Below are positions 1-64,000 of a DNA stretch of 64,000 nt, piece by piece. A program made the position numbers and the translations under genes. The stretch lies in the NCBI RefSeq assembly GCF_002706795.1, contig NZ_CP017705.1, positions 5,183,501-5,247,500 on the forward strand, in the 5' to 3' direction. How positions within the stretch are numbered: position 1 is the first letter of the stretch; every line of letters starts with the position of its first letter. The notes under the pieces were generated by a model. It did no database searches. It saw only the letters and a list, made by a program, of their open reading frames with translations, and was not told the DNA's origin. The DNA comes from Brevibacillus laterosporus DSM 25. GTDB lineage: Bacteria; Bacillota; Bacilli; Brevibacillales; Brevibacillaceae.

Positions 1-3000
1 TCGACAGAAGTAGGTAAGCAAATGATAATTTGCTTATTGGGTTCTACATCCAGTTGCTGAATCCAGCGAGCCAATTGATTAGACTGTTCATGAAGCGATT
101 GATATGTAATTTCGTTATTACCACATAAAACAGCATTCTTGTTAGGATATTCTAACGCCCATTTTTCTACTTGCTCATGAATAAACAGTTGCCCCTTACT
201 TTCTAGAGATTTCTTCTCTTTCAAGTCCTGTGATGCTACCAGATGTGATAAGAGTGAAATACCTGAAAGTGAGCGATCAGAATCATTCACCAAGTCCTCT
301 ACTAATCTAGAAAATCCATTAATCCAACCATCTATTATTCCATTTTCTGAGAGATCAGCGTTATATTCAAACTCAAGATGTAATTCAGATCCTACTTCAA
401 TAACATTAAGTCCGATATCTTGCTTAGTTGAAACCTTTGGAAAAGGTACAAACTCTACTGCACATTCAGGAAATTGTAAATTGCCTGTCGGCCGATCCAT
501 GTTGAAGGTTGCAGTAATTCCAGGTAGCTTAGGACTATTCGATTGAGCTGCTAGCATTTTGCCAATTAAAGCCATAGAGCAATGCTGATACTGGTAAGCT
601 TCAAAGGCATTCTTTTTCACTAAGCTACTAACCTCGGCAAAGGTCATATCTGGGTCAATTTGGCCATGAATAGGTAGCATATTTACACATTGCCCTACTA
701 AATGCGAGGAGCCTGCAAGCGCTTGTCCCCCACTAGGGATGCCAATAAACATAGAACTTTGACCTGTTATCTTATGCAAAAATACCTGAAAAGAGGCTAA
801 AATAGTCATAAATAAGCTATTTCTCTGTTTCTTACTAAACTCTCTTAGTTTGTTCGCTACATCAGCTTTTAGAATCAGAGTTGTTCGATTTCCTATGTAG
901 CTACGTTTTGCAGGCTTCATTTTTGAGCTCGGGAAATCTAGTACTTCAAACGATTTTGTACTCTGTTGTTCCCAAAAAGATAATGCTTCTGAAAGCTGAT
1001 TCTGCTGCTTGTCTTGCCATACTATAAAATCTCGATACTGCATAGGCTCAGGGAGATCTATCTTCTGGTGATGATAGGCAGCGGTATAAAGGGACTCCAG
1101 TTCTTTAACAAGAACACCTATTGACCAACCGTCCGCAATAACATGATGAATAATGAAAACTAGCTGATAAACGTCTTTTTCTATCTGTAGGATATAGGCT
1201 TTGAATAACGGGCCTTTTTCTAGATTAAAGACTTGTTTACCCTCGTTATCCATCCAAGCTTGCGCTTGTTTTTTTGCATCCATGCCCTTTTGATCCTGAA
1301 AATCAACCAATGGGACGTCAATCACCATTTTGGGATGTATACACTGATATTCGCCATCTGTACTTATTGTTGTTCGTAGAGATTCATGCCTATCAACAAG
1401 TTGCTGTATTGCCTGACGAATTCCATCCAATTTTAATTGACCTGATAGTTGAAGCACGAAGCATTCATTATACGAACGCGACTCTTCCTCTCCCAGTTGA
1501 CAAAAAAACCATAATTGCTTTTGTTCTTCTGATAGCGGTACCTGTAACTCGTCTTTAACTCCCTTATCTATGTTCTCTTCTAAGGGAGTGTTAGAAAAAA
1601 AACCTGCTCTCTTCATCTCCTCTATGCTGTCTTTAACTGCATCAATAATCTTTTCGACATCTTGATCACTATGAGCAGTGGACAAGAAGCAGTTTCTTCC
1701 TTCCCAGGTGTAAATACCACGTAACAGCAGATGGTAAAATAATATTTCTTGCGTACCTTTTACTACAAAACGGAACAACGAACCAAAGTGAACCATTCGA
1801 ATGGAGACATTCTGCTCTCTGAAATAAGAGTTTAAAGTCTGGCACATACGAGCTGTACGTTGGTTTACCTCTTCTTGTAGGGTACTCCCTTGTTGTTTTA
1901 GATGCTCTAGAGTCACTTTGGCGGCTGCCATGGTTAAGGGATGATGGCAAAATGTACCTGCGACGAATGTACGCTTTTCTGCAACTGGTGGATAAGATTG
2001 ATCTCCATATTGCCAGTATCCCCCGTCAATACAATCTAGATAGGCCGTTTTTCCGGCAACAACACCTATTGGCATCCCGCCTCCAACAATTTTTCCATAG
2101 GTTACCATATCTGCCTGAACACCAAACCATGCTTGGGCACCTCCTGGATGGATACGGAAACCGGTAATCACTTCATCAAAAATTAGGGCTGTACCTAGCT
2201 CGGCTGTCAGGGCACGCAGAGAGTGTAAAAACTCTTTTGGCTGTAATTCTGGATCACGGCTTTGGACTGGTTCAACCAATACCGCTGCCAGATCATCGGC
2301 ATTTTCCCGGATGATTTGTAAGGACTTCTCACTTCCATATTCAAGCACCAGAATATCCTCACTCATGCTTGTTGGAACACCTGGAGCCATCGGTTTGGAG
2401 CTTCCATCGTCTTTAGCCGTATCAGAGCGAGCTAAAATACCGTCAAAACTGCCATGGTAAGAACCTGCAAAGATAGCAATTTTCGAACGTCCTGTAAAAG
2501 CTCGCGCTATCCGGACAGCAACCATGACCGCTTCCGTACCTGAATTATAGAACGCAACACGATCTACTCCTGTGATATCTGAAATTAATTGAGCCACTTC
2601 TCCACTCAATCGTGACATGGGCCCTACTGGGAAACCGCGCTTCAGCTCTTCGTTAATAGCCTCTGTTATAAAGGCAGGATTATGTCCAAGTAGGTTAACT
2701 CCAAACCCCATGCATACGTCTATATATTCATTTCCATCGATATCCCATAACTTTGAGCCCATGGCTCGATCACTAACGATTGGGTATATCATTTCTTTCC
2801 ATGTGGAACGATATCCCGCCACATTTCGATTATTAGCAAGTACATTACGATAGTTTTGCGCTAACAACTTGGAGGAGCGAGTTTTGTCAGAACACCTAGT
2901 TATAAAATCATGTAGATGGCTACGTTCTTGCATTGTTACGTTATGCGTTGACTCGAAAGAAACCTTTTGATAGGGAACGAACACTTCTTTTTTATTATTT

Positions 3001-5615
3001 TCTTTTGCTAGACTTCTAAAACCAACGGGAGTCTCTTTTACATTCGTAGCTTCTCCTTTAGTTTGTAAACGATGCTCATCCATTGCTATAGGAGCTTGGG
3101 CTAAGCTCTCCTCCTGAGCTTTTGGCTGTAGTAAACGAAATACATCCAGTTGTTTTGCCATTATTTCTAATTGCTGACTCATTAATTGTTCGAGCCCACC
3201 TAAATCGGTCTGTCCATTACCCGCAAGAACTGGTTTATAGTCAGAAACGTGGGGCAAAGAGGACTCGATGCTTGTTGCCTGTACATTTTCTTGAGATGGT
3301 ATCGTAGCTATAGCCTCACACTTCATGTCAGTTACAAAGAAACTGTTAGGTAAGATTTGCACTAGATAATTTACTAGATTGTATGTGTTATTTAATTCTT
3401 CAAAAAACATATTAAAAGATATTTGAACACCATATGTATCTTTGATTTGGTTGTTCAGTTGAATAAATAGAATAGAATCAAATCCTAGATCATAAAAATT
3501 AGCATGCACATCAAATTCCTGTTCATCTATTCCTGCTTGCGTGCACACCATGTGTTTTACGTTCTGTAAAATCATTTCCATTCTCTGATTCTTGAAATGA
3601 TCGTTGTTTACTTCAGAGATGTTAGACTGTGCATTCTTCAAAATATTTCCCTCTCTTTCGTCTCTACACGCTGTTCGGGATTCAATCCAATGTCGCTTGC
3701 GATCAAAAGGATATACAGGTACGCTCATCCTTTTTCGATTTTCTTTACTATAGATAAGGTCCCATTCAATAAGCGCTCCTGACATATAAGCCTGACATAA
3801 GCTAACTAAAGCTTCAGAATTTTTCCGGTCCGTATCTAGGTATTTCTGGGCTGCTTCTTTTGCTTCTTGCGTCAATCCTTGAATTTCTCGTTCGCTAACC
3901 TTTCCTCTCGAAAGATCACTCTGTTGTTCGCGCACGATCTTATGTATTCCATAGTATAAGTTATGACCAACATGTGATCTTGACTCATTTGGGTTAATTG
4001 TTGATAATACGATAGCTGCTTGTTCTAATTGTTCCATTAACTCCTGCTTAGTAGAAAATGTCAGGGCAAGACGATGAGAATAATGTGAGCGGCCTCTATT
4101 AGCCGTATAACAAATATCTGATAGAATCTCATCTGATTTATCTGACAAAAAACTGATATATTCTTGTACCAGCACTTGAAGAGTGGTCAAGTTTTTGGCA
4201 GAAATCGCTAAAATCTCAACTCGCTGAGGCAAACAATCTGCTACCTCATGCTCCTGTACAGGAGCTTCCTCCAGGATGATATGGCAATTGGTTCCACTTA
4301 ATCCAAATGAGCTAACGCCACATCTCAAAGGTTCTTTATTTGCTTCCCATGTACGCAAAACCGTATTAACATACACCGGTGAATCCTCAAATGCTATCTG
4401 ACGATTCGGCATTTCAAAATGAAGAGTTGGTGGGATTTTCTTGTGTTTTAATGCTAGAACCGACTTGATAATCCCCGCTATGCCAGCTGCTGATCCTAGA
4501 TGACCAATGTTTGATTTAACAGAACCTATTGCACAAAATTGGCTCCGATCAGTGAACGTACGAAATGCTTTTTGAATGGCTTCCACTTCAATAGGATCAC
4601 CCAGCGCCGTACCCGTACCATGCGCTTCTATATAAGAAATGGTTTCAGGTTCAATCCCTGCATCCTGCCAAGCCGCAAGAATTACTTCTTTTTGAGCCAG
4701 CACATTAGGTGCTGTCAGACCATTGGACGTACCATCATGATTAAGCGCACTTCCTTTAATCACTGCATAGATATGGTCACGGTCATGAATTGCTTGGTGT
4801 AAAGGTTTTAAAATAAGGGCGGCCACACCTTCTCCCGCGCCTGTTCCATCTGAATTCCTATCGAAAGCTCTTGTACGTCGTGTCGATGATTCAATCCCTA
4901 GTTTTAATTCATTGTCTAACGGCATAAAATGCAGACCTACACTGCCCGCAATTGCCATATTGCACTCCCCGTTTCGAAGAGCTTGGCAAGCGGTATGAAT
5001 AGCCACCGCCGATGAGGAGCAAGTAGTATCAATCGTTAAGGATGGGCCTCTCAAATCTAATAAATAAGCAATTCGACTAGCAATAATCGGCGACAAATTA
5101 CCTGGTATAAACAGCGGGATCGATTCATGTCCAACTTCATTTATCAACCCTTTGTAGTCATGCAAGGCATCTCCACTAAACCCCACGTATACTCCCGTCT
5201 TGCTCCCTTTGCATGTTTCACCACCGTAACCCGCATCTTCAAGAGCATGCCATGCTGTTTCCAAAAACAAACGTTGGTTTGGACTCATGAAAGAAGCTTC
5301 TTTAGGAGAAAGTCGAAAAAAGGAAGCATCAAATTTGTCGATTTCTTCTAAGAAGGCACCCTCGTAATAAGTAGATTCAGCAGAAGACTTAACCGTACGT
5401 AAATACACTTCAGTATCGCCCTTCCTCGTTTCAGGAAAGGACGTGATGCAATCTTCCCCATTGCAAAGGTTACTCCAAAAAGCTTCTAAATGAGGAGCCA
5501 TGGGAAATTGACCAGACATTCCTATAATTGCAATGGATTTCTTATCAACAGCTTTAATTTCACTTACATCTTCGTTAATTAGATCGTCAAGTTTAAATGA
5601 ATGAAAATTGAGCAA
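1..5615 (-). CDS. Hybrid PKS/NRPS, KS-ACP-AMT-C-A..., 3' end beyond the window
   Basis: The frame stays open from a TTG start at 5615 to the left edge, giving at least 1871 residues. The TTG follows AAGGAG by 10 nt. Domain order is clear: a ketosynthase (TTCSSS with Cys199; EAHGTGT with His332; GHLGSAAG with His372), a post-KS linker, an ACP (LGFDSI, Ser714), a class III PLP aminotransferase (TYGKIVGGG, Lys1175), a condensation domain (HHVIADG, His1490-His1491), then the start of an adenylation domain (ITYQSL) cut by the edge. There is no AT domain, so malonyl loading must come from the free-standing AT at 33.7-35.0 kb. KS-ACP-AMT-C is the order known from iturin/mycosubtilin synthases, where AMT converts a beta-ketoacyl-ACP to a beta-amino acyl unit. 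By inference this protein adds one ketide, aminates it at the beta carbon and passes it to an amino acid. It follows the 2589-aa NRPS with 111 bp between them. Confidence 0.93.
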   Translation of the reverse strand, partial: MLNFHSFKLDDLINEDVSEIKAVDKKSIAIIGMSGQFPMAPHLEAFWSNLCNGEDCITSFPETRKGDTEVYLRTVKSSAESTYYEGAFLEEIDKFDASFFRLSPKEASFMSPNQRLFLETAWHALEDAGYGGETCKGSKTGVYVGFSGDALHDYKGLINEVGHESIPLFIPGNLSPIIASRIAYLLDLRGPSLTIDTTCSSSAVAIHTACQALRNGECNMAIAGSVGLHFMPLDNELKLGIESSTRRTRAFDRNSDGTGAGEGVAALILKPLHQAIHDRDHIYAVIKGSALNHDGTSNGLTAPNVLAQKEVILAAWQDAGIEPETISYIEAHGTGTALGDPIEVEAIQKAFRTFTDRSQFCAIGSVKSNIGHLGSAAGIAGIIKSVLALKHKKIPPTLHFEMPNRQIAFEDSPVYVNTVLRTWEANKEPLRCGVSSFGLSGTNCHIILEEAPVQEHEVADCLPQRVEILAISAKNLTTLQVLVQEYISFLSDKSDEILSDICYTANRGRSHYSHRLALTFSTKQELMEQLEQAAIVLSTINPNESRSHVGHNLYYGIHKIVREQQSDLSRGKVSEREIQGLTQEAKEAAQKYLDTDRKNSEALVSLCQAYMSGALIEWDLIYSKENRKRMSVPVYPFDRKRHWIESRTACRDEREGNILKNAQSNISEVNNDHFKNQRMEMILQNVKHMVCTQAGIDEQEFDVHANFYDLGFDSILFIQLNNQIKDTYGVQISFNMFFEELNNTYNLVNYLVQILPNSFFVTDMKCEAIATIPSQENVQATSIESSLPHVSDYKPVLAGNGQTDLGGLEQLMSQQLEIMAKQLDVFRLLQPKAQEESLAQAPIAMDEHRLQTKGEATNVKETPVGFRSLAKENNKKEVFVPYQKVSFESTHNVTMQERSHLHDFITRCSDKTRSSKLLAQNYRNVLANNRNVAGYRSTWKEMIYPIVSDRAMGSKLWDIDGNEYIDVCMGFGVNLLGHNPAFITEAINEELKRGFPVGPMSRLSGEVAQLISDITGVDRVAFYNSGTEAVMVAVRIARAFTGRSKIAIFAGSYHGSFDGILARSDTAKDDGSSKPMAPGVPTSMSEDILVLEYGSEKSLQIIRENADDLAAVLVEPVQSRDPELQPKEFLHSLRALTAELGTALIFDEVITGFRIHPGGAQAWFGVQADMVTYGKIVGGGMPIGVVAGKTAYLDCIDGGYWQYGDQSYPPVAEKRTFVAGTFCHHPLTMAAAKVTLEHLKQQGSTLQEEVNQRTARMCQTLNSYFREQNVSIRMVHFGSLFRFVVKGTQEILFYHLLLRGIYTWEGRNCFLSTAHSDQDVEKIIDAVKDSIEEMKRAGFFSNTPLEENIDKGVKDELQVPLSEEQKQLWFFCQLGEEESRSYNECFVLQLSGQLKLDGIRQAIQQLVDRHESLRTTISTDGEYQCIHPKMVIDVPLVDFQDQKGMDAKKQAQAWMDNEGKQVFNLEKGPLFKAYILQIEKDVYQLVFIIHHVIADGWSIGVLVKELESLYTAAYHHQKIDLPEPMQYRDFIVWQDKQQNQLSEALSFWEQQSTKSFEVLDFPSSKMKPAKRSYIGNRTTLILKADVANKLREFSKKQRNSLFMTILASFQVFLHKITGQSSMFIGIPSGGQALAGSSHLVGQCVNMLPIHGQIDPDMTFAEVSSLVKKNAFEAYQYQHCSMALIGKMLAAQSNSPKLPGITATFNMDRPTGNLQFPECAVEFVPFPKVSTKQDIGLNVIEVGSELHLEFEYNADLSENGIIDGWINGFSRLVEDLVNDSDRSLSGISLLSHLVASQDLKEKKSLESKGQLFIHEQVEKWALEYPNKNAVLCGNNEITYQSLHEQSNQLARWIQQLDVEPNKQIIICLPTSV

Positions 5616-5651
5616 AAATGTCTCACTCCTTCTTCTTCAGGTTACAATGGC

Positions 5652-5696
5652 TGTTGCCTGATCCTTTATGCATTCCATGAATTGAATCAGGCAACA
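5652..5696 (-). other. Perfect 11-bp hairpin between two megasynthase genes
   Basis: TGTTGCCTGAT (5652-5662) and ATCAGGCAACA (5686-5696) are exact inverted copies in the 111-bp gap between the 2589-aa NRPS and the next PKS/NRPS gene. A T-run follows the hairpin only on the plus strand. On the transcribed minus strand it is preceded by A residues and lacks a U-tract, so an ordinary intrinsic terminator for the operon is unlikely. An RNA-processing or stability element is possible. Confidence 0.55.
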
Positions 5697-5726
5697 CTTT
5701 TTTGAGTATACCGATCCTTGTGAAAC

Positions 5727-8700
5727 TTAATAATTTTCTAAGATCATTGTAAGGAGTTTCATATAAGCATTAAGCAATTCTTTCATTTTTTCGCTTCTAA
5801 GCAATTGTTGTTGATAATCAAGACGGAGGTATATATTTTTGCTACCCTGTTCAATTTCAAGCAGGATATCAAATATGTCATTCATCTCACTACGCTTCGT
5901 TGCAAGTCCTTTTCGGTAAAGTAACGGAGTAATAGTAAATGGTTCTTTGGACATGACAAGTCCAGAGAGACTATCTGGCTCATATACCTTGATATCATCT
6001 TCCGCTTTCTGTTTCTGATGGACATAGCGGAACAACTCAGAAAAATTAGTCATTGAACTTATATCTGCGTCTAATGACATGAACTGATTTGGAGTTTGCA
6101 TTAATAGCTGAATGGATAATTGTTTAGACCCACTAATTTGAGCGAGCAAAAACATATAAGTAGCAACAAATACATCCTCTATCGTCACTTGTTCTACTTC
6201 CGCCAATCGCTGTAATTTCATCACAGTAGCAGGAGTTAATTCTGCTTCAAACAAAGAACCTGCCTCACTCATCTGATTACTAGCAAAGTAATCACGGGCC
6301 ATAGAAATGCTTGGTAAACTAAACGTTCTAGTTTGCTCAATATCACCATGCATAATTAATGTAGCGATCTTATTAATGGATGGATAAGTGAACATATCAG
6401 TAACAGTCACATGATTGGGATATTTTTCATCCACACGGCTGTGCATTCGTACCAATAATAAAGAATTTCCACCAAGGTCAAAGAAATTATCGTGAATACC
6501 AAAGCCTGTAACTCCAAGTAATTCTTCCCAAATGGAAAGCAGTACTTCTTCTATCTCATTTGAGGCCGCAACAAACGCAGTACCTGTAGAAAGTCTAGAT
6601 GTGGTATTTTCGAGCGCTTTACGATCAGCCTTACCACTTGGCGTGAGCGGCATCTTCTCTATTTGTACAAAATGTGCCGGAACCATATACTCAGGAAGTG
6701 CTTCTTTTACAAACTCACGCAGAGGTGCAACCGAAAGCTCGGTTTGGGCGACAATATAGGCAATCAATATTTTATTGCCAAACGTATCCTCGCTACTAAG
6801 AACAATAGCTTCCGTAATCTCTTCGTGGCTTTGTAATCGTTCTTCAATCTCCCCTAATTCAATGCGATATCCCCTAATTTTCACCTGATGATCAGATCGT
6901 CCCAAATATTCAAGCGTACCATCCTCACACCATCTCGCTAGATCACCTGTACAATACATTCTCACAGTACTGTCAGCATGAAACGGATCGGACACAAACT
7001 TTTCTGAGGTCAGCTCTGGCTGATGCAGATAACCTCTTGCTACACCATCCCCCGCTATACACAGTTCTCCTTGGACGCCAATGGGGACCAGTTTTTTATG
7101 TTTGTCTACAATGTAGATACTAGTATTTCCTATTGGCTGACCGATGGTTACTGTTTCTTTGTGAGTTAAATCAGCAATCGCGGAGTAAACCGTTGTCTCA
7201 GTAGGCCCGTACAAATTGAACAGCTTGGCCTGTGTGATGGCTTGCAGTCCTTTTAATTGAACAGTTGAAAAAGCTTCTCCACCGATCATAATGATTTCAA
7301 GCAGATGTAAGCTGTGATGACACTCCTTATCATTCATAAGGAGCTGAAGACGTGAAGGAGTGACTTGTATCATGCTTGTTTTACTGTTGATGATCGACCT
7401 GCTCAAGCGTTTAGGATCACGTTGTTCACTTTCCGTAGCGATAACTACAGTAACTCCTTTTAGCAATGGGACAAAGGTCTCCAACACTAGTACATCAAAG
7501 CTAATATTAGTAACAGAGACAAGCCTTTTTCCCTCTTCAAAAGGAATGATTTTTACAGCAGCTTCTATAAAATTATGCACACCACGATGCTCAATCATTA
7601 CACCTTTCGGCTTCCCAGTTGAGCCAGAAGTAAAGCAAACGTAACAAAGTGAATGAGCAGCTATTTGAGTATTTATTGCTTGTGTAGGCTGTCTATTTAT
7701 AATAGAAGCACCCTTTTGCCGCCTGCCTTGAATGTCCACATTCTTTTTCGTCAGGGAATCCTCTGGTAGACACTCTTTATCAATAGTAAACAATGCATCA
7801 TATCGATATCGAGTTAACTCATTTTCAATGCTGTGTTCTTTTTGAGAAAAAGTAACATGTGTAACCTCGTCGTGCTTCAATAGCCAATCTTCTAGGAAAG
7901 AACGCGAGATAAACAATTCAGTTGTAAATTCTGTTTTTGTACGATGTTTATCATCATCACTCTGTGATTTCTTATGTTCCGTTAATGACTGTATCATCTG
8001 TTCCTTCAACGACAAATCCATAATGTCGCCAACAAATAAAACCCCATTTTTCCCCATCAACTCTAGTGCTTTTGCTAAAACAAAGCGTAAATAATTATGA
8101 TTAGGAAAATATTGAATGACACTATTTAAAATCACTACATCAAAATCTCGTTCATCCAATTGATCAATTTCGTGAGCAGGTAAAGTGGTAAGTTTAATGT
8201 TAGAAACACCTTCATGCACCATTCTTTGCCTATTTTTCTCAATAATGACATCAGATAAATCAGTACCATAATAAGAACCAACATAGGGAGCTAGCTCAAA
8301 CATAGTTAAACCTGATGAACATCCAATTTCCAAAACCCTCGTCCGAGAATTTAGATGAGATTTTAGCTTATGCAGCACGTTTTTACTATACTCACTCATT
8401 TCCTCTAGTGAGAAGGGTTGTCCCGTATAGCTACTTACCCAGCCGCCAATAGAAATCTCATCATCCCCGACTGAACCGATATGATTCCACAATTTCTGAT
8501 CAAGCAGTTCGTTTGTTTGGCTGGAGTCAATGGAAGTAATCTCGTCTTTGTCAAGGCATACAAAGGTATGTAAAGTTGGACATTCCCATTGCAACGCATT
8601 AAGCTGATGGATAAAACGCGAAGTTGATAGGACAACACTTATGCTTGCTTCATTTACGATTACCTTTATTCGTTCATCGGGTAATACAGGATCAATTGGT

Positions 8701-11700
8701 ACATAGGCAGCTCCTGCCTTCAGAATTCCAAGCATTGCGATTAAAATGAATTCAGAACGTTCAATAAGTATTCCAATTAATTGATTCGGTTGTACCTGAT
8801 GATGCTCGAGTAAATAATGAGCGATTTGATTAGCCTTATCATCTAATTCCTGATACGTAAGCGATCGTTCTTCACACATGACTGCGATTTGATTAGGAGT
8901 TAGCTTTACACGATCAGCAAATAATTGATGGATCGTTTTATCCTGGTCATAGGACATTACCGTGTCATTAAATTCAACGAGAAGCTGATTTTTTTCTTCT
9001 GGTAATAACAATTCCAGACTATCAAAAGTAAAATCAGGACTCTTCGTAACCTTTGTTAATAAATGAATAAAGTGTTTTACTAGTTGCTCTGCCGTTCTTT
9101 TGTGAAACAAATCTTTACAATATTCTAGGCGGAAATGATATCGTCCTTCCCTTTCTTTTGCTTCAAGAGTTAGGTCAAATTTAGATGTTTTATTTGGAAA
9201 CTCCAATTGACTAATGGAAATATCCTCTAATGCCAGCTCTTTGCTGTCCATATTCTGTAAAATAAACATGGTATCAAACACTGGGTTTCTGTCTACATTC
9301 CGTTCAACATCCAGCTTTTGAACCAATTCCTCAAACGGATACTCTTGGTGCTCATAAGCTAACAATACGTTTTGTTTCACTCTTGCAAGAAAGGAAACGA
9401 AGCTATCCCCCTTTTCCACGCGATTACGGATCGGTAATGTGTTTACAAACATCCCCATTACATTTTGCAAATCAGCATGTGTTCTCCCTGCAAATGGCGT
9501 TCCAATCACTTGATCATTTTGGCCTGAATATGTAGCCAGCAAGAAATGATATGTCGCAAGAAGTACCATAAAAGGAGTTACGTTGTTTTCTAAAGCAAAT
9601 TGATGGATCGCGGCAGTCTCTTCTTTATTCCACCTCATCAACACATGATCCCCCATAAAGCTTTTTATTGGAGGACGGGCAAAATCGGTAGGAAGATGCA
9701 ATATTGGAATTTCATCAGCAAATTGTGATAGCCAATACTGTTCTTTTTTAGCCCATTCATCTGAAGCTACCTGTGAATTGTGCCAGACCGTATAATCTTT
9801 ATACTGAATAGCCAATTCAGGTAATGACTTACCCGCGTATAAGCTCATGAATTCTTCAATAAACAATTCAATCGTTGATCCGTCTGATATGATGTGATGC
9901 ATATCAACCAAGAGAAGATATTCTTCCTTCTCTATATGTACAAGCTTGACTCTTAAGAGCGGCGCTTGTTGCAGATCAAACGGCTGCACAAATGATTCAA
10001 CTATTTGGGTAATCAATACGGACCGATCTATTTCTGCATTCGCACTCTCCTGTAATGAATGCTCTGACATGGAGAACGTAACCTTCGGATGGATCTGTTG
10101 AACTACCTCATTATTTATAAAATGAAAAGATGTCCGTAAAGCCTCATGGCGATCCACTAGTTGACGAAATGCTTGTTCTATACGGTTACGATCTACATTG
10201 CCCTTTAGTGAAATCATTCCTGGCATGTTATAGGTCGTTGAACCCTGTTCCATTTTATCTAGCACAAACAATCTTTTCTGTGCAGAAGAAATCGGATAGT
10301 AATCTTGTACAGGTGCTTTTTCAATTTTCCCGTAATCTAAAGATGCTTCATTTTCTACCAATGACGCTAATTCTGCAATTGTTGGTCTATTAAATATTGC
10401 TCGTAGCGGAAGCTGTTTGTTAGAGACTTTTCGTAATGTAGATACAAATTGGGATGCTTTGAGAGAATGGCCACCCAGTTCAAAAAAATTATCATTGATT
10501 CCTATTTTTTCGATCTGTAAGATCTCACTCCAGATTTGCACCATTTTACCTTCTATCTCTGTACGAGGTGCTACGTATTCTACTCCTGTGTGGATACTAG
10601 ACCCCTCTGGAGCAGGGAGAGACTTACGATCAATCTTTCCGTTTAGTGAATGAGGTAATTTATCCAACTGCATGAAATAAGATGGAACCATGTAATTAGG
10701 AAGTTCGTAAGACAAGCTTCTTTTTAGTTCATTTACAGTCAATTGCTTTTCCGCCACAAAATAAGCGCACAAATGATTGGTCCCATCTTGATCTTCCCGC
10801 GCAATTACAACAGCTTCCCGCACTTCTTTTATCTTCACAAGCTGTGCTTCTACTTCTCCAAGTTCAACGCGATAGCCTCGAATTTTAACTTGATGATCGA
10901 TTCTCCCTAAACACTCGATGGTTCCATCTGGAAGCCATTTTGCCAAATCACCTGTTTTATGTATTAAGCTTCCTGGCACAAATGGATTTTCTACAAACTT
11001 TTTAGCTGTTAATTCTGGAAGGTTCCAGTAGCCCCGTGCTAGTCCCTCACCCGCAATACATAGCTCACCTGCCACACCTATTGGCTGAAGCTGATTTTGA
11101 TCACTTAAAACATAGAAGTAATTATTCGCGAGCGGCTTACCAACTGTGATAGCTTCCCCTGTCTTTATTTCTGCGACCGATGACCAAACAGTGGTTTCGG
11201 TAGGACCGTACATATTATACAATCGTGCCTGAGTGTAGGTACGTAAGGCTTGTAGCAATGAAACAGGTAGGGCTTCTCCCCCCAGCATAATCTCACGAAC
11301 TCCCTCTAAACATTTGACCCGCTCTGTGTCATGCATGGAAGACAATAACATTTGCATACGAGGAGGTGTCATTTGAAGCATATCGATTTTCTCATTCCAA
11401 ATGATTTCACATAATGCTTTGGGATCAGCCCGTTGAGCTTCACTAGCTATGACAACCCTTACCCCTTTACTTAGCGAAAGGAACGTTTCCAAAATGAATA
11501 TATCAAATGAAATTGTCGTAATAGAAAGGATAGACTTTCCTGAAGTAAAATCAATCCGATCCGTAATACCATATACATGATTGATAACTGATTGATGAGT
11601 AATCATGACCCCTTTAGGCCTACCTGTTGAACCTGATGTGTATATAACATACGCTAAATCAGTTGGGGTACTAATCGGCTCAAGATTGGTTGTGAGATCC

Positions 11701-13496
11701 TGATAGGAAGCTTCCTCATCCAGAGCGAGACATTTTCCAGAAAAGGTGATTCTCTCTTGTAAATGACTATGTACCACTACCAGTTTGGCGCCCGTATCTT
11801 CTAGCATGTAGCGAATGCGCTCTTCTGGATAGGCTGGATCAATCGGGACATAAGCTCCTCCCGCCTTCAGGATTCCTAATAGCCCAACCATCATGTCCAA
11901 GGAACGCTCTACCATAATCCCAACCAGTTGATCAGGTCCTACTCCTTCTGCTCTCAGAGTTCGTGCCAATTGGTTCGCTCGCTCATTTAATTCACGGTAT
12001 GTTAATTGCGCACCTTCATAGACTATCGCTACTTGATCCGGTGTACGCTCCACCTGACTCTCAAATAACTGGTGAATGGTTTGCTCTTGTAAATTATCTA
12101 CTGTTGTATCGTTGAACTTCTCAAGAATCAACGTTTTCTCTTGAGGAGTTATCATCTTAATAGAAAAGAGGTTTGCATATGGGTCGTTTTGTATCTCTTC
12201 TATCATTTGTAGCACATGCCCAGCAATACGCTCGATGGTAGATTCGTCAAAACGATTTTGGTGATAAGTGATTCGTAATTCTACATCCTCTTTCATGACG
12301 ATTTCCAAGCATAGCGGATAATTGGTTAATTCGTTCATCTCGTAGGACCGGACTGACAAATCGGAAAATTTGTTCATCAGGCTAAAATCAATCGGGTAAT
12401 TCTGGACGATCATAATAGAATCAAATAACGATTCCTGGTTATCCAATTGAGTCCATTTTTTGACATCAACAAGTGGAATTGCTTCAAAAGCTTCTCGTTC
12501 TTTCACTTGTTGGTGAACCATTTGTAGCAAATCGATAATCGTCTCATCTGAACGGTTTTTTACACGTAACGGTAGTGTATTGATAAAGAGACCTACCATT
12601 TGATCGATCCCTTTAATCGGCGCTGTACGCCCTGAACTAGTTACACCAAACACAACATCCTGATTGTTATTATAGCGTTGTAACACCATGCCCCAAACTG
12701 TGTAAAAAAAGGTAGCGATTGTAATATTTTGTTCTTGTACAAATGTTTTTAAACGCTTAGTCAAGCTCTGTGTGAAACCATATGTATAGCTTTTCCCCTG
12801 TTTCGAAGCTTCAAGGTTATATTCTTTACGGGCAAGTACATCTGATTTTGTATCGAATCCATCAAGAAGGCTTTTCCAAAATAGAGTAACTTCTTCCTTC
12901 TCCTGCTGAGATTGACTCCATTTGATAAAATCTTTAAATTTACTTTTCTCTTTTGCCGTATTTTCCTGTCCTTCTTTGAGATTATGATAAGCTTGAAAAA
13001 ATTCGCTAAGTAAAACACCATTACTCCATCCATCATACAGAATATGATGATTCGTAATAATCATTTCATAATGATTGTCCGTCAATTTACACAAAGTAAA
13101 ACGGAACGGTTCTATATGTAGATGTAATGGCTCTTGGAGGTCTTGTAGCTTTACATTTGCAAGTTTTTCCATTTTTTGTTCTATAGGTACCATCGATAAA
13201 TCAATCTGTCTAAAAGGTACTGGCTTATCCTTTAAAATGATCTGCACCGGCTTTTCTAAATTCTCCCACCGATAAATAGTTCGTAGCATCTCGTTCTGTT
13301 GCGCAATGTAATCCCATGCTTGCTTTATTAGTTCTGGTTGAACCCTGCCTTCCACATGTATAGACAATTGTTCATAATACTCTCTACTTTCAAGATTATA
13401 TAAATAGTAAAATAATATTCCTTCTTGAGAAGGCGTTAATCCCAAAATTTCTTCTACGTTCGTTTTTTCAATCTTCATTGTTTTCCCCACGCACAT
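5727..13496 (-). CDS. Two-module NRPS, C-A-PCP-C-A(MT)-PCP-halfC
   Basis: A 2589-aa peptide synthetase. Domains with approximate residues: C (HHILYDG, His150-151); A1 (YTSGSTG near 618); PCP1 (LGGHS, Ser1011); C2 (HHIISDG, His1200-1201); A2 starting near 1540 with motif a2 near 1595 and a3 near 1952; PCP2 (LGGNS, Ser2345); and a C-terminal piece of about 210 residues that resembles only the C-lobe of a condensation domain. An SAM methyltransferase (VLEIGCSSG) sits between a2 and a3 of A2. My reading of the specificity codes is DILQMGMVWK for A1, which is glycine-like, and DVLQMGLVYK for A2, related but not assignable. The first codon could be ATG at 13496, only 3 nt from AAGGAG, or ATG at 13478 behind GGGG. 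A strong hairpin separates it from the upstream gene, so transcription may be attenuated or restarted here. Confidence 0.95.
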   Translation of the reverse strand: MCVGKTMKIEKTNVEEILGLTPSQEGILFYYLYNLESREYYEQLSIHVEGRVQPELIKQAWDYIAQQNEMLRTIYRWENLEKPVQIILKDKPVPFRQIDLSMVPIEQKMEKLANVKLQDLQEPLHLHIEPFRFTLCKLTDNHYEMIITNHHILYDGWSNGVLLSEFFQAYHNLKEGQENTAKEKSKFKDFIKWSQSQQEKEEVTLFWKSLLDGFDTKSDVLARKEYNLEASKQGKSYTYGFTQSLTKRLKTFVQEQNITIATFFYTVWGMVLQRYNNNQDVVFGVTSSGRTAPIKGIDQMVGLFINTLPLRVKNRSDETIIDLLQMVHQQVKEREAFEAIPLVDVKKWTQLDNQESLFDSIMIVQNYPIDFSLMNKFSDLSVRSYEMNELTNYPLCLEIVMKEDVELRITYHQNRFDESTIERIAGHVLQMIEEIQNDPYANLFSIKMITPQEKTLILEKFNDTTVDNLQEQTIHQLFESQVERTPDQVAIVYEGAQLTYRELNERANQLARTLRAEGVGPDQLVGIMVERSLDMMVGLLGILKAGGAYVPIDPAYPEERIRYMLEDTGAKLVVVHSHLQERITFSGKCLALDEEASYQDLTTNLEPISTPTDLAYVIYTSGSTGRPKGVMITHQSVINHVYGITDRIDFTSGKSILSITTISFDIFILETFLSLSKGVRVVIASEAQRADPKALCEIIWNEKIDMLQMTPPRMQMLLSSMHDTERVKCLEGVREIMLGGEALPVSLLQALRTYTQARLYNMYGPTETTVWSSVAEIKTGEAITVGKPLANNYFYVLSDQNQLQPIGVAGELCIAGEGLARGYWNLPELTAKKFVENPFVPGSLIHKTGDLAKWLPDGTIECLGRIDHQVKIRGYRVELGEVEAQLVKIKEVREAVVIAREDQDGTNHLCAYFVAEKQLTVNELKRSLSYELPNYMVPSYFMQLDKLPHSLNGKIDRKSLPAPEGSSIHTGVEYVAPRTEIEGKMVQIWSEILQIEKIGINDNFFELGGHSLKASQFVSTLRKVSNKQLPLRAIFNRPTIAELASLVENEASLDYGKIEKAPVQDYYPISSAQKRLFVLDKMEQGSTTYNMPGMISLKGNVDRNRIEQAFRQLVDRHEALRTSFHFINNEVVQQIHPKVTFSMSEHSLQESANAEIDRSVLITQIVESFVQPFDLQQAPLLRVKLVHIEKEEYLLLVDMHHIISDGSTIELFIEEFMSLYAGKSLPELAIQYKDYTVWHNSQVASDEWAKKEQYWLSQFADEIPILHLPTDFARPPIKSFMGDHVLMRWNKEETAAIHQFALENNVTPFMVLLATYHFLLATYSGQNDQVIGTPFAGRTHADLQNVMGMFVNTLPIRNRVEKGDSFVSFLARVKQNVLLAYEHQEYPFEELVQKLDVERNVDRNPVFDTMFILQNMDSKELALEDISISQLEFPNKTSKFDLTLEAKEREGRYHFRLEYCKDLFHKRTAEQLVKHFIHLLTKVTKSPDFTFDSLELLLPEEKNQLLVEFNDTVMSYDQDKTIHQLFADRVKLTPNQIAVMCEERSLTYQELDDKANQIAHYLLEHHQVQPNQLIGILIERSEFILIAMLGILKAGAAYVPIDPVLPDERIKVIVNEASISVVLSTSRFIHQLNALQWECPTLHTFVCLDKDEITSIDSSQTNELLDQKLWNHIGSVGDDEISIGGWVSSYTGQPFSLEEMSEYSKNVLHKLKSHLNSRTRVLEIGCSSGLTMFELAPYVGSYYGTDLSDVIIEKNRQRMVHEGVSNIKLTTLPAHEIDQLDERDFDVVILNSVIQYFPNHNYLRFVLAKALELMGKNGVLFVGDIMDLSLKEQMIQSLTEHKKSQSDDDKHRTKTEFTTELFISRSFLEDWLLKHDEVTHVTFSQKEHSIENELTRYRYDALFTIDKECLPEDSLTKKNVDIQGRRQKGASIINRQPTQAINTQIAAHSLCYVCFTSGSTGKPKGVMIEHRGVHNFIEAAVKIIPFEEGKRLVSVTNISFDVLVLETFVPLLKGVTVVIATESEQRDPKRLSRSIINSKTSMIQVTPSRLQLLMNDKECHHSLHLLEIIMIGGEAFSTVQLKGLQAITQAKLFNLYGPTETTVYSAIADLTHKETVTIGQPIGNTSIYIVDKHKKLVPIGVQGELCIAGDGVARGYLHQPELTSEKFVSDPFHADSTVRMYCTGDLARWCEDGTLEYLGRSDHQVKIRGYRIELGEIEERLQSHEEITEAIVLSSEDTFGNKILIAYIVAQTELSVAPLREFVKEALPEYMVPAHFVQIEKMPLTPSGKADRKALENTTSRLSTGTAFVAASNEIEEVLLSIWEELLGVTGFGIHDNFFDLGGNSLLLVRMHSRVDEKYPNHVTVTDMFTYPSINKIATLIMHGDIEQTRTFSLPSISMARDYFASNQMSEAGSLFEAELTPATVMKLQRLAEVEQVTIEDVFVATYMFLLAQISGSKQLSIQLLMQTPNQFMSLDADISSMTNFSELFRYVHQKQKAEDDIKVYEPDSLSGLVMSKEPFTITPLLYRKGLATKRSEMNDIFDILLEIEQGSKNIYLRLDYQQQLLRSEKMKELLNAYMKLLTMILENY
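5730..6359 (-). other. C-terminal half-condensation domain (C-lobe only)
   Basis: The last ~210 residues of the 2589-aa NRPS have the strand and helix pattern of the second half of a C domain, ending KLLTMILENY, but no HHxxxDG motif and no N-lobe. The spacing from PCP Ser2345 to the protein end is 244 residues. The 1246-aa NRPS has the same arrangement with 246 residues, and its tail is visibly homologous (NFSELFRYV against DFGELFRQV; YMKLLTMILEN against YLKLLSLMLEN). Catalysis of peptide bonds is unlikely; an interface role is inferred. Confidence 0.7.
7760..8505 (-). other. Methyltransferase domain inserted in an adenylation domain between a2 and a3
   Basis: Within the second A domain of the 2589-aa NRPS, a2 (LKAGAAYVPID) and a3 (FTSGSTGKPKG) are separated by about 350 residues instead of about 60. 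The insert opens with GGWVSSYTGQPFS, then has SAM motif I (VLEIGCSSGLTMF), an acidic ribose-binding motif (YYGTDLS) and VVILNSVIQYFP, which are typical of NRPS methyltransferase domains. The usual insertion point is between a8 and a9. To my knowledge, a2-a3 insertions have been linked to side-chain rather than backbone methylation (for example KtzH). Which atom is methylated here cannot be read from the sequence. Confidence 0.85.
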
Positions 13497-13703
13497 CCAC
13501 TCCTTTTGTACTCTTTTCGGCCTTCTATTCAGATATAGAATGTACCTATCTGCATAATTTCTTATGCTTTTTTAGTAGGCATAGATAAATAAAGAAGTTG
13601 ATGAAAAAAGAAAAAATTTCAATACGCCAGAAAATTCCACAACTTAACAATATCATACAATTTAAAAATTTTCACTAATACTATAATAAATTAAGGAAGA
13701 AAG

Positions 13704-13735
13704 GTAAGACCATGGGTTTTATCCCAAGGTCTTAC
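13704..13735 (-). terminator. Strong hairpin terminator or attenuator inside the NRPS operon
   Basis: GTAAGACC...GGTCTTAC with an inner TGGG/CCCA stem forms a 13-pair hairpin, interrupted by one A-A mismatch, 17 nt after the stop of the 2587-aa NRPS. On the minus strand it is followed by the pyrimidine-rich stretch CTTTCTTCCTT. The rest of the 255-bp gap (13497-13751) is AT-rich and has no ORF. It ends with AAAGGAG just before the next NRPS gene. Either the downstream genes have their own promoter here or read-through sets their level. Confidence 0.65.
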
Positions 13736-13751
13736 TACTTAGCAGTTTTAT

Positions 13752-16700
13752 TTAGAAATGAAAGTTCAATTGATCAGAAATATCCATTTCAATCAGATCA
13801 ATGGACTCAGTAATCTCCAAATCACATAATTTTTTATCTGTCTCAGTCACAATTATAGTAAGTAGCTTAAGAAAGGATTCTCCTAAAATGTTTATCGTGC
13901 TATTTGAAAATAATATATTTGCATACTCAAATTGAAATACTAACTCCTCATCTGCTTCTATCGTAATGACACTCAGATCAAATTTAGACATACGGTATTT
14001 ATAATCAAAGCGAGATATGGACAGCTTATCAGTAACATTATTACCTTCTGTGATGTAAGGCTCCTCAATATTTTGTAGTATAAACATCGTGTCAAACAAA
14101 GGATTCCTAGATTCATCATTTGCTGCATCTAGCTTTTCTACGAGCATGTCAAATTGATAATCCTGATTATCAAAGGCTTGTAATACATGCTCTTTAACTA
14201 CAAGCAGGAACTCACTAAATGTCTGCTGAGTCTCAGATTGTAAACGTATGGCCAATGTATTAACAAACATGCCGATTACCTTTTCAAGATCTGCATGATG
14301 CCTACCAGCAATCGGTGTTCCAATAATGATGTCTTGCTGACGAGCATATTTTGATAGCAGCACGTGATATGCAGCAAGTAAAACCATGTAAAGTGTTGTA
14401 CCTGTAGAACTGGCTAAGTTTCGCAATCCTAACGTCAATTCCTTACTAGCACAGAACTCAACATAGTTACCCTCAAAGCTTTTCACTGACGGACGTGGAT
14501 AGTCTGTTGGCAGTGCAAGCACAGGTAATTGACCAGTAAACTGATCCAGCCAGTATTTCTCTTGACTTTGCATGATCTCTGACATCAATAGTTTGTTTTG
14601 CCAAGCTGAAAAATCTTTGTATTGAATTCTTGGCTCTGGAAGTTGCTTCTCCTGATAGAACTGCACCAGTTCATCTAGCAAAATTGCTATGGATGATCCA
14701 TCCATTATGATATGATGCATATCCAAGACAAGCACATGGTATCCCTCTTCCACCGTGACAACAAAAAGACGCAGTAGTGGTGCCTTGCCCAAGTCAAAAG
14801 GAGCCACAAGTGACCGAACAACGCTGTGAAGCTGTTCGTGTGTTGATGTTACTTCTTTCAAGTCTAGCTCTAGCTTGTCCTGAACATATTGAACAGGTTC
14901 TCCTTTTTCCCATCCGAAAGAAGTGCGAAGAATCTCATGACGTTCCACCAGTTTTTGAAGGGCTTGATGAAGGCGTTGTTTGTCCAGTTTCCCCTCAATA
15001 ATAAACATGTTCGGAATATTATAGGCTATATTCTCTGAATCTCGTAGATTTACTATAAACATACGTTTTTGTGCAGAAGAAAGCTGGTATGCCTCTTGTT
15101 TTTTTACAGGTTGAATCATCGGATAAGCTTTTTTGGCACTGTTCTCTACAACCTGTGCTAAATCCTTAATGATTGGGCTGTTAAAAATTTCCCGCAGGGA
15201 GATATCTACCTGTAATTCTTTATTGATACGCGAAATAACCGTTGTTGCCTTCAGTGAATGCCCACCATTTTCAAAAAAATGATCTTCGATACCTATTCCA
15301 CTCGTATCAAGCACACTTTCCCAGATAGCAATTATTTTTTCTTCAATTATGGTACGTGGTGCTACGTATTTGCTTTCTACAACATTACGATCAGGTTTTG
15401 GCAACGCCTTACGATCCACTTTCCCATTTGTAGTCAAGGGAAGCCTCTCCATTTTTACAAAGAAGGCTGGAATCATATAGTCAGGTAACGCATTTGCTAA
15501 ATGACTTTTTAGTTGATTAATAGGGACATCTTGTTTCAACACTACATAGGCACATAAACTTTTCTGACCCCTTGTATCCTCAATATCCATTACTACCGTT
15601 TCCAAAATATCGGGATGATTGTTAATTTGGTTTTCGATTTCTTCCAATTCAATACGGAACCCACGAATTTTAACTTGATAGTCTTTACGTCCAAAAAACT
15701 CCAGTGTTCCATCAGAAAGCCAACGTCCCATGTCTCCCGTTTTGTAAAGTCGTACTCCTTTATGATCAGCAAACGGATCTTCCATAAATACTTTGGCGGT
15801 TCTTTCTGGATCATTCAAATATCCTCGTCCAACCCCTAAACCAGACACACAAATTTCGCCTTTAATCCCAACCGGGCAGAGATTCATTTTTTCATCAACA
15901 ATGTAAATCTTAAAATTGTGCAAAGGTTTACCAATAGGAACGATTTCGCTTTGGGGCAACTGATCTAAGATATGAATCGTAACATCGTCTGATGCTTCAC
16001 TAGGCCCATATGCATTCGCTAACGGAATATGCGGGAAGAGCTTAAACCATCTGGCTACCAAACTACGTTTAATTGCTTCTCCTGTGACGCTTACATATCG
16101 AAAACACTCTAGAGACAATTTGGTTTCTTCCACATGATCCAGCATAACGGACAAAACAGATGGAACAACTTGAAAGATATTTATCCGATCTTTAATAATC
16201 TGCTCAATGCAAGAGGTAGGCTCCATAGTCATCTGATTATCATAGATGATAGTAGTTCCACCCAAGATAATAGATGTAAAAAATTGCCACACAGAAATAT
16301 CAAAGCAGTGAGAAGCAGTTTGGGCGATGCGGCAATCTTCACTCAACTTAAGTTGCTTTATCATCATGTGTAGATGATTGTTTAATCCGATATGCTCTAC
16401 CATCGCCCCTTTTGGCTTACCTGTTGATCCTGATGTATAGATGATATAAGCAAGATGGTCAGGCTCAACGATAACACTTAGATTGTCTTTCCTTTCTTGA
16501 TTGATGGCGTCCATTTGATCATCAATACAAATAATGGTACCCCTATAGTTCTGTATAATCTCTGGAGTAACAAATTTCGATGTAGTGATCAGTACCGCCG
16601 CCCCTGAACCTTCGAGAATACCTATAATTCGTTGTATGGGGTAGGCCGTATCAATAGGTATGTAAGCCCCACCTGCTTTCCAAATACCTAGGATACTTTC

Positions 16701-19700
16701 CATCATTGGGATGGAACGTTCTAAGAAAACAGCTATTATCTCTTCATTTTTCATACCGGTTCTACGGATAAAGCGCGCCATTTGATTGGCCCGAGCATTC
16801 AATTCTTCATACGTCATTTGTTGATCCCGATGTATAACAGCAATGTCAGTAGGTCGACATTCCACTTGCTTTTCAAATAATTCATGCGTGGTTTTGTCTA
16901 GTGGAAAATCACATTTTGTGTCATTAAAATCCTCGAGAATTTGGATTTTTTCTTGTTTTGTCAACATATTTAGATCAGAAATTGGTTGCTCTGGAAGCTC
17001 CACAATGGATTCTAGCAGCTCCCGATAATGCTCCATCATACGGCCAATGGTAGCTGAAAAAAATATATCCATGTTATATTCTGCTACCAACAGCAGACCA
17101 TCTGGATGCTCTGCAATATCAAATAAAAGATCAAACATAGACGTGCCTCTATCAATTTCCGGATGAATCAGTGTCTCATCAGAGAGTTTAAAATCGGTAC
17201 GACGAGTATTTTGCAATGTAAACATGACCTGAAAAATTGGGGTGATGTTTTTTGTACGTTCAGGTTGTAATACTTCCACTAATTTTTCGAATGGAACATC
17301 TTGATTGGAAAACGCTTCAAGAGTAACCTCCCGTACTTGTTTTAGAAGTTCAGTAAATGTTGGGTTATCACTCAATTGAGAACGTAATACAATTGTATTA
17401 GCAAAGAATCCAATCATACCCTCTGTCTCTAAGCGTGTACGATTAGCAATTGGAGAACCAACTAATATATCGGTTTCTCCCGAATATCGACTAAGCAGTA
17501 CTTTAAATGCTGAAAGTAAGGCCATATAAAGAGTCACGCCTTGACGTTTACAAAGAACATGTAATTTATTAACAAGTTCTTTCGGCATAACTAAAGTGTC
17601 ACGCTGACCTGCGCCACTGGCTACACTTGGACGGGTCCGGTCTATCGGTAATTGTAAAACTGGTAAGTTCCCAGCCAACTGCTTTTTCCAATAGGCTAAT
17701 TGTTGATTCATCACTTTACCATCTAGCCACTTGCGCTGCCATGCAGCAAAATCGGCATATTGTAGCTGCATTTCTGGTAAAGGAGAAGGTTTGCCCTGAC
17801 TAAATGCTTCATATAAAACAGATAATTCGTGTGTAAATATCTGTAAGGACCAACCATCCATGATAAGATGATGCATGGTGTAATAAAAGACGTAACTCTC
17901 TTCATCTTTTTTAAATAATATGAAACGCACCAACGGACATTTCGTTAAATCAAACGATCGATTAGCATCCTCATTGGCCATATCGATAATTCGCTGATGG
18001 CGTTCTGGGGCAGGAACATCACTCATTTCAATCAAAGGAATGCGAATGGATTGGAATGGATGACTGAGTTGATAAGGTTTTCCATCTTTGGAGATAAAAC
18101 TGGTGCGCAAAATTTCATGTCGACGAATGATCTCATTTACTGCACGCTCCAAAGCATCAATGTTTAAACTTCCTTTGAGTGTGTTTGCAACTGGGACATT
18201 ATAGGTTGCACTTCCAGGTTCCAGTTGTTCAATAAACCAAACTCCTTGTTGAGTATACGAAAGGACAAGATCATCATCTCGTGAGACAGGAACCAGCGGA
18301 ACGGATACCGATTGCTCTCCTGAAGATATGATGTGGTCAATCTGTTTTCCCATTGCTTGGATCGTTGGATTTTCAAAGAACGTTCGTAATGATATTTCTA
18401 TATGAAAGGCATGGTATATTCTTGATAAAAGCTGAGTAGCAAGAAGAGAATGACCGCCACTATTAAAAAAGTCATCGATGATACTGATGCGACCAATTCC
18501 TAAAATTTCTTTCCAAAATTCGGATAGGATTATCTCTGTATCAGTAACGGGTTCAATAAACGGCGTATTCCCTTCCTCTCTTTCAAGAAAAGGAGCTGGC
18601 AATGCTTTTCGATCTACTTTTCCATTTGGTGTAACCGGTAGATGATCCAAATAGATAAACGTAGCAGGAATCATATGCATTGGTATTTTCTTCTCTGCAA
18701 AACTGCGTAACTCACAAGTGGTTACTACCCCTGGTTTGTAGGCAGTAAAATAGGCAATCAGTTGTTTGTTACTATTTTGATCTTCTCTCATCATTACTAC
18801 CGCATCCCGAATTTCTGGATGCTGCCCCAAAACAGCTTCGATTTCACCTAATTCAATTCGGAATCCGCGTATTTTAACTTGATCATCCTCGCGTCCAATA
18901 TAGCTTAAAGTGCCATCTGGCAAATAACGCACAATATCCCCAGTCTTATATAAACGGTCCGTTTCATTTGAAGAAAATATATTTTTTATGAAGCGCTCAC
19001 TTGTGATTTCGAGTCGATGTAAATATCCTAGTGCAAGACCAGGTCCCCCCACATACAGTTCACCCGGAACCCCGATAGGGACTACTTGTAAATATTGATC
19101 TAAGACATAGACTTGGGTATTAGCAATAGGCTTCCCGATTGGAATTGATAAAGCATCAGCCGCTACTTGAGTAACATGATGTGTTGTCGTAAACACTGTA
19201 CATTCTGCTGGTCCATAGACATTAATTAACTTCTTCGGCTTACCTTTTTCTAAGGCTACTCTTACCCACTTAGGATCAGCAGCTTCTCCCCCAAATAAAA
19301 CCGTAATGTTTGTAAACAGTTCAGGTTTTTCCCCTGCATATTGGTTGAACAAGGCAGTCGTTACTAACATCATAGTAATCCCATAATGATGAATTTCTTT
19401 CTGGAAAGCGTAAGGAGATAAAACAACATCTGGCGCAATGAGTACAAGCGTAGCCCCATGAAGCAACGTACCCCACAATTCAAAGGTAAATGCATCAAAG
19501 GACGTATTACTGACCTGCGCTAAACGATCAGTAGACTCCCAATCTACATATGAATTATTTTTTACGAGACGATTAATACTCTGATGTGTGATCCTTGTAC
19601 CTTTTGGGGTACCTGTTGAACCAGAGGTGTAGATAACATAAGCCATATTCGTAGCAGTAGCGTTACTACTAGGTGTTGATAAGCTTTCTTGATCAAACCC

Positions 19701-21515
19701 CTGAACATCGCTATCTATTAACACTACTGTCATGTTATAGTCTGCAAACTGTTGATAATGAGACTCTTTCGTAATCAGCACAGTTAATTGCGAGTCCTTG
19801 ATGATAAAGGAAATTCGCTCCTCAGGGTAGGTTAGATCAATCGGGAGATAAGCCGCTCCCGCTTTAAGAATAGCTAGGATGCCTATGATCATCTCTGGAG
19901 ATCGTTCCATACTAATCCCTACGAGCGTGTCTGGCTGCACTCCTAATCGTTGAAGGCGATGAGCCATCTGGTTAGATTTCTCATGTAATTCTCGGTAGGT
20001 AAGCTCGATCTCTCCATCAATAATCGCTATTTGGTCTGGATATTGTCTGACCTGCTCTTCAAATAACTCTTGAACAAGCGATTCACTAGGAAATGGAGTA
20101 TTCGTATCATTCCACGTAGTAAGTAGTAAGTCACGCTCAGAATCATCTAACAGAGAAATCTGCCCAATCGAGATATCAGGATGAACCATAATATCTTTAA
20201 GCATTGTAGTTAGATGCTGTATTAATCGTTGGATCGTATCCTCTCTAAAGCGTTCTGTATCAAAAAAGATTGTACCTACTAAGCCTGTTTCTCTTTGAGA
20301 AATAGTAAGAGCAAGCTCTGTATCATCAGTCCATGATGGATAATCTATCTCTCCCGTTACAAATAAAATTTGAAAGGCAGGTAGCTGATAAACTGAAAAC
20401 TCCTGTTCAATTATGATAGCGTCTATTGTACGTTGAACGCGCCGAAGCAACTCTATGAAGCTAGGATTGCCCGAAAAATCACTATAAATGGAGAGAGGAG
20501 AACTTTTGCTAGGCTCATCCTGTCTTAACCATCCACTTAAAATGTCATTTTCGCCTGTATAACGGTGAAGAAGCAATTGCCAAACACTAAATAGCGCAAC
20601 TGAAAGAGAGCTACCAGCTATTTTCGCTAGTTCTGTAAGTCGTTTGTTTTCCTCATGAGAGAGGGTAAATTCTTTATTCCCCCATTTCATGGGTGTAGAG
20701 TTTGAAAGTGAATGTTCCACAGGTAGCTGTAATTTAGATACATTCGTATATGAACCTTTCCAATGCGTAAGGAGTTGATCCATTGATTGAAGTGATTCAC
20801 CCGTTTTACTAGTAATCATGTGCAAAACGACGAATAAACGATTCACTACCTGTCCAATACTCTCTTCACTATACAGACCTGGGTGATAATCTAGTTGGAG
20901 TGTTAGACCCTCATCATGTTTTTTAAAGTGAAACACCATGTCGGCAGTAATCGACTCTACACTTGCTTGATCATGTATCGTGTCAAGCAAAACGATAGTT
21001 CCAAAGTTCGGTCTACTTTTTTCTTCATTTGAAATCCCCAACAAGCCAGCAATTGATTTGGATGGCAGGTTTTGATTTTTCACTGCATCTGTTATCGTAC
21101 CTTTTAATGTAGGGAGCACCTGTTTCCAGGTTAGTGAACGATCTAAATTAGAACGGATTGGCAAGATATTGGAAAAAGCCTGTTTATCATCCTCTTTTTG
21201 CTGAAAAACAGGCATCCCGACAATAATATCTGAATGCTGTTTGTATGTAGACAAAAGATACTTTATCCCCGCAAGGAGGAACATGTATATTCCATAGTCT
21301 GAGTTGTTACTCATTCGCTTGATAATTGCCACTATCGCAGGTGGAATTGGATAACTGACCGAATTCATGTCCACTACTTTGTTGGCAAGTGGGCGTGTTT
21401 CAAAGGGGAAACCACTAAAATCAGTGACTCCTTCCAATTGTTGAAGCCAATAGGAACGCTCTTGCTCAAATTGTCCGCTTGCTAGTAGAATATTATGCAA
21501 AAAATTGGTACTCAT
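13752..21515 (-). CDS. Two-module NRPS, halfC-halfC-A-PCP-C-A-PCP-C
   Basis: A 2587-aa peptide synthetase starting at ATG after GGGGGG. It opens with two consecutive C-lobe-like segments (about 1-245 and 265-465), neither with HHxxxDG. Then follow A1 (LTYREL near 502; YTSGSTG near 629), PCP1 (GGHS, Ser1023), C (HHLIMDG, His1215-1216), A2, PCP2 (GGHS, Ser2087), and a full C domain (HHIIMDG, His2267-2268). The last residues, ISDQLNFHF, form a short aromatic tail. My code readings are DAFLLGVVFK for A1, perhaps a branched aliphatic residue, and DIWQSTADDK for A2, which I cannot assign. A1 has no complete C domain of its own, so the C domain ending the upstream 2024-aa PKS may serve it in trans, or A1 may start a chain. 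The sbnB-like gene ends 28 bp upstream. Confidence 0.95.
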   Translation of the reverse strand: MSTNFLHNILLASGQFEQERSYWLQQLEGVTDFSGFPFETRPLANKVVDMNSVSYPIPPAIVAIIKRMSNNSDYGIYMFLLAGIKYLLSTYKQHSDIIVGMPVFQQKEDDKQAFSNILPIRSNLDRSLTWKQVLPTLKGTITDAVKNQNLPSKSIAGLLGISNEEKSRPNFGTIVLLDTIHDQASVESITADMVFHFKKHDEGLTLQLDYHPGLYSEESIGQVVNRLFVVLHMITSKTGESLQSMDQLLTHWKGSYTNVSKLQLPVEHSLSNSTPMKWGNKEFTLSHEENKRLTELAKIAGSSLSVALFSVWQLLLHRYTGENDILSGWLRQDEPSKSSPLSIYSDFSGNPSFIELLRRVQRTIDAIIIEQEFSVYQLPAFQILFVTGEIDYPSWTDDTELALTISQRETGLVGTIFFDTERFREDTIQRLIQHLTTMLKDIMVHPDISIGQISLLDDSERDLLLTTWNDTNTPFPSESLVQELFEEQVRQYPDQIAIIDGEIELTYRELHEKSNQMAHRLQRLGVQPDTLVGISMERSPEMIIGILAILKAGAAYLPIDLTYPEERISFIIKDSQLTVLITKESHYQQFADYNMTVVLIDSDVQGFDQESLSTPSSNATATNMAYVIYTSGSTGTPKGTRITHQSINRLVKNNSYVDWESTDRLAQVSNTSFDAFTFELWGTLLHGATLVLIAPDVVLSPYAFQKEIHHYGITMMLVTTALFNQYAGEKPELFTNITVLFGGEAADPKWVRVALEKGKPKKLINVYGPAECTVFTTTHHVTQVAADALSIPIGKPIANTQVYVLDQYLQVVPIGVPGELYVGGPGLALGYLHRLEITSERFIKNIFSSNETDRLYKTGDIVRYLPDGTLSYIGREDDQVKIRGFRIELGEIEAVLGQHPEIRDAVVMMREDQNSNKQLIAYFTAYKPGVVTTCELRSFAEKKIPMHMIPATFIYLDHLPVTPNGKVDRKALPAPFLEREEGNTPFIEPVTDTEIILSEFWKEILGIGRISIIDDFFNSGGHSLLATQLLSRIYHAFHIEISLRTFFENPTIQAMGKQIDHIISSGEQSVSVPLVPVSRDDDLVLSYTQQGVWFIEQLEPGSATYNVPVANTLKGSLNIDALERAVNEIIRRHEILRTSFISKDGKPYQLSHPFQSIRIPLIEMSDVPAPERHQRIIDMANEDANRSFDLTKCPLVRFILFKKDEESYVFYYTMHHLIMDGWSLQIFTHELSVLYEAFSQGKPSPLPEMQLQYADFAAWQRKWLDGKVMNQQLAYWKKQLAGNLPVLQLPIDRTRPSVASGAGQRDTLVMPKELVNKLHVLCKRQGVTLYMALLSAFKVLLSRYSGETDILVGSPIANRTRLETEGMIGFFANTIVLRSQLSDNPTFTELLKQVREVTLEAFSNQDVPFEKLVEVLQPERTKNITPIFQVMFTLQNTRRTDFKLSDETLIHPEIDRGTSMFDLLFDIAEHPDGLLLVAEYNMDIFFSATIGRMMEHYRELLESIVELPEQPISDLNMLTKQEKIQILEDFNDTKCDFPLDKTTHELFEKQVECRPTDIAVIHRDQQMTYEELNARANQMARFIRRTGMKNEEIIAVFLERSIPMMESILGIWKAGGAYIPIDTAYPIQRIIGILEGSGAAVLITTSKFVTPEIIQNYRGTIICIDDQMDAINQERKDNLSVIVEPDHLAYIIYTSGSTGKPKGAMVEHIGLNNHLHMMIKQLKLSEDCRIAQTASHCFDISVWQFFTSIILGGTTIIYDNQMTMEPTSCIEQIIKDRINIFQVVPSVLSVMLDHVEETKLSLECFRYVSVTGEAIKRSLVARWFKLFPHIPLANAYGPSEASDDVTIHILDQLPQSEIVPIGKPLHNFKIYIVDEKMNLCPVGIKGEICVSGLGVGRGYLNDPERTAKVFMEDPFADHKGVRLYKTGDMGRWLSDGTLEFFGRKDYQVKIRGFRIELEEIENQINNHPDILETVVMDIEDTRGQKSLCAYVVLKQDVPINQLKSHLANALPDYMIPAFFVKMERLPLTTNGKVDRKALPKPDRNVVESKYVAPRTIIEEKIIAIWESVLDTSGIGIEDHFFENGGHSLKATTVISRINKELQVDISLREIFNSPIIKDLAQVVENSAKKAYPMIQPVKKQEAYQLSSAQKRMFIVNLRDSENIAYNIPNMFIIEGKLDKQRLHQALQKLVERHEILRTSFGWEKGEPVQYVQDKLELDLKEVTSTHEQLHSVVRSLVAPFDLGKAPLLRLFVVTVEEGYHVLVLDMHHIIMDGSSIAILLDELVQFYQEKQLPEPRIQYKDFSAWQNKLLMSEIMQSQEKYWLDQFTGQLPVLALPTDYPRPSVKSFEGNYVEFCASKELTLGLRNLASSTGTTLYMVLLAAYHVLLSKYARQQDIIIGTPIAGRHHADLEKVIGMFVNTLAIRLQSETQQTFSEFLLVVKEHVLQAFDNQDYQFDMLVEKLDAANDESRNPLFDTMFILQNIEEPYITEGNNVTDKLSISRFDYKYRMSKFDLSVITIEADEELVFQFEYANILFSNSTINILGESFLKLLTIIVTETDKKLCDLEITESIDLIEMDISDQLNFHF
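20121..21515 (-). other. Tandem N-terminal half-condensation domains
   Basis: Residues 1-465 of the 2587-aa NRPS contain two successive C-lobe patterns. The first starts at ERSYWLQQLEG, the mid-domain YWL motif of C domains, and continues through SDIIVGMPV. The second repeats the pattern with SLSVALFSVWQLLLHRYTG and NDILSGW. No HHxxxDG occurs in either. One truncated C remnant ahead of a starter A domain is fairly common in Bacillales NRPSs; two in a row is unusual. Confidence 0.65.
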
Positions 21516-21543
21516 TGGAATCCCCCCATTTTACATGTTATGT

Positions 21544-22512
21544 TTATTCCAATAGTTGTCCTATCTTTAAGTCTTCTGCTTTTCTTACAAAATAATGTCC
21601 TATCGAAATATCAAAAACGGCCATACCCATGGGGTTAAACATAATATTCTGATCTTCACGGTAACTAGACATGGCATTGTCACAAACCACGTTAATAATG
21701 GATTTCGTGCCTTCCTTTTGTAAACCACAATACAAATGCATAGACTCTATATCTGTTTTTTCCCGACATACCTCTTCCCAGTTGTCTACAATGATTGAAT
21801 CTTTTACATACGGAAAAATATCTGTCGTAAAATCACGTAACGAAACATTGAGTAGGAGAGAACCTGTCTTTGGTTTAGCATCAATGTATGGTGCTTTGGA
21901 CACTGTGCATGTTATGAAGATATCTGAATTTTGGTAGGCTTCTTTCCACCCTTTAGCGATGATAACCTTATCTTTTACAGACGAGTCAATTGTCGCGATT
22001 TCAATTGGACTAAGATCATATAAGTAAATACTTTTAATTCGATCGCCTAGTAAAGCAGTAACCATCTTAAAGTGATATTGACCGATCGGACCCCAGCCGA
22101 TAATACCAACTGTGATATCTTTGAGAGTGCGAACGTTATCATAATGTTTAATTATCATTCCACTAACGGAAGCTGTGCGGATGACGCTAAGTAATGCTGT
22201 GTTAATAATAGCTTCTGGAACGCCATTACGTGCATTATTTAGAATGGTGACACTGTGCGCTCGGGGAATACCTTGTTGAATATTATTCGGAAAGCTAGCA
22301 ATCCACTTAATCCCTGCTTGATTAATCGTACCTCCCACAAAAGCAGGCATAGCGATAATTCGATTTTGCTCTTGCCCATAGCGTAAATAAGGTTTTATCG
22401 GTTGGGCAAAGTCATCCTGCTGCAAGCATCTCACAGCCTGTTCAATAACAGAGGTCGTTTCATCCCAGTTCATTCCGATGGTAAGCAAGTCTTTTTCATG
22501 TAAATATCTCAT
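21544..22512 (-). CDS. sbnB: SbnB-like N-(2-amino-2-carboxyethyl)-L-glutamate dehydrogenase
   Basis: A 322-aa member of the ornithine cyclodeaminase/mu-crystallin superfamily with a dinucleotide-binding GIIGWGPIGQYHF motif. The start chosen is ATG at 22512, 11 nt from AGAGGAG; the longer GTG frame at 22533 begins upstream of that site. In staphyloferrin B biosynthesis SbnB oxidatively splits the SbnA product into L-2,3-diaminopropionate and 2-oxoglutarate. The presence of an SbnA homologue in the same operon (35.1-36.1 kb) is the main argument for this over a true ornithine cyclodeaminase. It lies 40 bp after the EctB-like gene and 28 bp before the NRPS that presumably uses the product. Confidence 0.82.
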   Translation of the reverse strand: MRYLHEKDLLTIGMNWDETTSVIEQAVRCLQQDDFAQPIKPYLRYGQEQNRIIAMPAFVGGTINQAGIKWIASFPNNIQQGIPRAHSVTILNNARNGVPEAIINTALLSVIRTASVSGMIIKHYDNVRTLKDITVGIIGWGPIGQYHFKMVTALLGDRIKSIYLYDLSPIEIATIDSSVKDKVIIAKGWKEAYQNSDIFITCTVSKAPYIDAKPKTGSLLLNVSLRDFTTDIFPYVKDSIIVDNWEEVCREKTDIESMHLYCGLQKEGTKSIINVVCDNAMSSYREDQNIMFNPMGMAVFDISIGHYFVRKAEDLKIGQLLE

Positions 22513-22552
22513 TTGTAGATGATCTCCTCTCACTTTTTTGGATCTTGTCTGC

Positions 22553-23827
22553 TTATAAACTGCTCAAACACTCCCTCATTGATTGTTGTAATATATCGCA
22601 TCCTTTTTGTAATTCATTCCATTCAATGGTTAACGGAGGGAGAAGTTTAATCACTGTATCATTGCGACCTACACACTCGATGATTAAGCCATGCTCATAG
22701 CAACGCTTTGCTACCTTTTTCGCAACATTTACTCCTGAATCACTAACTTTAGCTACATCTACTCCCCAAATTAACCCCATTCCACGTACATCAATCTGGT
22801 CGTGCAAGCTAGCAATATGTTCATTCAAAAATTGCTTCACAAACTTTTCTTTACGTAGAACCTCTGCTTCTAATTGTTCCATTTCTCTGTAATGTAAGGC
22901 AGCTTCGGCAGCAACAAAGGCTAGTTGATTACCACGGAATGTTCCATTATGTTCTGCAGGTTGCCAAATATCTAATTCTGGTTTAAACAACAAGAGCGAC
23001 ATTGGCAAACCATAGCCACTAATAGATTTGGAAAGTACCACAATATCTGGAACAATAGGAGCTCTTTCAAATGAAAAGAAAGAGCCTGCTCGACCACATC
23101 CGATCTGAACTTCATCGCAAATCAACAGCACATCATGCTTGTCACACAATTGACGTAACCTCTGAAGCCACTGAATAGGGGCAACGTTAATACCGCCTTC
23201 TGCCTGAATCGTTTCACAAATAATCGCAGCTGGTTTAGCAATACCAGAATGACTGTCGCTAATCATTTTATCGATATATTCAATCGTATCGAAAGAAAAA
23301 TCAGTAGGGTACGGCATGAATGTGACTTGAGGTAAATCAACGCCTGCCGCCTGACGATTGTAGCTATTGGCGGTAACAGACAAAGCCCCTAAAGACATTC
23401 CATGAAAGCCACCTGTAAAAGCAAAAATACCTGAGCGTTGTTTCGTCTTACGGGCGATCTTTAGTCCTGCTTCTACCGCATTTGCTCCAGTAGGTCCACA
23501 AAACATCACTTTATACTCCAAATTTCTGGGACGAAGGATCAAGTCATTAAACGTCTGCAAAAAGTTTTCTTTGGCAGAGGTGTGCATATCTAAACCGTGA
23601 GCAAGCCCGTCGGTTTCTAAATAGGCAATAAGTTTTTTTTTGATAAAATCATTATTATGCCCGTAGTTGAGAGCTCCAGCTCCTGCAAAGAAATCAATGA
23701 ATTTTGCTCCCGACTTGGTATACATAGCTGAATTTTTTCCCTTTATAAAAACATCTGGAAAAGCTCTGCAATAAGAACGAACATTAGACTCTAGTTGTTC
23801 AAATATGGAAGTTGTTTGCGTAAGCAT
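22553..23827 (-). CDS. EctB-like diaminobutyrate:2-oxoglutarate aminotransferase
   Basis: A 424-aa class III PLP aminotransferase. Sequence blocks HGLDMHTSAKENFL, GPTGANAVEAGLK and FTGGFHGMSLGAL match the EctB/Dat type that converts L-aspartate semialdehyde and glutamate to L-2,4-diaminobutyrate. The Schiff-base lysine is Lys267 in VLSKSISGYG. No EctA or EctC follows, so ectoine is not the product. In a peptide cluster the enzyme most likely supplies diaminobutyrate as a building block or precursor. It starts at ATG behind AGAGGAG, 29 bp after the PKS stop and 40 bp before sbnB. An alternative is amination of a pathway-specific aldehyde. Confidence 0.85.
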   Translation of the reverse strand: MLTQTTSIFEQLESNVRSYCRAFPDVFIKGKNSAMYTKSGAKFIDFFAGAGALNYGHNNDFIKKKLIAYLETDGLAHGLDMHTSAKENFLQTFNDLILRPRNLEYKVMFCGPTGANAVEAGLKIARKTKQRSGIFAFTGGFHGMSLGALSVTANSYNRQAAGVDLPQVTFMPYPTDFSFDTIEYIDKMISDSHSGIAKPAAIICETIQAEGGINVAPIQWLQRLRQLCDKHDVLLICDEVQIGCGRAGSFFSFERAPIVPDIVVLSKSISGYGLPMSLLLFKPELDIWQPAEHNGTFRGNQLAFVAAEAALHYREMEQLEAEVLRKEKFVKQFLNEHIASLHDQIDVRGMGLIWGVDVAKVSDSGVNVAKKVAKRCYEHGLIIECVGRNDTVIKLLPPLTIEWNELQKGCDILQQSMRECLSSL

Positions 23828-23856
23828 TGAGATTCTCCTCTAGTTAGTTTTGTAAG

Positions 23857-26800
23857 TTAAAAATTAAATTCAAAATCTCCCATGACACTTGATACCTGCG
23901 ATGCTTTCAATTCTTGCATCTGATTTTGAGACAAAAGCTGTACATCTGGAATGCGTAAACCACTATTGCTGACTTCATACAAGATATTCAAATAATACTG
24001 TGCTAGCTTACTTATCGTTTCTATTTTGAAAAGATTTGTATCAAACTCGAATCGGAAATGTAGTTGTTCTGTGTTAGCCACACCTACCAAGCTTAAATCG
24101 TACAAGCTTACACCATCGTTTAAAGTAGGCATTGATTCATGCCATTGGAACATTGTCGAAAAGATCGAACTTCGTTGACTTCGTTGACTACGTTGAGCAT
24201 TAACCTGGGCGACTATAGCATCAAATGGATAACGACTGTGTGTAGTAGCTGCAAATCTCGTTTTTTCTACCTTGGCAAATAGTTCTTCAATCGTCTCTGT
24301 TTCTTCTACCTTCACACGCATACAGAAGATGTTCGTCAGTGCCCCCACAATTTCATTACTATCTGAATCACCTTGGTGACGAGCTGTCATCCCTATGATG
24401 ATATCTGTATCAAGCGTAAGCTTGTGCAACAGAAGGTAATAGGCAGACAATAGATAGGTTTCCAAGGAAATATCTACCCGTTTGATTGTTTCTTGAATTG
24501 ATTTCCATACTTCCTCATCCTTTAACTGAAAAGGATAAAAGCTTCCTTGATAGCTTGGAGTCTTAGGACGTTGAAAATCCGTTGCTAGGTTTAATTGAGG
24601 AAGAGGATTACGTAATTCCTGTTGCCAGTATGCTTGGTCTGTTTGAAACCCTTCACTCTTTTCCCAACTAAGCTGATCGCGTATCCAAGAGATATAGTTG
24701 CCCGTAGGTGGAAGTGCAATCTCTTTATTTTCTATTAGATCGTTATAAACTTGAAGAATTTCATTAGCAATATACTCCAAACTCCACTGGTCTCCAATCA
24801 GTGAGTGAATAATGAGACCAAAGAGAGCTTTCTTTTCTGGTAAACGATACAAAATCGGACTCCATGTTGACTTTGAAAGCTGACAAGCTCGAATTCTAGC
24901 TTCGTTCAGCTTCCTTTTAGCTAGCTGGCTTGCATCTGAATCAAAGGATAGGTCTTCGTATTCTGTCTCTACACTCATAAATGGCAAAATGACTTGTTTG
25001 GGTAGTCCATTCTCTTCTCGGAAAATTGTCCGTAGAGACTCATGCTGTTGGGTAACTGCGTCAACAGCTTTTTGAAACAACTCAATGTCAACAGATGTAG
25101 AAAGCTCTTTTTCGGTAAGCATGGTAAGTTCAGTCATAAACGGATTATAGGATTGAAGGAAGTAGATGTGCCGCTGCATACCTGTTAGTTCAATTCCTTC
25201 CTCCGATTCCAACACGATGTTTGGTGCTTCTGTATTCTGCTCAGAGATTATGATTTTTTTATTACCTTCTTCTTGAGAACTAAGATGTGCTGCAAGTGCA
25301 AAAATAGTTAAATTTTGGAATATTTCACTGATTCCAATGTTCTTATTCAGATACTTTTGAATTGAATTTACGATCTTGACGGCAATAATAGAATCTCCCC
25401 CGAGACTAAAGAAATCATCGTAGATATTTATTTCATCAAGTCCTAATTCCAAACAAAATACCTGAGCCAATAATCGCTCATTTACAGAATAACTCTCACC
25501 AGCATTACGCCCCGACACCATAACGTCTGGTAATACTTGGGACGTTACCGCTCCTTGTTTTATTTCTTTTAACCTACTCATTTTTGTCAATTTGGATATA
25601 ATAGGTTTTTCTAGATTAAATGTAAGAGTATCCATATGATCAAGGGTATTATCATAATTGATTTCTGCTATCGTTACTCTATTCATCCGTTTATGCAAAA
25701 CTTGCTGAAATGCTTGGATGGCATTTTGAGTTGACAAGGACTTAAAGAATCCTAAATCGTGATTAGCTCCGTATTCCACAGCCATCCCTACTTCTTTCCA
25801 TGCAGCCCAATTGATGGTCAATGTCTTCCCTGTATGGCGATTGCGCAATGAGGTAAATGCATCTAGGTAAGCATTGGCAGCAGTATAGTCCCCTTGTCCA
25901 ACTCCACCGTAAAGTGAGTTAATTGATGAAAACAGTACCATGAAATCAAGCTGATCATCTTTAGTCAGATGGTGTAATAACCAAGTACCCCTTACTTTTG
26001 GAGATAAAACAGGTTGACTGCTAACCTCCTCTTTGCGTAGGATAAATCCCTCACCAGCTACACCAGCACTATGGATAATGCCATTGATGGTAGTAAATTG
26101 TGATCGGACTTGGGTAAGTACAGCTTGCAACTCATCCTGATCACTAATATCGGCGCTTACTACCGTAACATTACTTCCCAGCGATTCTATCTTACGGATT
26201 GCTGTGATTTGTCGATATAATTTGGGCTGGGTTTGTTGTTCTACTTGTCCCCAAAGCTCTTTGCTTGGTAATGAAGATCGATTAATCAATACAAGATTGA
26301 CAGAGGCCTGGGAAGCAAGATAATTAGCCATTTCAAGTCCAATTGCACCAAGACCACCTGTAATTACATAAACTCCATTTTCACGAATTTCGATAGAATC
26401 AGTAGCAACATCGTCTAGGTTACATTCGTAAAATTCCTCCACAAATCTTTGATTATTACGGTGCACCACCAGATAATCCTTGTCTTTTCTTCCTAGCTCG
26501 GCAAGGATGGTATCCCCTGAAGTAAATTTGTCAATATCTAACGCTCTACACAATAAATGAGGATACTCTTGACTTACCACCTTTCCCAATCCAAACATGG
26601 TAGCGTAATGTGGATGAATATATTCCTGCTGTTCATTCAATTCGTATACATAAGGAGCCACAAGCAATATCTCTATCTCCTCATGAATGTTGTGTTCTAA
26701 TAATGCTTTCGTCAGACGGACGAGACTCTCATACCCTCTCTTCTGCGTTTCTTCCAAGTCCGTTAGATCATTGACATCCTGCTTTTCCATAACAGATAGC

Positions 26801-29800
26801 AAGTGTATGATTTGAGTAATACCTCTTTCTTTCAGTAACCCAATCAAGGTGGTATAGTCCGTTTGAAGACCATTTATTTTATAGGTGCGTTGGTCAACCT
26901 CTTTAAATTCTGCTCCCATTTCAACCTGAATCCACGGCCTGCCAATGGAATCAAATGCCTGAATCATCTGCTCACCAATGCTTGTCTCATCTTTAAAGAT
27001 AAGGACAGTTCCCAGATCTTTGGAACTTTCTTCTCTAGGATTTATCTCTTTTTCAATCCATTTTATCCCGTAATAAAAGGGAGATTTATTTGCTTTGTTT
27101 ACTCCCAAGTCCATTTGATGTACACGTTTAATCGCATAATCTTCTATTTCTGCAAATACGACGCCTTCTTCATTTACCAACGTCACATCAAAATTAATGA
27201 TTTCCTTATTGTCAGACTGATCAGACTTTAATCTGAGATGACTGTAAAATCTGTTGGGCATTGTGCTGTAAACCTTACATATACGGTATGTAAACGGCAG
27301 ATAAAAATCCTGACTTACTGTGTTAATGGCTAAGTTAACAGCATTATCCATTAGGGAAGGATGAAAATGATACAAACCTTTATCTGCTTCATAACGTTCT
27401 GGAAGACTAAAATAAGCAAGTACTTCACCATTACCGATATAAGTATGCTGCACATTATTCCAACGAGGGCCTGTAATGATAGCCCCAGATCCAGAGAAAT
27501 CCTCCTCGTATTGAATGAATTCATTGCGCTCAATGTCACATCTGTTTTTTATTTCTTCAAGCTTTATCATTGATGCATCATAATGTACGCCAAATGCTAC
27601 TGTCCCTTGAGCGTGTCTCACCCATTCTCCGTTGTATCGACTTGCAATAATAAAGTCATAGGATTGTCCATTTTCTTTTAAAATGGTCTGGACCTCATGA
27701 GACTCACCACGTTCACAAATTAATGGAGCAAGAAAAACAAGATTCTCTACTTGAACTTGTCTAGTTGGTATTTGTTGATAACAAGCCTCAAGTAGCATTT
27801 CGAGATAAGTGGTTCCAGGTACAACAAATTTATCATTGACGATATGTTCATGTAGTACCCAGTGCTTGTCCACATTAAAATCTGTTGCATAAATAATAGT
27901 TTCAATCGAATCTGCTTCTAATCGATCAAGTAGGGGTAGATCAAGTTCTTTTAATGATTTTTTTATGATTGGGTAAGAATTTTCAGCTTCCGGCTCCACC
28001 CAGCAACGCTTTCGATTAAATGGGTATACGGGAAGACTTATCCTGTGAACTTGTTCTTTCTGCATCAGCCTTTCCCAATCTATTTCAGCTCCACTGACGT
28101 ATAATTGGCACAATTGCTGAAGTAGCACTTCCGAAGGCTCTACCATTACGAGCTGGCTAATTAAAGAATTGGCCTGCTCAGTCAACTGTCTAATATCAGC
28201 TTCCGTTATCTCTTTTTCACTACGGATAGGTTTCTGCTCATTAATTACTTTAAATGAATTCGAATAACAACCCATTCGTTCGTTAGTACCAATTCCCTCT
28301 TTTTTACATAAGTAAAGTTGTTCCACCAAATCCTTACAGTTACATGCTACTAGTGCCAATCGAGACTCATAATGTCCTCTACCTGTGTTAGACGTATACG
28401 CAAGATCAGCTATACTTACATTCTCATTTTTACTAATAAACTGAAGGTAATCATTTATTAGCTGAAGCAATCCGTCGTCTGTTTTTGCTGACAATGATAA
28501 GATGTACGGCTTTGATGTTTGATCTTGTAGTTGAGTACGCAACTTAGGTTCTGGTGCTTCTTCCAAAATGATATGGCAGTTCGTACCACTCAATCCAAAT
28601 GAACTGATTCCACAACGACGCGGATGCCCATTAGATTCCCATTCTCTTAGACAATCATTAACATAGACAGGTGAGTGGTCGAAGGAGATTTTTTGATTGG
28701 GATATTGGAAATTCACTGTAGGTGGAATTTCCTTATGTTTTAGCGCCAATATACTTTTGATAAAACCGGCAATTCCAGCTGCATGGTCGAGATGTCCAAA
28801 GTTAGTCTTTAGCGAGCCGATACCGCAAAACTGTTTTTGATTTGTATACTTTTCAAAAGCTCGCTGGATTCCCTTAATTTCAATTGGATCACCTAGAGAT
28901 GTCCCGGTTCCATGAGCCTCAATATATTGAATTGTCCCTGGTTCTATTTCTGCATTTTGCCAAGCCCTAACAATCACATCTTCCTGTGCTAGTGAGTTAG
29001 GAGCAGTTATTCCAATTGAATGACCATCTTGGTTGAAAGCACTTCCTTTGACCACAGCATAAATATGGTCCTTATCATGTATGGCTTGATCAAGAGCTTT
29101 TAACATTACAACGCCAACACCCTCACCAAAACCCGTTCCATCTGATCGATTGTCAAAGGTTTTGGCTCGTCCGTCTCGTGAAGAAATACCGATTCCTGAA
29201 TCAGAGTCTTCACCTAAGGGAAGCATGATAATTTTGACTCCTCCTGCAAGAGCCATATCACACTCACCATTATTTATCGCCTGACACGCCAAATGAACAG
29301 CAACCAAAGAAGATGAACAAGCTGTGTCAATTACCATACTTGGCCCATGCAAATCGAGCGTGTAAGCAATTCTGCTAGCGATGATAGACTTTATGTTACC
29401 GGGAACCGCTGCTCCAGACAGAGATGGAGCAACATTTTTGATATATTGCTTATAATCCTCCCCTGAGTCTGAATCAGCGCTATAACCAACAAACACTCCT
29501 GTTCTGGTTCCCATAATTTTTTGTCCACCATAGCCAGCATCTTCAATTGCTGACCATGCTGTTTCTAAAAATAGGCGTTGATTAGGATCCATTAAACTGG
29601 CTTCTTTAGGTGAAATCGAAAATAATTGGTAATCAAACTGATCAATTTCTTCTAAATAGGCAGCATGTAAATACCGTTTTTGCATATGTGGTTGCACATG
29701 GTTAATAAACCGATCGATATCCTTTTGTCGTGACTCAGGGATCGTACGAATACAATCACTACCGTTACGCAAAGCCTCCCAAAACTCATCTACATTCTGC

Positions 29801-29931
29801 GTTTCTCCAAAGCGTCCAGAAACTCCGATTATTGCAATGTCATTCTTTTTCACGCTATTCGTCTGAACAATCGTGCGTTCATCTTTTTGTGTCAAATTTA
29901 TCCCGGTTAAATCTAGTAATTTCTTCTTCAC
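23857..29931 (-). CDS. trans-AT PKS with terminal C domain, KS-DH-KR-ACP-C*
   Basis: A 2024-aa protein with a GTG start behind GGGGAG. Domains: ketosynthase (DTACSSS, Cys205; EAHGTGT, His340; a later NFGHLDHAAG), no AT, a dehydratase-like fold (His696 in HIVNDKFVVP, where the usual Gly of HxxxGxxxxP is Asp; Asp in HPSLMDNAVN), a ketoreductase (ITGGLGAIG near 1187; catalytic Tyr1349 in GDYTAANAYLD), an ACP (LGGDS, Ser1514) and a condensation domain. The C motif reads HSLIGDQ at His1709-Ser1710: the catalytic second His is Ser and the final Gly is Gln, so peptide-bond formation by this domain is doubtful. The protein ends with the aromatic tail GDFEFNF. The expected action is one malonyl extension with reduction to beta-hydroxy and possibly dehydration. 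It follows the 1246-aa NRPS by 25 bp. Confidence 0.94.
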   Translation of the reverse strand: MKKKLLDLTGINLTQKDERTIVQTNSVKKNDIAIIGVSGRFGETQNVDEFWEALRNGSDCIRTIPESRQKDIDRFINHVQPHMQKRYLHAAYLEEIDQFDYQLFSISPKEASLMDPNQRLFLETAWSAIEDAGYGGQKIMGTRTGVFVGYSADSDSGEDYKQYIKNVAPSLSGAAVPGNIKSIIASRIAYTLDLHGPSMVIDTACSSSLVAVHLACQAINNGECDMALAGGVKIIMLPLGEDSDSGIGISSRDGRAKTFDNRSDGTGFGEGVGVVMLKALDQAIHDKDHIYAVVKGSAFNQDGHSIGITAPNSLAQEDVIVRAWQNAEIEPGTIQYIEAHGTGTSLGDPIEIKGIQRAFEKYTNQKQFCGIGSLKTNFGHLDHAAGIAGFIKSILALKHKEIPPTVNFQYPNQKISFDHSPVYVNDCLREWESNGHPRRCGISSFGLSGTNCHIILEEAPEPKLRTQLQDQTSKPYILSLSAKTDDGLLQLINDYLQFISKNENVSIADLAYTSNTGRGHYESRLALVACNCKDLVEQLYLCKKEGIGTNERMGCYSNSFKVINEQKPIRSEKEITEADIRQLTEQANSLISQLVMVEPSEVLLQQLCQLYVSGAEIDWERLMQKEQVHRISLPVYPFNRKRCWVEPEAENSYPIIKKSLKELDLPLLDRLEADSIETIIYATDFNVDKHWVLHEHIVNDKFVVPGTTYLEMLLEACYQQIPTRQVQVENLVFLAPLICERGESHEVQTILKENGQSYDFIIASRYNGEWVRHAQGTVAFGVHYDASMIKLEEIKNRCDIERNEFIQYEEDFSGSGAIITGPRWNNVQHTYIGNGEVLAYFSLPERYEADKGLYHFHPSLMDNAVNLAINTVSQDFYLPFTYRICKVYSTMPNRFYSHLRLKSDQSDNKEIINFDVTLVNEEGVVFAEIEDYAIKRVHQMDLGVNKANKSPFYYGIKWIEKEINPREESSKDLGTVLIFKDETSIGEQMIQAFDSIGRPWIQVEMGAEFKEVDQRTYKINGLQTDYTTLIGLLKERGITQIIHLLSVMEKQDVNDLTDLEETQKRGYESLVRLTKALLEHNIHEEIEILLVAPYVYELNEQQEYIHPHYATMFGLGKVVSQEYPHLLCRALDIDKFTSGDTILAELGRKDKDYLVVHRNNQRFVEEFYECNLDDVATDSIEIRENGVYVITGGLGAIGLEMANYLASQASVNLVLINRSSLPSKELWGQVEQQTQPKLYRQITAIRKIESLGSNVTVVSADISDQDELQAVLTQVRSQFTTINGIIHSAGVAGEGFILRKEEVSSQPVLSPKVRGTWLLHHLTKDDQLDFMVLFSSINSLYGGVGQGDYTAANAYLDAFTSLRNRHTGKTLTINWAAWKEVGMAVEYGANHDLGFFKSLSTQNAIQAFQQVLHKRMNRVTIAEINYDNTLDHMDTLTFNLEKPIISKLTKMSRLKEIKQGAVTSQVLPDVMVSGRNAGESYSVNERLLAQVFCLELGLDEINIYDDFFSLGGDSIIAVKIVNSIQKYLNKNIGISEIFQNLTIFALAAHLSSQEEGNKKIIISEQNTEAPNIVLESEEGIELTGMQRHIYFLQSYNPFMTELTMLTEKELSTSVDIELFQKAVDAVTQQHESLRTIFREENGLPKQVILPFMSVETEYEDLSFDSDASQLAKRKLNEARIRACQLSKSTWSPILYRLPEKKALFGLIIHSLIGDQWSLEYIANEILQVYNDLIENKEIALPPTGNYISWIRDQLSWEKSEGFQTDQAYWQQELRNPLPQLNLATDFQRPKTPSYQGSFYPFQLKDEEVWKSIQETIKRVDISLETYLLSAYYLLLHKLTLDTDIIIGMTARHQGDSDSNEIVGALTNIFCMRVKVEETETIEELFAKVEKTRFAATTHSRYPFDAIVAQVNAQRSQRSQRSSIFSTMFQWHESMPTLNDGVSLYDLSLVGVANTEQLHFRFEFDTNLFKIETISKLAQYYLNILYEVSNSGLRIPDVQLLSQNQMQELKASQVSSVMGDFEFNF

Positions 29932-29956
29932 TTATCTCCCCTCTTTTCCATCCCGA

Positions 29957-32900
29957 TTAGATAGTTGAATTTTTCTCATTTTCTAGCATGAGAGAAAGTA
30001 GCTTGAGATACCCATAAATTAGTTCTTCCACTTTTCCATGGTTTAATTTCTTTTGATCATATCGACATTCAAAAGCGATCGTCGTCGACTCGATTTGCAA
30101 TGCAAATATAATATCAAACAAGCGATTGAATTCATTTGATTGAGAAAAGTATTCAGTAAATAACGGCCATACTTGTTTACTCGTTTTTCTTGTAAAGCTA
30201 TTTTCTAATGCTTGAATAGAATATATCTCAAGGGTATTTGGCTGTATTCGGGCTCCTCTTACCTGTCTAAATAATTCGCCAAAATCTTCAATGTTGTTCA
30301 TGTTTACGTTAATAGGAATGGTTCTATTGTCTGTTGTCTGCCACTGAATAGTGACATCAGTCAACTCGCAGATTTCAGAATACAAATAAAGATTCATCGC
30401 AAGTAAAATATCAGCTATATCTACACTGTACCGATCTGCTACCATATTTAAGCCAGCAACCATATCATCTTGAAAAGCAAAAGTGAATCGGGTACTCGTT
30501 TTTTTAACTTCGTTTCCATCAAAATATTCTGGAGGAAACAGTATGGCTGGAATTTCGATCAATGGTATATTGTCCTCTGTCCTCGATTCAATATAGCTGG
30601 CTAGCTTTGCAATCGTAGAGTAGGAAAAAACATCTCCAATATCTATTTTTCCGATATACTTTTTATCTACTTGGGCATGCATCTGTACTAATAGAATTGA
30701 ATTCCCGCCTAAATCGAAAAAGCTTTCATGTAAACCAATGACATCACGGTTCAACACATTTTTCCATATTTCCATTAACTCTCGCTCAACATCCGTATTA
30801 GGAGGTTGAATGATCATTTCATTTGATCGTATACTTTCGATCGGTTTAAATAATTGCTTGCGATCGATCTTACCGTTAGCTGTAAGCGGAAGTTCCTTTA
30901 GGGAAACAAAGTGTGTTGGAACCATGTATTCAGGTAATTCTTGGCTAAGTAACTGACGAAGTTCATGAGTATTCACGTTATGTTCCGCCACGTAATAAGC
31001 GCAGAGATTCTGTGAAACACCAATCTCCTCCACCACTACCACTGCTTCGTTAACTGCTGGGTGTTTTAATAAACAATTCTCAATTTCACCAAGCTCAACT
31101 CGGAAGCCCCTTATCTTAATTTGATGATCTATTCTACCTTTGAACTCAATCGTTCCGTCTGGAAGCCATCTTGCTAAATCTCCAGTGCGATATATGAAAC
31201 TCTCTGTCTGAAATGGATTCGAAACAAACTTTTCCGCAGTTTGTATTTCTTGATTCAGATAACCTTTGGATAATCCGTCACCTGCTATACACAATTCACC
31301 TGTTATCCCTATTGGCTGTAAGCTATTGTGTTTATTGAGAATATAAACTTGTGTATTGGCTATTGGTTTTCCAATTGTAATAGTAGGTACACTAGTCAAG
31401 TCCTGTATTAATGACCAAATGGTCGTTTCTGTAGGACCATACATATTAAATATGCAGGCTTGTGTACGTTCTTTAAGCTGAGCTAATAGGGACGGTAGAA
31501 GTGCTTCTCCTCCTATCATGATTTGTTCCAATTGGCTAAAACAATCTGCCTCACTGTATAAAAGTAATTGCAGTCTAGAGGGTGTGATTTGTAAAGAATT
31601 GATATTCGTTACCTTGATCAGCTCATTCAACAATTTCGGGTCACGTTGCTGGGCTTCTGTTGCAATAACTACACGCATTCCTTGAGTAAGTGGTACTAAG
31701 GTTTCTACTACAAAAATATCAAAGGAAATGGTAGTAAGAGCTAGGATCGTTTTTCCCGCAGTATAAGTAAGTTTCTCTGTGATTCCTTGAATAAAATTAT
31801 GAACGGCTCTATGGGGAATCATTACTCCTTTTGGTAGCCCTGTTGAACCGGAAGTGTAAATCACGTACGCTAAATCTTCTGACGTAGTAGCATTTTCTTT
31901 CCATAAAGACTCTTCTTCATAAGCTAATGCTTCGTCTAGATAGATGTATTCTTGCACCGTTTGTATATCAGAGACTAAGTGGCGTTGGGTAAGTACCAAC
32001 TTAGCGCCACTGTCTATGAGCATGTATTTCACACGCTCCTCAGGATATGTCGGATCAATTGGTAAATATGCCCCACCGGCTTTAAGAATCGCAAGTAAGC
32101 CGATCATCATTTCCAATGAACGTTCGGTCATTAACCCAACAATTGTGTTGGGAGACACTCCTTTATCGATTAAACAGCTAGCGACCCTTTTCGCTTGTTC
32201 ATCCAGTTCACGATATGTAAGCTGGGCTCCTTCACATACTACCGCTATCTGATCAGGTGTTTTTTTAGCTTGTATAGCAATTAATTCGTGAATGCTCTTG
32301 CTACGATCATATAGAAGACGAGTGTCATTGAATTGCTCAAGTAGTTCACTCTCTTCTGCTAGAGTCGTAATCTTAAGTTGGCTAAGCTTGATTTCTGGAT
32401 TAGCTATGATTTGTTCTATCAATTCCTGAATATGACCAAAGATTCTTTTGATATATTGGTAACTATGTATTTTGGAATTGTAGCCCATTCGAATGATCAA
32501 CGACTCCCCGGTGATGACCATGATGCTAAAGTCATAGTTGGTTTGTTCCAATAACTCAACATGGGTTATCGTTTGACCAAGCCCTCTAGTGCCTGAATCG
32601 TTACTTGACTCATTCATATCTATTGGTGACTTTTGAAAAATTGAGACATGGTCAATGAGTCCTTGACTCATCTTTGTTCCTACTGGCATCTCATAAAGTG
32701 GAAAAAAATCATACATTTTTGCCCTAGTTGAGCTTTTTTGAGCCATTTGAACAAGCTGTGCAAACGTTTCTACTCGATCGGTTCTGATACGTACCGGAAC
32801 TGTATTAATAAACAATCCGACCATTTGGTTAATTCCTGCTACCTCAGCATTTCGACCAGAGACCACAGATCCAAACACGACATCATCTACATTGTTATAT

Positions 32901-33697
32901 CGCTGGAGAACCAATCCCCATATTGCTTCCCATACCGTGCTCAATGTAGCATTATTCTGCCGCGCAAGCTTATTAAGCTGTTGCGTTTTTTCAAAATTGA
33001 TCTCAAATTCCGCCTCTTTTGCCTCATAACCATTCACATTCATTTTATTGATCAAACTTGGCACCATCGCCAATTGATCGTATCCTTTTAGATAACCTTC
33101 CCAATATTCCTTGGCCTGCTCGTTATCCTGCTTTTCTAGCCATTGTATAAATTGCTGATAGGAATGAACCGGTTCAAGCTTTAGTTTTTTATGAAAAGCA
33201 AAAGAATCATAAATTTGTAAAAATTCATTAAACATAATACCAAGTGACCAACCATCCATAATTAAATGATGATAGCTCCAAACCACTTTATAACACTCTG
33301 TCGATGTCTGAAAAATAGCAATACGAATAAGGACTTCTTTAGCCAAATGAAATCCTCGTGTCTTATCCTTTTTTAAATAACCTTGTACATAAACCTCCTG
33401 TTCGCTCAAACTGGAAATATCCTCAAAATGAATGCTAGTTAATTCCCGTTTTTTAAGCACCAGTTGCATCGGCTTTTTTACTTTTTCATATACAAAAGCT
33501 GTACGTAAAATATCATGACGTTCAATTAATACATTGACGCTTTTTAAAAAAATATCGATATCTACGTTACCTTCAATTGAAAAAGTCAAGCTCTGAAAAT
33601 AGGCTCCCGAATCGTTATGTACAATGGAGTGAAATAAAATACCTTCTTGTAAGGGAGTCAGCGGATAAATTTTGGTTACTTCAGGTTTTTTTTCCAA
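29957..33697 (-). CDS. Single-module NRPS, C-A-PCP-halfC
   Basis: A 1246-aa synthetase starting at TTG (33697), 8 nt behind AGGAG. It has a C domain (HHLIMDG, His143-144), an A domain (YTSGSTG near 616), a PCP (LGGNS, Ser1000) and a ~205-residue C-terminal half-C without HHxxxDG. My specificity reading is DIVQMGMIWK, close to known glycine codes. The PCP is of the subtype LGGNSxLLVxMH shared with the last PCP of the 2589-aa NRPS, not the LGGHSLKA type of the other modules. It is the first megasynthase gene of the operon and precedes a KS protein. Because it starts with an intact C domain, a starter acyl or aminoacyl unit must come from elsewhere, or this C domain is idle. Confidence 0.94.
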   Translation of the reverse strand: MEKKPEVTKIYPLTPLQEGILFHSIVHNDSGAYFQSLTFSIEGNVDIDIFLKSVNVLIERHDILRTAFVYEKVKKPMQLVLKKRELTSIHFEDISSLSEQEVYVQGYLKKDKTRGFHLAKEVLIRIAIFQTSTECYKVVWSYHHLIMDGWSLGIMFNEFLQIYDSFAFHKKLKLEPVHSYQQFIQWLEKQDNEQAKEYWEGYLKGYDQLAMVPSLINKMNVNGYEAKEAEFEINFEKTQQLNKLARQNNATLSTVWEAIWGLVLQRYNNVDDVVFGSVVSGRNAEVAGINQMVGLFINTVPVRIRTDRVETFAQLVQMAQKSSTRAKMYDFFPLYEMPVGTKMSQGLIDHVSIFQKSPIDMNESSNDSGTRGLGQTITHVELLEQTNYDFSIMVITGESLIIRMGYNSKIHSYQYIKRIFGHIQELIEQIIANPEIKLSQLKITTLAEESELLEQFNDTRLLYDRSKSIHELIAIQAKKTPDQIAVVCEGAQLTYRELDEQAKRVASCLIDKGVSPNTIVGLMTERSLEMMIGLLAILKAGGAYLPIDPTYPEERVKYMLIDSGAKLVLTQRHLVSDIQTVQEYIYLDEALAYEEESLWKENATTSEDLAYVIYTSGSTGLPKGVMIPHRAVHNFIQGITEKLTYTAGKTILALTTISFDIFVVETLVPLTQGMRVVIATEAQQRDPKLLNELIKVTNINSLQITPSRLQLLLYSEADCFSQLEQIMIGGEALLPSLLAQLKERTQACIFNMYGPTETTIWSLIQDLTSVPTITIGKPIANTQVYILNKHNSLQPIGITGELCIAGDGLSKGYLNQEIQTAEKFVSNPFQTESFIYRTGDLARWLPDGTIEFKGRIDHQIKIRGFRVELGEIENCLLKHPAVNEAVVVVEEIGVSQNLCAYYVAEHNVNTHELRQLLSQELPEYMVPTHFVSLKELPLTANGKIDRKQLFKPIESIRSNEMIIQPPNTDVERELMEIWKNVLNRDVIGLHESFFDLGGNSILLVQMHAQVDKKYIGKIDIGDVFSYSTIAKLASYIESRTEDNIPLIEIPAILFPPEYFDGNEVKKTSTRFTFAFQDDMVAGLNMVADRYSVDIADILLAMNLYLYSEICELTDVTIQWQTTDNRTIPINVNMNNIEDFGELFRQVRGARIQPNTLEIYSIQALENSFTRKTSKQVWPLFTEYFSQSNEFNRLFDIIFALQIESTTIAFECRYDQKKLNHGKVEELIYGYLKLLSLMLENEKNSTI
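29960..30580 (-). other. C-terminal half-condensation domain (C-lobe only)
   Basis: About 205 residues after the PCP of the 1246-aa NRPS align by eye with the tail of the 2589-aa NRPS: an ADILLAMNLYLYSEI-like helix, DFGELFRQV and YLKLLSLMLEN. The catalytic histidines and whole N-lobe are absent. The protein ends 246 residues after PCP Ser1000. The next gene encodes a KS-first protein, as for the other half-C. Confidence 0.68.
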
Positions 33698-33742
33698 GTG
33701 AAAAGCTCCTTTTCCGTCATCCTTAGTAAAGTGACGGTAAAA

Positions 33743-35026
33743 TCAATTTTCAAATCGGTAATCCTGTAGATCTGGGAGCAGATAGCCCGTCCCGGTTTCT
33801 TCTAAAATCTCATCAAAGCGTTTTTTCTGTTCATCAGTTGAGGTTTTCTTGGTTAAAAATACCGATGTAAGCATATCAAGGGCTTCACGCATTTGTTTTA
33901 TGGTCGGTTCTGCACCTGCCTCCTCTAGCTCATATTGCATCTTTTGTATCCGCCGATATGGCTCAATCATGCCTTTTTGATACTCATCAGCGTTCAAATT
34001 TCGATTTGGAGTCGCAACCGCAATAGCAAGACATTTTGTAATTACACTAGGAACAAATGGTTGATGGTCCTTCGGGAAACCCATTATTTCTTTTACACCA
34101 GCAACATCCTGTGCTACATCGTAAGCATAGGAAAGTACATCTGGATACTCTTTTTTCATTAAATTACGCAAGACCTTATTAGGCCCAAACTCGATCACTT
34201 TTCGAATGCCCTCTTGATAAAAAAACTGCATAGTGGCAAGCCATTGGACCGGAGCTGTCACTTGTTTGGTTAAGTTTTCTACAATTTGTTCACTGCTTGT
34301 GTAAGGTTGTCCATTGACATTAGCAACCACCGCGTAACGCATGGGCTGATACCTATTTTTTTGAAGCTCCGCCTGTAAAGAGCTAGCAACTGATTGCATC
34401 AGTGGACTATGAAATGGAGCACTAACACGCAAGAATATTACTGTAGCTCCCATCCCTTCAAGTATTTTTGCTACCTTTTCAATCGCTTGGCGATGACCAG
34501 AAATAACGATTTGACGTGAAGAATTAATATTAGAAAGATGCGCAAAGTTCGTCTCATCTGAATATTCTAGACAAACCTTTTCAATCTCAGACCTGTCTAT
34601 TCCAGAAACAGAGGCCATTGCTCCAGTTCCTTGAGTTGTAATGTCCTGCATAAATAACCCACGTTTGTGGACTAAACGTACTGCCTGTGAAAATTTCATC
34701 GCTCCAGCGCAAACAAGTGAAGAATATTCACCTAAGCTGTGTCCAGCGACGAAATGAGGTTTGACACCTATCTCCTGCATGTAAACACGCCAAAGGGCAA
34801 TACTTGTAGCTAGAATAGCTGGTTGAGCATTAGCGGTTTTGGTCAGTTCCTCAAGATCACCTTCTATACATAGTTTGAGTAAATTAAATCCTACTATCTG
34901 TTCAGCCTCTTCAAAGGTTCTTCTAGCAATGGCGTACTGATCGCATAACGCTTTTCCCATATTGACATATTGTGATCCCTGTCCAGAAAACACAAATGCT
35001 AAATCTCTCATGTATTCATCACTCAC
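33743..35026 (-). CDS. Free-standing malonyl acyltransferase (trans-AT)
   Basis: A 427-aa FabD-type acyltransferase with FSGQGSQ near the N-terminus, the nucleophile elbow AGHSLGE (Ser97) and catalytic His206 in APFHSPLM. It exceeds a housekeeping FabD (about 310 residues) by a C-terminal extension of about 110 residues of unknown role. Neither PKS protein in the window has an AT domain, so this enzyme is expected to load malonyl-CoA onto their ACPs. The GTG at 35026 is listed; ATG at 35011, giving MRDLAFVFSGQG, is an equally reasonable start because neither has a strong ribosome site. It sits 75 bp after sbnA and 45 bp before the first NRPS. Confidence 0.9.
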   Translation of the reverse strand: MSDEYMRDLAFVFSGQGSQYVNMGKALCDQYAIARRTFEEAEQIVGFNLLKLCIEGDLEELTKTANAQPAILATSIALWRVYMQEIGVKPHFVAGHSLGEYSSLVCAGAMKFSQAVRLVHKRGLFMQDITTQGTGAMASVSGIDRSEIEKVCLEYSDETNFAHLSNINSSRQIVISGHRQAIEKVAKILEGMGATVIFLRVSAPFHSPLMQSVASSLQAELQKNRYQPMRYAVVANVNGQPYTSSEQIVENLTKQVTAPVQWLATMQFFYQEGIRKVIEFGPNKVLRNLMKKEYPDVLSYAYDVAQDVAGVKEIMGFPKDHQPFVPSVITKCLAIAVATPNRNLNADEYQKGMIEPYRRIQKMQYELEEAGAEPTIKQMREALDMLTSVFLTKKTSTDEQKKRFDEILEETGTGYLLPDLQDYRFEN

Positions 35027-35101
35027 CCATTACATATTTTGGTTTTTTAGTAATAAATATCAGCCAAAAACAGTGCATTATGTAAACGTTTATATGATGA
35101 T

Positions 35102-36064
35102 TTAAGTCGTTTCTACCGGATTTATGCAGAATTTTTCCACCCAATCTTTGTTATAGATTGTATCCACATAAGATAAACCGCTATCAGGACAAATAAAGAC
35201 TACATTCGGTGGCGTATGAAATGTCTTGTCGGCAAAATAATGCTTTATAGCATAATACGAGCTTCCTGATGAGCCACCAACAAATAAAGCATGTTTTTCT
35301 AGCATTTCGTGACAACCTTGGATTGCTCGATACTCAGGTACATGAATTACCTCGTCGATAATAGCCTCCTTGAGTATTTCTGGAACCATGCTAGAACCAA
35401 TCCCCGGAATAAAGCGTTTTTTAGGACTATCCCCAAATATAACCGAACCCTCTGTATCCACTGCTATAACCTTAATAGATGGAAACTTTTCTTTCAATCT
35501 GCGAGATATGCCAGCAATGGTTCCACATGAGCTAACACCGATAAACACATAATCTAGATGTTCAAAGGCATCTGCAATTTCCTTGCCTAATCCATGATAA
35601 TGGGAAAGGAAGCTATCCCGGTTTGCATACTGGTTTGTCCAAAATGAATCTTTGATCGTAGTCAGAAGTTCATTTACCTTTTTAATTCGATTTAACAAAT
35701 AACCACCTGTCTCATCTCGCTCGGTTACTTTGATCACATTTGTAGCAGTTACACGTAGAATCTTTTCATATACCTCATTAATATTGCTATCAATAATAGG
35801 AATGAAAGGGATTTCTAATTTTTTACATAACAATGCCAATGCAATGCCAAAATTTCCAGAAGTTGATTCTATTACAGTGGTATTAGGGGTTATTTCGCCT
35901 CTCTCAATTGCAGATTTTAATATGTAGTAAGCTGGCCGAACTTTCACACTTCCACTATAATTCTGAAATTCTAGTTTGGTATAAAGATTAATGGTATCGT
36001 TTTTCAAATGTAAAAGAGGCGTATCACCAATAAATGAGTGTAACTCGTCTAGTTTTACTAACAT
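35102..36064 (-). CDS. sbnA: SbnA-like N-(2-amino-2-carboxyethyl)-L-glutamate synthase
   Basis: A 320-aa PLP enzyme of the cysteine synthase fold. The PLP lysine is Lys41 in GSVKVRPA, and the cofactor loop reads ESTSGNFGIA. Further SbnA-like stretches are NQYANRDSFLSHY and IAVDTEGSVIFG. SbnA condenses O-phospho-L-serine with L-glutamate, and SbnB then releases L-2,3-diaminopropionate. The pairing with sbnB in one operon supports this over a true cysteine synthase. It is the first gene of the megasynthase operon; GGGAGAGG lies just upstream of its ATG, and a plausible promoter lies further up. Confidence 0.88.
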   Translation of the reverse strand: MLVKLDELHSFIGDTPLLHLKNDTINLYTKLEFQNYSGSVKVRPAYYILKSAIERGEITPNTTVIESTSGNFGIALALLCKKLEIPFIPIIDSNINEVYEKILRVTATNVIKVTERDETGGYLLNRIKKVNELLTTIKDSFWTNQYANRDSFLSHYHGLGKEIADAFEHLDYVFIGVSSCGTIAGISRRLKEKFPSIKVIAVDTEGSVIFGDSPKKRFIPGIGSSMVPEILKEAIIDEVIHVPEYRAIQGCHEMLEKHALFVGGSSGSSYYAIKHYFADKTFHTPPNVVFICPDSGLSYVDTIYNKDWVEKFCINPVETT

Positions 36065-36127
36065 TAAAATTACCTCTCCCTTTGATATTCATATTGCGAC
36101 GATTTGTGCGTATGTTTTTTTAAAATC

Positions 36128-36155
36128 TTTATACTATTCACCTTCAATCATCCAA
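36128..36155 (-). promoter_or_regulatory. Candidate sigma-A promoter of the megasynthase operon
   Basis: On the minus strand, TTGGAT (36155-36150) and TATAAA (36133-36128) are separated by 16 nt, about 63 nt upstream of the sbnA start. This is the best promoter-like pair in front of the operon. It was found by eye only. Confidence 0.45.
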
Positions 36156-36178
36156 AATAAATATTCTAGCTGCTTTAT

Positions 36179-36204
36179 GTGATGATTAAATCACTATAAA
36201 GTGA
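36179..36204. promoter_or_regulatory. Overlapping inverted repeats upstream of the sbnA promoter
   Basis: GTGAT-N6-ATCAC (36179-36194) overlaps TCACT-N4-AGTGA (36191-36204). The pair ends 24 bp upstream of the candidate -35 box, a typical place for an activator or repressor. No regulator gene is directly adjacent. Confidence 0.35.
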
Positions 36205-36590
36205 ATTATGAGTAAATTCAAAACAAAATGTAAACATTTTTTAATTCTTGAGGGACAAAAAATTACTTTTTCATATAAAGTTTACTATTAAAGGATATAA
36301 TTGAAAATAATTTTCCATATTTTTAATATACCTAAACTTTCCAGCAATGTCTATAAGACCAAAATCCAGAATTTACTATATTTACACTTTTAAAAAAAGG
36401 TAATTATTTTATTATTATAAAAATAGAGACTGTTATTGAATTTAAAGAATATCATCCAAATAACCATCTCTTATATTCTATGAATAAAATTTTTCATCCA
36501 GCATTTTTTTATCCAAAAAAGTAATTTTTAAACTTTGTTAATAAAAAACGCCAATCATCATGAGATCAGCGCTCTTTATCGTAACGTGTT
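36205..36590. other. Very AT-rich intergenic stretch, no gene seen
   Basis: About 385 bp between the divergence-free ends of the sbnA and fabG-like operons, both on the minus strand. No convincing ORF in any frame. A weak hairpin with a T-run on the minus strand near 36540-36568 may terminate the fabG-like operon. Homopolymeric A/T tracts may influence promoter curvature. Confidence 0.5.
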
Positions 36591-37352
36591 TTAAATAGAC
36601 AACCCGCCATTAACTTCTAACACAGTACCGTTTACGTAGTCCGCATCGTCTGAAGCTAAAAAAAGATACGCTTTCGCAATATCAGATGGCTGCCCCAGAC
36701 GATGTAACGGTATCTGAGAAATCAAATTTGATAGTACCTTCTCAGGTACCTTTAAAGCCATTGATGTCTCAATAAAGCCAGGCGCAACTGCATTCACCGT
36801 TATCCCCTTCCTGCCTAGTTCTTTAGCCCAGGTTTTGGTCATGCCAATTACTCCTGCTTTGGATGCTGCATAATTCGTTTGGCCAATATTACCTGCATGC
36901 CCTACGATAGATGATGTGTTAATGATTTTTCCAGCACCTTTCTCGATGAGATGTGGAATGACAGCTTTTGTGCAATAGAAGACCCCATTTAAGTTAACAT
37001 CGATCACCCGTTGCCATTGTTCTACCGTCATTTTCGCTAGCATAGCATCTTGTGTAATACCGGCATTATTAATCAAAATGTCCACCGTTGAAAATGCTTC
37101 TATTACATTTTGTACCATCTGCTCTACACTCGCTATGTCTGAAACATCCACCTGTACGTATCTAACATGTTTAAAACCAGCCTGCTGGCACTCTTCCAAA
37201 AGGGTGATACCTGCACTTTGATTATAATCAGCGATGGCCACCTTCGCACCTTCTGCTAAAAATAGCTTAACGGTCTCTTTGCCTATTCCATTGGCGCCGC
37301 CTGTTACGATCACTACTTTATCTTGTAGCTTTTTCGTATTTATTCGACTCAT
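36591..37352 (-). CDS. FabG/PhaB-like 3-oxoacyl reductase (SDR)
   Basis: A 253-aa short-chain dehydrogenase with TGGANGIG, NNAG and the catalytic set Ser148, Tyr161, Lys165 (YAASK). Length and motifs fit NADPH-dependent reduction of 3-oxoacyl-ACP or 3-oxoacyl-CoA. It is the last gene of the tetR-ligase-maoC-KAS III-NHL operon, 83 bp after the NHL gene, with AGAGGAGA before the ATG. With the MaoC hydratase next door, a 3-hydroxyacyl cycle is possible. The substrate is not readable. Confidence 0.88.
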   Translation of the reverse strand: MSRINTKKLQDKVVIVTGGANGIGKETVKLFLAEGAKVAIADYNQSAGITLLEECQQAGFKHVRYVQVDVSDIASVEQMVQNVIEAFSTVDILINNAGITQDAMLAKMTVEQWQRVIDVNLNGVFYCTKAVIPHLIEKGAGKIINTSSIVGHAGNIGQTNYAASKAGVIGMTKTWAKELGRKGITVNAVAPGFIETSMALKVPEKVLSNLISQIPLHRLGQPSDIAKAYLFLASDDADYVNGTVLEVNGGLSI

Positions 37353-37435
37353 AATAACTGTTTCTCCTCTCTATCAGCTATTTGAAATATATTCCACCGA
37401 TAAATCAATATTCATACTAAAGGTCAACTCTTTCC

Positions 37436-39337
37436 TTACTTGGATGGGACGAATTTTTGAATACGTTGTAACAGTCCATCTGCAATCCAAAGGGCCCCTG
37501 ACGAATCAATACCTAATCCCTGGGGAGAGAAAAAATCTCCGTCTACTCCACTAAACTGGCCCCACTCCTCAAGAAATCTTCCCTCTTGATCGTATAGCTC
37601 CATTCGATTGTTCGAGGTATCCGTTACATAAACACGATCCTGCTTATCAATGGCAATACCGATTGGCAGGAATAAATCCCCCTTTCCTTCCTTCCAATTC
37701 TCCAACGGATCTGTTGAACCTGCTCCACCGTTTGTACCCCATTTGGTGAGAAAACGTCCGCTATTATCAAATTTCTGAATACGATGATTATTACGATCTA
37801 CCACATATACATTATCTTTTGAGTCGATGGTAAGTTGCATTGGCTGGTTAAACTGGCCGTCTTTTGTCCCTTTTTCACCCCATTCTGTCATATAAACAAA
37901 AAATGGATTAAATTTTTGAATTCGATGATTTACTGTATCAGCTACAAAGATATTTCCTTTACTATCAACTGCTACACCTGCTGGAAATTGAAAAAAGCCA
38001 CTGAGATACCCCATCGACCCATAGGTAGCTACAAAAATACCTGAGTTGGTAAATTTCTGAATGCGATGATTCACAGAGTCAGCAACGTATACAAATCCGT
38101 AAGCATCTATGGCGATCTGACGTGGAACAATAAATTGGCCAGGCAAACTGCCATAAGCATTAGGGCCACCATTTCCCAGATTGCTTCCCCATTTCCCCAC
38201 CAAAGTCCCACTAGCGTTATACTTTAAAATCCTATGATTAAATGAATCGGCAACAAAGATATTGCCACCCTTGTCAATCTCTACATCAAATGGACCAGCA
38301 TATTGCTTTTTGTCACCACGTGCCTCTCCGATAAAACGATCTAGCACAGCAATCAGCGTAGCATCTTTATAGACAACAATTCGGTTATTACCTGTGTCTG
38401 TTACATAAAATGATCCATTCCCATCTGGTAGGACCTGATTGGGATAGACTAAAATCGGAAATAGCCCCGCGGTATACAGAAAACGATCCTGCTGATCAAA
38501 TTTCATTATACGATTGTTAAAAGTATCTGCTACGAAAAATGCACCCGAGGAGGGCTCAAAATTAATGCCTCTAGGAAAATTAAACTGATAGGGACCGATA
38601 CCAGATTCACCTTTTCCAACCTGTCTTTCGAACTTCCCTTTATCTGTAAACACCTGTATTCGGTTGTTGAACGTGTCAGCAATGTATACCTCATCAGTCG
38701 GGCTAATTGCAATTCCTTGTGGGAGGGCAAGCTCTCCTTGCCCTTTTCCATAGGTTCCAATCGTTAGTAAATACGTACCATCTTGATCAAACTTTTGCAC
38801 ACGATGATTGTATTCATCAGTAACATAATAATTATTTTTGCTGTCAACCGCTAGCTCGCGTGGAAATCCAAACTCTCCTTCCCCTTTTCCACGAGTCCCC
38901 CAGCTTTTCAAAAAGTGGAATTGACTATCAAATTTTTGTATCCGGTAATTACCTGTGTCTGCTACTAGAATATTACCCAACTTATCAATAGCGACTCCAA
39001 ATGGCATGTTGAACTCCCCTGATTTGTCTCCAAGACTCCCAAAGGTTTCTAAAATCTTACCAGACTTATTCATTTTCACAATCCGATGATTTCCCATATC
39101 AGCCATATATAAATTGCCAGAATGATCCTTCGCCATAGCGACTGGGGTTCGAAACATCGAAGAATCATCTGCGTTATTTCCCCAAGCTTCAGAATATGTA
39201 AAGCTCGAAGCAGCAACAGGTGAGCCTACTAGCAAAAATAGAGCTACTGAACAGATTATTGCGAGTAGTTTGGTCGTGAACAGCTTTTGATTTCTTGGTT
39301 GCTTATGGAAAAATGTACGATTTTCCAGGCTTTTCAT
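37436..39337 (-). CDS. Exported NHL-repeat protein, two six-bladed propellers
   Basis: A 633-aa protein with an N-terminal basic stretch and hydrophobic segment (LLAIICSVALFLLVG) ending near PVAAS, so it is probably secreted or membrane-anchored. I count twelve NHL repeats, each ending NHRIQKF, NNRI or a similar form (the last is degenerate, LLQRIQKF). This fits two six-bladed beta-propellers. ATG at 39337 is chosen over the longer frame because GGGAGAGGA precedes it and it begins 1 nt after the preceding stop, which suggests translational coupling. NHL propellers bind ligands or proteins; no enzyme motif is visible. An exported propeller in a fatty-acyl operon is unexpected. Confidence 0.87.
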   Translation of the reverse strand: MKSLENRTFFHKQPRNQKLFTTKLLAIICSVALFLLVGSPVAASSFTYSEAWGNNADDSSMFRTPVAMAKDHSGNLYMADMGNHRIVKMNKSGKILETFGSLGDKSGEFNMPFGVAIDKLGNILVADTGNYRIQKFDSQFHFLKSWGTRGKGEGEFGFPRELAVDSKNNYYVTDEYNHRVQKFDQDGTYLLTIGTYGKGQGELALPQGIAISPTDEVYIADTFNNRIQVFTDKGKFERQVGKGESGIGPYQFNFPRGINFEPSSGAFFVADTFNNRIMKFDQQDRFLYTAGLFPILVYPNQVLPDGNGSFYVTDTGNNRIVVYKDATLIAVLDRFIGEARGDKKQYAGPFDVEIDKGGNIFVADSFNHRILKYNASGTLVGKWGSNLGNGGPNAYGSLPGQFIVPRQIAIDAYGFVYVADSVNHRIQKFTNSGIFVATYGSMGYLSGFFQFPAGVAVDSKGNIFVADTVNHRIQKFNPFFVYMTEWGEKGTKDGQFNQPMQLTIDSKDNVYVVDRNNHRIQKFDNSGRFLTKWGTNGGAGSTDPLENWKEGKGDLFLPIGIAIDKQDRVYVTDTSNNRMELYDQEGRFLEEWGQFSGVDGDFFSPQGLGIDSSGALWIADGLLQRIQKFVPSK

Positions 39338-39338
39338 A

Positions 39339-40382
39339 TTATGAATCCTCTCCCAACCATTCAAGAATGGTAGCTGCCCAGGTATAACCTGTCCCAGCAC
39401 TCACTGCTACTACAATATCTCCTTTATGTAACTGACGCTGCTCCTGTGCAAAGTGAAAACCAATACATGGGTCTAATGCTGACATATGTCCATGATGATC
39501 CAAATAAATCGCCTGCTCCTCAGATAAGCCTAGACGTTGTAATAATTCTCGAAACATAGAACGCTTGGTATGCAACGGCAAGAGCAGTTTAATGTCCTTC
39601 GTGGTTTTCCCACTCTTTTGAAGCGCTATCTCTATTACCTTGATAAAAGTAGGAACGGAGATGGGATCAAGACGCTCCTTCATACTGGAAGGGTTGGTGA
39701 CGTCAATATAATGGAGTCGCTCCTCTACCGTATCGTGGCTGGTAGGGTTTTTACTACCACCTCCGGGTACTTTGACATCATCGTGGAATGATCCGTCTGT
39801 GATAATAGCAGATTGCAAAATTCGACTTTTAGTAGCTCCACGTGTAACTAATGCAGCAGTTCCACCATCAGCGAAGTTAAACATGAACCGAGATCGTGGA
39901 TTGTCGTAATCTATGATGGTTGATTCTTTGCATCCAGCAACCAACAGAATATTGTGAATACTGTTATCAGCCGTTAACATATCCTTTGCCACTTTTAATG
40001 CGATAGGAAAGCAGGAGCTTACATTCATAATTTCAAAGGCATACGCGTTTGTAGCACCTAGCTCATGCTGAATTTTAGCTGCACACGACCACACGTAATA
40101 ATCCTTGTGCGGACTACCAAAATAGATAATGACATCAAGCTCTTCTGGACGAATTTTCTTTCCCACAAACGATTTTGCAGCTTCTACCGCCAGATCAGTT
40201 ACATGAAGCGTGTCATCTGCCACATGCTTTTCATAAAGTCCAAACTTTTCAATAATAACCGATGCCAGAATACCCGTTTTTTCGGCTAGGAGGTCTGCTG
40301 TTTCTACGTGAGGAGGGAAGTAAACACCAGTCGCCTCAATTCCGATTGAAATGTCCGTCATCTCACTTTGCTGTCTATTCAT
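39339..40382 (-). CDS. KAS III-like thiolase-fold enzyme with Cys-His-His active site
   Basis: A 347-aa protein of the FabH/KAS III fold. The nucleophile is Cys124 in VSSCFPIAL and the first His is His271 in LLPLHTKR. The position normally held by Asn (YGNTSA in FabH) reads HGHMSA, putting His299 there. The Asn/His pair supports decarboxylative condensation in FabH, so this enzyme may instead transfer an acyl group or condense without decarboxylation. The start at 40382 overlaps the MaoC stop by ATGA and follows GGGGAG; the longer frame lacks a ribosome site. Both neighbours are translationally coupled to it. Confidence 0.85.
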   Translation of the reverse strand: MNRQQSEMTDISIGIEATGVYFPPHVETADLLAEKTGILASVIIEKFGLYEKHVADDTLHVTDLAVEAAKSFVGKKIRPEELDVIIYFGSPHKDYYVWSCAAKIQHELGATNAYAFEIMNVSSCFPIALKVAKDMLTADNSIHNILLVAGCKESTIIDYDNPRSRFMFNFADGGTAALVTRGATKSRILQSAIITDGSFHDDVKVPGGGSKNPTSHDTVEERLHYIDVTNPSSMKERLDPISVPTFIKVIEIALQKSGKTTKDIKLLLPLHTKRSMFRELLQRLGLSEEQAIYLDHHGHMSALDPCIGFHFAQEQRQLHKGDIVVAVSAGTGYTWAATILEWLGEDS

Positions 40383-40792
40383 ACCTTCTCCCCTTCTCTT
40401 GGCACAACCATGGTAGCTATTCCAGTAAGGACTACTTGGCCGTGCTGATTCGTGCATTCTGTTACTAAAGTCAAACTTCTTCGTTCTTCATTGAACTCTT
40501 GCACAGTAGCAGTTGCTGTGATGGTATCTCCAATAAAAACAGGGGCCTTAAACTGTAAGGTCTGATCTTTATAGACAGAACCTACACCAGGCAAATGCAT
40601 GCCTAGTAAACGGGATAATAAGCTAGCTGTGAGTAATCCATGGGAAATTCTCTGTCCAAACCGAGTATCACTTGCATATTCCTTATCAACATGGATGGGA
40701 TTATAATCCCCACTTAATCCGGCAAACATCACAAAATCTGTTTCGCTAATGGTTCGGCTAAAAGAGGCACTCTGTCCGATCTTATAACTCAT
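40379..40792 (-). CDS. MaoC-like (R)-specific enoyl-CoA hydratase
   Basis: A 137-aa hot-dog protein with the hydratase-2 motif GDYNPIHVD (Asp29, His34). The closest functional type is PhaJ, which hydrates trans-2-enoyl-CoA to (R)-3-hydroxyacyl-CoA. ATG at 40792 is selected because GGAAGGTGG stands 8 nt upstream. The ATG at 40813, overlapping the ligase stop, has no such site. It lies between the acyl-CoA ligase and KAS III-like genes. Confidence 0.85.
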   Translation of the reverse strand: MSYKIGQSASFSRTISETDFVMFAGLSGDYNPIHVDKEYASDTRFGQRISHGLLTASLLSRLLGMHLPGVGSVYKDQTLQFKAPVFIGDTITATATVQEFNEERRSLTLVTECTNQHGQVVLTGIATMVVPREGEKV

Positions 40793-40809
40793 TGTTTCAT
40801 CCACCTTCC

Positions 40810-42372
40810 TCATCCATGAATCGTTTCTATCTTTTGTAGAGCTGTTTTATTGATTTTTCCTGTCGCATTCCGAGGCAATTCCGATAAAAAAACGAAATAT
40901 TTAGGCATTTTATATTTAGCTATTATCTGTAGGCACGCTTGTTGGAGCATTTCCTCGGTAAGCGTAGCACCTTCTTTTACAACTACAAAAGCCTTCGCTA
41001 CCTCCCCCCATTTCTCATCCGCTACTCCAACCACAGCCACTTCAACTACCTCCGGCAATGAGCCAATCGCTTGCTCTACCTCTAAAGGATAAATATTCTC
41101 GCCACCAGAAATAATCATTTCCTTACGACGGCCAGCAATGTAGAAGAAACCATCTTCATCCTTTCTCGCTAAATCACCTGTATAAAACCAACCATTTCGT
41201 ATTGCCTTTGCTGTCTCATTTGGTAAATTCCAGTACTCTTTCATCACATGGGGACCTTTAATTACCAGCTCTCCTACTTCTCCGTTAGCCACCTCCTGAT
41301 CATATTCATCCACCAACCGAACTTCACAAAATAGGACAGGTTTACCAATGGAACCAACCTTATGCGATGCATCCTCAGCTGAAAGCATACAAACAGTGGG
41401 TGATGTCTCCGTTAGACCAAAGCCCTGTCCAAAAGGAAGACCACGGTCTTGATAATACAAAATCAGCTCATGTGGGCACGGAGCACCTCCGTTATAAAAC
41501 CAACGGACACAGCTCAGGTCTGTAGTGGAAAACAATGTACTTCTTCTAAGCGCATCATGGATAGCCGGGACTCCCATAACGATTGTCACTTGATACTGTT
41601 GAATCATCTCTAAGGTTTTGTCTGGATGAAATCTACCCAAAATAACAATGCTACCTCCCGCAAACAACGTTGGAAAAGCAAACAGCCCAATTCCTCCTAT
41701 ATGAAATAAGGGAAGCAAGATAATAGAGCGATCACTTGATGTAATATCTAGGGAGGTCAGATTATGAATCGCATTCCAGAACATATTTTCTTGGGTTAAT
41801 ACTGCTCCTTTTGGACGGCCTGTAGTACCAGAGGTGTAGCAGATTAGATAAGAAGCATTAGCATCTATCTTTTCATGAACGAAAGGTTCAGTTGCTACCT
41901 CTTTGATAGCGTTTTCAAAATTAGATTCAATAACAGTGGTTGCTAATTCTAACGTTTCTTCAGATAGAAACTGTTCTTTTTGATCCATCCAAATAATTTG
42001 TTTCAAATGACCGTCCATTCCCAGTTGCTTGACTACAGGTTGAAATTCATGTTGCGTAAACAACACAGTGGTCCCACTGTCCTCTATCTGATAAGAAAGC
42101 TCACTCGCGGTCAATCGTATATTGAGCGGAACCGCAATACCGCCTAGCTTAGCAATGGCAAACAACAATAAAACATAGGACGTGCTATTTTGTGATAAAA
42201 TTCCAACCCGATCTCCAGCGGCAACCTGACATTCCTGTTGCAGAAATCGAGCGAACTGATTCACCTTTTGCGCCATCTCCTTAAAGGTAAGCTGTTGCTC
42301 TTCTGTAATGATGGCTATTCGATTAGGAGTATTCTGTGCTCGCTGGTCAATCCAGTAAGCAATCCCATGCAT
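40810..42372 (-). CDS. Acyl-CoA ligase (AMP-forming)
   Basis: A 520-aa ANL-superfamily enzyme with YTSGTTGRPKG, the GFGLTETSP motif, YTGDLA, and a C-terminal lysine in RNATGKINK. It should activate a carboxylic acid to its CoA thioester; the length suits medium/long-chain or aryl acid ligases. ATG at 42372 sits 6 nt after AAAGGAGG; the ATG at 42378 abuts the site. It follows the TetR gene by 19 bp and is probably cotranscribed and controlled by it. Confidence 0.9.
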   Translation of the reverse strand: MHGIAYWIDQRAQNTPNRIAIITEEQQLTFKEMAQKVNQFARFLQQECQVAAGDRVGILSQNSTSYVLLLFAIAKLGGIAVPLNIRLTASELSYQIEDSGTTVLFTQHEFQPVVKQLGMDGHLKQIIWMDQKEQFLSEETLELATTVIESNFENAIKEVATEPFVHEKIDANASYLICYTSGTTGRPKGAVLTQENMFWNAIHNLTSLDITSSDRSIILLPLFHIGGIGLFAFPTLFAGGSIVILGRFHPDKTLEMIQQYQVTIVMGVPAIHDALRRSTLFSTTDLSCVRWFYNGGAPCPHELILYYQDRGLPFGQGFGLTETSPTVCMLSAEDASHKVGSIGKPVLFCEVRLVDEYDQEVANGEVGELVIKGPHVMKEYWNLPNETAKAIRNGWFYTGDLARKDEDGFFYIAGRRKEMIISGGENIYPLEVEQAIGSLPEVVEVAVVGVADEKWGEVAKAFVVVKEGATLTEEMLQQACLQIIAKYKMPKYFVFLSELPRNATGKINKTALQKIETIHG

Positions 42373-42391
42373 AGACATCCTCCTTTACTAT

Positions 42392-43021
42392 TTACGTATT
42401 CTCATCTTTTTTCCCCATACCTTGCAGAATAAAGCTCATCGCTGTTTCAAATACTTCCACTGGTACCTCCTGATTTTCCCAATAAACCCATCTCATGCCT
42501 AAAAACTGTCCAATTGACATCAGACAATAAGCTAACGTCTCCTTATCTAGTGAGCGAAAAGCCTTCTCTTCCATGGCAGCAGTCAAGCTTTTGATAAATC
42601 CACTCGCTAGCTTATCGTAGTACCAGCGATACAACTCCTCATCTACTAACACTGCTTGTTGTACAATCCCATATAGGTTCCGGTGTTCTTTTACCCAACG
42701 AAAAAATGCTTGGAATCCAAGACGCAAAGCTTCTTCATGAGAATGGGCTGTAGTCACCTCAATCTTGATTTTGGAACGCAAATCACGGCTTAGTTGTCTG
42801 ATTAGCTCTTCATAAATTGCTTTTTTGGAAGGAAAGTAATTATAAAAAGTGCCTTGAGCTACTTGGGCCTCTTGTGTAATCATAACGATGGACGCTTCAT
42901 AGTATCCACCTGCACCAAATACCTGCTCGGCCGCTGTCAACAATTTTTGTCTAGTCTCTAGCCCTTTTTTTGTCATGTGTATCGTGGCTGTTTGCCCTAG
43001 TTGTCGCTCCATTTCTGACAC
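42392..43021 (-). CDS. TetR-family transcriptional regulator
   Basis: A 209-aa protein with an N-terminal TetR helix-turn-helix (ITQEAQVAQGTFYNYFPSK) and a helical ligand domain typical of fatty-acid-responsive regulators such as FadR of Bacillus. The GTG at 43021 is chosen, 8 nt after GAGAGG. It heads the operon with ligase, MaoC, KAS III, NHL and FabG-like genes, so autoregulated repression released by an acyl-CoA is a reasonable inference. Confidence 0.88.
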   Translation of the reverse strand: MSEMERQLGQTATIHMTKKGLETRQKLLTAAEQVFGAGGYYEASIVMITQEAQVAQGTFYNYFPSKKAIYEELIRQLSRDLRSKIKIEVTTAHSHEEALRLGFQAFFRWVKEHRNLYGIVQQAVLVDEELYRWYYDKLASGFIKSLTAAMEEKAFRSLDKETLAYCLMSIGQFLGMRWVYWENQEVPVEVFETAMSFILQGMGKKDENT

Positions 43022-43086
43022 CTGAATCACCTCTCAGTTTTTATTATAGTTAATTTTCTGATTTTTTCAATATTTTTATGTAAAGA

Positions 43087-43129
43087 AAAGGGATAGAGTC
43101 CAGATTATTCTGACTGATTCCATCCCTTT
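43087..43129 (-). terminator. Rho-independent terminator after the 184-aa ORF
   Basis: AAAGGGAT and ATCCCTTT flank a 27-nt loop. On the minus strand the stem is followed by a T-rich run. It separates the ORF at 43140-43694 from the tetR operon. Confidence 0.7.
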
Positions 43130-43139
43130 GTTCCGACAA

Positions 43140-43694
43140 TTATCTCACTGACTCTACCTTATCTACATCAACCAACTTTTCTTTGATTAGAGAAGCTATC
43201 ACCTTCTGTTCACTATCTCCATTTTCTGTAAAGGAGACTTTGTAGCATATGTCATTTTCGAGCCAAAAATAAGAGGTGATATCTGATTCTCTTGGAGAGC
43301 TCATTTCCTCATCAATTTTATATGGTTCTGTTTTTAGTACTTCCCTACCTTCTATGGTTACTGGTGTTACTTTGACAACAAATCTCTTTCCATCTATTCG
43401 CTCGAAAGGAACATGTCCGTTCTTTTTCATATCCATAAACATTTTTCTATCCCTGATTTGGTTGAAGGAAAACCCTGAAATCCCATCTGTTTTCTGCTTA
43501 TCCGTACTAGCAAATCTCATACTGAGCACTCTATATTCTCGTTCTGCCTCATTCTCTGGAAAGCTGAAATTTATTTTTTTCGTCACGTATGCCTCTTCTG
43601 CTATCCACTCGTTTGATAATTTCATTGGCAATTTAGGGGTGAATTCAAGTAGTTTTTGAGCCTCTATAAAATCACCCTTATCATAAATGAGCAT
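43140..43694 (-). CDS. Hypothetical protein, probably a 5'-truncated gene
   Basis: A 184-aa ORF of no family I recognise. It has no signal peptide, no ribosome site before its ATG, and begins abruptly at MLIYDKGDFIEAQKLL, like the middle of a longer protein. The sequence is hydrophilic with beta-type segments; the style resembles C-terminal domains of DUF4367-like or anti-sigma-type proteins, but this is a weak impression. The pabA terminator lies immediately upstream, leaving no room for a normal 5' half. It may be a remnant. Confidence 0.45.
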   Translation of the reverse strand: MLIYDKGDFIEAQKLLEFTPKLPMKLSNEWIAEEAYVTKKINFSFPENEAEREYRVLSMRFASTDKQKTDGISGFSFNQIRDRKMFMDMKKNGHVPFERIDGKRFVVKVTPVTIEGREVLKTEPYKIDEEMSSPRESDITSYFWLENDICYKVSFTENGDSEQKVIASLIKEKLVDVDKVESVR

Positions 43695-43762
43695 GATATT
43701 AGTTTGGCTAGCTACTCTAACAAGTCAGGAAAACCGCTTCAATGGATAGTTACCCGAAAAAC

Positions 43763-43812
43763 AAAAAATCCCCTCCAATGCGCTCCTAAACTCACGCTAT
43801 CTGGAAGGGGAT
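43763..43812 (-). terminator. Terminator of pabA
   Basis: ATCCCCTCCA (43768-43777) pairs with TGGAAGGGGAT (43802-43812) with one bulged A. On the minus strand the stem runs into a T6 stretch. It lies 30 bp after the pabA stop. Confidence 0.75.
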
Positions 43813-43841
43813 CTACTTTATTCAAGCCTCTTATGTTCTCA

Positions 43842-44492
43842 TTAAATGACTAGACATTTCAAATGTAAATGTTGATTTTCAGAGCTCTCTATTTGCATTT
43901 TTTCTGAAAACTGATAGTTTCTGGTCAGCTCTGTAAAGTTTTTAACTAATTGTTGACCAAATTCAGTACAAATCGACTCTGGATGAAACTGTACTCCCCA
44001 AATAGGCCGTTCTTTATGACGCAATCCCATAATGATGCCATCACTTGTCCACGCTGTTTTCTCAAGACAATCAGGAAGCCTATCCTCAACCATAAGTGAG
44101 TGATACCGAACCACTTGAAAACCTTGTGGGATTCCACTAAATATCGGCGACTCATTATGCCAAATTTTGCTCAATCTCCCATGCATCGCCTCTGGTGCAT
44201 GAGTTACTTTGGCACCAAATATATGGCCAATCCCCTGATGTCCCAAACAAACCCCAAAAATTGGGACTTCAGCTTCACGCAAGACCTCTCGGCAAACCCC
44301 AAAATCCTTTTCATTTGTAGGAGTTCCTGGTCCAGGTGAAATGACAATGTTATCAAACGACAGGTTCTGTAATTCCGACCATGTAAATTGATCGTTTCGA
44401 ACGACTGTTGGTAACACTCCACTTGTAGACGCGAAAAGTTGATAAAGATTGAACGTATAGGAATCATAGTTGTCAATTAATAAAGTCTTCAA
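43842..44492 (-). CDS. pabA: Aminodeoxychorismate/anthranilate synthase glutamine amidotransferase
   Basis: A 216-aa class I amidotransferase: DNYDSYTFN start, oxyanion/nucleophile GVCLGHQGIG and catalytic HPES. It supplies ammonia from glutamine to the PabB subunit. The TTG start lies 8 nt after AAGGAG. It is transcribed divergently from pabB with about 290 bp between the two starts, whereas in Bacillus they usually lie together in one folate operon. A C-terminal extension of about 20 residues, rich in polar residues, is unusual. TrpG activity is also possible, as this subunit is often shared. Confidence 0.88.
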   Translation of the reverse strand: MKTLLIDNYDSYTFNLYQLFASTSGVLPTVVRNDQFTWSELQNLSFDNIVISPGPGTPTNEKDFGVCREVLREAEVPIFGVCLGHQGIGHIFGAKVTHAPEAMHGRLSKIWHNESPIFSGIPQGFQVVRYHSLMVEDRLPDCLEKTAWTSDGIIMGLRHKERPIWGVQFHPESICTEFGQQLVKNFTELTRNYQFSEKMQIESSENQHLHLKCLVI

Positions 44493-44784
44493 AGTCTTTA
44501 CTCCTTTCCACTGCAGAAGGCCATGCTCACATCACACTGGGAATTGTTATTTAGATAATTGTTTTCAAGTAACATGCTGTATCAATAATAAGCGAAAATC
44601 GACGATCAATAAATCATCTTAAGATAAGTAATTCCATCCAGATTTCCCCTCATGCTTTCACAGGTCTTTTAGACTTCTCAAAAATTAATTTTGCAATAGG
44701 TATCATTTTTATGTAACTATCTAAGGGAGGCAATTTCAGAGAAACAATAATTACGCGATTAACACATATAAGGAGATGTGTATT

Positions 44785-46314
44785 TTGTCTAACATTCCAC
44801 TTCATTCAATTGTCCCTCAGGGGATATCTCGCAAAAAGACAGATACATTGCCAACTGTCAAGGTTATCAGCCGAAAAATAACGATGTATGTAGAACCGGA
44901 AAGAGTATTTCTTCATTTATTCTCAACAGAAGCATATACATACTGGCTGGATAGCAGTCGTGTAGAATCAAATTTGTCACGTTTTTCATTTATGGGAACA
45001 AACGATGGTCCACTAAGCCAAGTGATTTCCTATGAAACAGCGACAAAACAGATCAAAATTAAGCATTCCACAGGACAAGCTGAAATCACTGAGAGTATTT
45101 TTGATTATTTAGACCGTCAACTATACACTATGCAACAAGAATCTGCTGAATTGCCTTTTGATTTTAATGGGGGATTCGTCGGTTACTTTGGCTATGAATT
45201 AAAAGCAGAATGTGACGCTAAGATACGCCACACAGCGACAACCCCTGACGCAATGTTTATTTATTCCGATCGCATGATTGCTTTTGATCATCAGGAGAAA
45301 TGTATCTATTTGGTTAGTATTGTACCATCTAATGAACCCGCTTCAGCTGATCAGTGGTTTGAAAATATGGAGCAAAAGCTAAAAAACCTTCCACTGCAAC
45401 CAGCTTTAGAGATCCCAAATACAGATGGCAACCAACCACTTTCGTTTCAGTTGAGTCAATCATACTCACAATATGTAGATCACATACAAGCATGCAAGCA
45501 ATATATTTTAGACGGAGAAACTTATGAAATTTGCTTAACAAATAGAATTCGAACTCAAGAGAGTTTTGATCCAGTATTGACCTATCGAATTCTACGCGAG
45601 ATTAATCCAGCTCCTTACTCCGCCTTTTTCAAATTTAATGACCTAAGTGTCTTATGCTCATCTCCAGAGCGATTTCTAAAAATCGATCAAAATCGATTGG
45701 TTGAAACCAAGCCTATAAAGGGCACAATAGGACGTAGTTCTGATCCTGAGGAGGATATGCGCCTTAAAGAACAATTACGTAGCAGTGAAAAGGACAGAGC
45801 CGAAAATCTCATGATTGTCGACCTTCTGCGTAATGATTTAGGGCTAGTATGTGAAACTGGAAGTGTTTGTGCACCCAAATTAATGGCTATTGAATCCTAT
45901 CAAACCGTACACCAGATGGTATCTACCATTCAGGGGACACTTAGACCTGAATTATCAGCTATCGATTGCATACGTGCTGCTTTTCCAGGAGGTTCAATGA
46001 CTGGAGCTCCTAAATTACGAACGATGAAATTCATCGATGAATTAGAAACGGATGCTCGTGGCATCTATTCTGGAGCCATTGGATTTCTTGGATTAAACGG
46101 AACGATTGACCTCAACGTTGTCATACGAACGATTGTGATGTCCCCACAATCTACAACAGTAGGTGTAGGAGGTGCCATTGTAAGTCTATCCGATCCAGAA
46201 CAGGAATTTGAGGAAATTTTGTTAAAAGGACATGCTTTAATCAAAGCGCTAACCATTTCTCGTTATGGAAAATTTGACGAACAACTATGGACGTTACATG
46301 ATACGAATGCTTGA
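44785..46314 (+). CDS. pabB: Aminodeoxychorismate synthase component I
   Basis: A 509-aa chorismate-utilising enzyme. The PIKGTIG motif carries Lys312, the lysine that distinguishes PabB from anthranilate synthase TrpE (PIAGT). DLLRNDLG and PGGSMTGAPK are also present. It converts chorismate and ammonia to 4-amino-4-deoxychorismate, the precursor of 4-aminobenzoate and folate. The start is TTG at 44785, 9 nt behind AGGAG; the ATG at 44776 abuts the site. No pabC lyase is seen. A link to the neighbouring secondary-metabolite genes is possible but not shown. Confidence 0.88.
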   Translation: MSNIPLHSIVPQGISRKKTDTLPTVKVISRKITMYVEPERVFLHLFSTEAYTYWLDSSRVESNLSRFSFMGTNDGPLSQVISYETATKQIKIKHSTGQAEITESIFDYLDRQLYTMQQESAELPFDFNGGFVGYFGYELKAECDAKIRHTATTPDAMFIYSDRMIAFDHQEKCIYLVSIVPSNEPASADQWFENMEQKLKNLPLQPALEIPNTDGNQPLSFQLSQSYSQYVDHIQACKQYILDGETYEICLTNRIRTQESFDPVLTYRILREINPAPYSAFFKFNDLSVLCSSPERFLKIDQNRLVETKPIKGTIGRSSDPEEDMRLKEQLRSSEKDRAENLMIVDLLRNDLGLVCETGSVCAPKLMAIESYQTVHQMVSTIQGTLRPELSAIDCIRAAFPGGSMTGAPKLRTMKFIDELETDARGIYSGAIGFLGLNGTIDLNVVIRTIVMSPQSTTVGVGGAIVSLSDPEQEFEEILLKGHALIKALTISRYGKFDEQLWTLHDTNA

Positions 46315-46418
46315 GTTCGTATATAGCCAAAGAACCAATGCTTAGTACATGGATGATAAGCGAAAACTCTGACGCATTTACTTTTTTGCCATTTATTTTT
46401 TCAGCTATCTGTCTTCAC

Positions 46419-46473
46419 ACCTTTTTGATGATGAGATCTATTGTAAACAAGCATTAGCTCACATCAAAAAGGT
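46419..46473 (+). terminator. Perfect 12-bp inverted repeat downstream of pabB
   Basis: ACCTTTTTGATG and CATCAAAAAGGT are exact complements around a 31-nt loop, 105 bp after pabB. There is no T-run after the second arm, so terminator function is uncertain. It may instead be an RNA structure or a small-element remnant. Confidence 0.4.
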
Positions 46474-46538
46474 CCATTCGTCCCCTTTCCCCCACGATGC
46501 ATATGGTCAATAAACTAGAATAATACTTGGTTAAACTC

Positions 46539-46821
46539 CTAATCTAGGTATTCCCGACCAAGAAAACTTGCAGAAACTGGTTTTCTATGTAATTCCCTCG
46601 CCCAGACAGATAGTTGACCAATATGATGAATCTCGTGTTCCTTGGATGGCACAAATCCAACTATATTCGACATCAATAATATGCAAAAGGGTATACAGAA
46701 TATTGTCAACTCCCCCAACCTGGTTCATCAACAGCTCTTCTGTAGTAAGCTTCTTACACCACTCTAACCATTCATCTCTAACCTGCCAATTATACTGAAA
46801 AAATGAAAACATGAACATCAC
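46539..46821 (-). pseudogene. DinB-family protein, internally deleted and frameshifted
   Basis: The upstream part (46821 to about 46640) reads FSFFQYNWQVRDEWLEW and a following helix, as at the start of DinB-like four-helix proteins. Shifting frame near 46640 gives HEIHHIGQLSVWAREL and ends at a TAG at 46539. That is the C-terminal metal-binding helix of the family. The middle, about 50 residues by comparison with a normal length near 150-160, is missing. It is therefore a fossil, not a short functional gene. Confidence 0.75.
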
Positions 46822-46989
46822 TCCGCCCTAATATGGAACAAACTCATCTATCATTATCCCGAATCGAACAAATGTTCTTTTGTTGTAGAGTGAAATATTA
46901 TATGAATCAAATAAGAAATGCATTATTTTGAAACAAGCTTGATTATTTTGCGAAGATGTCTAACATTGCCCTGCCACGGATTCCAATTA

Positions 46990-47350
46990 ATTTCCATCTA
47001 TATCATAATGAGGTATTGATATTCGATCTTCCCTTATAAAATATCCAATATTACATTTATGTACGGTATCTAACGAAATACCCTCCTCAATCCAAGTCTC
47101 ATGAGGAAGTTTGCATAACACACCTAATACTTGAGGAAGAGATCTGTTATTCTTAGTGTTCCCATATCAGCAGACAACCACAATTTGACATTAACATAAT
47201 CATTTTCTCGGTTTTTATATATGTGATAAACCATGTTTGGTTCTGGATAAAACCCTGTTAAGTATTGATTCTAAATCTTCTAAATCACTTTTTGTAGGAC
47301 GTAAAGCAATAATAGCAATGTCAATTTTAGTTCTTGAATAATTCCTTAGA
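46990..47350 (-). pseudogene. Frameshifted remnant of an unknown ~130-aa protein
   Basis: Three coding stretches appear in different minus-strand frames: TKIDIAIIALRPTKSDLEDL, then NMVYHIYKNRENDYVNVKLW, then IGYFIREDRISIPHYDIDGN before a stop. The segments follow one another without gaps, as expected for one gene with two frameshifts. I do not recognise the family. Confidence 0.5.
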
Positions 47351-47415
47351 TAGTCATCTCATTCACAGTTTAACGTAAAATGTGCAATTAGTTTACAAAT
47401 GACTAATAATATTGT

Positions 47416-47706
47416 TCAAAGTAAATGAGCCATATGATTTTCAACAATATATTTACCTATATATAAAGTCAAAAAATAGAACCCAACAAATATAACTAAA
47501 GACAATAAAATATTAATACGATCATTGTCTACCTTTCTGTTCAAAATGCTCCTTATGGAAATGGCAATAAAACCTAAAAGAATTAGATAGAAAACACTGG
47601 TGCTGAAATAGTACTGAATTGTATAACCAAAAAATTTGGGATCGAAATATGTAAACAAAAAAATTTTCCCCACTATGACATATATAAAAGTTAGTAAATA
47701 TTTCAT
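47416..47706 (-). CDS. Small three-helix membrane protein
   Basis: A 96-aa hydrophobic protein starting at ATG 47706 behind GGGGAG and AAGGAG. Three membrane segments are visible: MKYLLTFIYVIVGKIFLF, TSVFYLILLGFIAISI and LLSLVIFVGFYFLTLYI. No family assigned. A frame open 16 codons further upstream begins inside a hairpin loop and is less likely. The gene stands alone among decayed sequences. Confidence 0.55.
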   Translation of the reverse strand: MKYLLTFIYVIVGKIFLFTYFDPKFFGYTIQYYFSTSVFYLILLGFIAISIRSILNRKVDNDRINILLSLVIFVGFYFLTLYIGKYIVENHMAHLL

Positions 47707-47729
47707 GCTCCCCAGTCTTCTCCTTAAAT

Positions 47730-47771
47730 ATTCGGGTCTTACATCATATTTCAAACATGTAAGACCCGAAT
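47730..47771. repeat. Perfect 15-bp inverted repeat
   Basis: ATTCGGGTCTTACAT (47730-47744) and ATGTAAGACCCGAAT (47757-47771) are exact complements with a 12-nt loop. The element lies in the 5' leader of the small membrane-protein gene, 24 bp before its start. It could terminate plus-strand transcription or regulate the minus-strand gene. Confidence 0.6.
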
Positions 47772-47918
47772 GTCTTATTGTTCTTTTCCGAGTAGAGGTC
47801 TAATAAATATAATTATAATTGATTATGACTTAAACAAAAAAGAACTAAGCACCTTTGAATTCTTTTAAGATTGCACTATTTGATTAATACATATATTCGA
47901 TGGAATAACATTGACTAT

Positions 47919-48026
47919 CTAATAGACGAACGTTGAATACTGATTCTGAGTTGAAACATTTAGTGGATTAAATACTGCTGCTGTTATTAGACCAAGCACT
48001 ATAGAACATGATTTAACACCTAACAT
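47919..48026 (-). CDS. Candidate 35-aa exported peptide
   Basis: An ATG at 48026, behind a modest GAGGT 9 nt away, opens a 35-codon frame. A short basic start (MLGVKSCS) leads into IVLGLITAAVF and ends in a polar and aromatic tail, STQNQYSTFVY. The shape is that of a small secreted or signalling peptide. No cognate receptor or transporter lies next to it. A chance ORF cannot be excluded. Confidence 0.3.
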   Translation of the reverse strand: MLGVKSCSIVLGLITAAVFNPLNVSTQNQYSTFVY

Positions 48027-48134
48027 AAATATCACTACCTCTATCATTGTTTATTTTACTTCATAAGTGATATTTCATTTGTAAAATCATCACTTGTAGT
48101 ATATTTCTGTTATATAACGTATAGACTATTAATG

Positions 48135-48174
48135 TAACCTGCACTTATTTCCTATATGGGAGATATGCAGGTTA
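48135..48174 (-). repeat. 9-bp inverted repeat after the acidic pseudogene
   Basis: TAACCTGCA and TGCAGGTTA flank a 22-nt loop just downstream of the remnant at 48183-48410 on the minus strand. Position suits a transcription terminator, but there is no clear T-run. Confidence 0.35.
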
Positions 48175-48182
48175 TCGTTGTT

Positions 48183-48410
48183 TTAGGACTCGTTCTGCTT
48201 AAAATATTCGTTAATATCATCAATTCCAGTTTCTTCATCAGACCATTCTAGCCAATCTTGTTCTTCTTCATCCCAAAACTCTACAACAGTAGCATTTGCA
48301 TAATCCGGTTTGATGTTATTGTCATACTGAAATAGATCATAATCGGCAAGTGTGTTGTATATCAGTCCTGCTTGTTCGCCAATATGTAATTCAAATCATT
48401 TTAAAAATTC
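48183..48410 (-). pseudogene. C-terminal remnant of an acidic protein, nonsense-interrupted
   Basis: Reading the minus strand gives EFLK, a TGA, then FELHIGEQAGLIYNTL and a very acidic tail (FWDEEEQDWLEWSDEETG) ending at TAA 48183. No start codon precedes it in frame. The TGA in place of a likely TGG, and the missing 5' part, point to a decayed gene. The family is unknown; acidic tails of this kind occur in small immunity proteins, but that is only a guess. Confidence 0.45.
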
Positions 48411-48673
48411 TCTTTTTGATTACAATGATATGAATATGAAAATGTTTACTCCATTAAGAAAGAAAACTACTATAGCAAAAACTTTTTTATGAAGAACCTT
48501 TATCCCCATTTTCAAACCATTCTTTCTATTCCAGCTAAATCACCCAATCATTTTTCTTCAAAAAACATATCCTGTAACAAATTCAAAATCCAACTTACCA
48601 GTCCTGTATAGGAGTTTTTTTTCGTATAAATGGACTTATTGCTCCATATAATTTTATGCTGAGGAGTTACATC

Positions 48674-49663
48674 ATGAAAATTTTAGCTATACTATCATTT
48701 GATATTTTTCGCTATTCAATTGGAAATGCGCTTGAAAAGCTAGGTCACGAAATTATTTATTTAGAAAATTTTAATGAAGACACACTGGAACAAGCAATCA
48801 ATACATTTCATCCAGATATGGCATTTAGTATGGGATGGGATATCTGGCATGTGCCATTCCACAATGAAGGAAGGTTACCTTTAGTTAAAGAAATTCTCCA
48901 AAAACATAATATTTTTCATGTTTATTTTGCTGAAGAAGATTGGCTACACCATCAAAAATGGTCACTTTTATATGTTAAAACGATTGAACCTAATTATGTT
49001 TTAACAAGAAGTACTACTTGCATACGAAATTATCTTAATTTAGGGATACCTGCTACGTTTTTTAATGTAGGCTGTAATCCCGCTTTTCACAAACCTGTAC
49101 CAATTAATCTAAATTATCAATGTGATGTCGCTTTAATTGCAAACGGGCATTTTGGTCAAAGTGAAGTTAGACATAAGAGTATTTCTGATCTTATAATTCC
49201 TCTTTTCGAGCAGCCTTTTCATACTAGAATCTGGGGAAAAAGATGGGAAAATGTTCATCTTCACCATAATAAAATAATACCTCCTGAAATGCTACATGGT
49301 ATTTTACCCTATATTGAAACACCAAAGGTTTATAATTCTGCAAAAATCTCCATTAGTTTACAAAGCTGTAACGATCAATTGAGCAATCGCACTTTTGATA
49401 TCTTATCGTCAGGAGGTTTTTTACTTACTTCTGATACCCCAGCAGTTCGTATCAACCTTATTCCTGAAGTAAATTGTGTAGTCTCCAGTTCTCCCGAAGA
49501 GACAGTAGAGAAAATTAAGTATTATCTAACGCATGAAGATGAACGGATTCGAATCGCAAAGACTGGACGTGATTACGCGATTAAAAACTTTGCCTATCAG
49601 AAAACCCTTACTGAGATTTGGCCGAAAATTTTAGCTGAGTATAGAAAAGCTATGTATCGATAA
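48674..49663 (+). CDS. CgeB-like spore protein/glycosyltransferase
   Basis: A 329-aa protein resembling the CgeB family (an N-terminal Rossmann-like domain and a C-terminal GT-B-type domain). The C-terminal part holds NRTFDILSSGGFLLTSD, matching the nucleotide-sugar-binding segment of this family. ATG at 48674 is chosen, 7 nt after GAGGAG. CgeB-like proteins in Bacillus are linked to spore surface maturation and probably glycosylation. The gene is intact although its surroundings are decayed. Confidence 0.75.
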   Translation: MKILAILSFDIFRYSIGNALEKLGHEIIYLENFNEDTLEQAINTFHPDMAFSMGWDIWHVPFHNEGRLPLVKEILQKHNIFHVYFAEEDWLHHQKWSLLYVKTIEPNYVLTRSTTCIRNYLNLGIPATFFNVGCNPAFHKPVPINLNYQCDVALIANGHFGQSEVRHKSISDLIIPLFEQPFHTRIWGKRWENVHLHHNKIIPPEMLHGILPYIETPKVYNSAKISISLQSCNDQLSNRTFDILSSGGFLLTSDTPAVRINLIPEVNCVVSSSPEETVEKIKYYLTHEDERIRIAKTGRDYAIKNFAYQKTLTEIWPKILAEYRKAMYR

Positions 49664-49873
49664 AGATGCATTCCCAGAGTATTAACCATTATGTATCCAT
49701 GACCGCCCCCTTTATTACCTTGGAGTACAATATTATTGGCTGAACATTAGTTTATAGAATAAAGAGAGAAAGCAAAAGAGACTTTCCTTCTATATCATAG
49801 AACGAATCGAATCTATGACCAAATCAAAATTGATAAAATGAAGGTACGGTTTTCACATAGTGGATTACTTCTT

Positions 49874-49903
49874 AGCAAGCTTAAAAGGCTTGCTACTTTT
49901 ATT
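49874..49903 (+). terminator. Candidate terminator in the 49664-50035 gap
   Basis: AGCAAGC-N7-GCTTGCT followed by ACTTTTATT. It lies 210 bp after the CgeB-like gene. The rest of the 370-bp gap shows no ORF that I can support. Confidence 0.5.
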
Positions 49904-50035
49904 CCAATTGTTAAGGATAAGCTTCACCAGTATCCTATGTTAGATTAAATTCCATCCCAACTGGACAGATTTTTAAAATAGAGAAACCTAGAATACAAGA
50001 TAGAAAGGGTATCCACTAGTTGGAGGGTGATTTAT

Positions 50036-50128
50036 ATGGATTCAAAACAACGTTCTGCAAAGGAAGAACCAATGATAGCCCCAAGCATGTACGACATGAT
50101 CCCCATGATTATAAATTTGAACTTGTAA
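50036..50128 (+). pseudogene. 5' fragment of a phage gene (30 codons)
   Basis: TTGGAGGGTGATTTAT precedes an ATG that opens MDSKQRSAKEEPMIAPSMY and stops after 30 codons. The strong ribosome site and abrupt end suggest the front of a longer gene. Unrelated sequence of about 90 bp follows before phage-like coding resumes at 50213. Confidence 0.35.
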
Positions 50129-50212
50129 GTAATCGCATTCTTTAAATACTGCTAACGCTTCTTTATTTCGTATATCTATTACCGGCTTAACTCCATCACT
50201 CATTTTTCTTTT

Positions 50213-50863
50213 AGAAACTGTATTATCGGCGATCTAATTGGGAGAACACTTGAAATTACTTTTGGAGATGAGGAAAATGACAAAATTAGATTTAATGTTA
50301 AGTTGAATGGAAAACAAGTATATCCAGCCACAGGATTTACTGACCTCTATTTCACTCCTTATAAATTCCAAACCACACTTAATTCTGAAGATATCGTTAT
50401 TGGCTCCACCAACACTATAGAAATTAATGCAGAAGATGAATACGGTAGTCCTAATACATATGTGTATAGTTGGATTGGCGACTATATCGGGTTGATGTTT
50501 TCTGATGAAAAGGGAAAATACTACTCAACTGACGCTGGTGAAGTACTCCAATATCTTAGCTTTGGCTCTATCATTGCAGGACAAACAACCCTCCCTGTTA
50601 AAGTTAACTTAACAAATAAAGAAGGAATGGATATTAAGAACCTAAAAGTTGAGTTGCACGCTCCTATATATCATCAAACTCAAATTCAATTATCCAAAAC
50701 GGAAAATTCTTTTATTCCTGAACAAGTGCTAACCTTCACAGATATTCAAAAGAGAGATGAGAACGTATCTTTTTATGTGCGGATTGTAACTAATGCAGAT
50801 GATGTCGCTCACTCTGGTGAATTTAATATTTATGTAGAAGCTGTACCTGCCTCTGAAAGTTAA
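50213..50863 (+). pseudogene. Phage structural protein fragment
   Basis: Continuous plus-strand coding from CIIGDLIGRTLEITFGDEEN through 50863, but with no proper start. The nearest initiator is TTG 50303, inside the fold and without a ribosome site. The sequence is beta-rich, as in tail or baseplate-associated proteins (KVNLTNKEGMDIKNLKVEL). The same frame style continues in the neighbouring genes. It is likely the C-terminal part of the gene begun at 50036, or of a relative, separated by a short insertion or recombination. Confidence 0.5.
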
Positions 50864-50894
50864 TTTTCAATACAATGAGAAGGTGTGATTATAT

Positions 50895-51557
50895 TTGAAC
50901 AATACATATGAAGGGGAAGTTTTCTGTATGGGGGTTTAGGCAGCCTACCATTCCTGCCTCTATAAGTATCCCTATTTAAATCATTTTTCAGCTTCTATTA
51001 CAATAACTCCTAAAAACAAAATGGCAGGTCGTTTTGAAACGATTGAGCGACCATTAGAGATTCACGAATTAGCATCCATTAAAGACAGTACAATTCGTGA
51101 GGGTATTCCTACTCTTAGCTATGGCTCAGATCCTAGTATGCTAATTGGTAGGACTAATTCAGAGCGCTTTCGTGGATTGGTTGAATTTGATTTATCTAAG
51201 CTACCCAAAGGAAAAGAATTAAAACGAGCTAAGTTAAAGCTTTACTGTGGATACTTAGAATCGCCCATTAATCTTGCTTTGTTTGAAATTCTCGATGATT
51301 GGCGAGAACATGACGTAACATGGAGTAATCAGCCACCTCAAGGTAGAAAGATAACTGAGAAGTACATTACTCATGCTGATGGATATATTGAAATTGATGT
51401 CTTCTCTTTAGTTAAAGAATGGTATGAAGGAAAAACACCCAATCATGGTGTTTTTTTATTTGCAGAGGAACAAAATGAGCAATCAACTATTCAGCTACAA
51501 ACAAGGGAATCGTCCACTCCCCCTATATTAGAAGTAGGGTTTTATAAGCTTATATGA
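50895..51557 (+). pseudogene. DNRLRE-domain phage structural protein, disrupted 5' end
   Basis: A TTG at 50895 behind AAGGTG starts LNNTYEGEVF, but TAG follows after 14 codons. The same frame resumes as a 178-codon ORF (51021-51557) with a DNRLRE/CBM96-type domain: SERFRGLVEFDLSKLPKG, ELKRAKLKLYCG and DVTWSNQPP. Around the TAG, the shifted frame reads YGGLGSLPFLP, suggesting compensating small indels. Such domains occur in large minor structural proteins of Bacillales prophages. Confidence 0.6.
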
Positions 51558-52336
51558 AGTTTAGCTTTAGGAAAATTACCAGCAACTTTATCTATACGTG
51601 CTAACGGTGAGGACATCCTAGCTGCTTCCATTAATGTAAACAGCAAATACAAAACAAAAGACTTAATTCTCAACTATCTATTTTAAGAAAATCGGTAGAC
51701 ACTGAGCTAAACTGCTCAATGGATGTAGTAGGCAAACGAAACAATTCAATGTCGGCTTTCATGTCTATTGAGAAGAAATCCGAAGAAGCTACAATTCCTG
51801 CTAAACTTACAGTAAGAAGATTAGAAAATTCATCTATATTAGGTTCAATAACCATTGAGAAAAAACCACGTATGAGCCAGTTAGATGCTTCATTGACTGT
51901 ACGTGTAGCAAAGCATTAAGGGTTATTCTCCAATCTGAGCATTGAGAAAAAAGAACGTTTTAAACAACTACGTGCAAACATTAGAGTTGCTTATGCAAAG
52001 AATTTGCCATCTACCTTTAGTATTGAGAAGAAGGAAAGAAATCGTGATCTTACATGTTCATTGACTGTTCGACAACGAGAAAAAAATAAACTTGGTGGCT
52101 CATCAAGGAAGTTTTTCTCTAGCCAAATGGTTGTTTGACATGTTAGGGATTTTCCTTGTAGTATTCAAGTCAACTCAGGATTCTTAAATGCAGAAATCAA
52201 AGTTAGAGGATACCGTGATGTAAAAATTCCAGCTAGAATTACGGTAAGGGTAAGAAGAATTAGTGACATGCATGCGAGGATTACAGTAAGGAATCTAAAA
52301 TATGATGCAGATGCTGGCTATGTATTTATTTTGTAG
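51558..52336 (+). pseudogene. Decayed phage protein with tandem short beta repeats
   Basis: In two plus-strand frames with several stops, units of roughly 16-20 residues recur with cores such as AKLTVRR, ASLTVRV, CSLTVRQ, ARITVRV and ARITVRN, alternating with SITIEKK, NLSIEKK and TFSIEKK. The array follows directly on the DNRLRE domain and ends at TAG 52334-52336. Stops and frame changes show it is no longer translated as one protein. Confidence 0.6.
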
Positions 52337-52436
52337 GATGATGAGGCTCAGCAAACAACTCATACCCTGTAGGTTGTTATTTTAAAAATAAGGTAAATAT
52401 GTTATTATATTGTAAAGTGTGAAAGGAGGGGTTTAA

Positions 52437-52613
52437 GTGTATTTGCGACTGATGCAAAAGCTAACCATTATCATTATAGCCTTTTTTGCAGTAATAGTAC
52501 TTGTGGGTTTGTTACTTCCAAAAGGAGCTATATTCACTCAATTTATTATGACAGTAATTTTATTTATGCTAATAGCATATTTATTTTATTATAAGAGAAA
52601 AAAGGCTAGATAA
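52437..52613 (+). CDS. Small membrane protein, 58 aa
   Basis: The GTG at 52437 stands 6 nt after AAAGGAGGG, a very strong site. The product has two hydrophobic segments (LTIIIIAFFAVIVLVGLLL and FIMTVILFMLIAYLFYY) joined by a short loop and ends in the basic tail KRKKAR. The family is unknown. Its stop codon lies inside the loop of the terminator shared with the convergent secreted-protein gene. Confidence 0.65.
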   Translation: MYLRLMQKLTIIIIAFFAVIVLVGLLLPKGAIFTQFIMTVILFMLIAYLFYYKRKKAR

Positions 52614-52632
52614 TATAACCTAGCCTTTTTTT
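52598..52632. terminator. Bidirectional terminator between convergent genes
   Basis: AAAAAAGGCTAG and CTAGCCTTTTTT are exact 12-bp complements with a 10-nt loop. Both strands carry a T-run at the 3' side, so it serves the 58-aa gene (+) and the 295-aa gene (-). Confidence 0.9.
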
Positions 52633-52637
52633 GTTAC

Positions 52638-53525
52638 CTACAGTTCGTTTATCCCACCGTAAGTACTTCCCTTAACTGTAGACCCTACATAGACCTCAAA
52701 TGTTTCGGTATTTAGGGTGATCCCAAAGTACTTCCACCCTATGATACCCTCTGCTCTTAGTCTTGTGTATACTTCGCAATAGTCATTGTTTTCTTCAGAG
52801 AAGTTTCTTACTTTCCCCAAAGCTCTTTCATCAACAGTTAGTATCGTGCCACCAACATATTTTTTCCAATCTCCATCATTATATACTGCTTTTACTTTTT
52901 TCCCGTCATATTCAAATTGACCTTTTGCCCATACTTCTATAGATTTTAACCCCCAGCCATTATAAAATTCATATCTAGATTCTTTTTTTTCTGTTGTTTT
53001 AGCTTTAGCGCTTGCTTTGACTTCCTTAGTGTTTAACGATGGTTCTTCAATTGTGCTAAGAGATTGAACAATTACCTCACCTGCGTCTCCCACATATACG
53101 ACTAATTCACCATCTTTCTTATTAAAATCAATAAATTGACCATAGCCAGCAGGGCTATTTTGCTTTTCCATAAAATTTCCTACAGAAAAACTTTTTTTAT
53201 TCTTAGCATTATAAAGCTTTAGTGCTTCTGATTTTTCTGGGAAAATATCTTCAACGCTTATAGAAGGACTATTCATCTCTTGGGGTGCTGGAAATTTGTT
53301 GTAGTGTTCCTTAATAACTTTTTCAATTTCTTCAGAGCTTTCTATCTTCTTTGATTTCAATTTTTCCAAATCATGTATAAGCTCGGGAACGTGTTTATCC
53401 ATGTAGTCTTTAACAACTGTAACTGTTTCTTCCTTACTAAGCTCTTTCGCATAGGCTTCAGGAACTATGGAGAAAGTACTCAAAGCTAACATGGTAGACA
53501 GAGCTAAACCTGCCAATTTTTTCAT
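52638..53525 (-). CDS. Secreted protein of unknown function
   Basis: A 295-aa protein starting at ATG behind GGAGGAA. A signal peptide (MKKLAGLALSTMLALSTF, then AYA near residue 26) predicts secretion by the Sec route. The mature part is charged, with a lysine-rich middle and a C-terminal portion rich in aromatic and glycine residues. I see no enzyme motif. It lies downstream of the Spo0E-like gene and the peptide-signalling pair, so it could be an effector under their control. Confidence 0.75.
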   Translation of the reverse strand: MKKLAGLALSTMLALSTFSIVPEAYAKELSKEETVTVVKDYMDKHVPELIHDLEKLKSKKIESSEEIEKVIKEHYNKFPAPQEMNSPSISVEDIFPEKSEALKLYNAKNKKSFSVGNFMEKQNSPAGYGQFIDFNKKDGELVVYVGDAGEVIVQSLSTIEEPSLNTKEVKASAKAKTTEKKESRYEFYNGWGLKSIEVWAKGQFEYDGKKVKAVYNDGDWKKYVGGTILTVDERALGKVRNFSEENNDYCEVYTRLRAEGIIGWKYFGITLNTETFEVYVGSTVKGSTYGGINEL

Positions 53526-53607
53526 ATAAATTCCTCCTGATTTTTTGGTGTTTTTGTTGAAGTAGATTTCTTGTATTGTTCTAAAGGACTTTTTCTACAA
53601 CCTATTC

Positions 53608-53808
53608 TCATCTGTCATTTACTTCTGTCAATTTTGTGAGACTAAGCTTTTGAATTGCAACGATGTAATCATCTAGTTGCTGGCTCATTTGAAGTACGGT
53701 TGGGTGTACAAATGAGCCTTCTTTGTAATACAACATCACAAATTCTTGACGGAGGATTTCAATAATTTTTTGTAAATCATTTTCGAGTTGAGAATTTTCT
53801 GTTTTCAT
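53608..53808 (-). CDS. Spo0E-like sporulation phosphatase family protein
   Basis: A 66-aa protein with the family signature SQQLDDYI (S-x-x-L-D-x-x-I) in a two-helix hairpin context. Spo0E-type proteins dephosphorylate Spo0A~P and delay sporulation. Length and motif fit well; the ribosome site is weak. It lies between the XRE-TPR/peptide operon and the secreted-protein gene on the same strand, separated from the peptide gene by a terminator. Confidence 0.78.
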   Translation of the reverse strand: MKTENSQLENDLQKIIEILRQEFVMLYYKEGSFVHPTVLQMSQQLDDYIVAIQKLSLTKLTEVNDR

Positions 53809-53864
53809 ATTCTGTAAGTGAGTGGTAAAATGAACTTGAGTAACATTTTTTGTTGCTCAGGGTG

Positions 53865-53903
53865 GGGGCGTTCCCATTAGTTTGCACACCATAGGAACGC
53901 CCC
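53865..53903. repeat. 10-bp inverted repeat upstream of the Spo0E-like gene
   Basis: GGGGCGTTCC (53865-53874) and GGAACGCCCC (53894-53903) form a GC-rich hairpin in an AT-rich leader, about 55 bp upstream of the Spo0E-like start. On the plus strand a TTTT follows. It could be a terminator, or a leader hairpin controlling the minus-strand gene. Confidence 0.5.
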
Positions 53904-54029
53904 TTTTCGTTGTTGAGCCATATAAATTAAAGATGACACCTCCTTTCTTCCTCCTGGGCATTATTTTACCATCACGTTCTATATTTCCCTAAAAAATACA
54001 TCAAATTGAAACGTTTTACAAATTACGAC

Positions 54030-54060
54030 AAAAAAAAAGAACGCTAATTAATAGCGTTCA
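54030..54060 (-). terminator. Terminator of the regulator-peptide operon
   Basis: GAACGCTA and TAGCGTTC with a short loop, followed on the minus strand by a T9 run. It begins 16 bp after the stop of the 41-aa prepropeptide. Confidence 0.9.
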
Positions 54061-54075
54061 AAAGTAACAAAATTA

Positions 54076-54201
54076 TCAATAGCCCGGGTCATACGCATAC
54101 TGTATTATCTTAGCTTCTGCAACATGAGAGAAAGAATCAATAGAGCCTATAGAAATTACCATTGCTAAAGTCATGAAAATCGTTATAATTGCCTTTTTCA
54201 T
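54076..54201 (-). CDS. Exported 41-aa signalling prepropeptide (Phr/AimP-like)
   Basis: The ATG at 54201 stands 7 nt after AGGAGG, 16 nt after the stop of the XRE-TPR regulator. The product starts MKKAIITIFMTLAMV, a classical signal peptide, has a VAEA site near residue 30 for signal peptidase, and ends KIIQYAYDPGY. This is the layout of RNPP peptides (Phr, PapR, NprX, AimP): a short exported precursor whose last 5-8 residues become the signal. By analogy YAYDPGY or a shorter tail would be imported by an oligopeptide permease and bind the upstream regulator. The mature form is inferred. Confidence 0.75.
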   Translation of the reverse strand: MKKAIITIFMTLAMVISIGSIDSFSHVAEAKIIQYAYDPGY

Positions 54202-54217
54202 CTCAATCCCTCCTATG

Positions 54218-55504
54218 CTAACTAATTATCTTATCCTGCGTAATTCCATTATATACCTTTTGGAGCTTATGTAGCATTTGTAAATCAAGATATTTGTTTT
54301 TGGATATATAAAAATCAAGTATGCTTTCCATACATTGATTAATATCTTGATAAGCATTGATTTTCCCATATGCAGACATGCTGCTAAGGTAACTATCCAA
54401 TCCTTCTTCAAATAATTTAATTAAAATTTGGTAATTCGCTTTATATTGAAAATACAATCCAATTGAATAATATTTATAAGGTGTTTTTGATTCAATTTTC
54501 AAGAAGTTGTCTTCCTGCGCAATTAATTCTGCAATGGAATCAAATTTCCCCATCTCTAAATATAGTTCAAATAATTCATTAACTGCATGAATTTTTGAAC
54601 CCTTGCTGGTGTTTTGTAGACACACAAGTAACAGCGGGATGGCTGTTTCGTATTCCTTTCTTTTCGCCTTTACCATTGCTTGAGTCAATGTAGCTGATTC
54701 ATTGACAAAATGATAATCAAATTCTTTATAGACAGTCAGAAACCTCTCAACTTCATCATAAAACCCTAAAAAATAGAGTGAGTTAATCATTGCTAAATAT
54801 GCTCTAGCTTTTAGCTCTGTATCATTTTTCTCTAATGCAATCCCTGCTTTGCATAGTTCAATACAATCTTTATATTTCTTTATAGCATATGCTTGAAGCC
54901 CCATTCTGAAATATAAAATTATCTTTTCTTCCTCAGATAAAAAATCTACATAATGAATAACTTCTTCGCCAATTTTAAATGACTCCTCCATAGTTTTAAA
55001 ATCTTGTCTTTCAATTAGGTATTTTTGCAGGGACGATTTGGCTATGTACATGGGAATACCGTGTCCTCTTGCATATTTAATAATTGTATTGTATAACGAC
55101 AGTCTAACTTCATTGTTTACAGTTTTATTAGCCAGCCTATGTACATGCTCTAATAGTACATATGTTTCTTCTTTAGAATTTTCAAGGAATTTCGTTGCCA
55201 CCTTAGTCATCAGAGAAGGGTTTGAGACTTCAATGCACAACTGTAATATATCATCCAAGACTTCGATCCGATGTTCTATTTCAACATAGCGTTCGATGAT
55301 CTCTTCATAGGGGATTTCTAAAACATCTGCAATCGGTTTTAATGTCCGAAGCTCTGGGCGTTTCGTTTCTCCAGATTCAATCTTCGATAAGACCCCTTTA
55401 CTAACTCCTGACAGTCTTCCCAATTCTGATAAGCTAATCCCCATCCCTACTCTTTTCCCCTTTATCAGTTCCCCCAATGTTGTGAAAGTTAGACTCACAC
55501 TCAT
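54218..55504 (-). CDS. XRE-TPR transcriptional regulator of the RNPP type
   Basis: A 428-aa protein. Residues about 8-65 form a Cro/C1-type helix-turn-helix (SLSELGRLSGVSKGVLSKIE). The rest is an all-helical array with TPR-like pairs (for example LYFRMGLQAYAIKKYKDCI, LKARAYLAMINSLYFLGFY), as in PlcR, NprR and AimR receptors. It starts at ATG behind GGAAGGGG. The peptide gene follows at once and shares a terminator, so receptor and signal are probably cotranscribed. Its location between phage structural and lysis genes recalls arbitrium systems, but chromosomal RNPP regulators look alike and the regulated genes are unknown. Confidence 0.82.
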   Translation of the reverse strand: MSVSLTFTTLGELIKGKRVGMGISLSELGRLSGVSKGVLSKIESGETKRPELRTLKPIADVLEIPYEEIIERYVEIEHRIEVLDDILQLCIEVSNPSLMTKVATKFLENSKEETYVLLEHVHRLANKTVNNEVRLSLYNTIIKYARGHGIPMYIAKSSLQKYLIERQDFKTMEESFKIGEEVIHYVDFLSEEEKIILYFRMGLQAYAIKKYKDCIELCKAGIALEKNDTELKARAYLAMINSLYFLGFYDEVERFLTVYKEFDYHFVNESATLTQAMVKAKRKEYETAIPLLLVCLQNTSKGSKIHAVNELFELYLEMGKFDSIAELIAQEDNFLKIESKTPYKYYSIGLYFQYKANYQILIKLFEEGLDSYLSSMSAYGKINAYQDINQCMESILDFYISKNKYLDLQMLHKLQKVYNGITQDKIIS

Positions 55505-55564
55505 GTTAATCCCCTTCCATAATTTATAAATAATATCATTGCATCCTTTATTAGTCTTAACTTA

Positions 55565-55593
55565 ATTCTAACTTTATTGTATTTTTTTGTAAA
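55565..55593 (-). promoter_or_regulatory. Candidate promoter of the XRE-TPR regulator
   Basis: TTTACA (55593-55588) and TAGAAT (55570-55565) lie 17 nt apart on the minus strand, about 60 nt upstream of the regulator start. Confidence 0.5.
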
Positions 55594-55764
55594 TAACAAT
55601 AAAAATTATTGGATTAAATAATTTTATTTATTTTTTAAAACAAGAAAGGTGATCTTCAAATTTTAAATTCAAAACCAAGTAAATCCATTCCTATTCGTTG
55701 GAAAGGGGGTTAGTCAATTTATGCTCATTCGACAAACGACTCTATGTTGAAAGGAACTGCTACC

Positions 55765-56151
55765 ATGTCCAGTAATCAAGTTTTAGAAGTGAAAATTGAG
55801 AATTTACACAGAGAACTTAACTCTTTCAAAGAAGAGACAAAAGAAGATATTCGAGATATTAATTTAAGCATTAAACAAAGTGAGAAACTTTTTAATGATG
55901 CTATTGTGACCATGACCGAAAACATTACCAAACTAACTACTATTGCTGACCAGCAACGTGAAGAGATGCGACAACAACGTGAGGAAATTAGGTTAATTCG
56001 AGAATCTAAATCTTCTGAGACAAAAATCTCTCAAGGCAATGATGAAAAAAAATGGTATCAAGAAACCACTAATAAATTGATTATGCTAATTGGTTTAATC
56101 CTCTGTGTATTACTCGGTTTGAATGCATCTGCTGTTAATTTTTTGAAATAA
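55765..56151 (+). CDS. XhlA-like phage lysis accessory protein
   Basis: A 128-aa protein with a long coiled-coil rich in Glu, Arg and Gln (EEMRQQREEIRLIRE) and one C-terminal membrane span (LIMLIGLILCVLLGL). This fits the haemolysin XhlA family that precedes endolysin genes in Bacillus prophages such as PBSX. ATG at 55765 is preferred: AAAGGA lies 9 nt upstream, whereas the ATG at 55744 lies upstream of it. The endolysin start follows 16 nt after its stop. Confidence 0.7.
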   Translation: MSSNQVLEVKIENLHRELNSFKEETKEDIRDINLSIKQSEKLFNDAIVTMTENITKLTTIADQQREEMRQQREEIRLIRESKSSETKISQGNDEKKWYQETTNKLIMLIGLILCVLLGLNASAVNFLK

Positions 56152-56167
56152 CTGGAGGCGATTATAT

Positions 56168-56944
56168 TTGAAAATGATTGAAAAACTACTTACCCCTAAC
56201 GACTACGCCAGACCTCGTTTAAAAGTAAAAACGATCAAAGGAATTGTCATACACTGGGTAGCTGCACCCATGCAAAAGGCAATTAATACATGGGGATTTT
56301 TTGAGATTCGTAAATTTGGAAAAACAAACTATGGATCAGCTCACTACATTATAGATTTAAATGGTGATATTTTAAGATGCGTTCCTGAAAATGAAATGGC
56401 TTATCACGTAGGTTCAACTACATACACTACTTCTGCTTTGAAACGTTTAAGTACATATCCTAACAACTGCACGATTGGCACTGAATGTAATCATATAGAT
56501 ATGGGTGGGAAGATGACTTCTAAAACTTATCAATCTCTTTTAGATTTCTGTGTACAGCTATTAAAGCGATATAACCTAACTGAAAATGATCTTTGGCTAC
56601 ATAAGGAAGTTGTTGGCTGGAAGGATTGTCACCGATGGTTTGTAAATAATCCTGATGAGTGGGCTTTGTTTAAAGAGAAAGTTGGACAAGAATTACACGG
56701 TGACACTTCTAAAAATACAGAAAATATTACAAAAGAAAAGGTGGTATATATCATGTCAAAATATTTTAAAGACATTCCTGAAAAGATGAAATGGGTTTCT
56801 GATCCGGCAGATCGTTTGTATGAGAAAGGCATTGTACTTGGAGATGAGAAAGGCAATTTACATCCAGATAAGCCAGCAACTCGTGCTGAGGTAATCTCTT
56901 TTATTGATCGAGCAGTTGAATATGTTCTGAAAGAAGTTAAATAA
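56168..56944 (+). CDS. Phage endolysin: N-acetylmuramoyl-L-alanine amidase with SLH domain
   Basis: A 258-aa protein starting at TTG, 9 nt after GGAGG. Residues about 15-175 form a type 2 amidase domain: VIHWVAA (first zinc His), GSAHYIIDLNGDI and the distal site LHKEVVGWKDCHRWF. A linker follows, then a single S-layer homology repeat (FKDIPEKMKWVSDPADRLY to PATRAEVISFIDRA) instead of the LysM or SH3 domain common in Bacillus phage lysins. The SLH domain should target secondary cell-wall polymer. It is the second gene of the lysis cassette. Confidence 0.88.
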   Translation: MKMIEKLLTPNDYARPRLKVKTIKGIVIHWVAAPMQKAINTWGFFEIRKFGKTNYGSAHYIIDLNGDILRCVPENEMAYHVGSTTYTTSALKRLSTYPNNCTIGTECNHIDMGGKMTSKTYQSLLDFCVQLLKRYNLTENDLWLHKEVVGWKDCHRWFVNNPDEWALFKEKVGQELHGDTSKNTENITKEKVVYIMSKYFKDIPEKMKWVSDPADRLYEKGIVLGDEKGNLHPDKPATRAEVISFIDRAVEYVLKEVK

Positions 56945-56970
56945 GAAAGCAAAAATGTAAAAAGAAGTAT

Positions 56971-57258
56971 GATAAAATAAGTATTTTATTAGGTCAAATC
57001 ATACTAGATGTAGCTCATCTTCTACTGTTAGCAGTAGGAACATGGGCTATTTTTTATTTAGTTAAGTTTCTCAAAGGTAAAATCAAAAAAGAGCATGCAC
57101 TACGTGCTGTGCAATACGTAGAGCAAGCCTTTGTTCATTTAAAAGGTTCTCGCTAGTATGGATCGAAAAAAATTAAAGTAACCGATGAGGAAGTTAAAGG
57201 ATTGATTGAATCTACTCTTCATGAATGGAAAAATGAATTGAACAAACAAATGAAGTAA
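56971..57258 (+). pseudogene. LLH-type phage holin, start lost and amber-interrupted
   Basis: One frame reads from DKISILLGQIILDVAHLLLL through a membrane span (LLAVGTWAIFYLVKFL), HALRAVQYVEQAFVHLKGSR, a TAG at 57154, then KIKVTDEEVKGLIESTL and a stop at 57256. The order of span, VEQ helix and liE helix fits the LLH holin family. No start codon is in frame upstream. The loss of holin suggests the prophage is defective. Confidence 0.65.
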
Positions 57259-57265
57259 AATAGTT

Positions 57266-57302
57266 ATCCCCTTCTGGCTATATTTGCTGGAAGGGGATTT
57301 CT
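57266..57302 (+). terminator. Terminator of the lysis cassette
   Basis: ATCCCCTTC (57266-57274) pairs with GAAGGGGAT (57290-57298), followed by TTTCTTTGTTT. Confidence 0.8.
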
Positions 57303-57324
57303 TTGTTTATATGGGAGTCACTAC

Positions 57325-57855
57325 CTTATCCAAAGCTTCATGATTCAAACTGGTGATCCAACTAGTCGGGGCGATAACAATACCGTAGCAGATCCAACAG
57401 AACGGCCGATTCAAGTAGGGGAATTACTACTAATCGATGCTGGGGTTTTTGTGAGTAGATATGTCTCTGATCTGACAAGAACGTTTGCTGTTGGAAAAAT
57501 AAATCATGTACTTGAAGATATGTATGAGAGCGTCCTACAGGCTAATCTTCGGGCCATTGAAACTGTTCGTCCCCATACGCCTATCGCTAGTGTTGATCTA
57601 GCAGCCCGTGACATCATTGAAAACAAAGGATATGGAGAATATTTTATTAATCGTGTAGGCCATGGTATTGGCTTAGAAATTCATGAATATCCCTCAGTTC
57701 ACAGTAAAGCGCAGGGCGACCTTCAGGAGGGGATGGTTTTTACTATCGAACCAGGAATCTATAATCCACGCATAGGTGGGGTTCGTATTGAGGATGATGT
57801 ACTAGTGACAGAAAACGGAGTCGAAGTATTAACTACCTTCCCTAAGGGCTGCTAA
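57325..57855 (+). pseudogene. C-terminal fragment of an M24 (Xaa-Pro) peptidase
   Basis: About 175 codons match the catalytic pita-bread domain of PepQ-like peptidases. The metal ligands are present: Asp in LLIDAG, Asp in SDLTRT, His in GHGIGLE, Glu in TIEPGI and Glu in RIEDD. The N-terminal creatinase-like domain and the front of the catalytic domain are missing, and no ribosome site precedes the first ATG (57340). It directly follows the phage lysis terminator, so it may mark a deletion or integration boundary. Confidence 0.75.
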
Positions 57856-57956
57856 CCCTTCATTGTTAGGGGAAATACAAATTAGAGGCCCAGCTTTATC
57901 ATCCTTTATTCTAAAAAGCGAATACAATGAAAGGATTAATGTTTTTAGCACCAAAT

Positions 57957-58004
57957 AAAAAAGGATAGAGCCTAGCATTCATCTGCTCGCCCTACCCTTT
58001 TTTT
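57957..58004 (-). terminator. Terminator of sucCD
   Basis: AAAAAAGGATAGAGC pairs imperfectly with GCCCTACCCTTTTTT. On the minus strand a T-run follows. It lies 32 bp after sucD. Confidence 0.7.
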
Positions 58005-58035
58005 AACTCTAATCTACCAGCTTAGCTTGGTATGA

Positions 58036-58938
58036 TTAGTGAGTTTTGCACTTGTCATACAGGCCTTTTTCTTTTAATACGGAAATTAATAGCTCACCCA
58101 TTACTGCTGGAGTCTCTGCTACTTTAATGCCGCACTCGTTCATTACACGGATTTTTTCATCTGCTGTCCCTTTACCACCAGAGATGATAGCACCAGCATG
58201 TCCCATGCGTTTTCCTGGAGGCGCTGTACGTCCACCGATGAAGCCTACTACTGGTTTCGTTGCATGCTCTTTTACCCAAAGAGCCGCTTCCTCTTCAGCT
58301 GTACCACCGATTTCACCGATCATAATGATCGCATACGTTTCAGGGTCTTCATTAAATGCCTGTAGCACATCAATAAAGTTAGTTCCATTTACCGGGTCTC
58401 CACCAATCCCAACTGCTGTTGATTGGCCGATACCTTCAACTGTTAATTGGTGTACTGCTTCATAAGTTAAGGTACCAGAGCGGGAAACAATTCCTACATG
58501 GCCTTTTTTATGAATGTAACCAGGCATGATACCGATTTTGCACTCATCTGGTGTAATAACCCCAGGGCAGTTTGGACCTACTAGGCGAGTCTTCTTGCCT
58601 TCCATGTAGCGTTTTACTTTTACCATATCAAGAACTGGGATATGCTCGGTGATGCAAATAACCAAATCTAGCTCAGCGTCAACCGCTTCTAGGATCGCAT
58701 CTGCTGCAAAGCGAGCTGGTACATAAATAACGGAAGCCGTTGCACCAGTGCTCTCAACTGCTTCTGACAAGGTGTTGAATACTGGCACGCCTTCTACCTC
58801 TGTACCACCTTTACCAGGAGTTACTCCACCTACGATTTTTGTGCCATATTCCAACATTTGTTTTGTATGGAACAAAGCTGTTGAACCCGTAATACCTTGG
58901 ACAATTACCTTTGTATCTTTATTAATAAATACGCTCAC
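58036..58938 (-). CDS. sucD: Succinyl-CoA synthetase alpha subunit
   Basis: A 300-aa protein starting at GTG behind GGGGG. It has the CoA-binding Rossmann part ([16 protein letters not shown]) and the phosphohistidine loop [10 protein letters not shown]. With SucC it forms the TCA cycle enzyme converting succinyl-CoA to succinate with nucleotide triphosphate formation. Normal family length; it follows sucC by 20 bp. Confidence 0.97.
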
Positions 58939-58958
58939 TTATTTTTTCCCCCTAACCA

Positions 58959-60119
58959 TTAACCCACGAGTGATACAATCTTTTGAGCGCCGTCTGCCAT
59001 CGAGTCAGCAGAGGTAATGTTTAAACCAGAGTCTGTTAGAATCTGTTTGCCCAAATCAACATTTGTACCTTCAAGACGAACAACCAATGGTACTTCAAGG
59101 CTTAATTGTTTCGCTGCCTCAACTACACCAGTAGCAATAATGTCGCACTTCATAATTCCACCAAAGATATTAACGAAAATTCCTTTTACATTTTTATCAG
59201 ACAAAATGATTTTAAAGGCTTCCGTTACTTTCTCAGCAGTAGCACCGCCCCCTACATCTAGGAAGTTGGCAGGGTCTCCACCAAAGTGTTTGATAATATC
59301 CATTGTAGCCATTGCTAGACCTGCGCCATTTACCATGCAACCGATGTTACCATCTAGGGAAATGTAGCTTAAATCATATCTAGATGCTTCAATCTCTTTT
59401 GGATCTTCTTCTTCCAAATCTCTGTATTCCATAATGTCTTTATGGCGGTATAATGCATTGGAATCAAAATTCAGTTTTGCATCCAATGCCATTACGTTCC
59501 CATCGCCTGTTACGACTAGCGGATTGATTTCAGCGATTGAGCAATCTTTCTCAACAAAAGCAGTGTACAAAGCTGTCATAAACGCTGCGGCTTTATTGAT
59601 AAGCTCTGTAGGAATATTGATGTTAAATGCTAAGCGTCTAGCTTGGAATGGCGTTAAGCCAACTACCGGGTCAATATATTCCTTAAAGATTTTTTCAGGT
59701 GTTGCAGCTGCTACCTCTTCGATCTCAGTGCCGCCTTCCTCGGAGCCCATCAATACCACGCGGGAAGTAGCTCTATCTAAAACTAGACCTAAATAATATT
59801 CTTTTTTAATATCGCAACCTTCTTCAATTAAAAGGCGTTTTACTTCTTTACCTTCTGGACCAGTTTGATGAGTTACCAACGTTTTGCCCAGAATTTCGCT
59901 TGCGTATGCTTTTACTTCATCTAGCGACTTAGCTACTTTTACACCACCAGCTTTACCACGTCCACCTGCGTGGATTTGAGCTTTTACAACGCATACTTTC
60001 GTACCTAGTTCTTTTGCTGCTTCTACGGCCTCTTCAACAGTGAAAGCTACTTTCCCGTTTGGAACAGCAACCCCATATTGTCGCAGAACCTCTTTTCCTT
60101 GATACTCATGAATGTTCAT
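58959..60119 (-). CDS. sucC: Succinyl-CoA synthetase beta subunit
   Basis: A 386-aa ATP-grasp protein. It begins [17 protein letters not shown], has the [15 protein letters not shown] nucleotide-binding stretch and [10 protein letters not shown] near the C-terminus. It starts at ATG 8 nt after GGAGGA. It is the first gene of the sucCD unit, separated from odhAB by a terminator. Confidence 0.97.
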
Positions 60120-60181
60120 CGATTATCCTCCTGTTACCTGGTAGGAACCATTGTAATTCAACTATCTTGTACTACTTTTAT

Positions 60182-60242
60182 AAAAAGGTCTGCCCCTCCC
60201 TCCTACTTGCTTCACCGCGCTCAGGCAAAGAAGAGGCAGACC
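60182..60242 (-). terminator. Terminator between odhB and sucC
   Basis: GGTCTGCCCCT (60187-60197) pairs with AGAGGCAGACC (60232-60242) with one extra base. On the minus strand it is followed by TTTTTATAAAA. It suggests odhAB and sucCD are separate units or are linked only by read-through. Confidence 0.8.
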
Positions 60243-60259
60243 GTATTCATACGTGAATA

Positions 60260-61501
60260 TTAGCCTTCTAGCAATAGAGATTCTGGGTCTTCCAATAGGT
60301 TTTTCACTGTTACTAAGAATCCTACTGCTTCCCGACCGTCAACGATTCTGTGGTCGTAGGAAAGCGCGATATACATCATCGGTCTGTTTTCCATACGTTC
60401 TTGATCAATCGCTACTGGACGAGTCTGGATTGTATGCATACCCAGTATACCTACCTGTGGAGCATTTAGAATTGGTGTGGACAATAGAGAGCCGAATACG
60501 CCACCGTTTGTGATAGTGAACGTTCCACCTTGCAAGTCAGACAAAGCTAGCTTGTTGTCTCTTGCTTTTACAGCTAAATCACCAATTCCTTTTTCAATTT
60601 CAGCAAAGCTCATGCGATCTGCATCGCGAACAACTGGAACAACCAAGCCTTCTGGTGCAGATACAGCAATACCGATATCATAGAACTTCTTCAATACGAT
60701 TTCATCGCCTTGAATTTCAGCATTTAGGAGCGGGAATTTTTTCAACGCACCAATAACTGCTTTCGTAAAGAAGGACATAAAGCCAAGCTTTACATTATTT
60801 TTCTTCTCAAACGCATCCTTACGTTTGTTACGTAGAGCCATAATCGCTGTCATATCTACTTCGTTAAAAGTAGTTAGCATCGCTGCTGATTGTTGTACCT
60901 CTACTAAGCGTTTTGCGATCGTCTGACGGCGGCGAGACATTCTTTGACGCTCAACTGGTTTAGCAGGGTTAACCTCTTCAGCTTGTGGCGCCGCTTTTGG
61001 AGCAGGAGCCGCTTGTTTTGGTGTAGCTACTTGCTGGCTTGGATCAAAAGTAGAAACATCATGTTTGCGAACGCGACCTAACGGATCCATTGTAGTAATT
61101 TCATTTAGGTCAATTCCGCGTTCTCTAGCATGCTTTCTAGCCGCTGGAGAAGCTACTACAGACTGCTTACTTTCTTCCTCTTGAGTAGCTGGTTGTGCTT
61201 TTACTTCTGGTGCAGGTTGTGAAGTTGGCGCAGGTTTGCTTTCCGCTTTTGGTGTTGATGCTGCTCCAGCTTCATCAATAACTGCAATGGTTTCACCCAC
61301 TTTAACGGTGTCACCCTCTTCTTTTAATACTTGCGTTAACACACCTTCATTTTCAGCGATAATTTCTACGTTTACTTTATCGGTTTCCAATTCAAGTAGG
61401 ATTTCCCCCATGGCTACTGCCTCACCTTGCTGTTTAAGCCACTTACCTACTGTTCCCTCTGAAATGGATTCTGCTAATTCTGGTACTTTTACCTCTGCCA
61501 T
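60260..61501 (-). CDS. odhB: 2-oxoglutarate dehydrogenase E2, dihydrolipoamide succinyltransferase
   Basis: A 413-aa protein. The lipoyl domain (about 1-77) has lipoyl-lysine context [10 protein letters not shown]. An Ala/Pro/Gln-rich linker, the E3-binding domain ([15 protein letters not shown]) and the catalytic domain ending [13 protein letters not shown] (His and Asp of the active site) follow. The ATG at 61501 gives the canonical [16 protein letters not shown]; a GTG at 61510 overlapping the odhA stop by 1 nt is possible. It is coupled to odhA. Confidence 0.95.
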
Positions 61502-61506
61502 CTCTA

Positions 61507-64000
61507 TCACACCCTTACCAAGTTTCTAGTAACACTTTGTGCAAGAATACGTTGTTGTTCTTTTTTGTGAGCAACTGGATCTCCTTCCGACGGACTAGAG
61601 CGTCTCATACGTCCGTTGTAGGATACATTTACTCCTTTTGGTGCTAGTGCTTTTAAACGTGGTTCTACAAAAGTCCATGCTCCCATGTTTCTTGGTTCTT
61701 CCTGCGTCCAAATAATTTCACGCAGGTTTTTGTATTTGCCGATTAGCACGTTGATTTTTTCTGTCGGGAACGGGTATAGTTCCTCAACTCGAACAATTTG
61801 CAACCAATCAAATTTTCCGACGTCCGCTACTTGGTCGGACAAATCAACAGCCATTCTTCCTGTGCAGAATACTAAGCGCTCTACTGCTTCAGGTTTTTGT
61901 CCTAAACCTGGCTGCTCAATAACCGTTGCAAACTCCCCTTTAGTAAATTCATCAATAGATGATCCCGCAGAAGGATTACGTAGCAAGCTCTTCGGTGACA
62001 TAATCACCAATGGTCTTACTTCGTCTTTGTTTAACATGGCAGCCTGTCTTCTTAAAATATGGAAATACTGAGCAGAAGAAGAAAGATTAGCTACTGTCCA
62101 GTTGTTTTCCGCAGAAAGCTGTAAGAAACGTTCAAGTCTCGCACTGGAGTGCTCTGGTCCCTGACCTTCATATCCATGTGGCAGTAGCATCACAAGACCT
62201 GATTTCTGACCCCATTTTGCACGACCAGCTGAAATATATTGGTCAAATATTACTTGAGCCGTGTTTGCAAAATCCCCGAATTGTGCTTCCCACAGTACAA
62301 GCGTTTCTGGAGCAAAAACATTATAGCCATATTCAAATCCGAGTACGGCGTATTCAGACAATGGACTGTTGCGCACCTCAAAAGAAGCTTTCGCAGATGG
62401 CAAACCATGCAATGGAGAATACGTTTCGCCCGTCTGAGAATCATGTAATACTATGTTGCGGTGAGAGAACGTACCACGTTCAGAATCCTGACCGCTTAGA
62501 CGAATAGGTGTTCCGTCTCCTAATATAGTGGAGAATGCTAGAGCTTCTGCATGTGCCCAATCAATCTTCCCGTTATCCGTGAAGACTTGCTGACGGCGGG
62601 ATAAGATTTTTTCTAGTTTATCAAAGACATGGAATCCCTCAGGCCATTTTAATAAATCCGCGTTAATCTCTACTAATTTTTTCAAATCAACAGAGGTTTT
62701 TACGTTTGGATAACCAATTTTGACCGCATCTGGTAGATCAGGAATAAATCCAGAGTCGTCATGTGCTTTGTTTACTTTCTCATAAGCTTTCATAAATGTC
62801 TGTTTGACAGCTTCTTCTATCGCGTCTACTTGCTCTTTGGACAGTTCATTTCTTTCGATCAAACGATCTTTGTAAATTTGAGTTATCGTTGGATGTTTCC
62901 GAACCACGATGTAGGTCATCGGGTTTGTTGCCATTGGTTCATCCATTTCGTTATGTCCAAGACGTCTGTAGCCGATCAGGTCAATCAGTACATCCTTGTA
63001 AAATTTGCTACGATATTGGAAGGCTAATTTTGCGGCAGCTATGCATGCTTCAGGATCATCCGCATTCACATGAATGATTGGAATCCCGTACCCTTTGGCA
63101 ATATCACTCGCATATCGAGTGGATCTCGAGTCTTCGCTTTCCGTGGTGAAACCCACACGGTTGTTAGCGATGATGTGTACTGTTCCGCCCGTTTTATAGC
63201 CCTTGATGCCAGAGTAGTTAAGAGTTTCAGCAACTACACCTTGTCCTGGGAATGCAGCATCACCGTGAACAAGGATAGAAATAGCTTTGTTTACATCTTG
63301 TCTTGGATAGCCTGCTTGAGAGCGATCATCTTGAGCAGCTCTCGTATAGCCTTCTACGATAGACCCTGATACTTCCAAGTGACTTGGATTGTGCGCCATT
63401 GTGATGCGTGTTGTCTTGTCGCCATTCTTAATTTCTTTAACCGCCCCAAAGTGATACTTTACATCACCTGTCCAGCCGACATTAGCTTCCTGGGCCTTGT
63501 CCAACTTTTCTTTTGGTGAATGCTGGAATTGACTAAAAATATCTTCGTAAGGTTTGCCCAGTACGTGAGTTAATACATTTAAACGCCCGCGATGCGCCAT
63601 AGAGATGGTTACATCATTTGTTCCCGCTTGAACAGAGTGATCCACAATCTCATCAATAACAGGAACTAGGACATCCAAACCTTCTACGGAGAAGCGTTTT
63701 GCTCCTACAAATTGCTTGTGTAGAAATTTTTCAAAACCTTCTACCTCGTTCAATCTTTTTAAAAGATCAGTCTTTTTCTGCAAAGAGAGTTCCTTAGTTA
63801 CTTCGCCAGACTCAATCATGCTTTGAATCCATGCTTTTTCTTCTGCCTCATCCACATGTTGAAATTCAAAGGCAATATTGCTTGTGTACGTCTCTTTTAA
63901 ATACTGGATCGCTTCCCATCCATTCGCGAAACGACCCGGCTGTTGGTTGCAAATGAACTCAGCTGGAATATCTCGAAGATCAGCCTCGGTCAAACCATAT
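61507..64000 (-). CDS. odhA: 2-oxoglutarate dehydrogenase E1, 5' end beyond the window
   Basis: The frame is open at the right edge (YGLTEADLR...). The visible 831 residues are the C-terminal bulk of a thiamine-diphosphate E1 of about 940 residues. Family stretches include [49 protein letters not shown] and [10 protein letters not shown]. It decarboxylates 2-oxoglutarate and passes succinyl to the E2 lipoyl arm. Confidence 0.97.

Follow-up and report, generated by a model that had tools for sequence, protein, structure and literature searches.

The locus studied here raises the question of what an RNPP-type receptor and its propeptide control from within a prophage remnant. The window, by which we mean the whole stretch of 64,000 nucleotides from Brevibacillus laterosporus DSM 25 that was analysed, had been described from its sequence as holding an XRE regulator, a 16-nt gap and a 41-aa propeptide with a VAEA site and the tail IIQYAYDPGY, and all of these were recovered (Table 1). 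That an RNPP-type receptor/propeptide pair lies in a prophage remnant stands; that the pair stands alone, and that it resembles arbitrium, is not supported. The preliminary description did not include the spo0E gene downstream, a 76-nt element, or the paralogues present at about 14 loci of this genome.

Table 1. Features of the cassette and its surroundings, numbered from the first nucleotide of the window.
Feature	Position	Strand	Basis or remark
Secreted 295-aa protein	52638-53525	-	ORF
Spo0E-family phosphatase, 66 aa, predicted target	53608-53808	-	PF09388, 40.5 bits (cut-off 23)
Possible leader ORF MLLKFILPLTYRI	53805-53846	-	Sequence reading; stop overlaps the spo0E ATG
Putative antisense promoter, extended -10 TGGTAAAAT	53823-53831	+	TTTTCA at 53802-53807, spacer 18
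Two-hairpin element, about 76 nt, proposed convergent antisense RNA	53836-53911	+	Ends in hairpin and U-run
Presumed 5' end of the spo0E mRNA, with AGGAGGAAGAAAGGAGG	53939-53955	-	Sequence reading
Extended -10 of the spo0E promoter, TGGTAAAAT	53963-53971	-	Motif scan
Conserved upstream element TTGTCGTAATTTGTAAAACGTTTC, candidate receptor operator	54008-54031	-	Intergenic regions, by eye
Intrinsic terminator of the receptor-peptide operon	54039-54059	-	8 bp stem, tail TTTTTTTTTG
Propeptide ORF, 41 aa, MKKAIITIFMTLAMVISIGSIDSFSHVAEAKIIQYAYDPGY	54076-54201	-	ORF and Shine-Dalgarno (SD) sequence
Receptor/regulator, 428 aa, ATG start	54218-55504	-	XRE helix-turn-helix and C-terminal TPR region
Lysis cassette: holin-like gene and Amidase_2/SLH endolysin	55744-56944	+	Divergent from the pair

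The XRE helix-turn-helix of the receptor spans residues ~10-72, and residues 15-69 match Pfam HTH_3 (8.2e-10), which agrees with the canonical XRE domain noted before. In a profile search against PDB chains, family profile positions 5-72 matched the helix-turn-helix domains of SinR and repressors, and positions 196-297 matched consensus TPR proteins (1.4e-19); among the 60 of 129 PDB matches listed, there was no known RRNPP receptor. A helix-turn-helix plus TPR architecture is predicted, the TPR fold being based on the profile matches. The propeptide ATG lies 16 nt past the receptor stop, with AGGAGGGATTGAG as its SD sequence, and the product consists of a Sec-type signal sequence up to VAEA, followed by the tail. 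The terminator previously seen after the peptide gene is also present, its stem being followed by nine T.

Relatives of the receptor are abundant. The receptor search found 21 matching pieces from about 15 loci in the window's own genome, a single contig of 5.4 Mb, and matches at E ≤ 0.001 in 41 of 59 genomes, its own included, the weakest of them probably reflecting the helix-turn-helix only. Further relatives occur in the phages Sundance, SecTim467 and Jenst (five records of three Brevibacillus phages, the Jenst copy being partial), in two IMG/VR contigs and in seven plasmid records. Judging by these matches, the receptor belongs to a family expanded in Brevibacillus chromosomes, plasmids and phages. 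The receptor set comprised 110 non-identical rows from the own genome, relatives, phages and plasmids, including four partial rows that duplicate genes of the own genome. By a simple charge and hydrophobicity rule made for this analysis, and not SignalP, a signal-peptide-like ORF was found at the receptor stop in 101 of the 110 rows. Conservation of the small ORF beside homologous regulators, a check suggested in the preliminary description, was examined in this set and holds: an ORF of this kind, preceded by an SD-like run of 4 bases or more, was present in 96/110 rows, against 2/119 control ORFs (other ORFs of at least 150 aa, from the window and 13 own-genome loci). Both groups were put to the same test. 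The small ORF beside the receptor is not there by chance.

When no SD was required and the four partial rows were dropped together with receptors shorter than 400 residues, a peptide was called after 96 of 105 receptors. The commonest last four residues of these 96 tails were DPGH (20), DPGY (16), EPDW (10) and PEPW (9); position -3 was P in 80 and the final residue W, H, Y or F in 81. The tail of the window propeptide recurs identically in another strain (L045). A short secreted peptide adjoining an XRE protein could also be a toxin or bacteriocin-like product with the XRE protein as its repressor or antidote, but the TPR profile, the short tail motif conserved at the frequencies just given, the link to spo0E and the parallel with AloR/AloP make this reading scarcely credible.

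The location between phage structural and lysis genes was likewise borne out. Tail-like genes flank the pair on one side, and holin-like and amidase/endolysin genes on the other (the endolysin by Pfam and PHROGs, the holin-like gene by eye only). In L200, an IMG/VR contig of 57 kb, the order of tail genes, cassette, holin-like gene and endolysin is the same, and window positions 50222-52340 and 54780-57258 have matches of 88-90% there. The tail gene of the window is in pieces of 178 and 66 aa, compared with 484 aa in L200, so the term prophage remnant is right. The TerL family PF20441 had no match in three phage records. Transcription of the cassette opposes the late genes, as that of a moron would, and in our best model the module is one, inserted between the genes for tail and lysis. 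An N-terminally short gene for an M24 peptidase, Xaa-Pro dipeptidase-like (57340-57855), adjoins the phage lysis genes and was possibly cut by the prophage insertion.

In arbitrium, AimR-AimP, a phage-carried receptor is followed by a short secreted peptide, and the window pair shares both traits. An arbitrium-like peptide would gauge phage density and set lysis versus lysogeny, for which the prophage location and the relatives in three phages and two IMG/VR contigs could be cited. Unlike arbitrium, however, the window pair does not lie in a lysogeny module, its receptor has a canonical XRE domain, and a bacterial-type predicted target gene adjoins it: of the genes running in its direction, the closest is spo0E, which is not a phage gene. 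In L200 the cassette is at 1.8-4.5 kb and the integrase matches are at 28.9 and 49.2 kb, more than 24 kb away on what may be an incomplete contig. In another strain (L214, in genome G004), a pair with the identical tail and a receptor of 93% identity adjoins an alanine-racemase-like gene, and no phage-like gene was recognised by eye among its neighbouring ORFs of at least 100 aa. The roughly 14 paralogue loci in the chromosome also speak against a phage-density signal. We therefore rejected arbitrium on location, target and the near-identical pair outside a recognisable prophage, and consider it very improbable.

The gene behind the pair is the predicted target. Using an HMM seeded with eight such genes, we found a Spo0E-like sequence within 900 nt downstream in 26 of the 110 receptor rows, or 23 distinct loci after dropping three duplicate rows. 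The own genome has 12 PF09388 matches, six of which lie directly behind a pair (P1, P4, P5, P7, P8 and P14). Three of the six, P7, P8 and P14, have a broken receptor; in P7 a TAA also interrupts spo0E, and the spo0E of P8 is short. Annotation likewise places a Spo0E behind the pair in phages Sundance and SecTim467 and in plasmids CP139434, NZ_CP020558 and NZ_CP106993. A spo0E-like gene is directly downstream in part of the window's family, as it is in part of the AloR systems.

The several paralogues that are split or carry stops, and the broken tail gene of the prophage, would fit a decaying, non-functional relic like many copies in the own genome. Yet in the window the receptor, propeptide, terminator, promoter-like boxes, two-hairpin element and spo0E are all uninterrupted, and a second strain, whose receptor is 93% identical, has retained this tail, which makes decay an improbable account of this copy.

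Upstream of spo0E, an extended -10 was found by motif scan and no -35 by consensus scan, a combination that suits an activator. The conserved upstream element follows the pattern TTGTCG-N-AATTT...AACGTTTC, whose exact form occurs at three places in the genome (the window locus, P11 and a relic), and it is the best candidate for the operator of the receptor. It overlaps a near Spo0A-box (TGTCGAA), so binding of Spo0A at this element would be an alternative. At the presumed start of the spo0E mRNA, GAAAGGAGG inside AGGAGGAAGAAAGGAGG resembles the mRNA stabiliser STAB-SD. The spo0E gene of the window has no SD sequence directly before its ATG. Besides the possible leader ORF of Table 1, a second possible leader ORF on the spo0E strand, of the GVPxxxKLxGTPPP type, can be read from the sense strand of hairpin 1; the two may be coding or a by-product of the proposed antisense RNA. 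The gene for the 295-aa protein, which has no Pfam or NCBIfam family above cut-off and none in PHROGs, probably shares a transcript with spo0E.

Between the pair and spo0E lies the two-hairpin element, which was identified by inspection before spo0E in 12 of the 23 Spo0E-linked loci, in addition to split or relic copies. Phage SecTim467 and the Paenibacillus plasmids gave no match at its place to R1, our model of the element. An alignment of 21 sequences on the strand opposite to spo0E (A4) was compared with shuffled alignments; L107, a member of the sense alignment (A3), was excluded from A4, its opposing -10 not fitting. In A4 the two helices are paired in 96.6% of 357 cells, compared with 42-57% for slid versions. 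Cells with a double change numbered 14 against a shuffled mean of 4.2 (0/500 shuffles), covariation was 0.255 against 0.193, sd 0.010 (0/500), and two of the five measures were weak, with 5 pairs showing a double change against 2.8 (21/500) and 17 further pair types against 15.2 (61/500); related sequences may also exceed shuffles without any structure.

Which strand carries the structure was approached through wobble pairs, folding and promoters. On the antisense strand (A4), 32 G-U cells occur at 11 of 17 pair positions and 5 A-C cells at 4 of 17, with sense-type wobbles in five sequences, and the related sequences are not independent of one another; in the sense alignment A3 there are 34 antisense-type against 13 sense-type wobble cells. 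Both strands fold far better than shuffles (z -5.45 for antisense and -6.16 for sense; -5.1 to -6.2 for both strands of the four loci folded), so folding alone does not pick the strand. By eye, a TGNTANAAT box, an extended -10 pointing into the element, is present in 21 of 22 loci. This opposing -10 varies among TANAAT boxes (TGATATAAT, TGTTATAAT, TGGTATAAT, TGATACAAT, TGGTACAAT and TGGTAGAAT) and overlaps the possible leader ORF. The element starts approximately where the antisense promoter would initiate and usually ends in a GC-rich stem with TTT or more; the antisense U-run is missing in some loci (P4, L078).

The same element could instead be a cis-acting leader of the spo0E mRNA, in which the SD-like 5' end would protect the message and coupled leader ORFs would feed ribosomes to the SD-less spo0E. 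The position of AGGAGGAAGAAAGGAGG at the 5' end, the sense fold and the overlap of the MLLKFILPLTYRI stop with the spo0E ATG, with similar ORFs in other MKTENSQ-type loci, agree with such a leader, but it is at odds with the 32 wobble cells that fit the antisense strand compared with 5 for sense, with the variation of the opposing extended -10 among TANAAT boxes and with a first leader ORF that, by eye, has no conserved start codon. We regard a cis leader as possible, if on the whole doubtful. The wobble pattern of the covarying hairpins, the opposing extended -10 and the usual U-tail make a convergent antisense RNA across the leader of spo0E the most likely reading of the element.

The element appears nearly restricted to these cassettes. 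Rfam gave no gathering-level match in the window, and none of its six matches up to E 1 (L025, L033, L024, L200, L254) lay at the element. Model R1, of which the window locus is part, scores the window element at 88.7 bits. A scan of 59 genomes with R1 at E < 1e-6, above which matches were not counted as members, gave 24 places; three genomes of the window's genus account for all of them, with 11, 10 and 3. Eighteen of these 24 are members of the training alignment. The other six comprise one behind the L100 pair, which is intact (G003 831655), four in apparent relic cassettes, whose Spo0E-like matches were found by HMM (L258, L260) or by eye (L257, L261), and one without a recognisable cassette (L259). 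Weaker matches, up to E 0.01, occur in those three and 12 further genomes. The one of these weaker matches that was inspected (5.6e-4; L263, G000:C1:3877000-3884000) follows a receptor distantly similar to AloR13 (20% over 462 aa, E 1e-22) and a peptide with the tail NGYGEGW, so receptors of more than one type may be served by the element.

Several further observations concern the element and its copies. The loop of hairpin 1 (53865-53903) exists in two orientations, that of the window being roughly the reverse complement of the loop in P7, P8, L046 and L090, and it looks as if it had been flipped between its inverted repeats. Relic spo0E cassettes at G000:C1:2701167, 2705335 and 3706082 have a decayed peptide or spo0E and an intact hairpin element; the relic cassettes show the birth and death of modules within the own genome. 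A second structured-looking element, CTGTACGGnAA...AGCCGT...CAGCT, is found behind spo0E in some cassettes or near R1-like elements. It has seven exact copies (G000:C1 794958, 1168157, 1521702, 1525409, 2931410, 2998970 and 3880122), three of which lie exactly 115 nt from weak R1 matches, and no Rfam match in the sources scanned.

Comparison of closely related receptors revealed a mosaic pattern that breaks around residue 240. The receptors of L086 and L046 share 79-88% of residues 1-240 and 38-48% of residues 241-428 with the window receptor and have different tails; receptors with the same tail type, IQYxYDPG, keep the C-half (residues 241-428), at 93-97% in L045 and 70-73% in the P2 copy (L002). 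DNA matches to L200, L201, L215, L216 and L033 end at 54779-54780. Among 22 receptors with similar helix-turn-helix domains, the partial rank correlation of the tail with the C-half given the N-half was 0.32 (0/300 permutations), and that of the tail with the N-half given the C-half was 0.23. Over all 96 receptors the tail follows the N-half (partial 0.34) better than the C-half (0.16), so co-divergence of C-half and tail is clear only among close relatives. We read this pattern as an apparent exchange of specificity, receptor C-half together with tail, among close relatives and on top of ordinary descent.

Our main reading, to which we give a probability of about 0.7, is that the locus is a mobile RRNPP-type quorum-sensing cassette that controls the sporulation brake spo0E, antisense layer included. 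The propeptide would be exported, cleaved at VAEA and trimmed to its last 5-7 residues, for example YAYDPGY or YDPGY; Opp would bring this processed peptide back into the cell, where the C-terminal TPR half of the receptor would bind it. The peptide-free receptor would activate the spo0E promoter, and Spo0E would then hold Spo0A-P low; where carriers are dense, the peptide would accumulate, spo0E would be turned off and sporulation released. The antisense RNA over the spo0E leader would damp leaky expression of spo0E. The prophage would carry the module as a moron and the count would be of module carriers, so the effect would fall on host sporulation and not on lysis-lysogeny. A broader version, which we hold tentatively and place slightly below an even chance, is a three-layer mobile switch in which Spo0E is gated jointly by the receptor, the peptide and a convergent antisense RNA gene devoted to this task; within the Brevibacillus laterosporus group it would pass between phages, plasmids and chromosomes and diversify by swaps of C-half and propeptide, and module-specific densities, that of the prophage included, would time sporulation.

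That phages steer host sporulation by density signals has been published as a genomic hypothesis, according to the parts of the source considered here (PMC10075063), and no experiment on it was found in the literature searched. The locus is a compact test case, in which receptor, tail peptide and proposed target are defined and the promoter pair is easy to mutate. A real antisense RNA would be an RNA layer new to RRNPP cassettes, for which no description of an antisense or small RNA was recognised in the literature listings searched, and model R1 would then be a sequence signature for genes that such receptors control. The exchange of C-half and tail between close relatives would make it easier to infer from sequence which peptide a receptor recognises.

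As to known systems, RRNPP_detector 'cluster 8' consists of computationally predicted Paenibacillaceae systems, and a plasmid of B. laterosporus LMG 15441 is reported to carry a single cluster-8 system as well as a single AloR-AloP (Bernard et al. 2023, PMC10075063, in the parts considered). On pBRLA33, a pair of the window's family (tail DYDPGY) is directly followed by an AloR relative (tail EHGVGG). The window's family is most likely cluster 8, an assignment made by elimination on pBRLA33 rather than from a member list. The cluster-8 systems are predicted, and the parts of that paper considered here make no mention of antisense RNA; no experiments on the window's receptor family were found in the literature searched. 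The same source describes phage RRNPP pairs beside Spo0E homologues, for which 'sporulation hijacking' was proposed; they share the pair-Spo0E adjacency, and an intervening element goes unmentioned in those parts (PMC10075063).

The experimentally studied pair of like kind that we found is AloR13-AloP13, and Brevibacillus is listed among the AloR carriers (Voichek et al. 2020, PMC7425212, in the parts considered). There, AloR13 of P. polymyxa activates the adjacent spo0E and the peptide SHGRGG shuts spo0E off, as determined in B. subtilis (PMC7425212). Our reference was AloR13 or a near-identical orthologue in a Paenibacillus-type genome (L211), to which the published primer led and whose propeptide tail agrees with the published SYFHNITIGNGSQITVSSHGRGG (PMC7425212); its start codon is TTG where the primer has ATG, and an exact search for the primer in the genome contigs had found no match. 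The window receptor matches AloR13 at 23% over 108 N-terminal aa (E 3.6e-5), and the member of its family closest to AloR13 does so at 28% over 127 aa (7.8e-8), whereas true AloR relatives in Brevibacillus reach 44-45% over 456 aa, and the HMM of the window's receptor family found no match in AloR13. An identity as AloR was ruled out, the likeness to AloR13 being confined to the N-terminal ~110-150 aa. Model R1 had no match in the AloR13-type loci L254-L256. Between aloP13 and spo0E, the leader of L254 carries TGTAAACTAATG, close to TGCAAACTAATG of the window's loop, a likeness that may reflect common origin or chance.

What the window cassette shares with AloR13-AloP13-spo0E is an XRE and TPR receptor, a propeptide of 32-50 aa behind it and spo0E directly downstream, and with AloR systems in general a strong expansion of paralogues; the tails differ, being GRGG/GVGG in AloR systems and DPGY/H in the window's family. 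As a member of a predicted and widely spread RRNPP family, the pair itself is not new in kind. As far as the literature searched tells, what is new is the element with its antisense reading, its near-restriction to the cassette and the mosaic exchange of receptor and tail.
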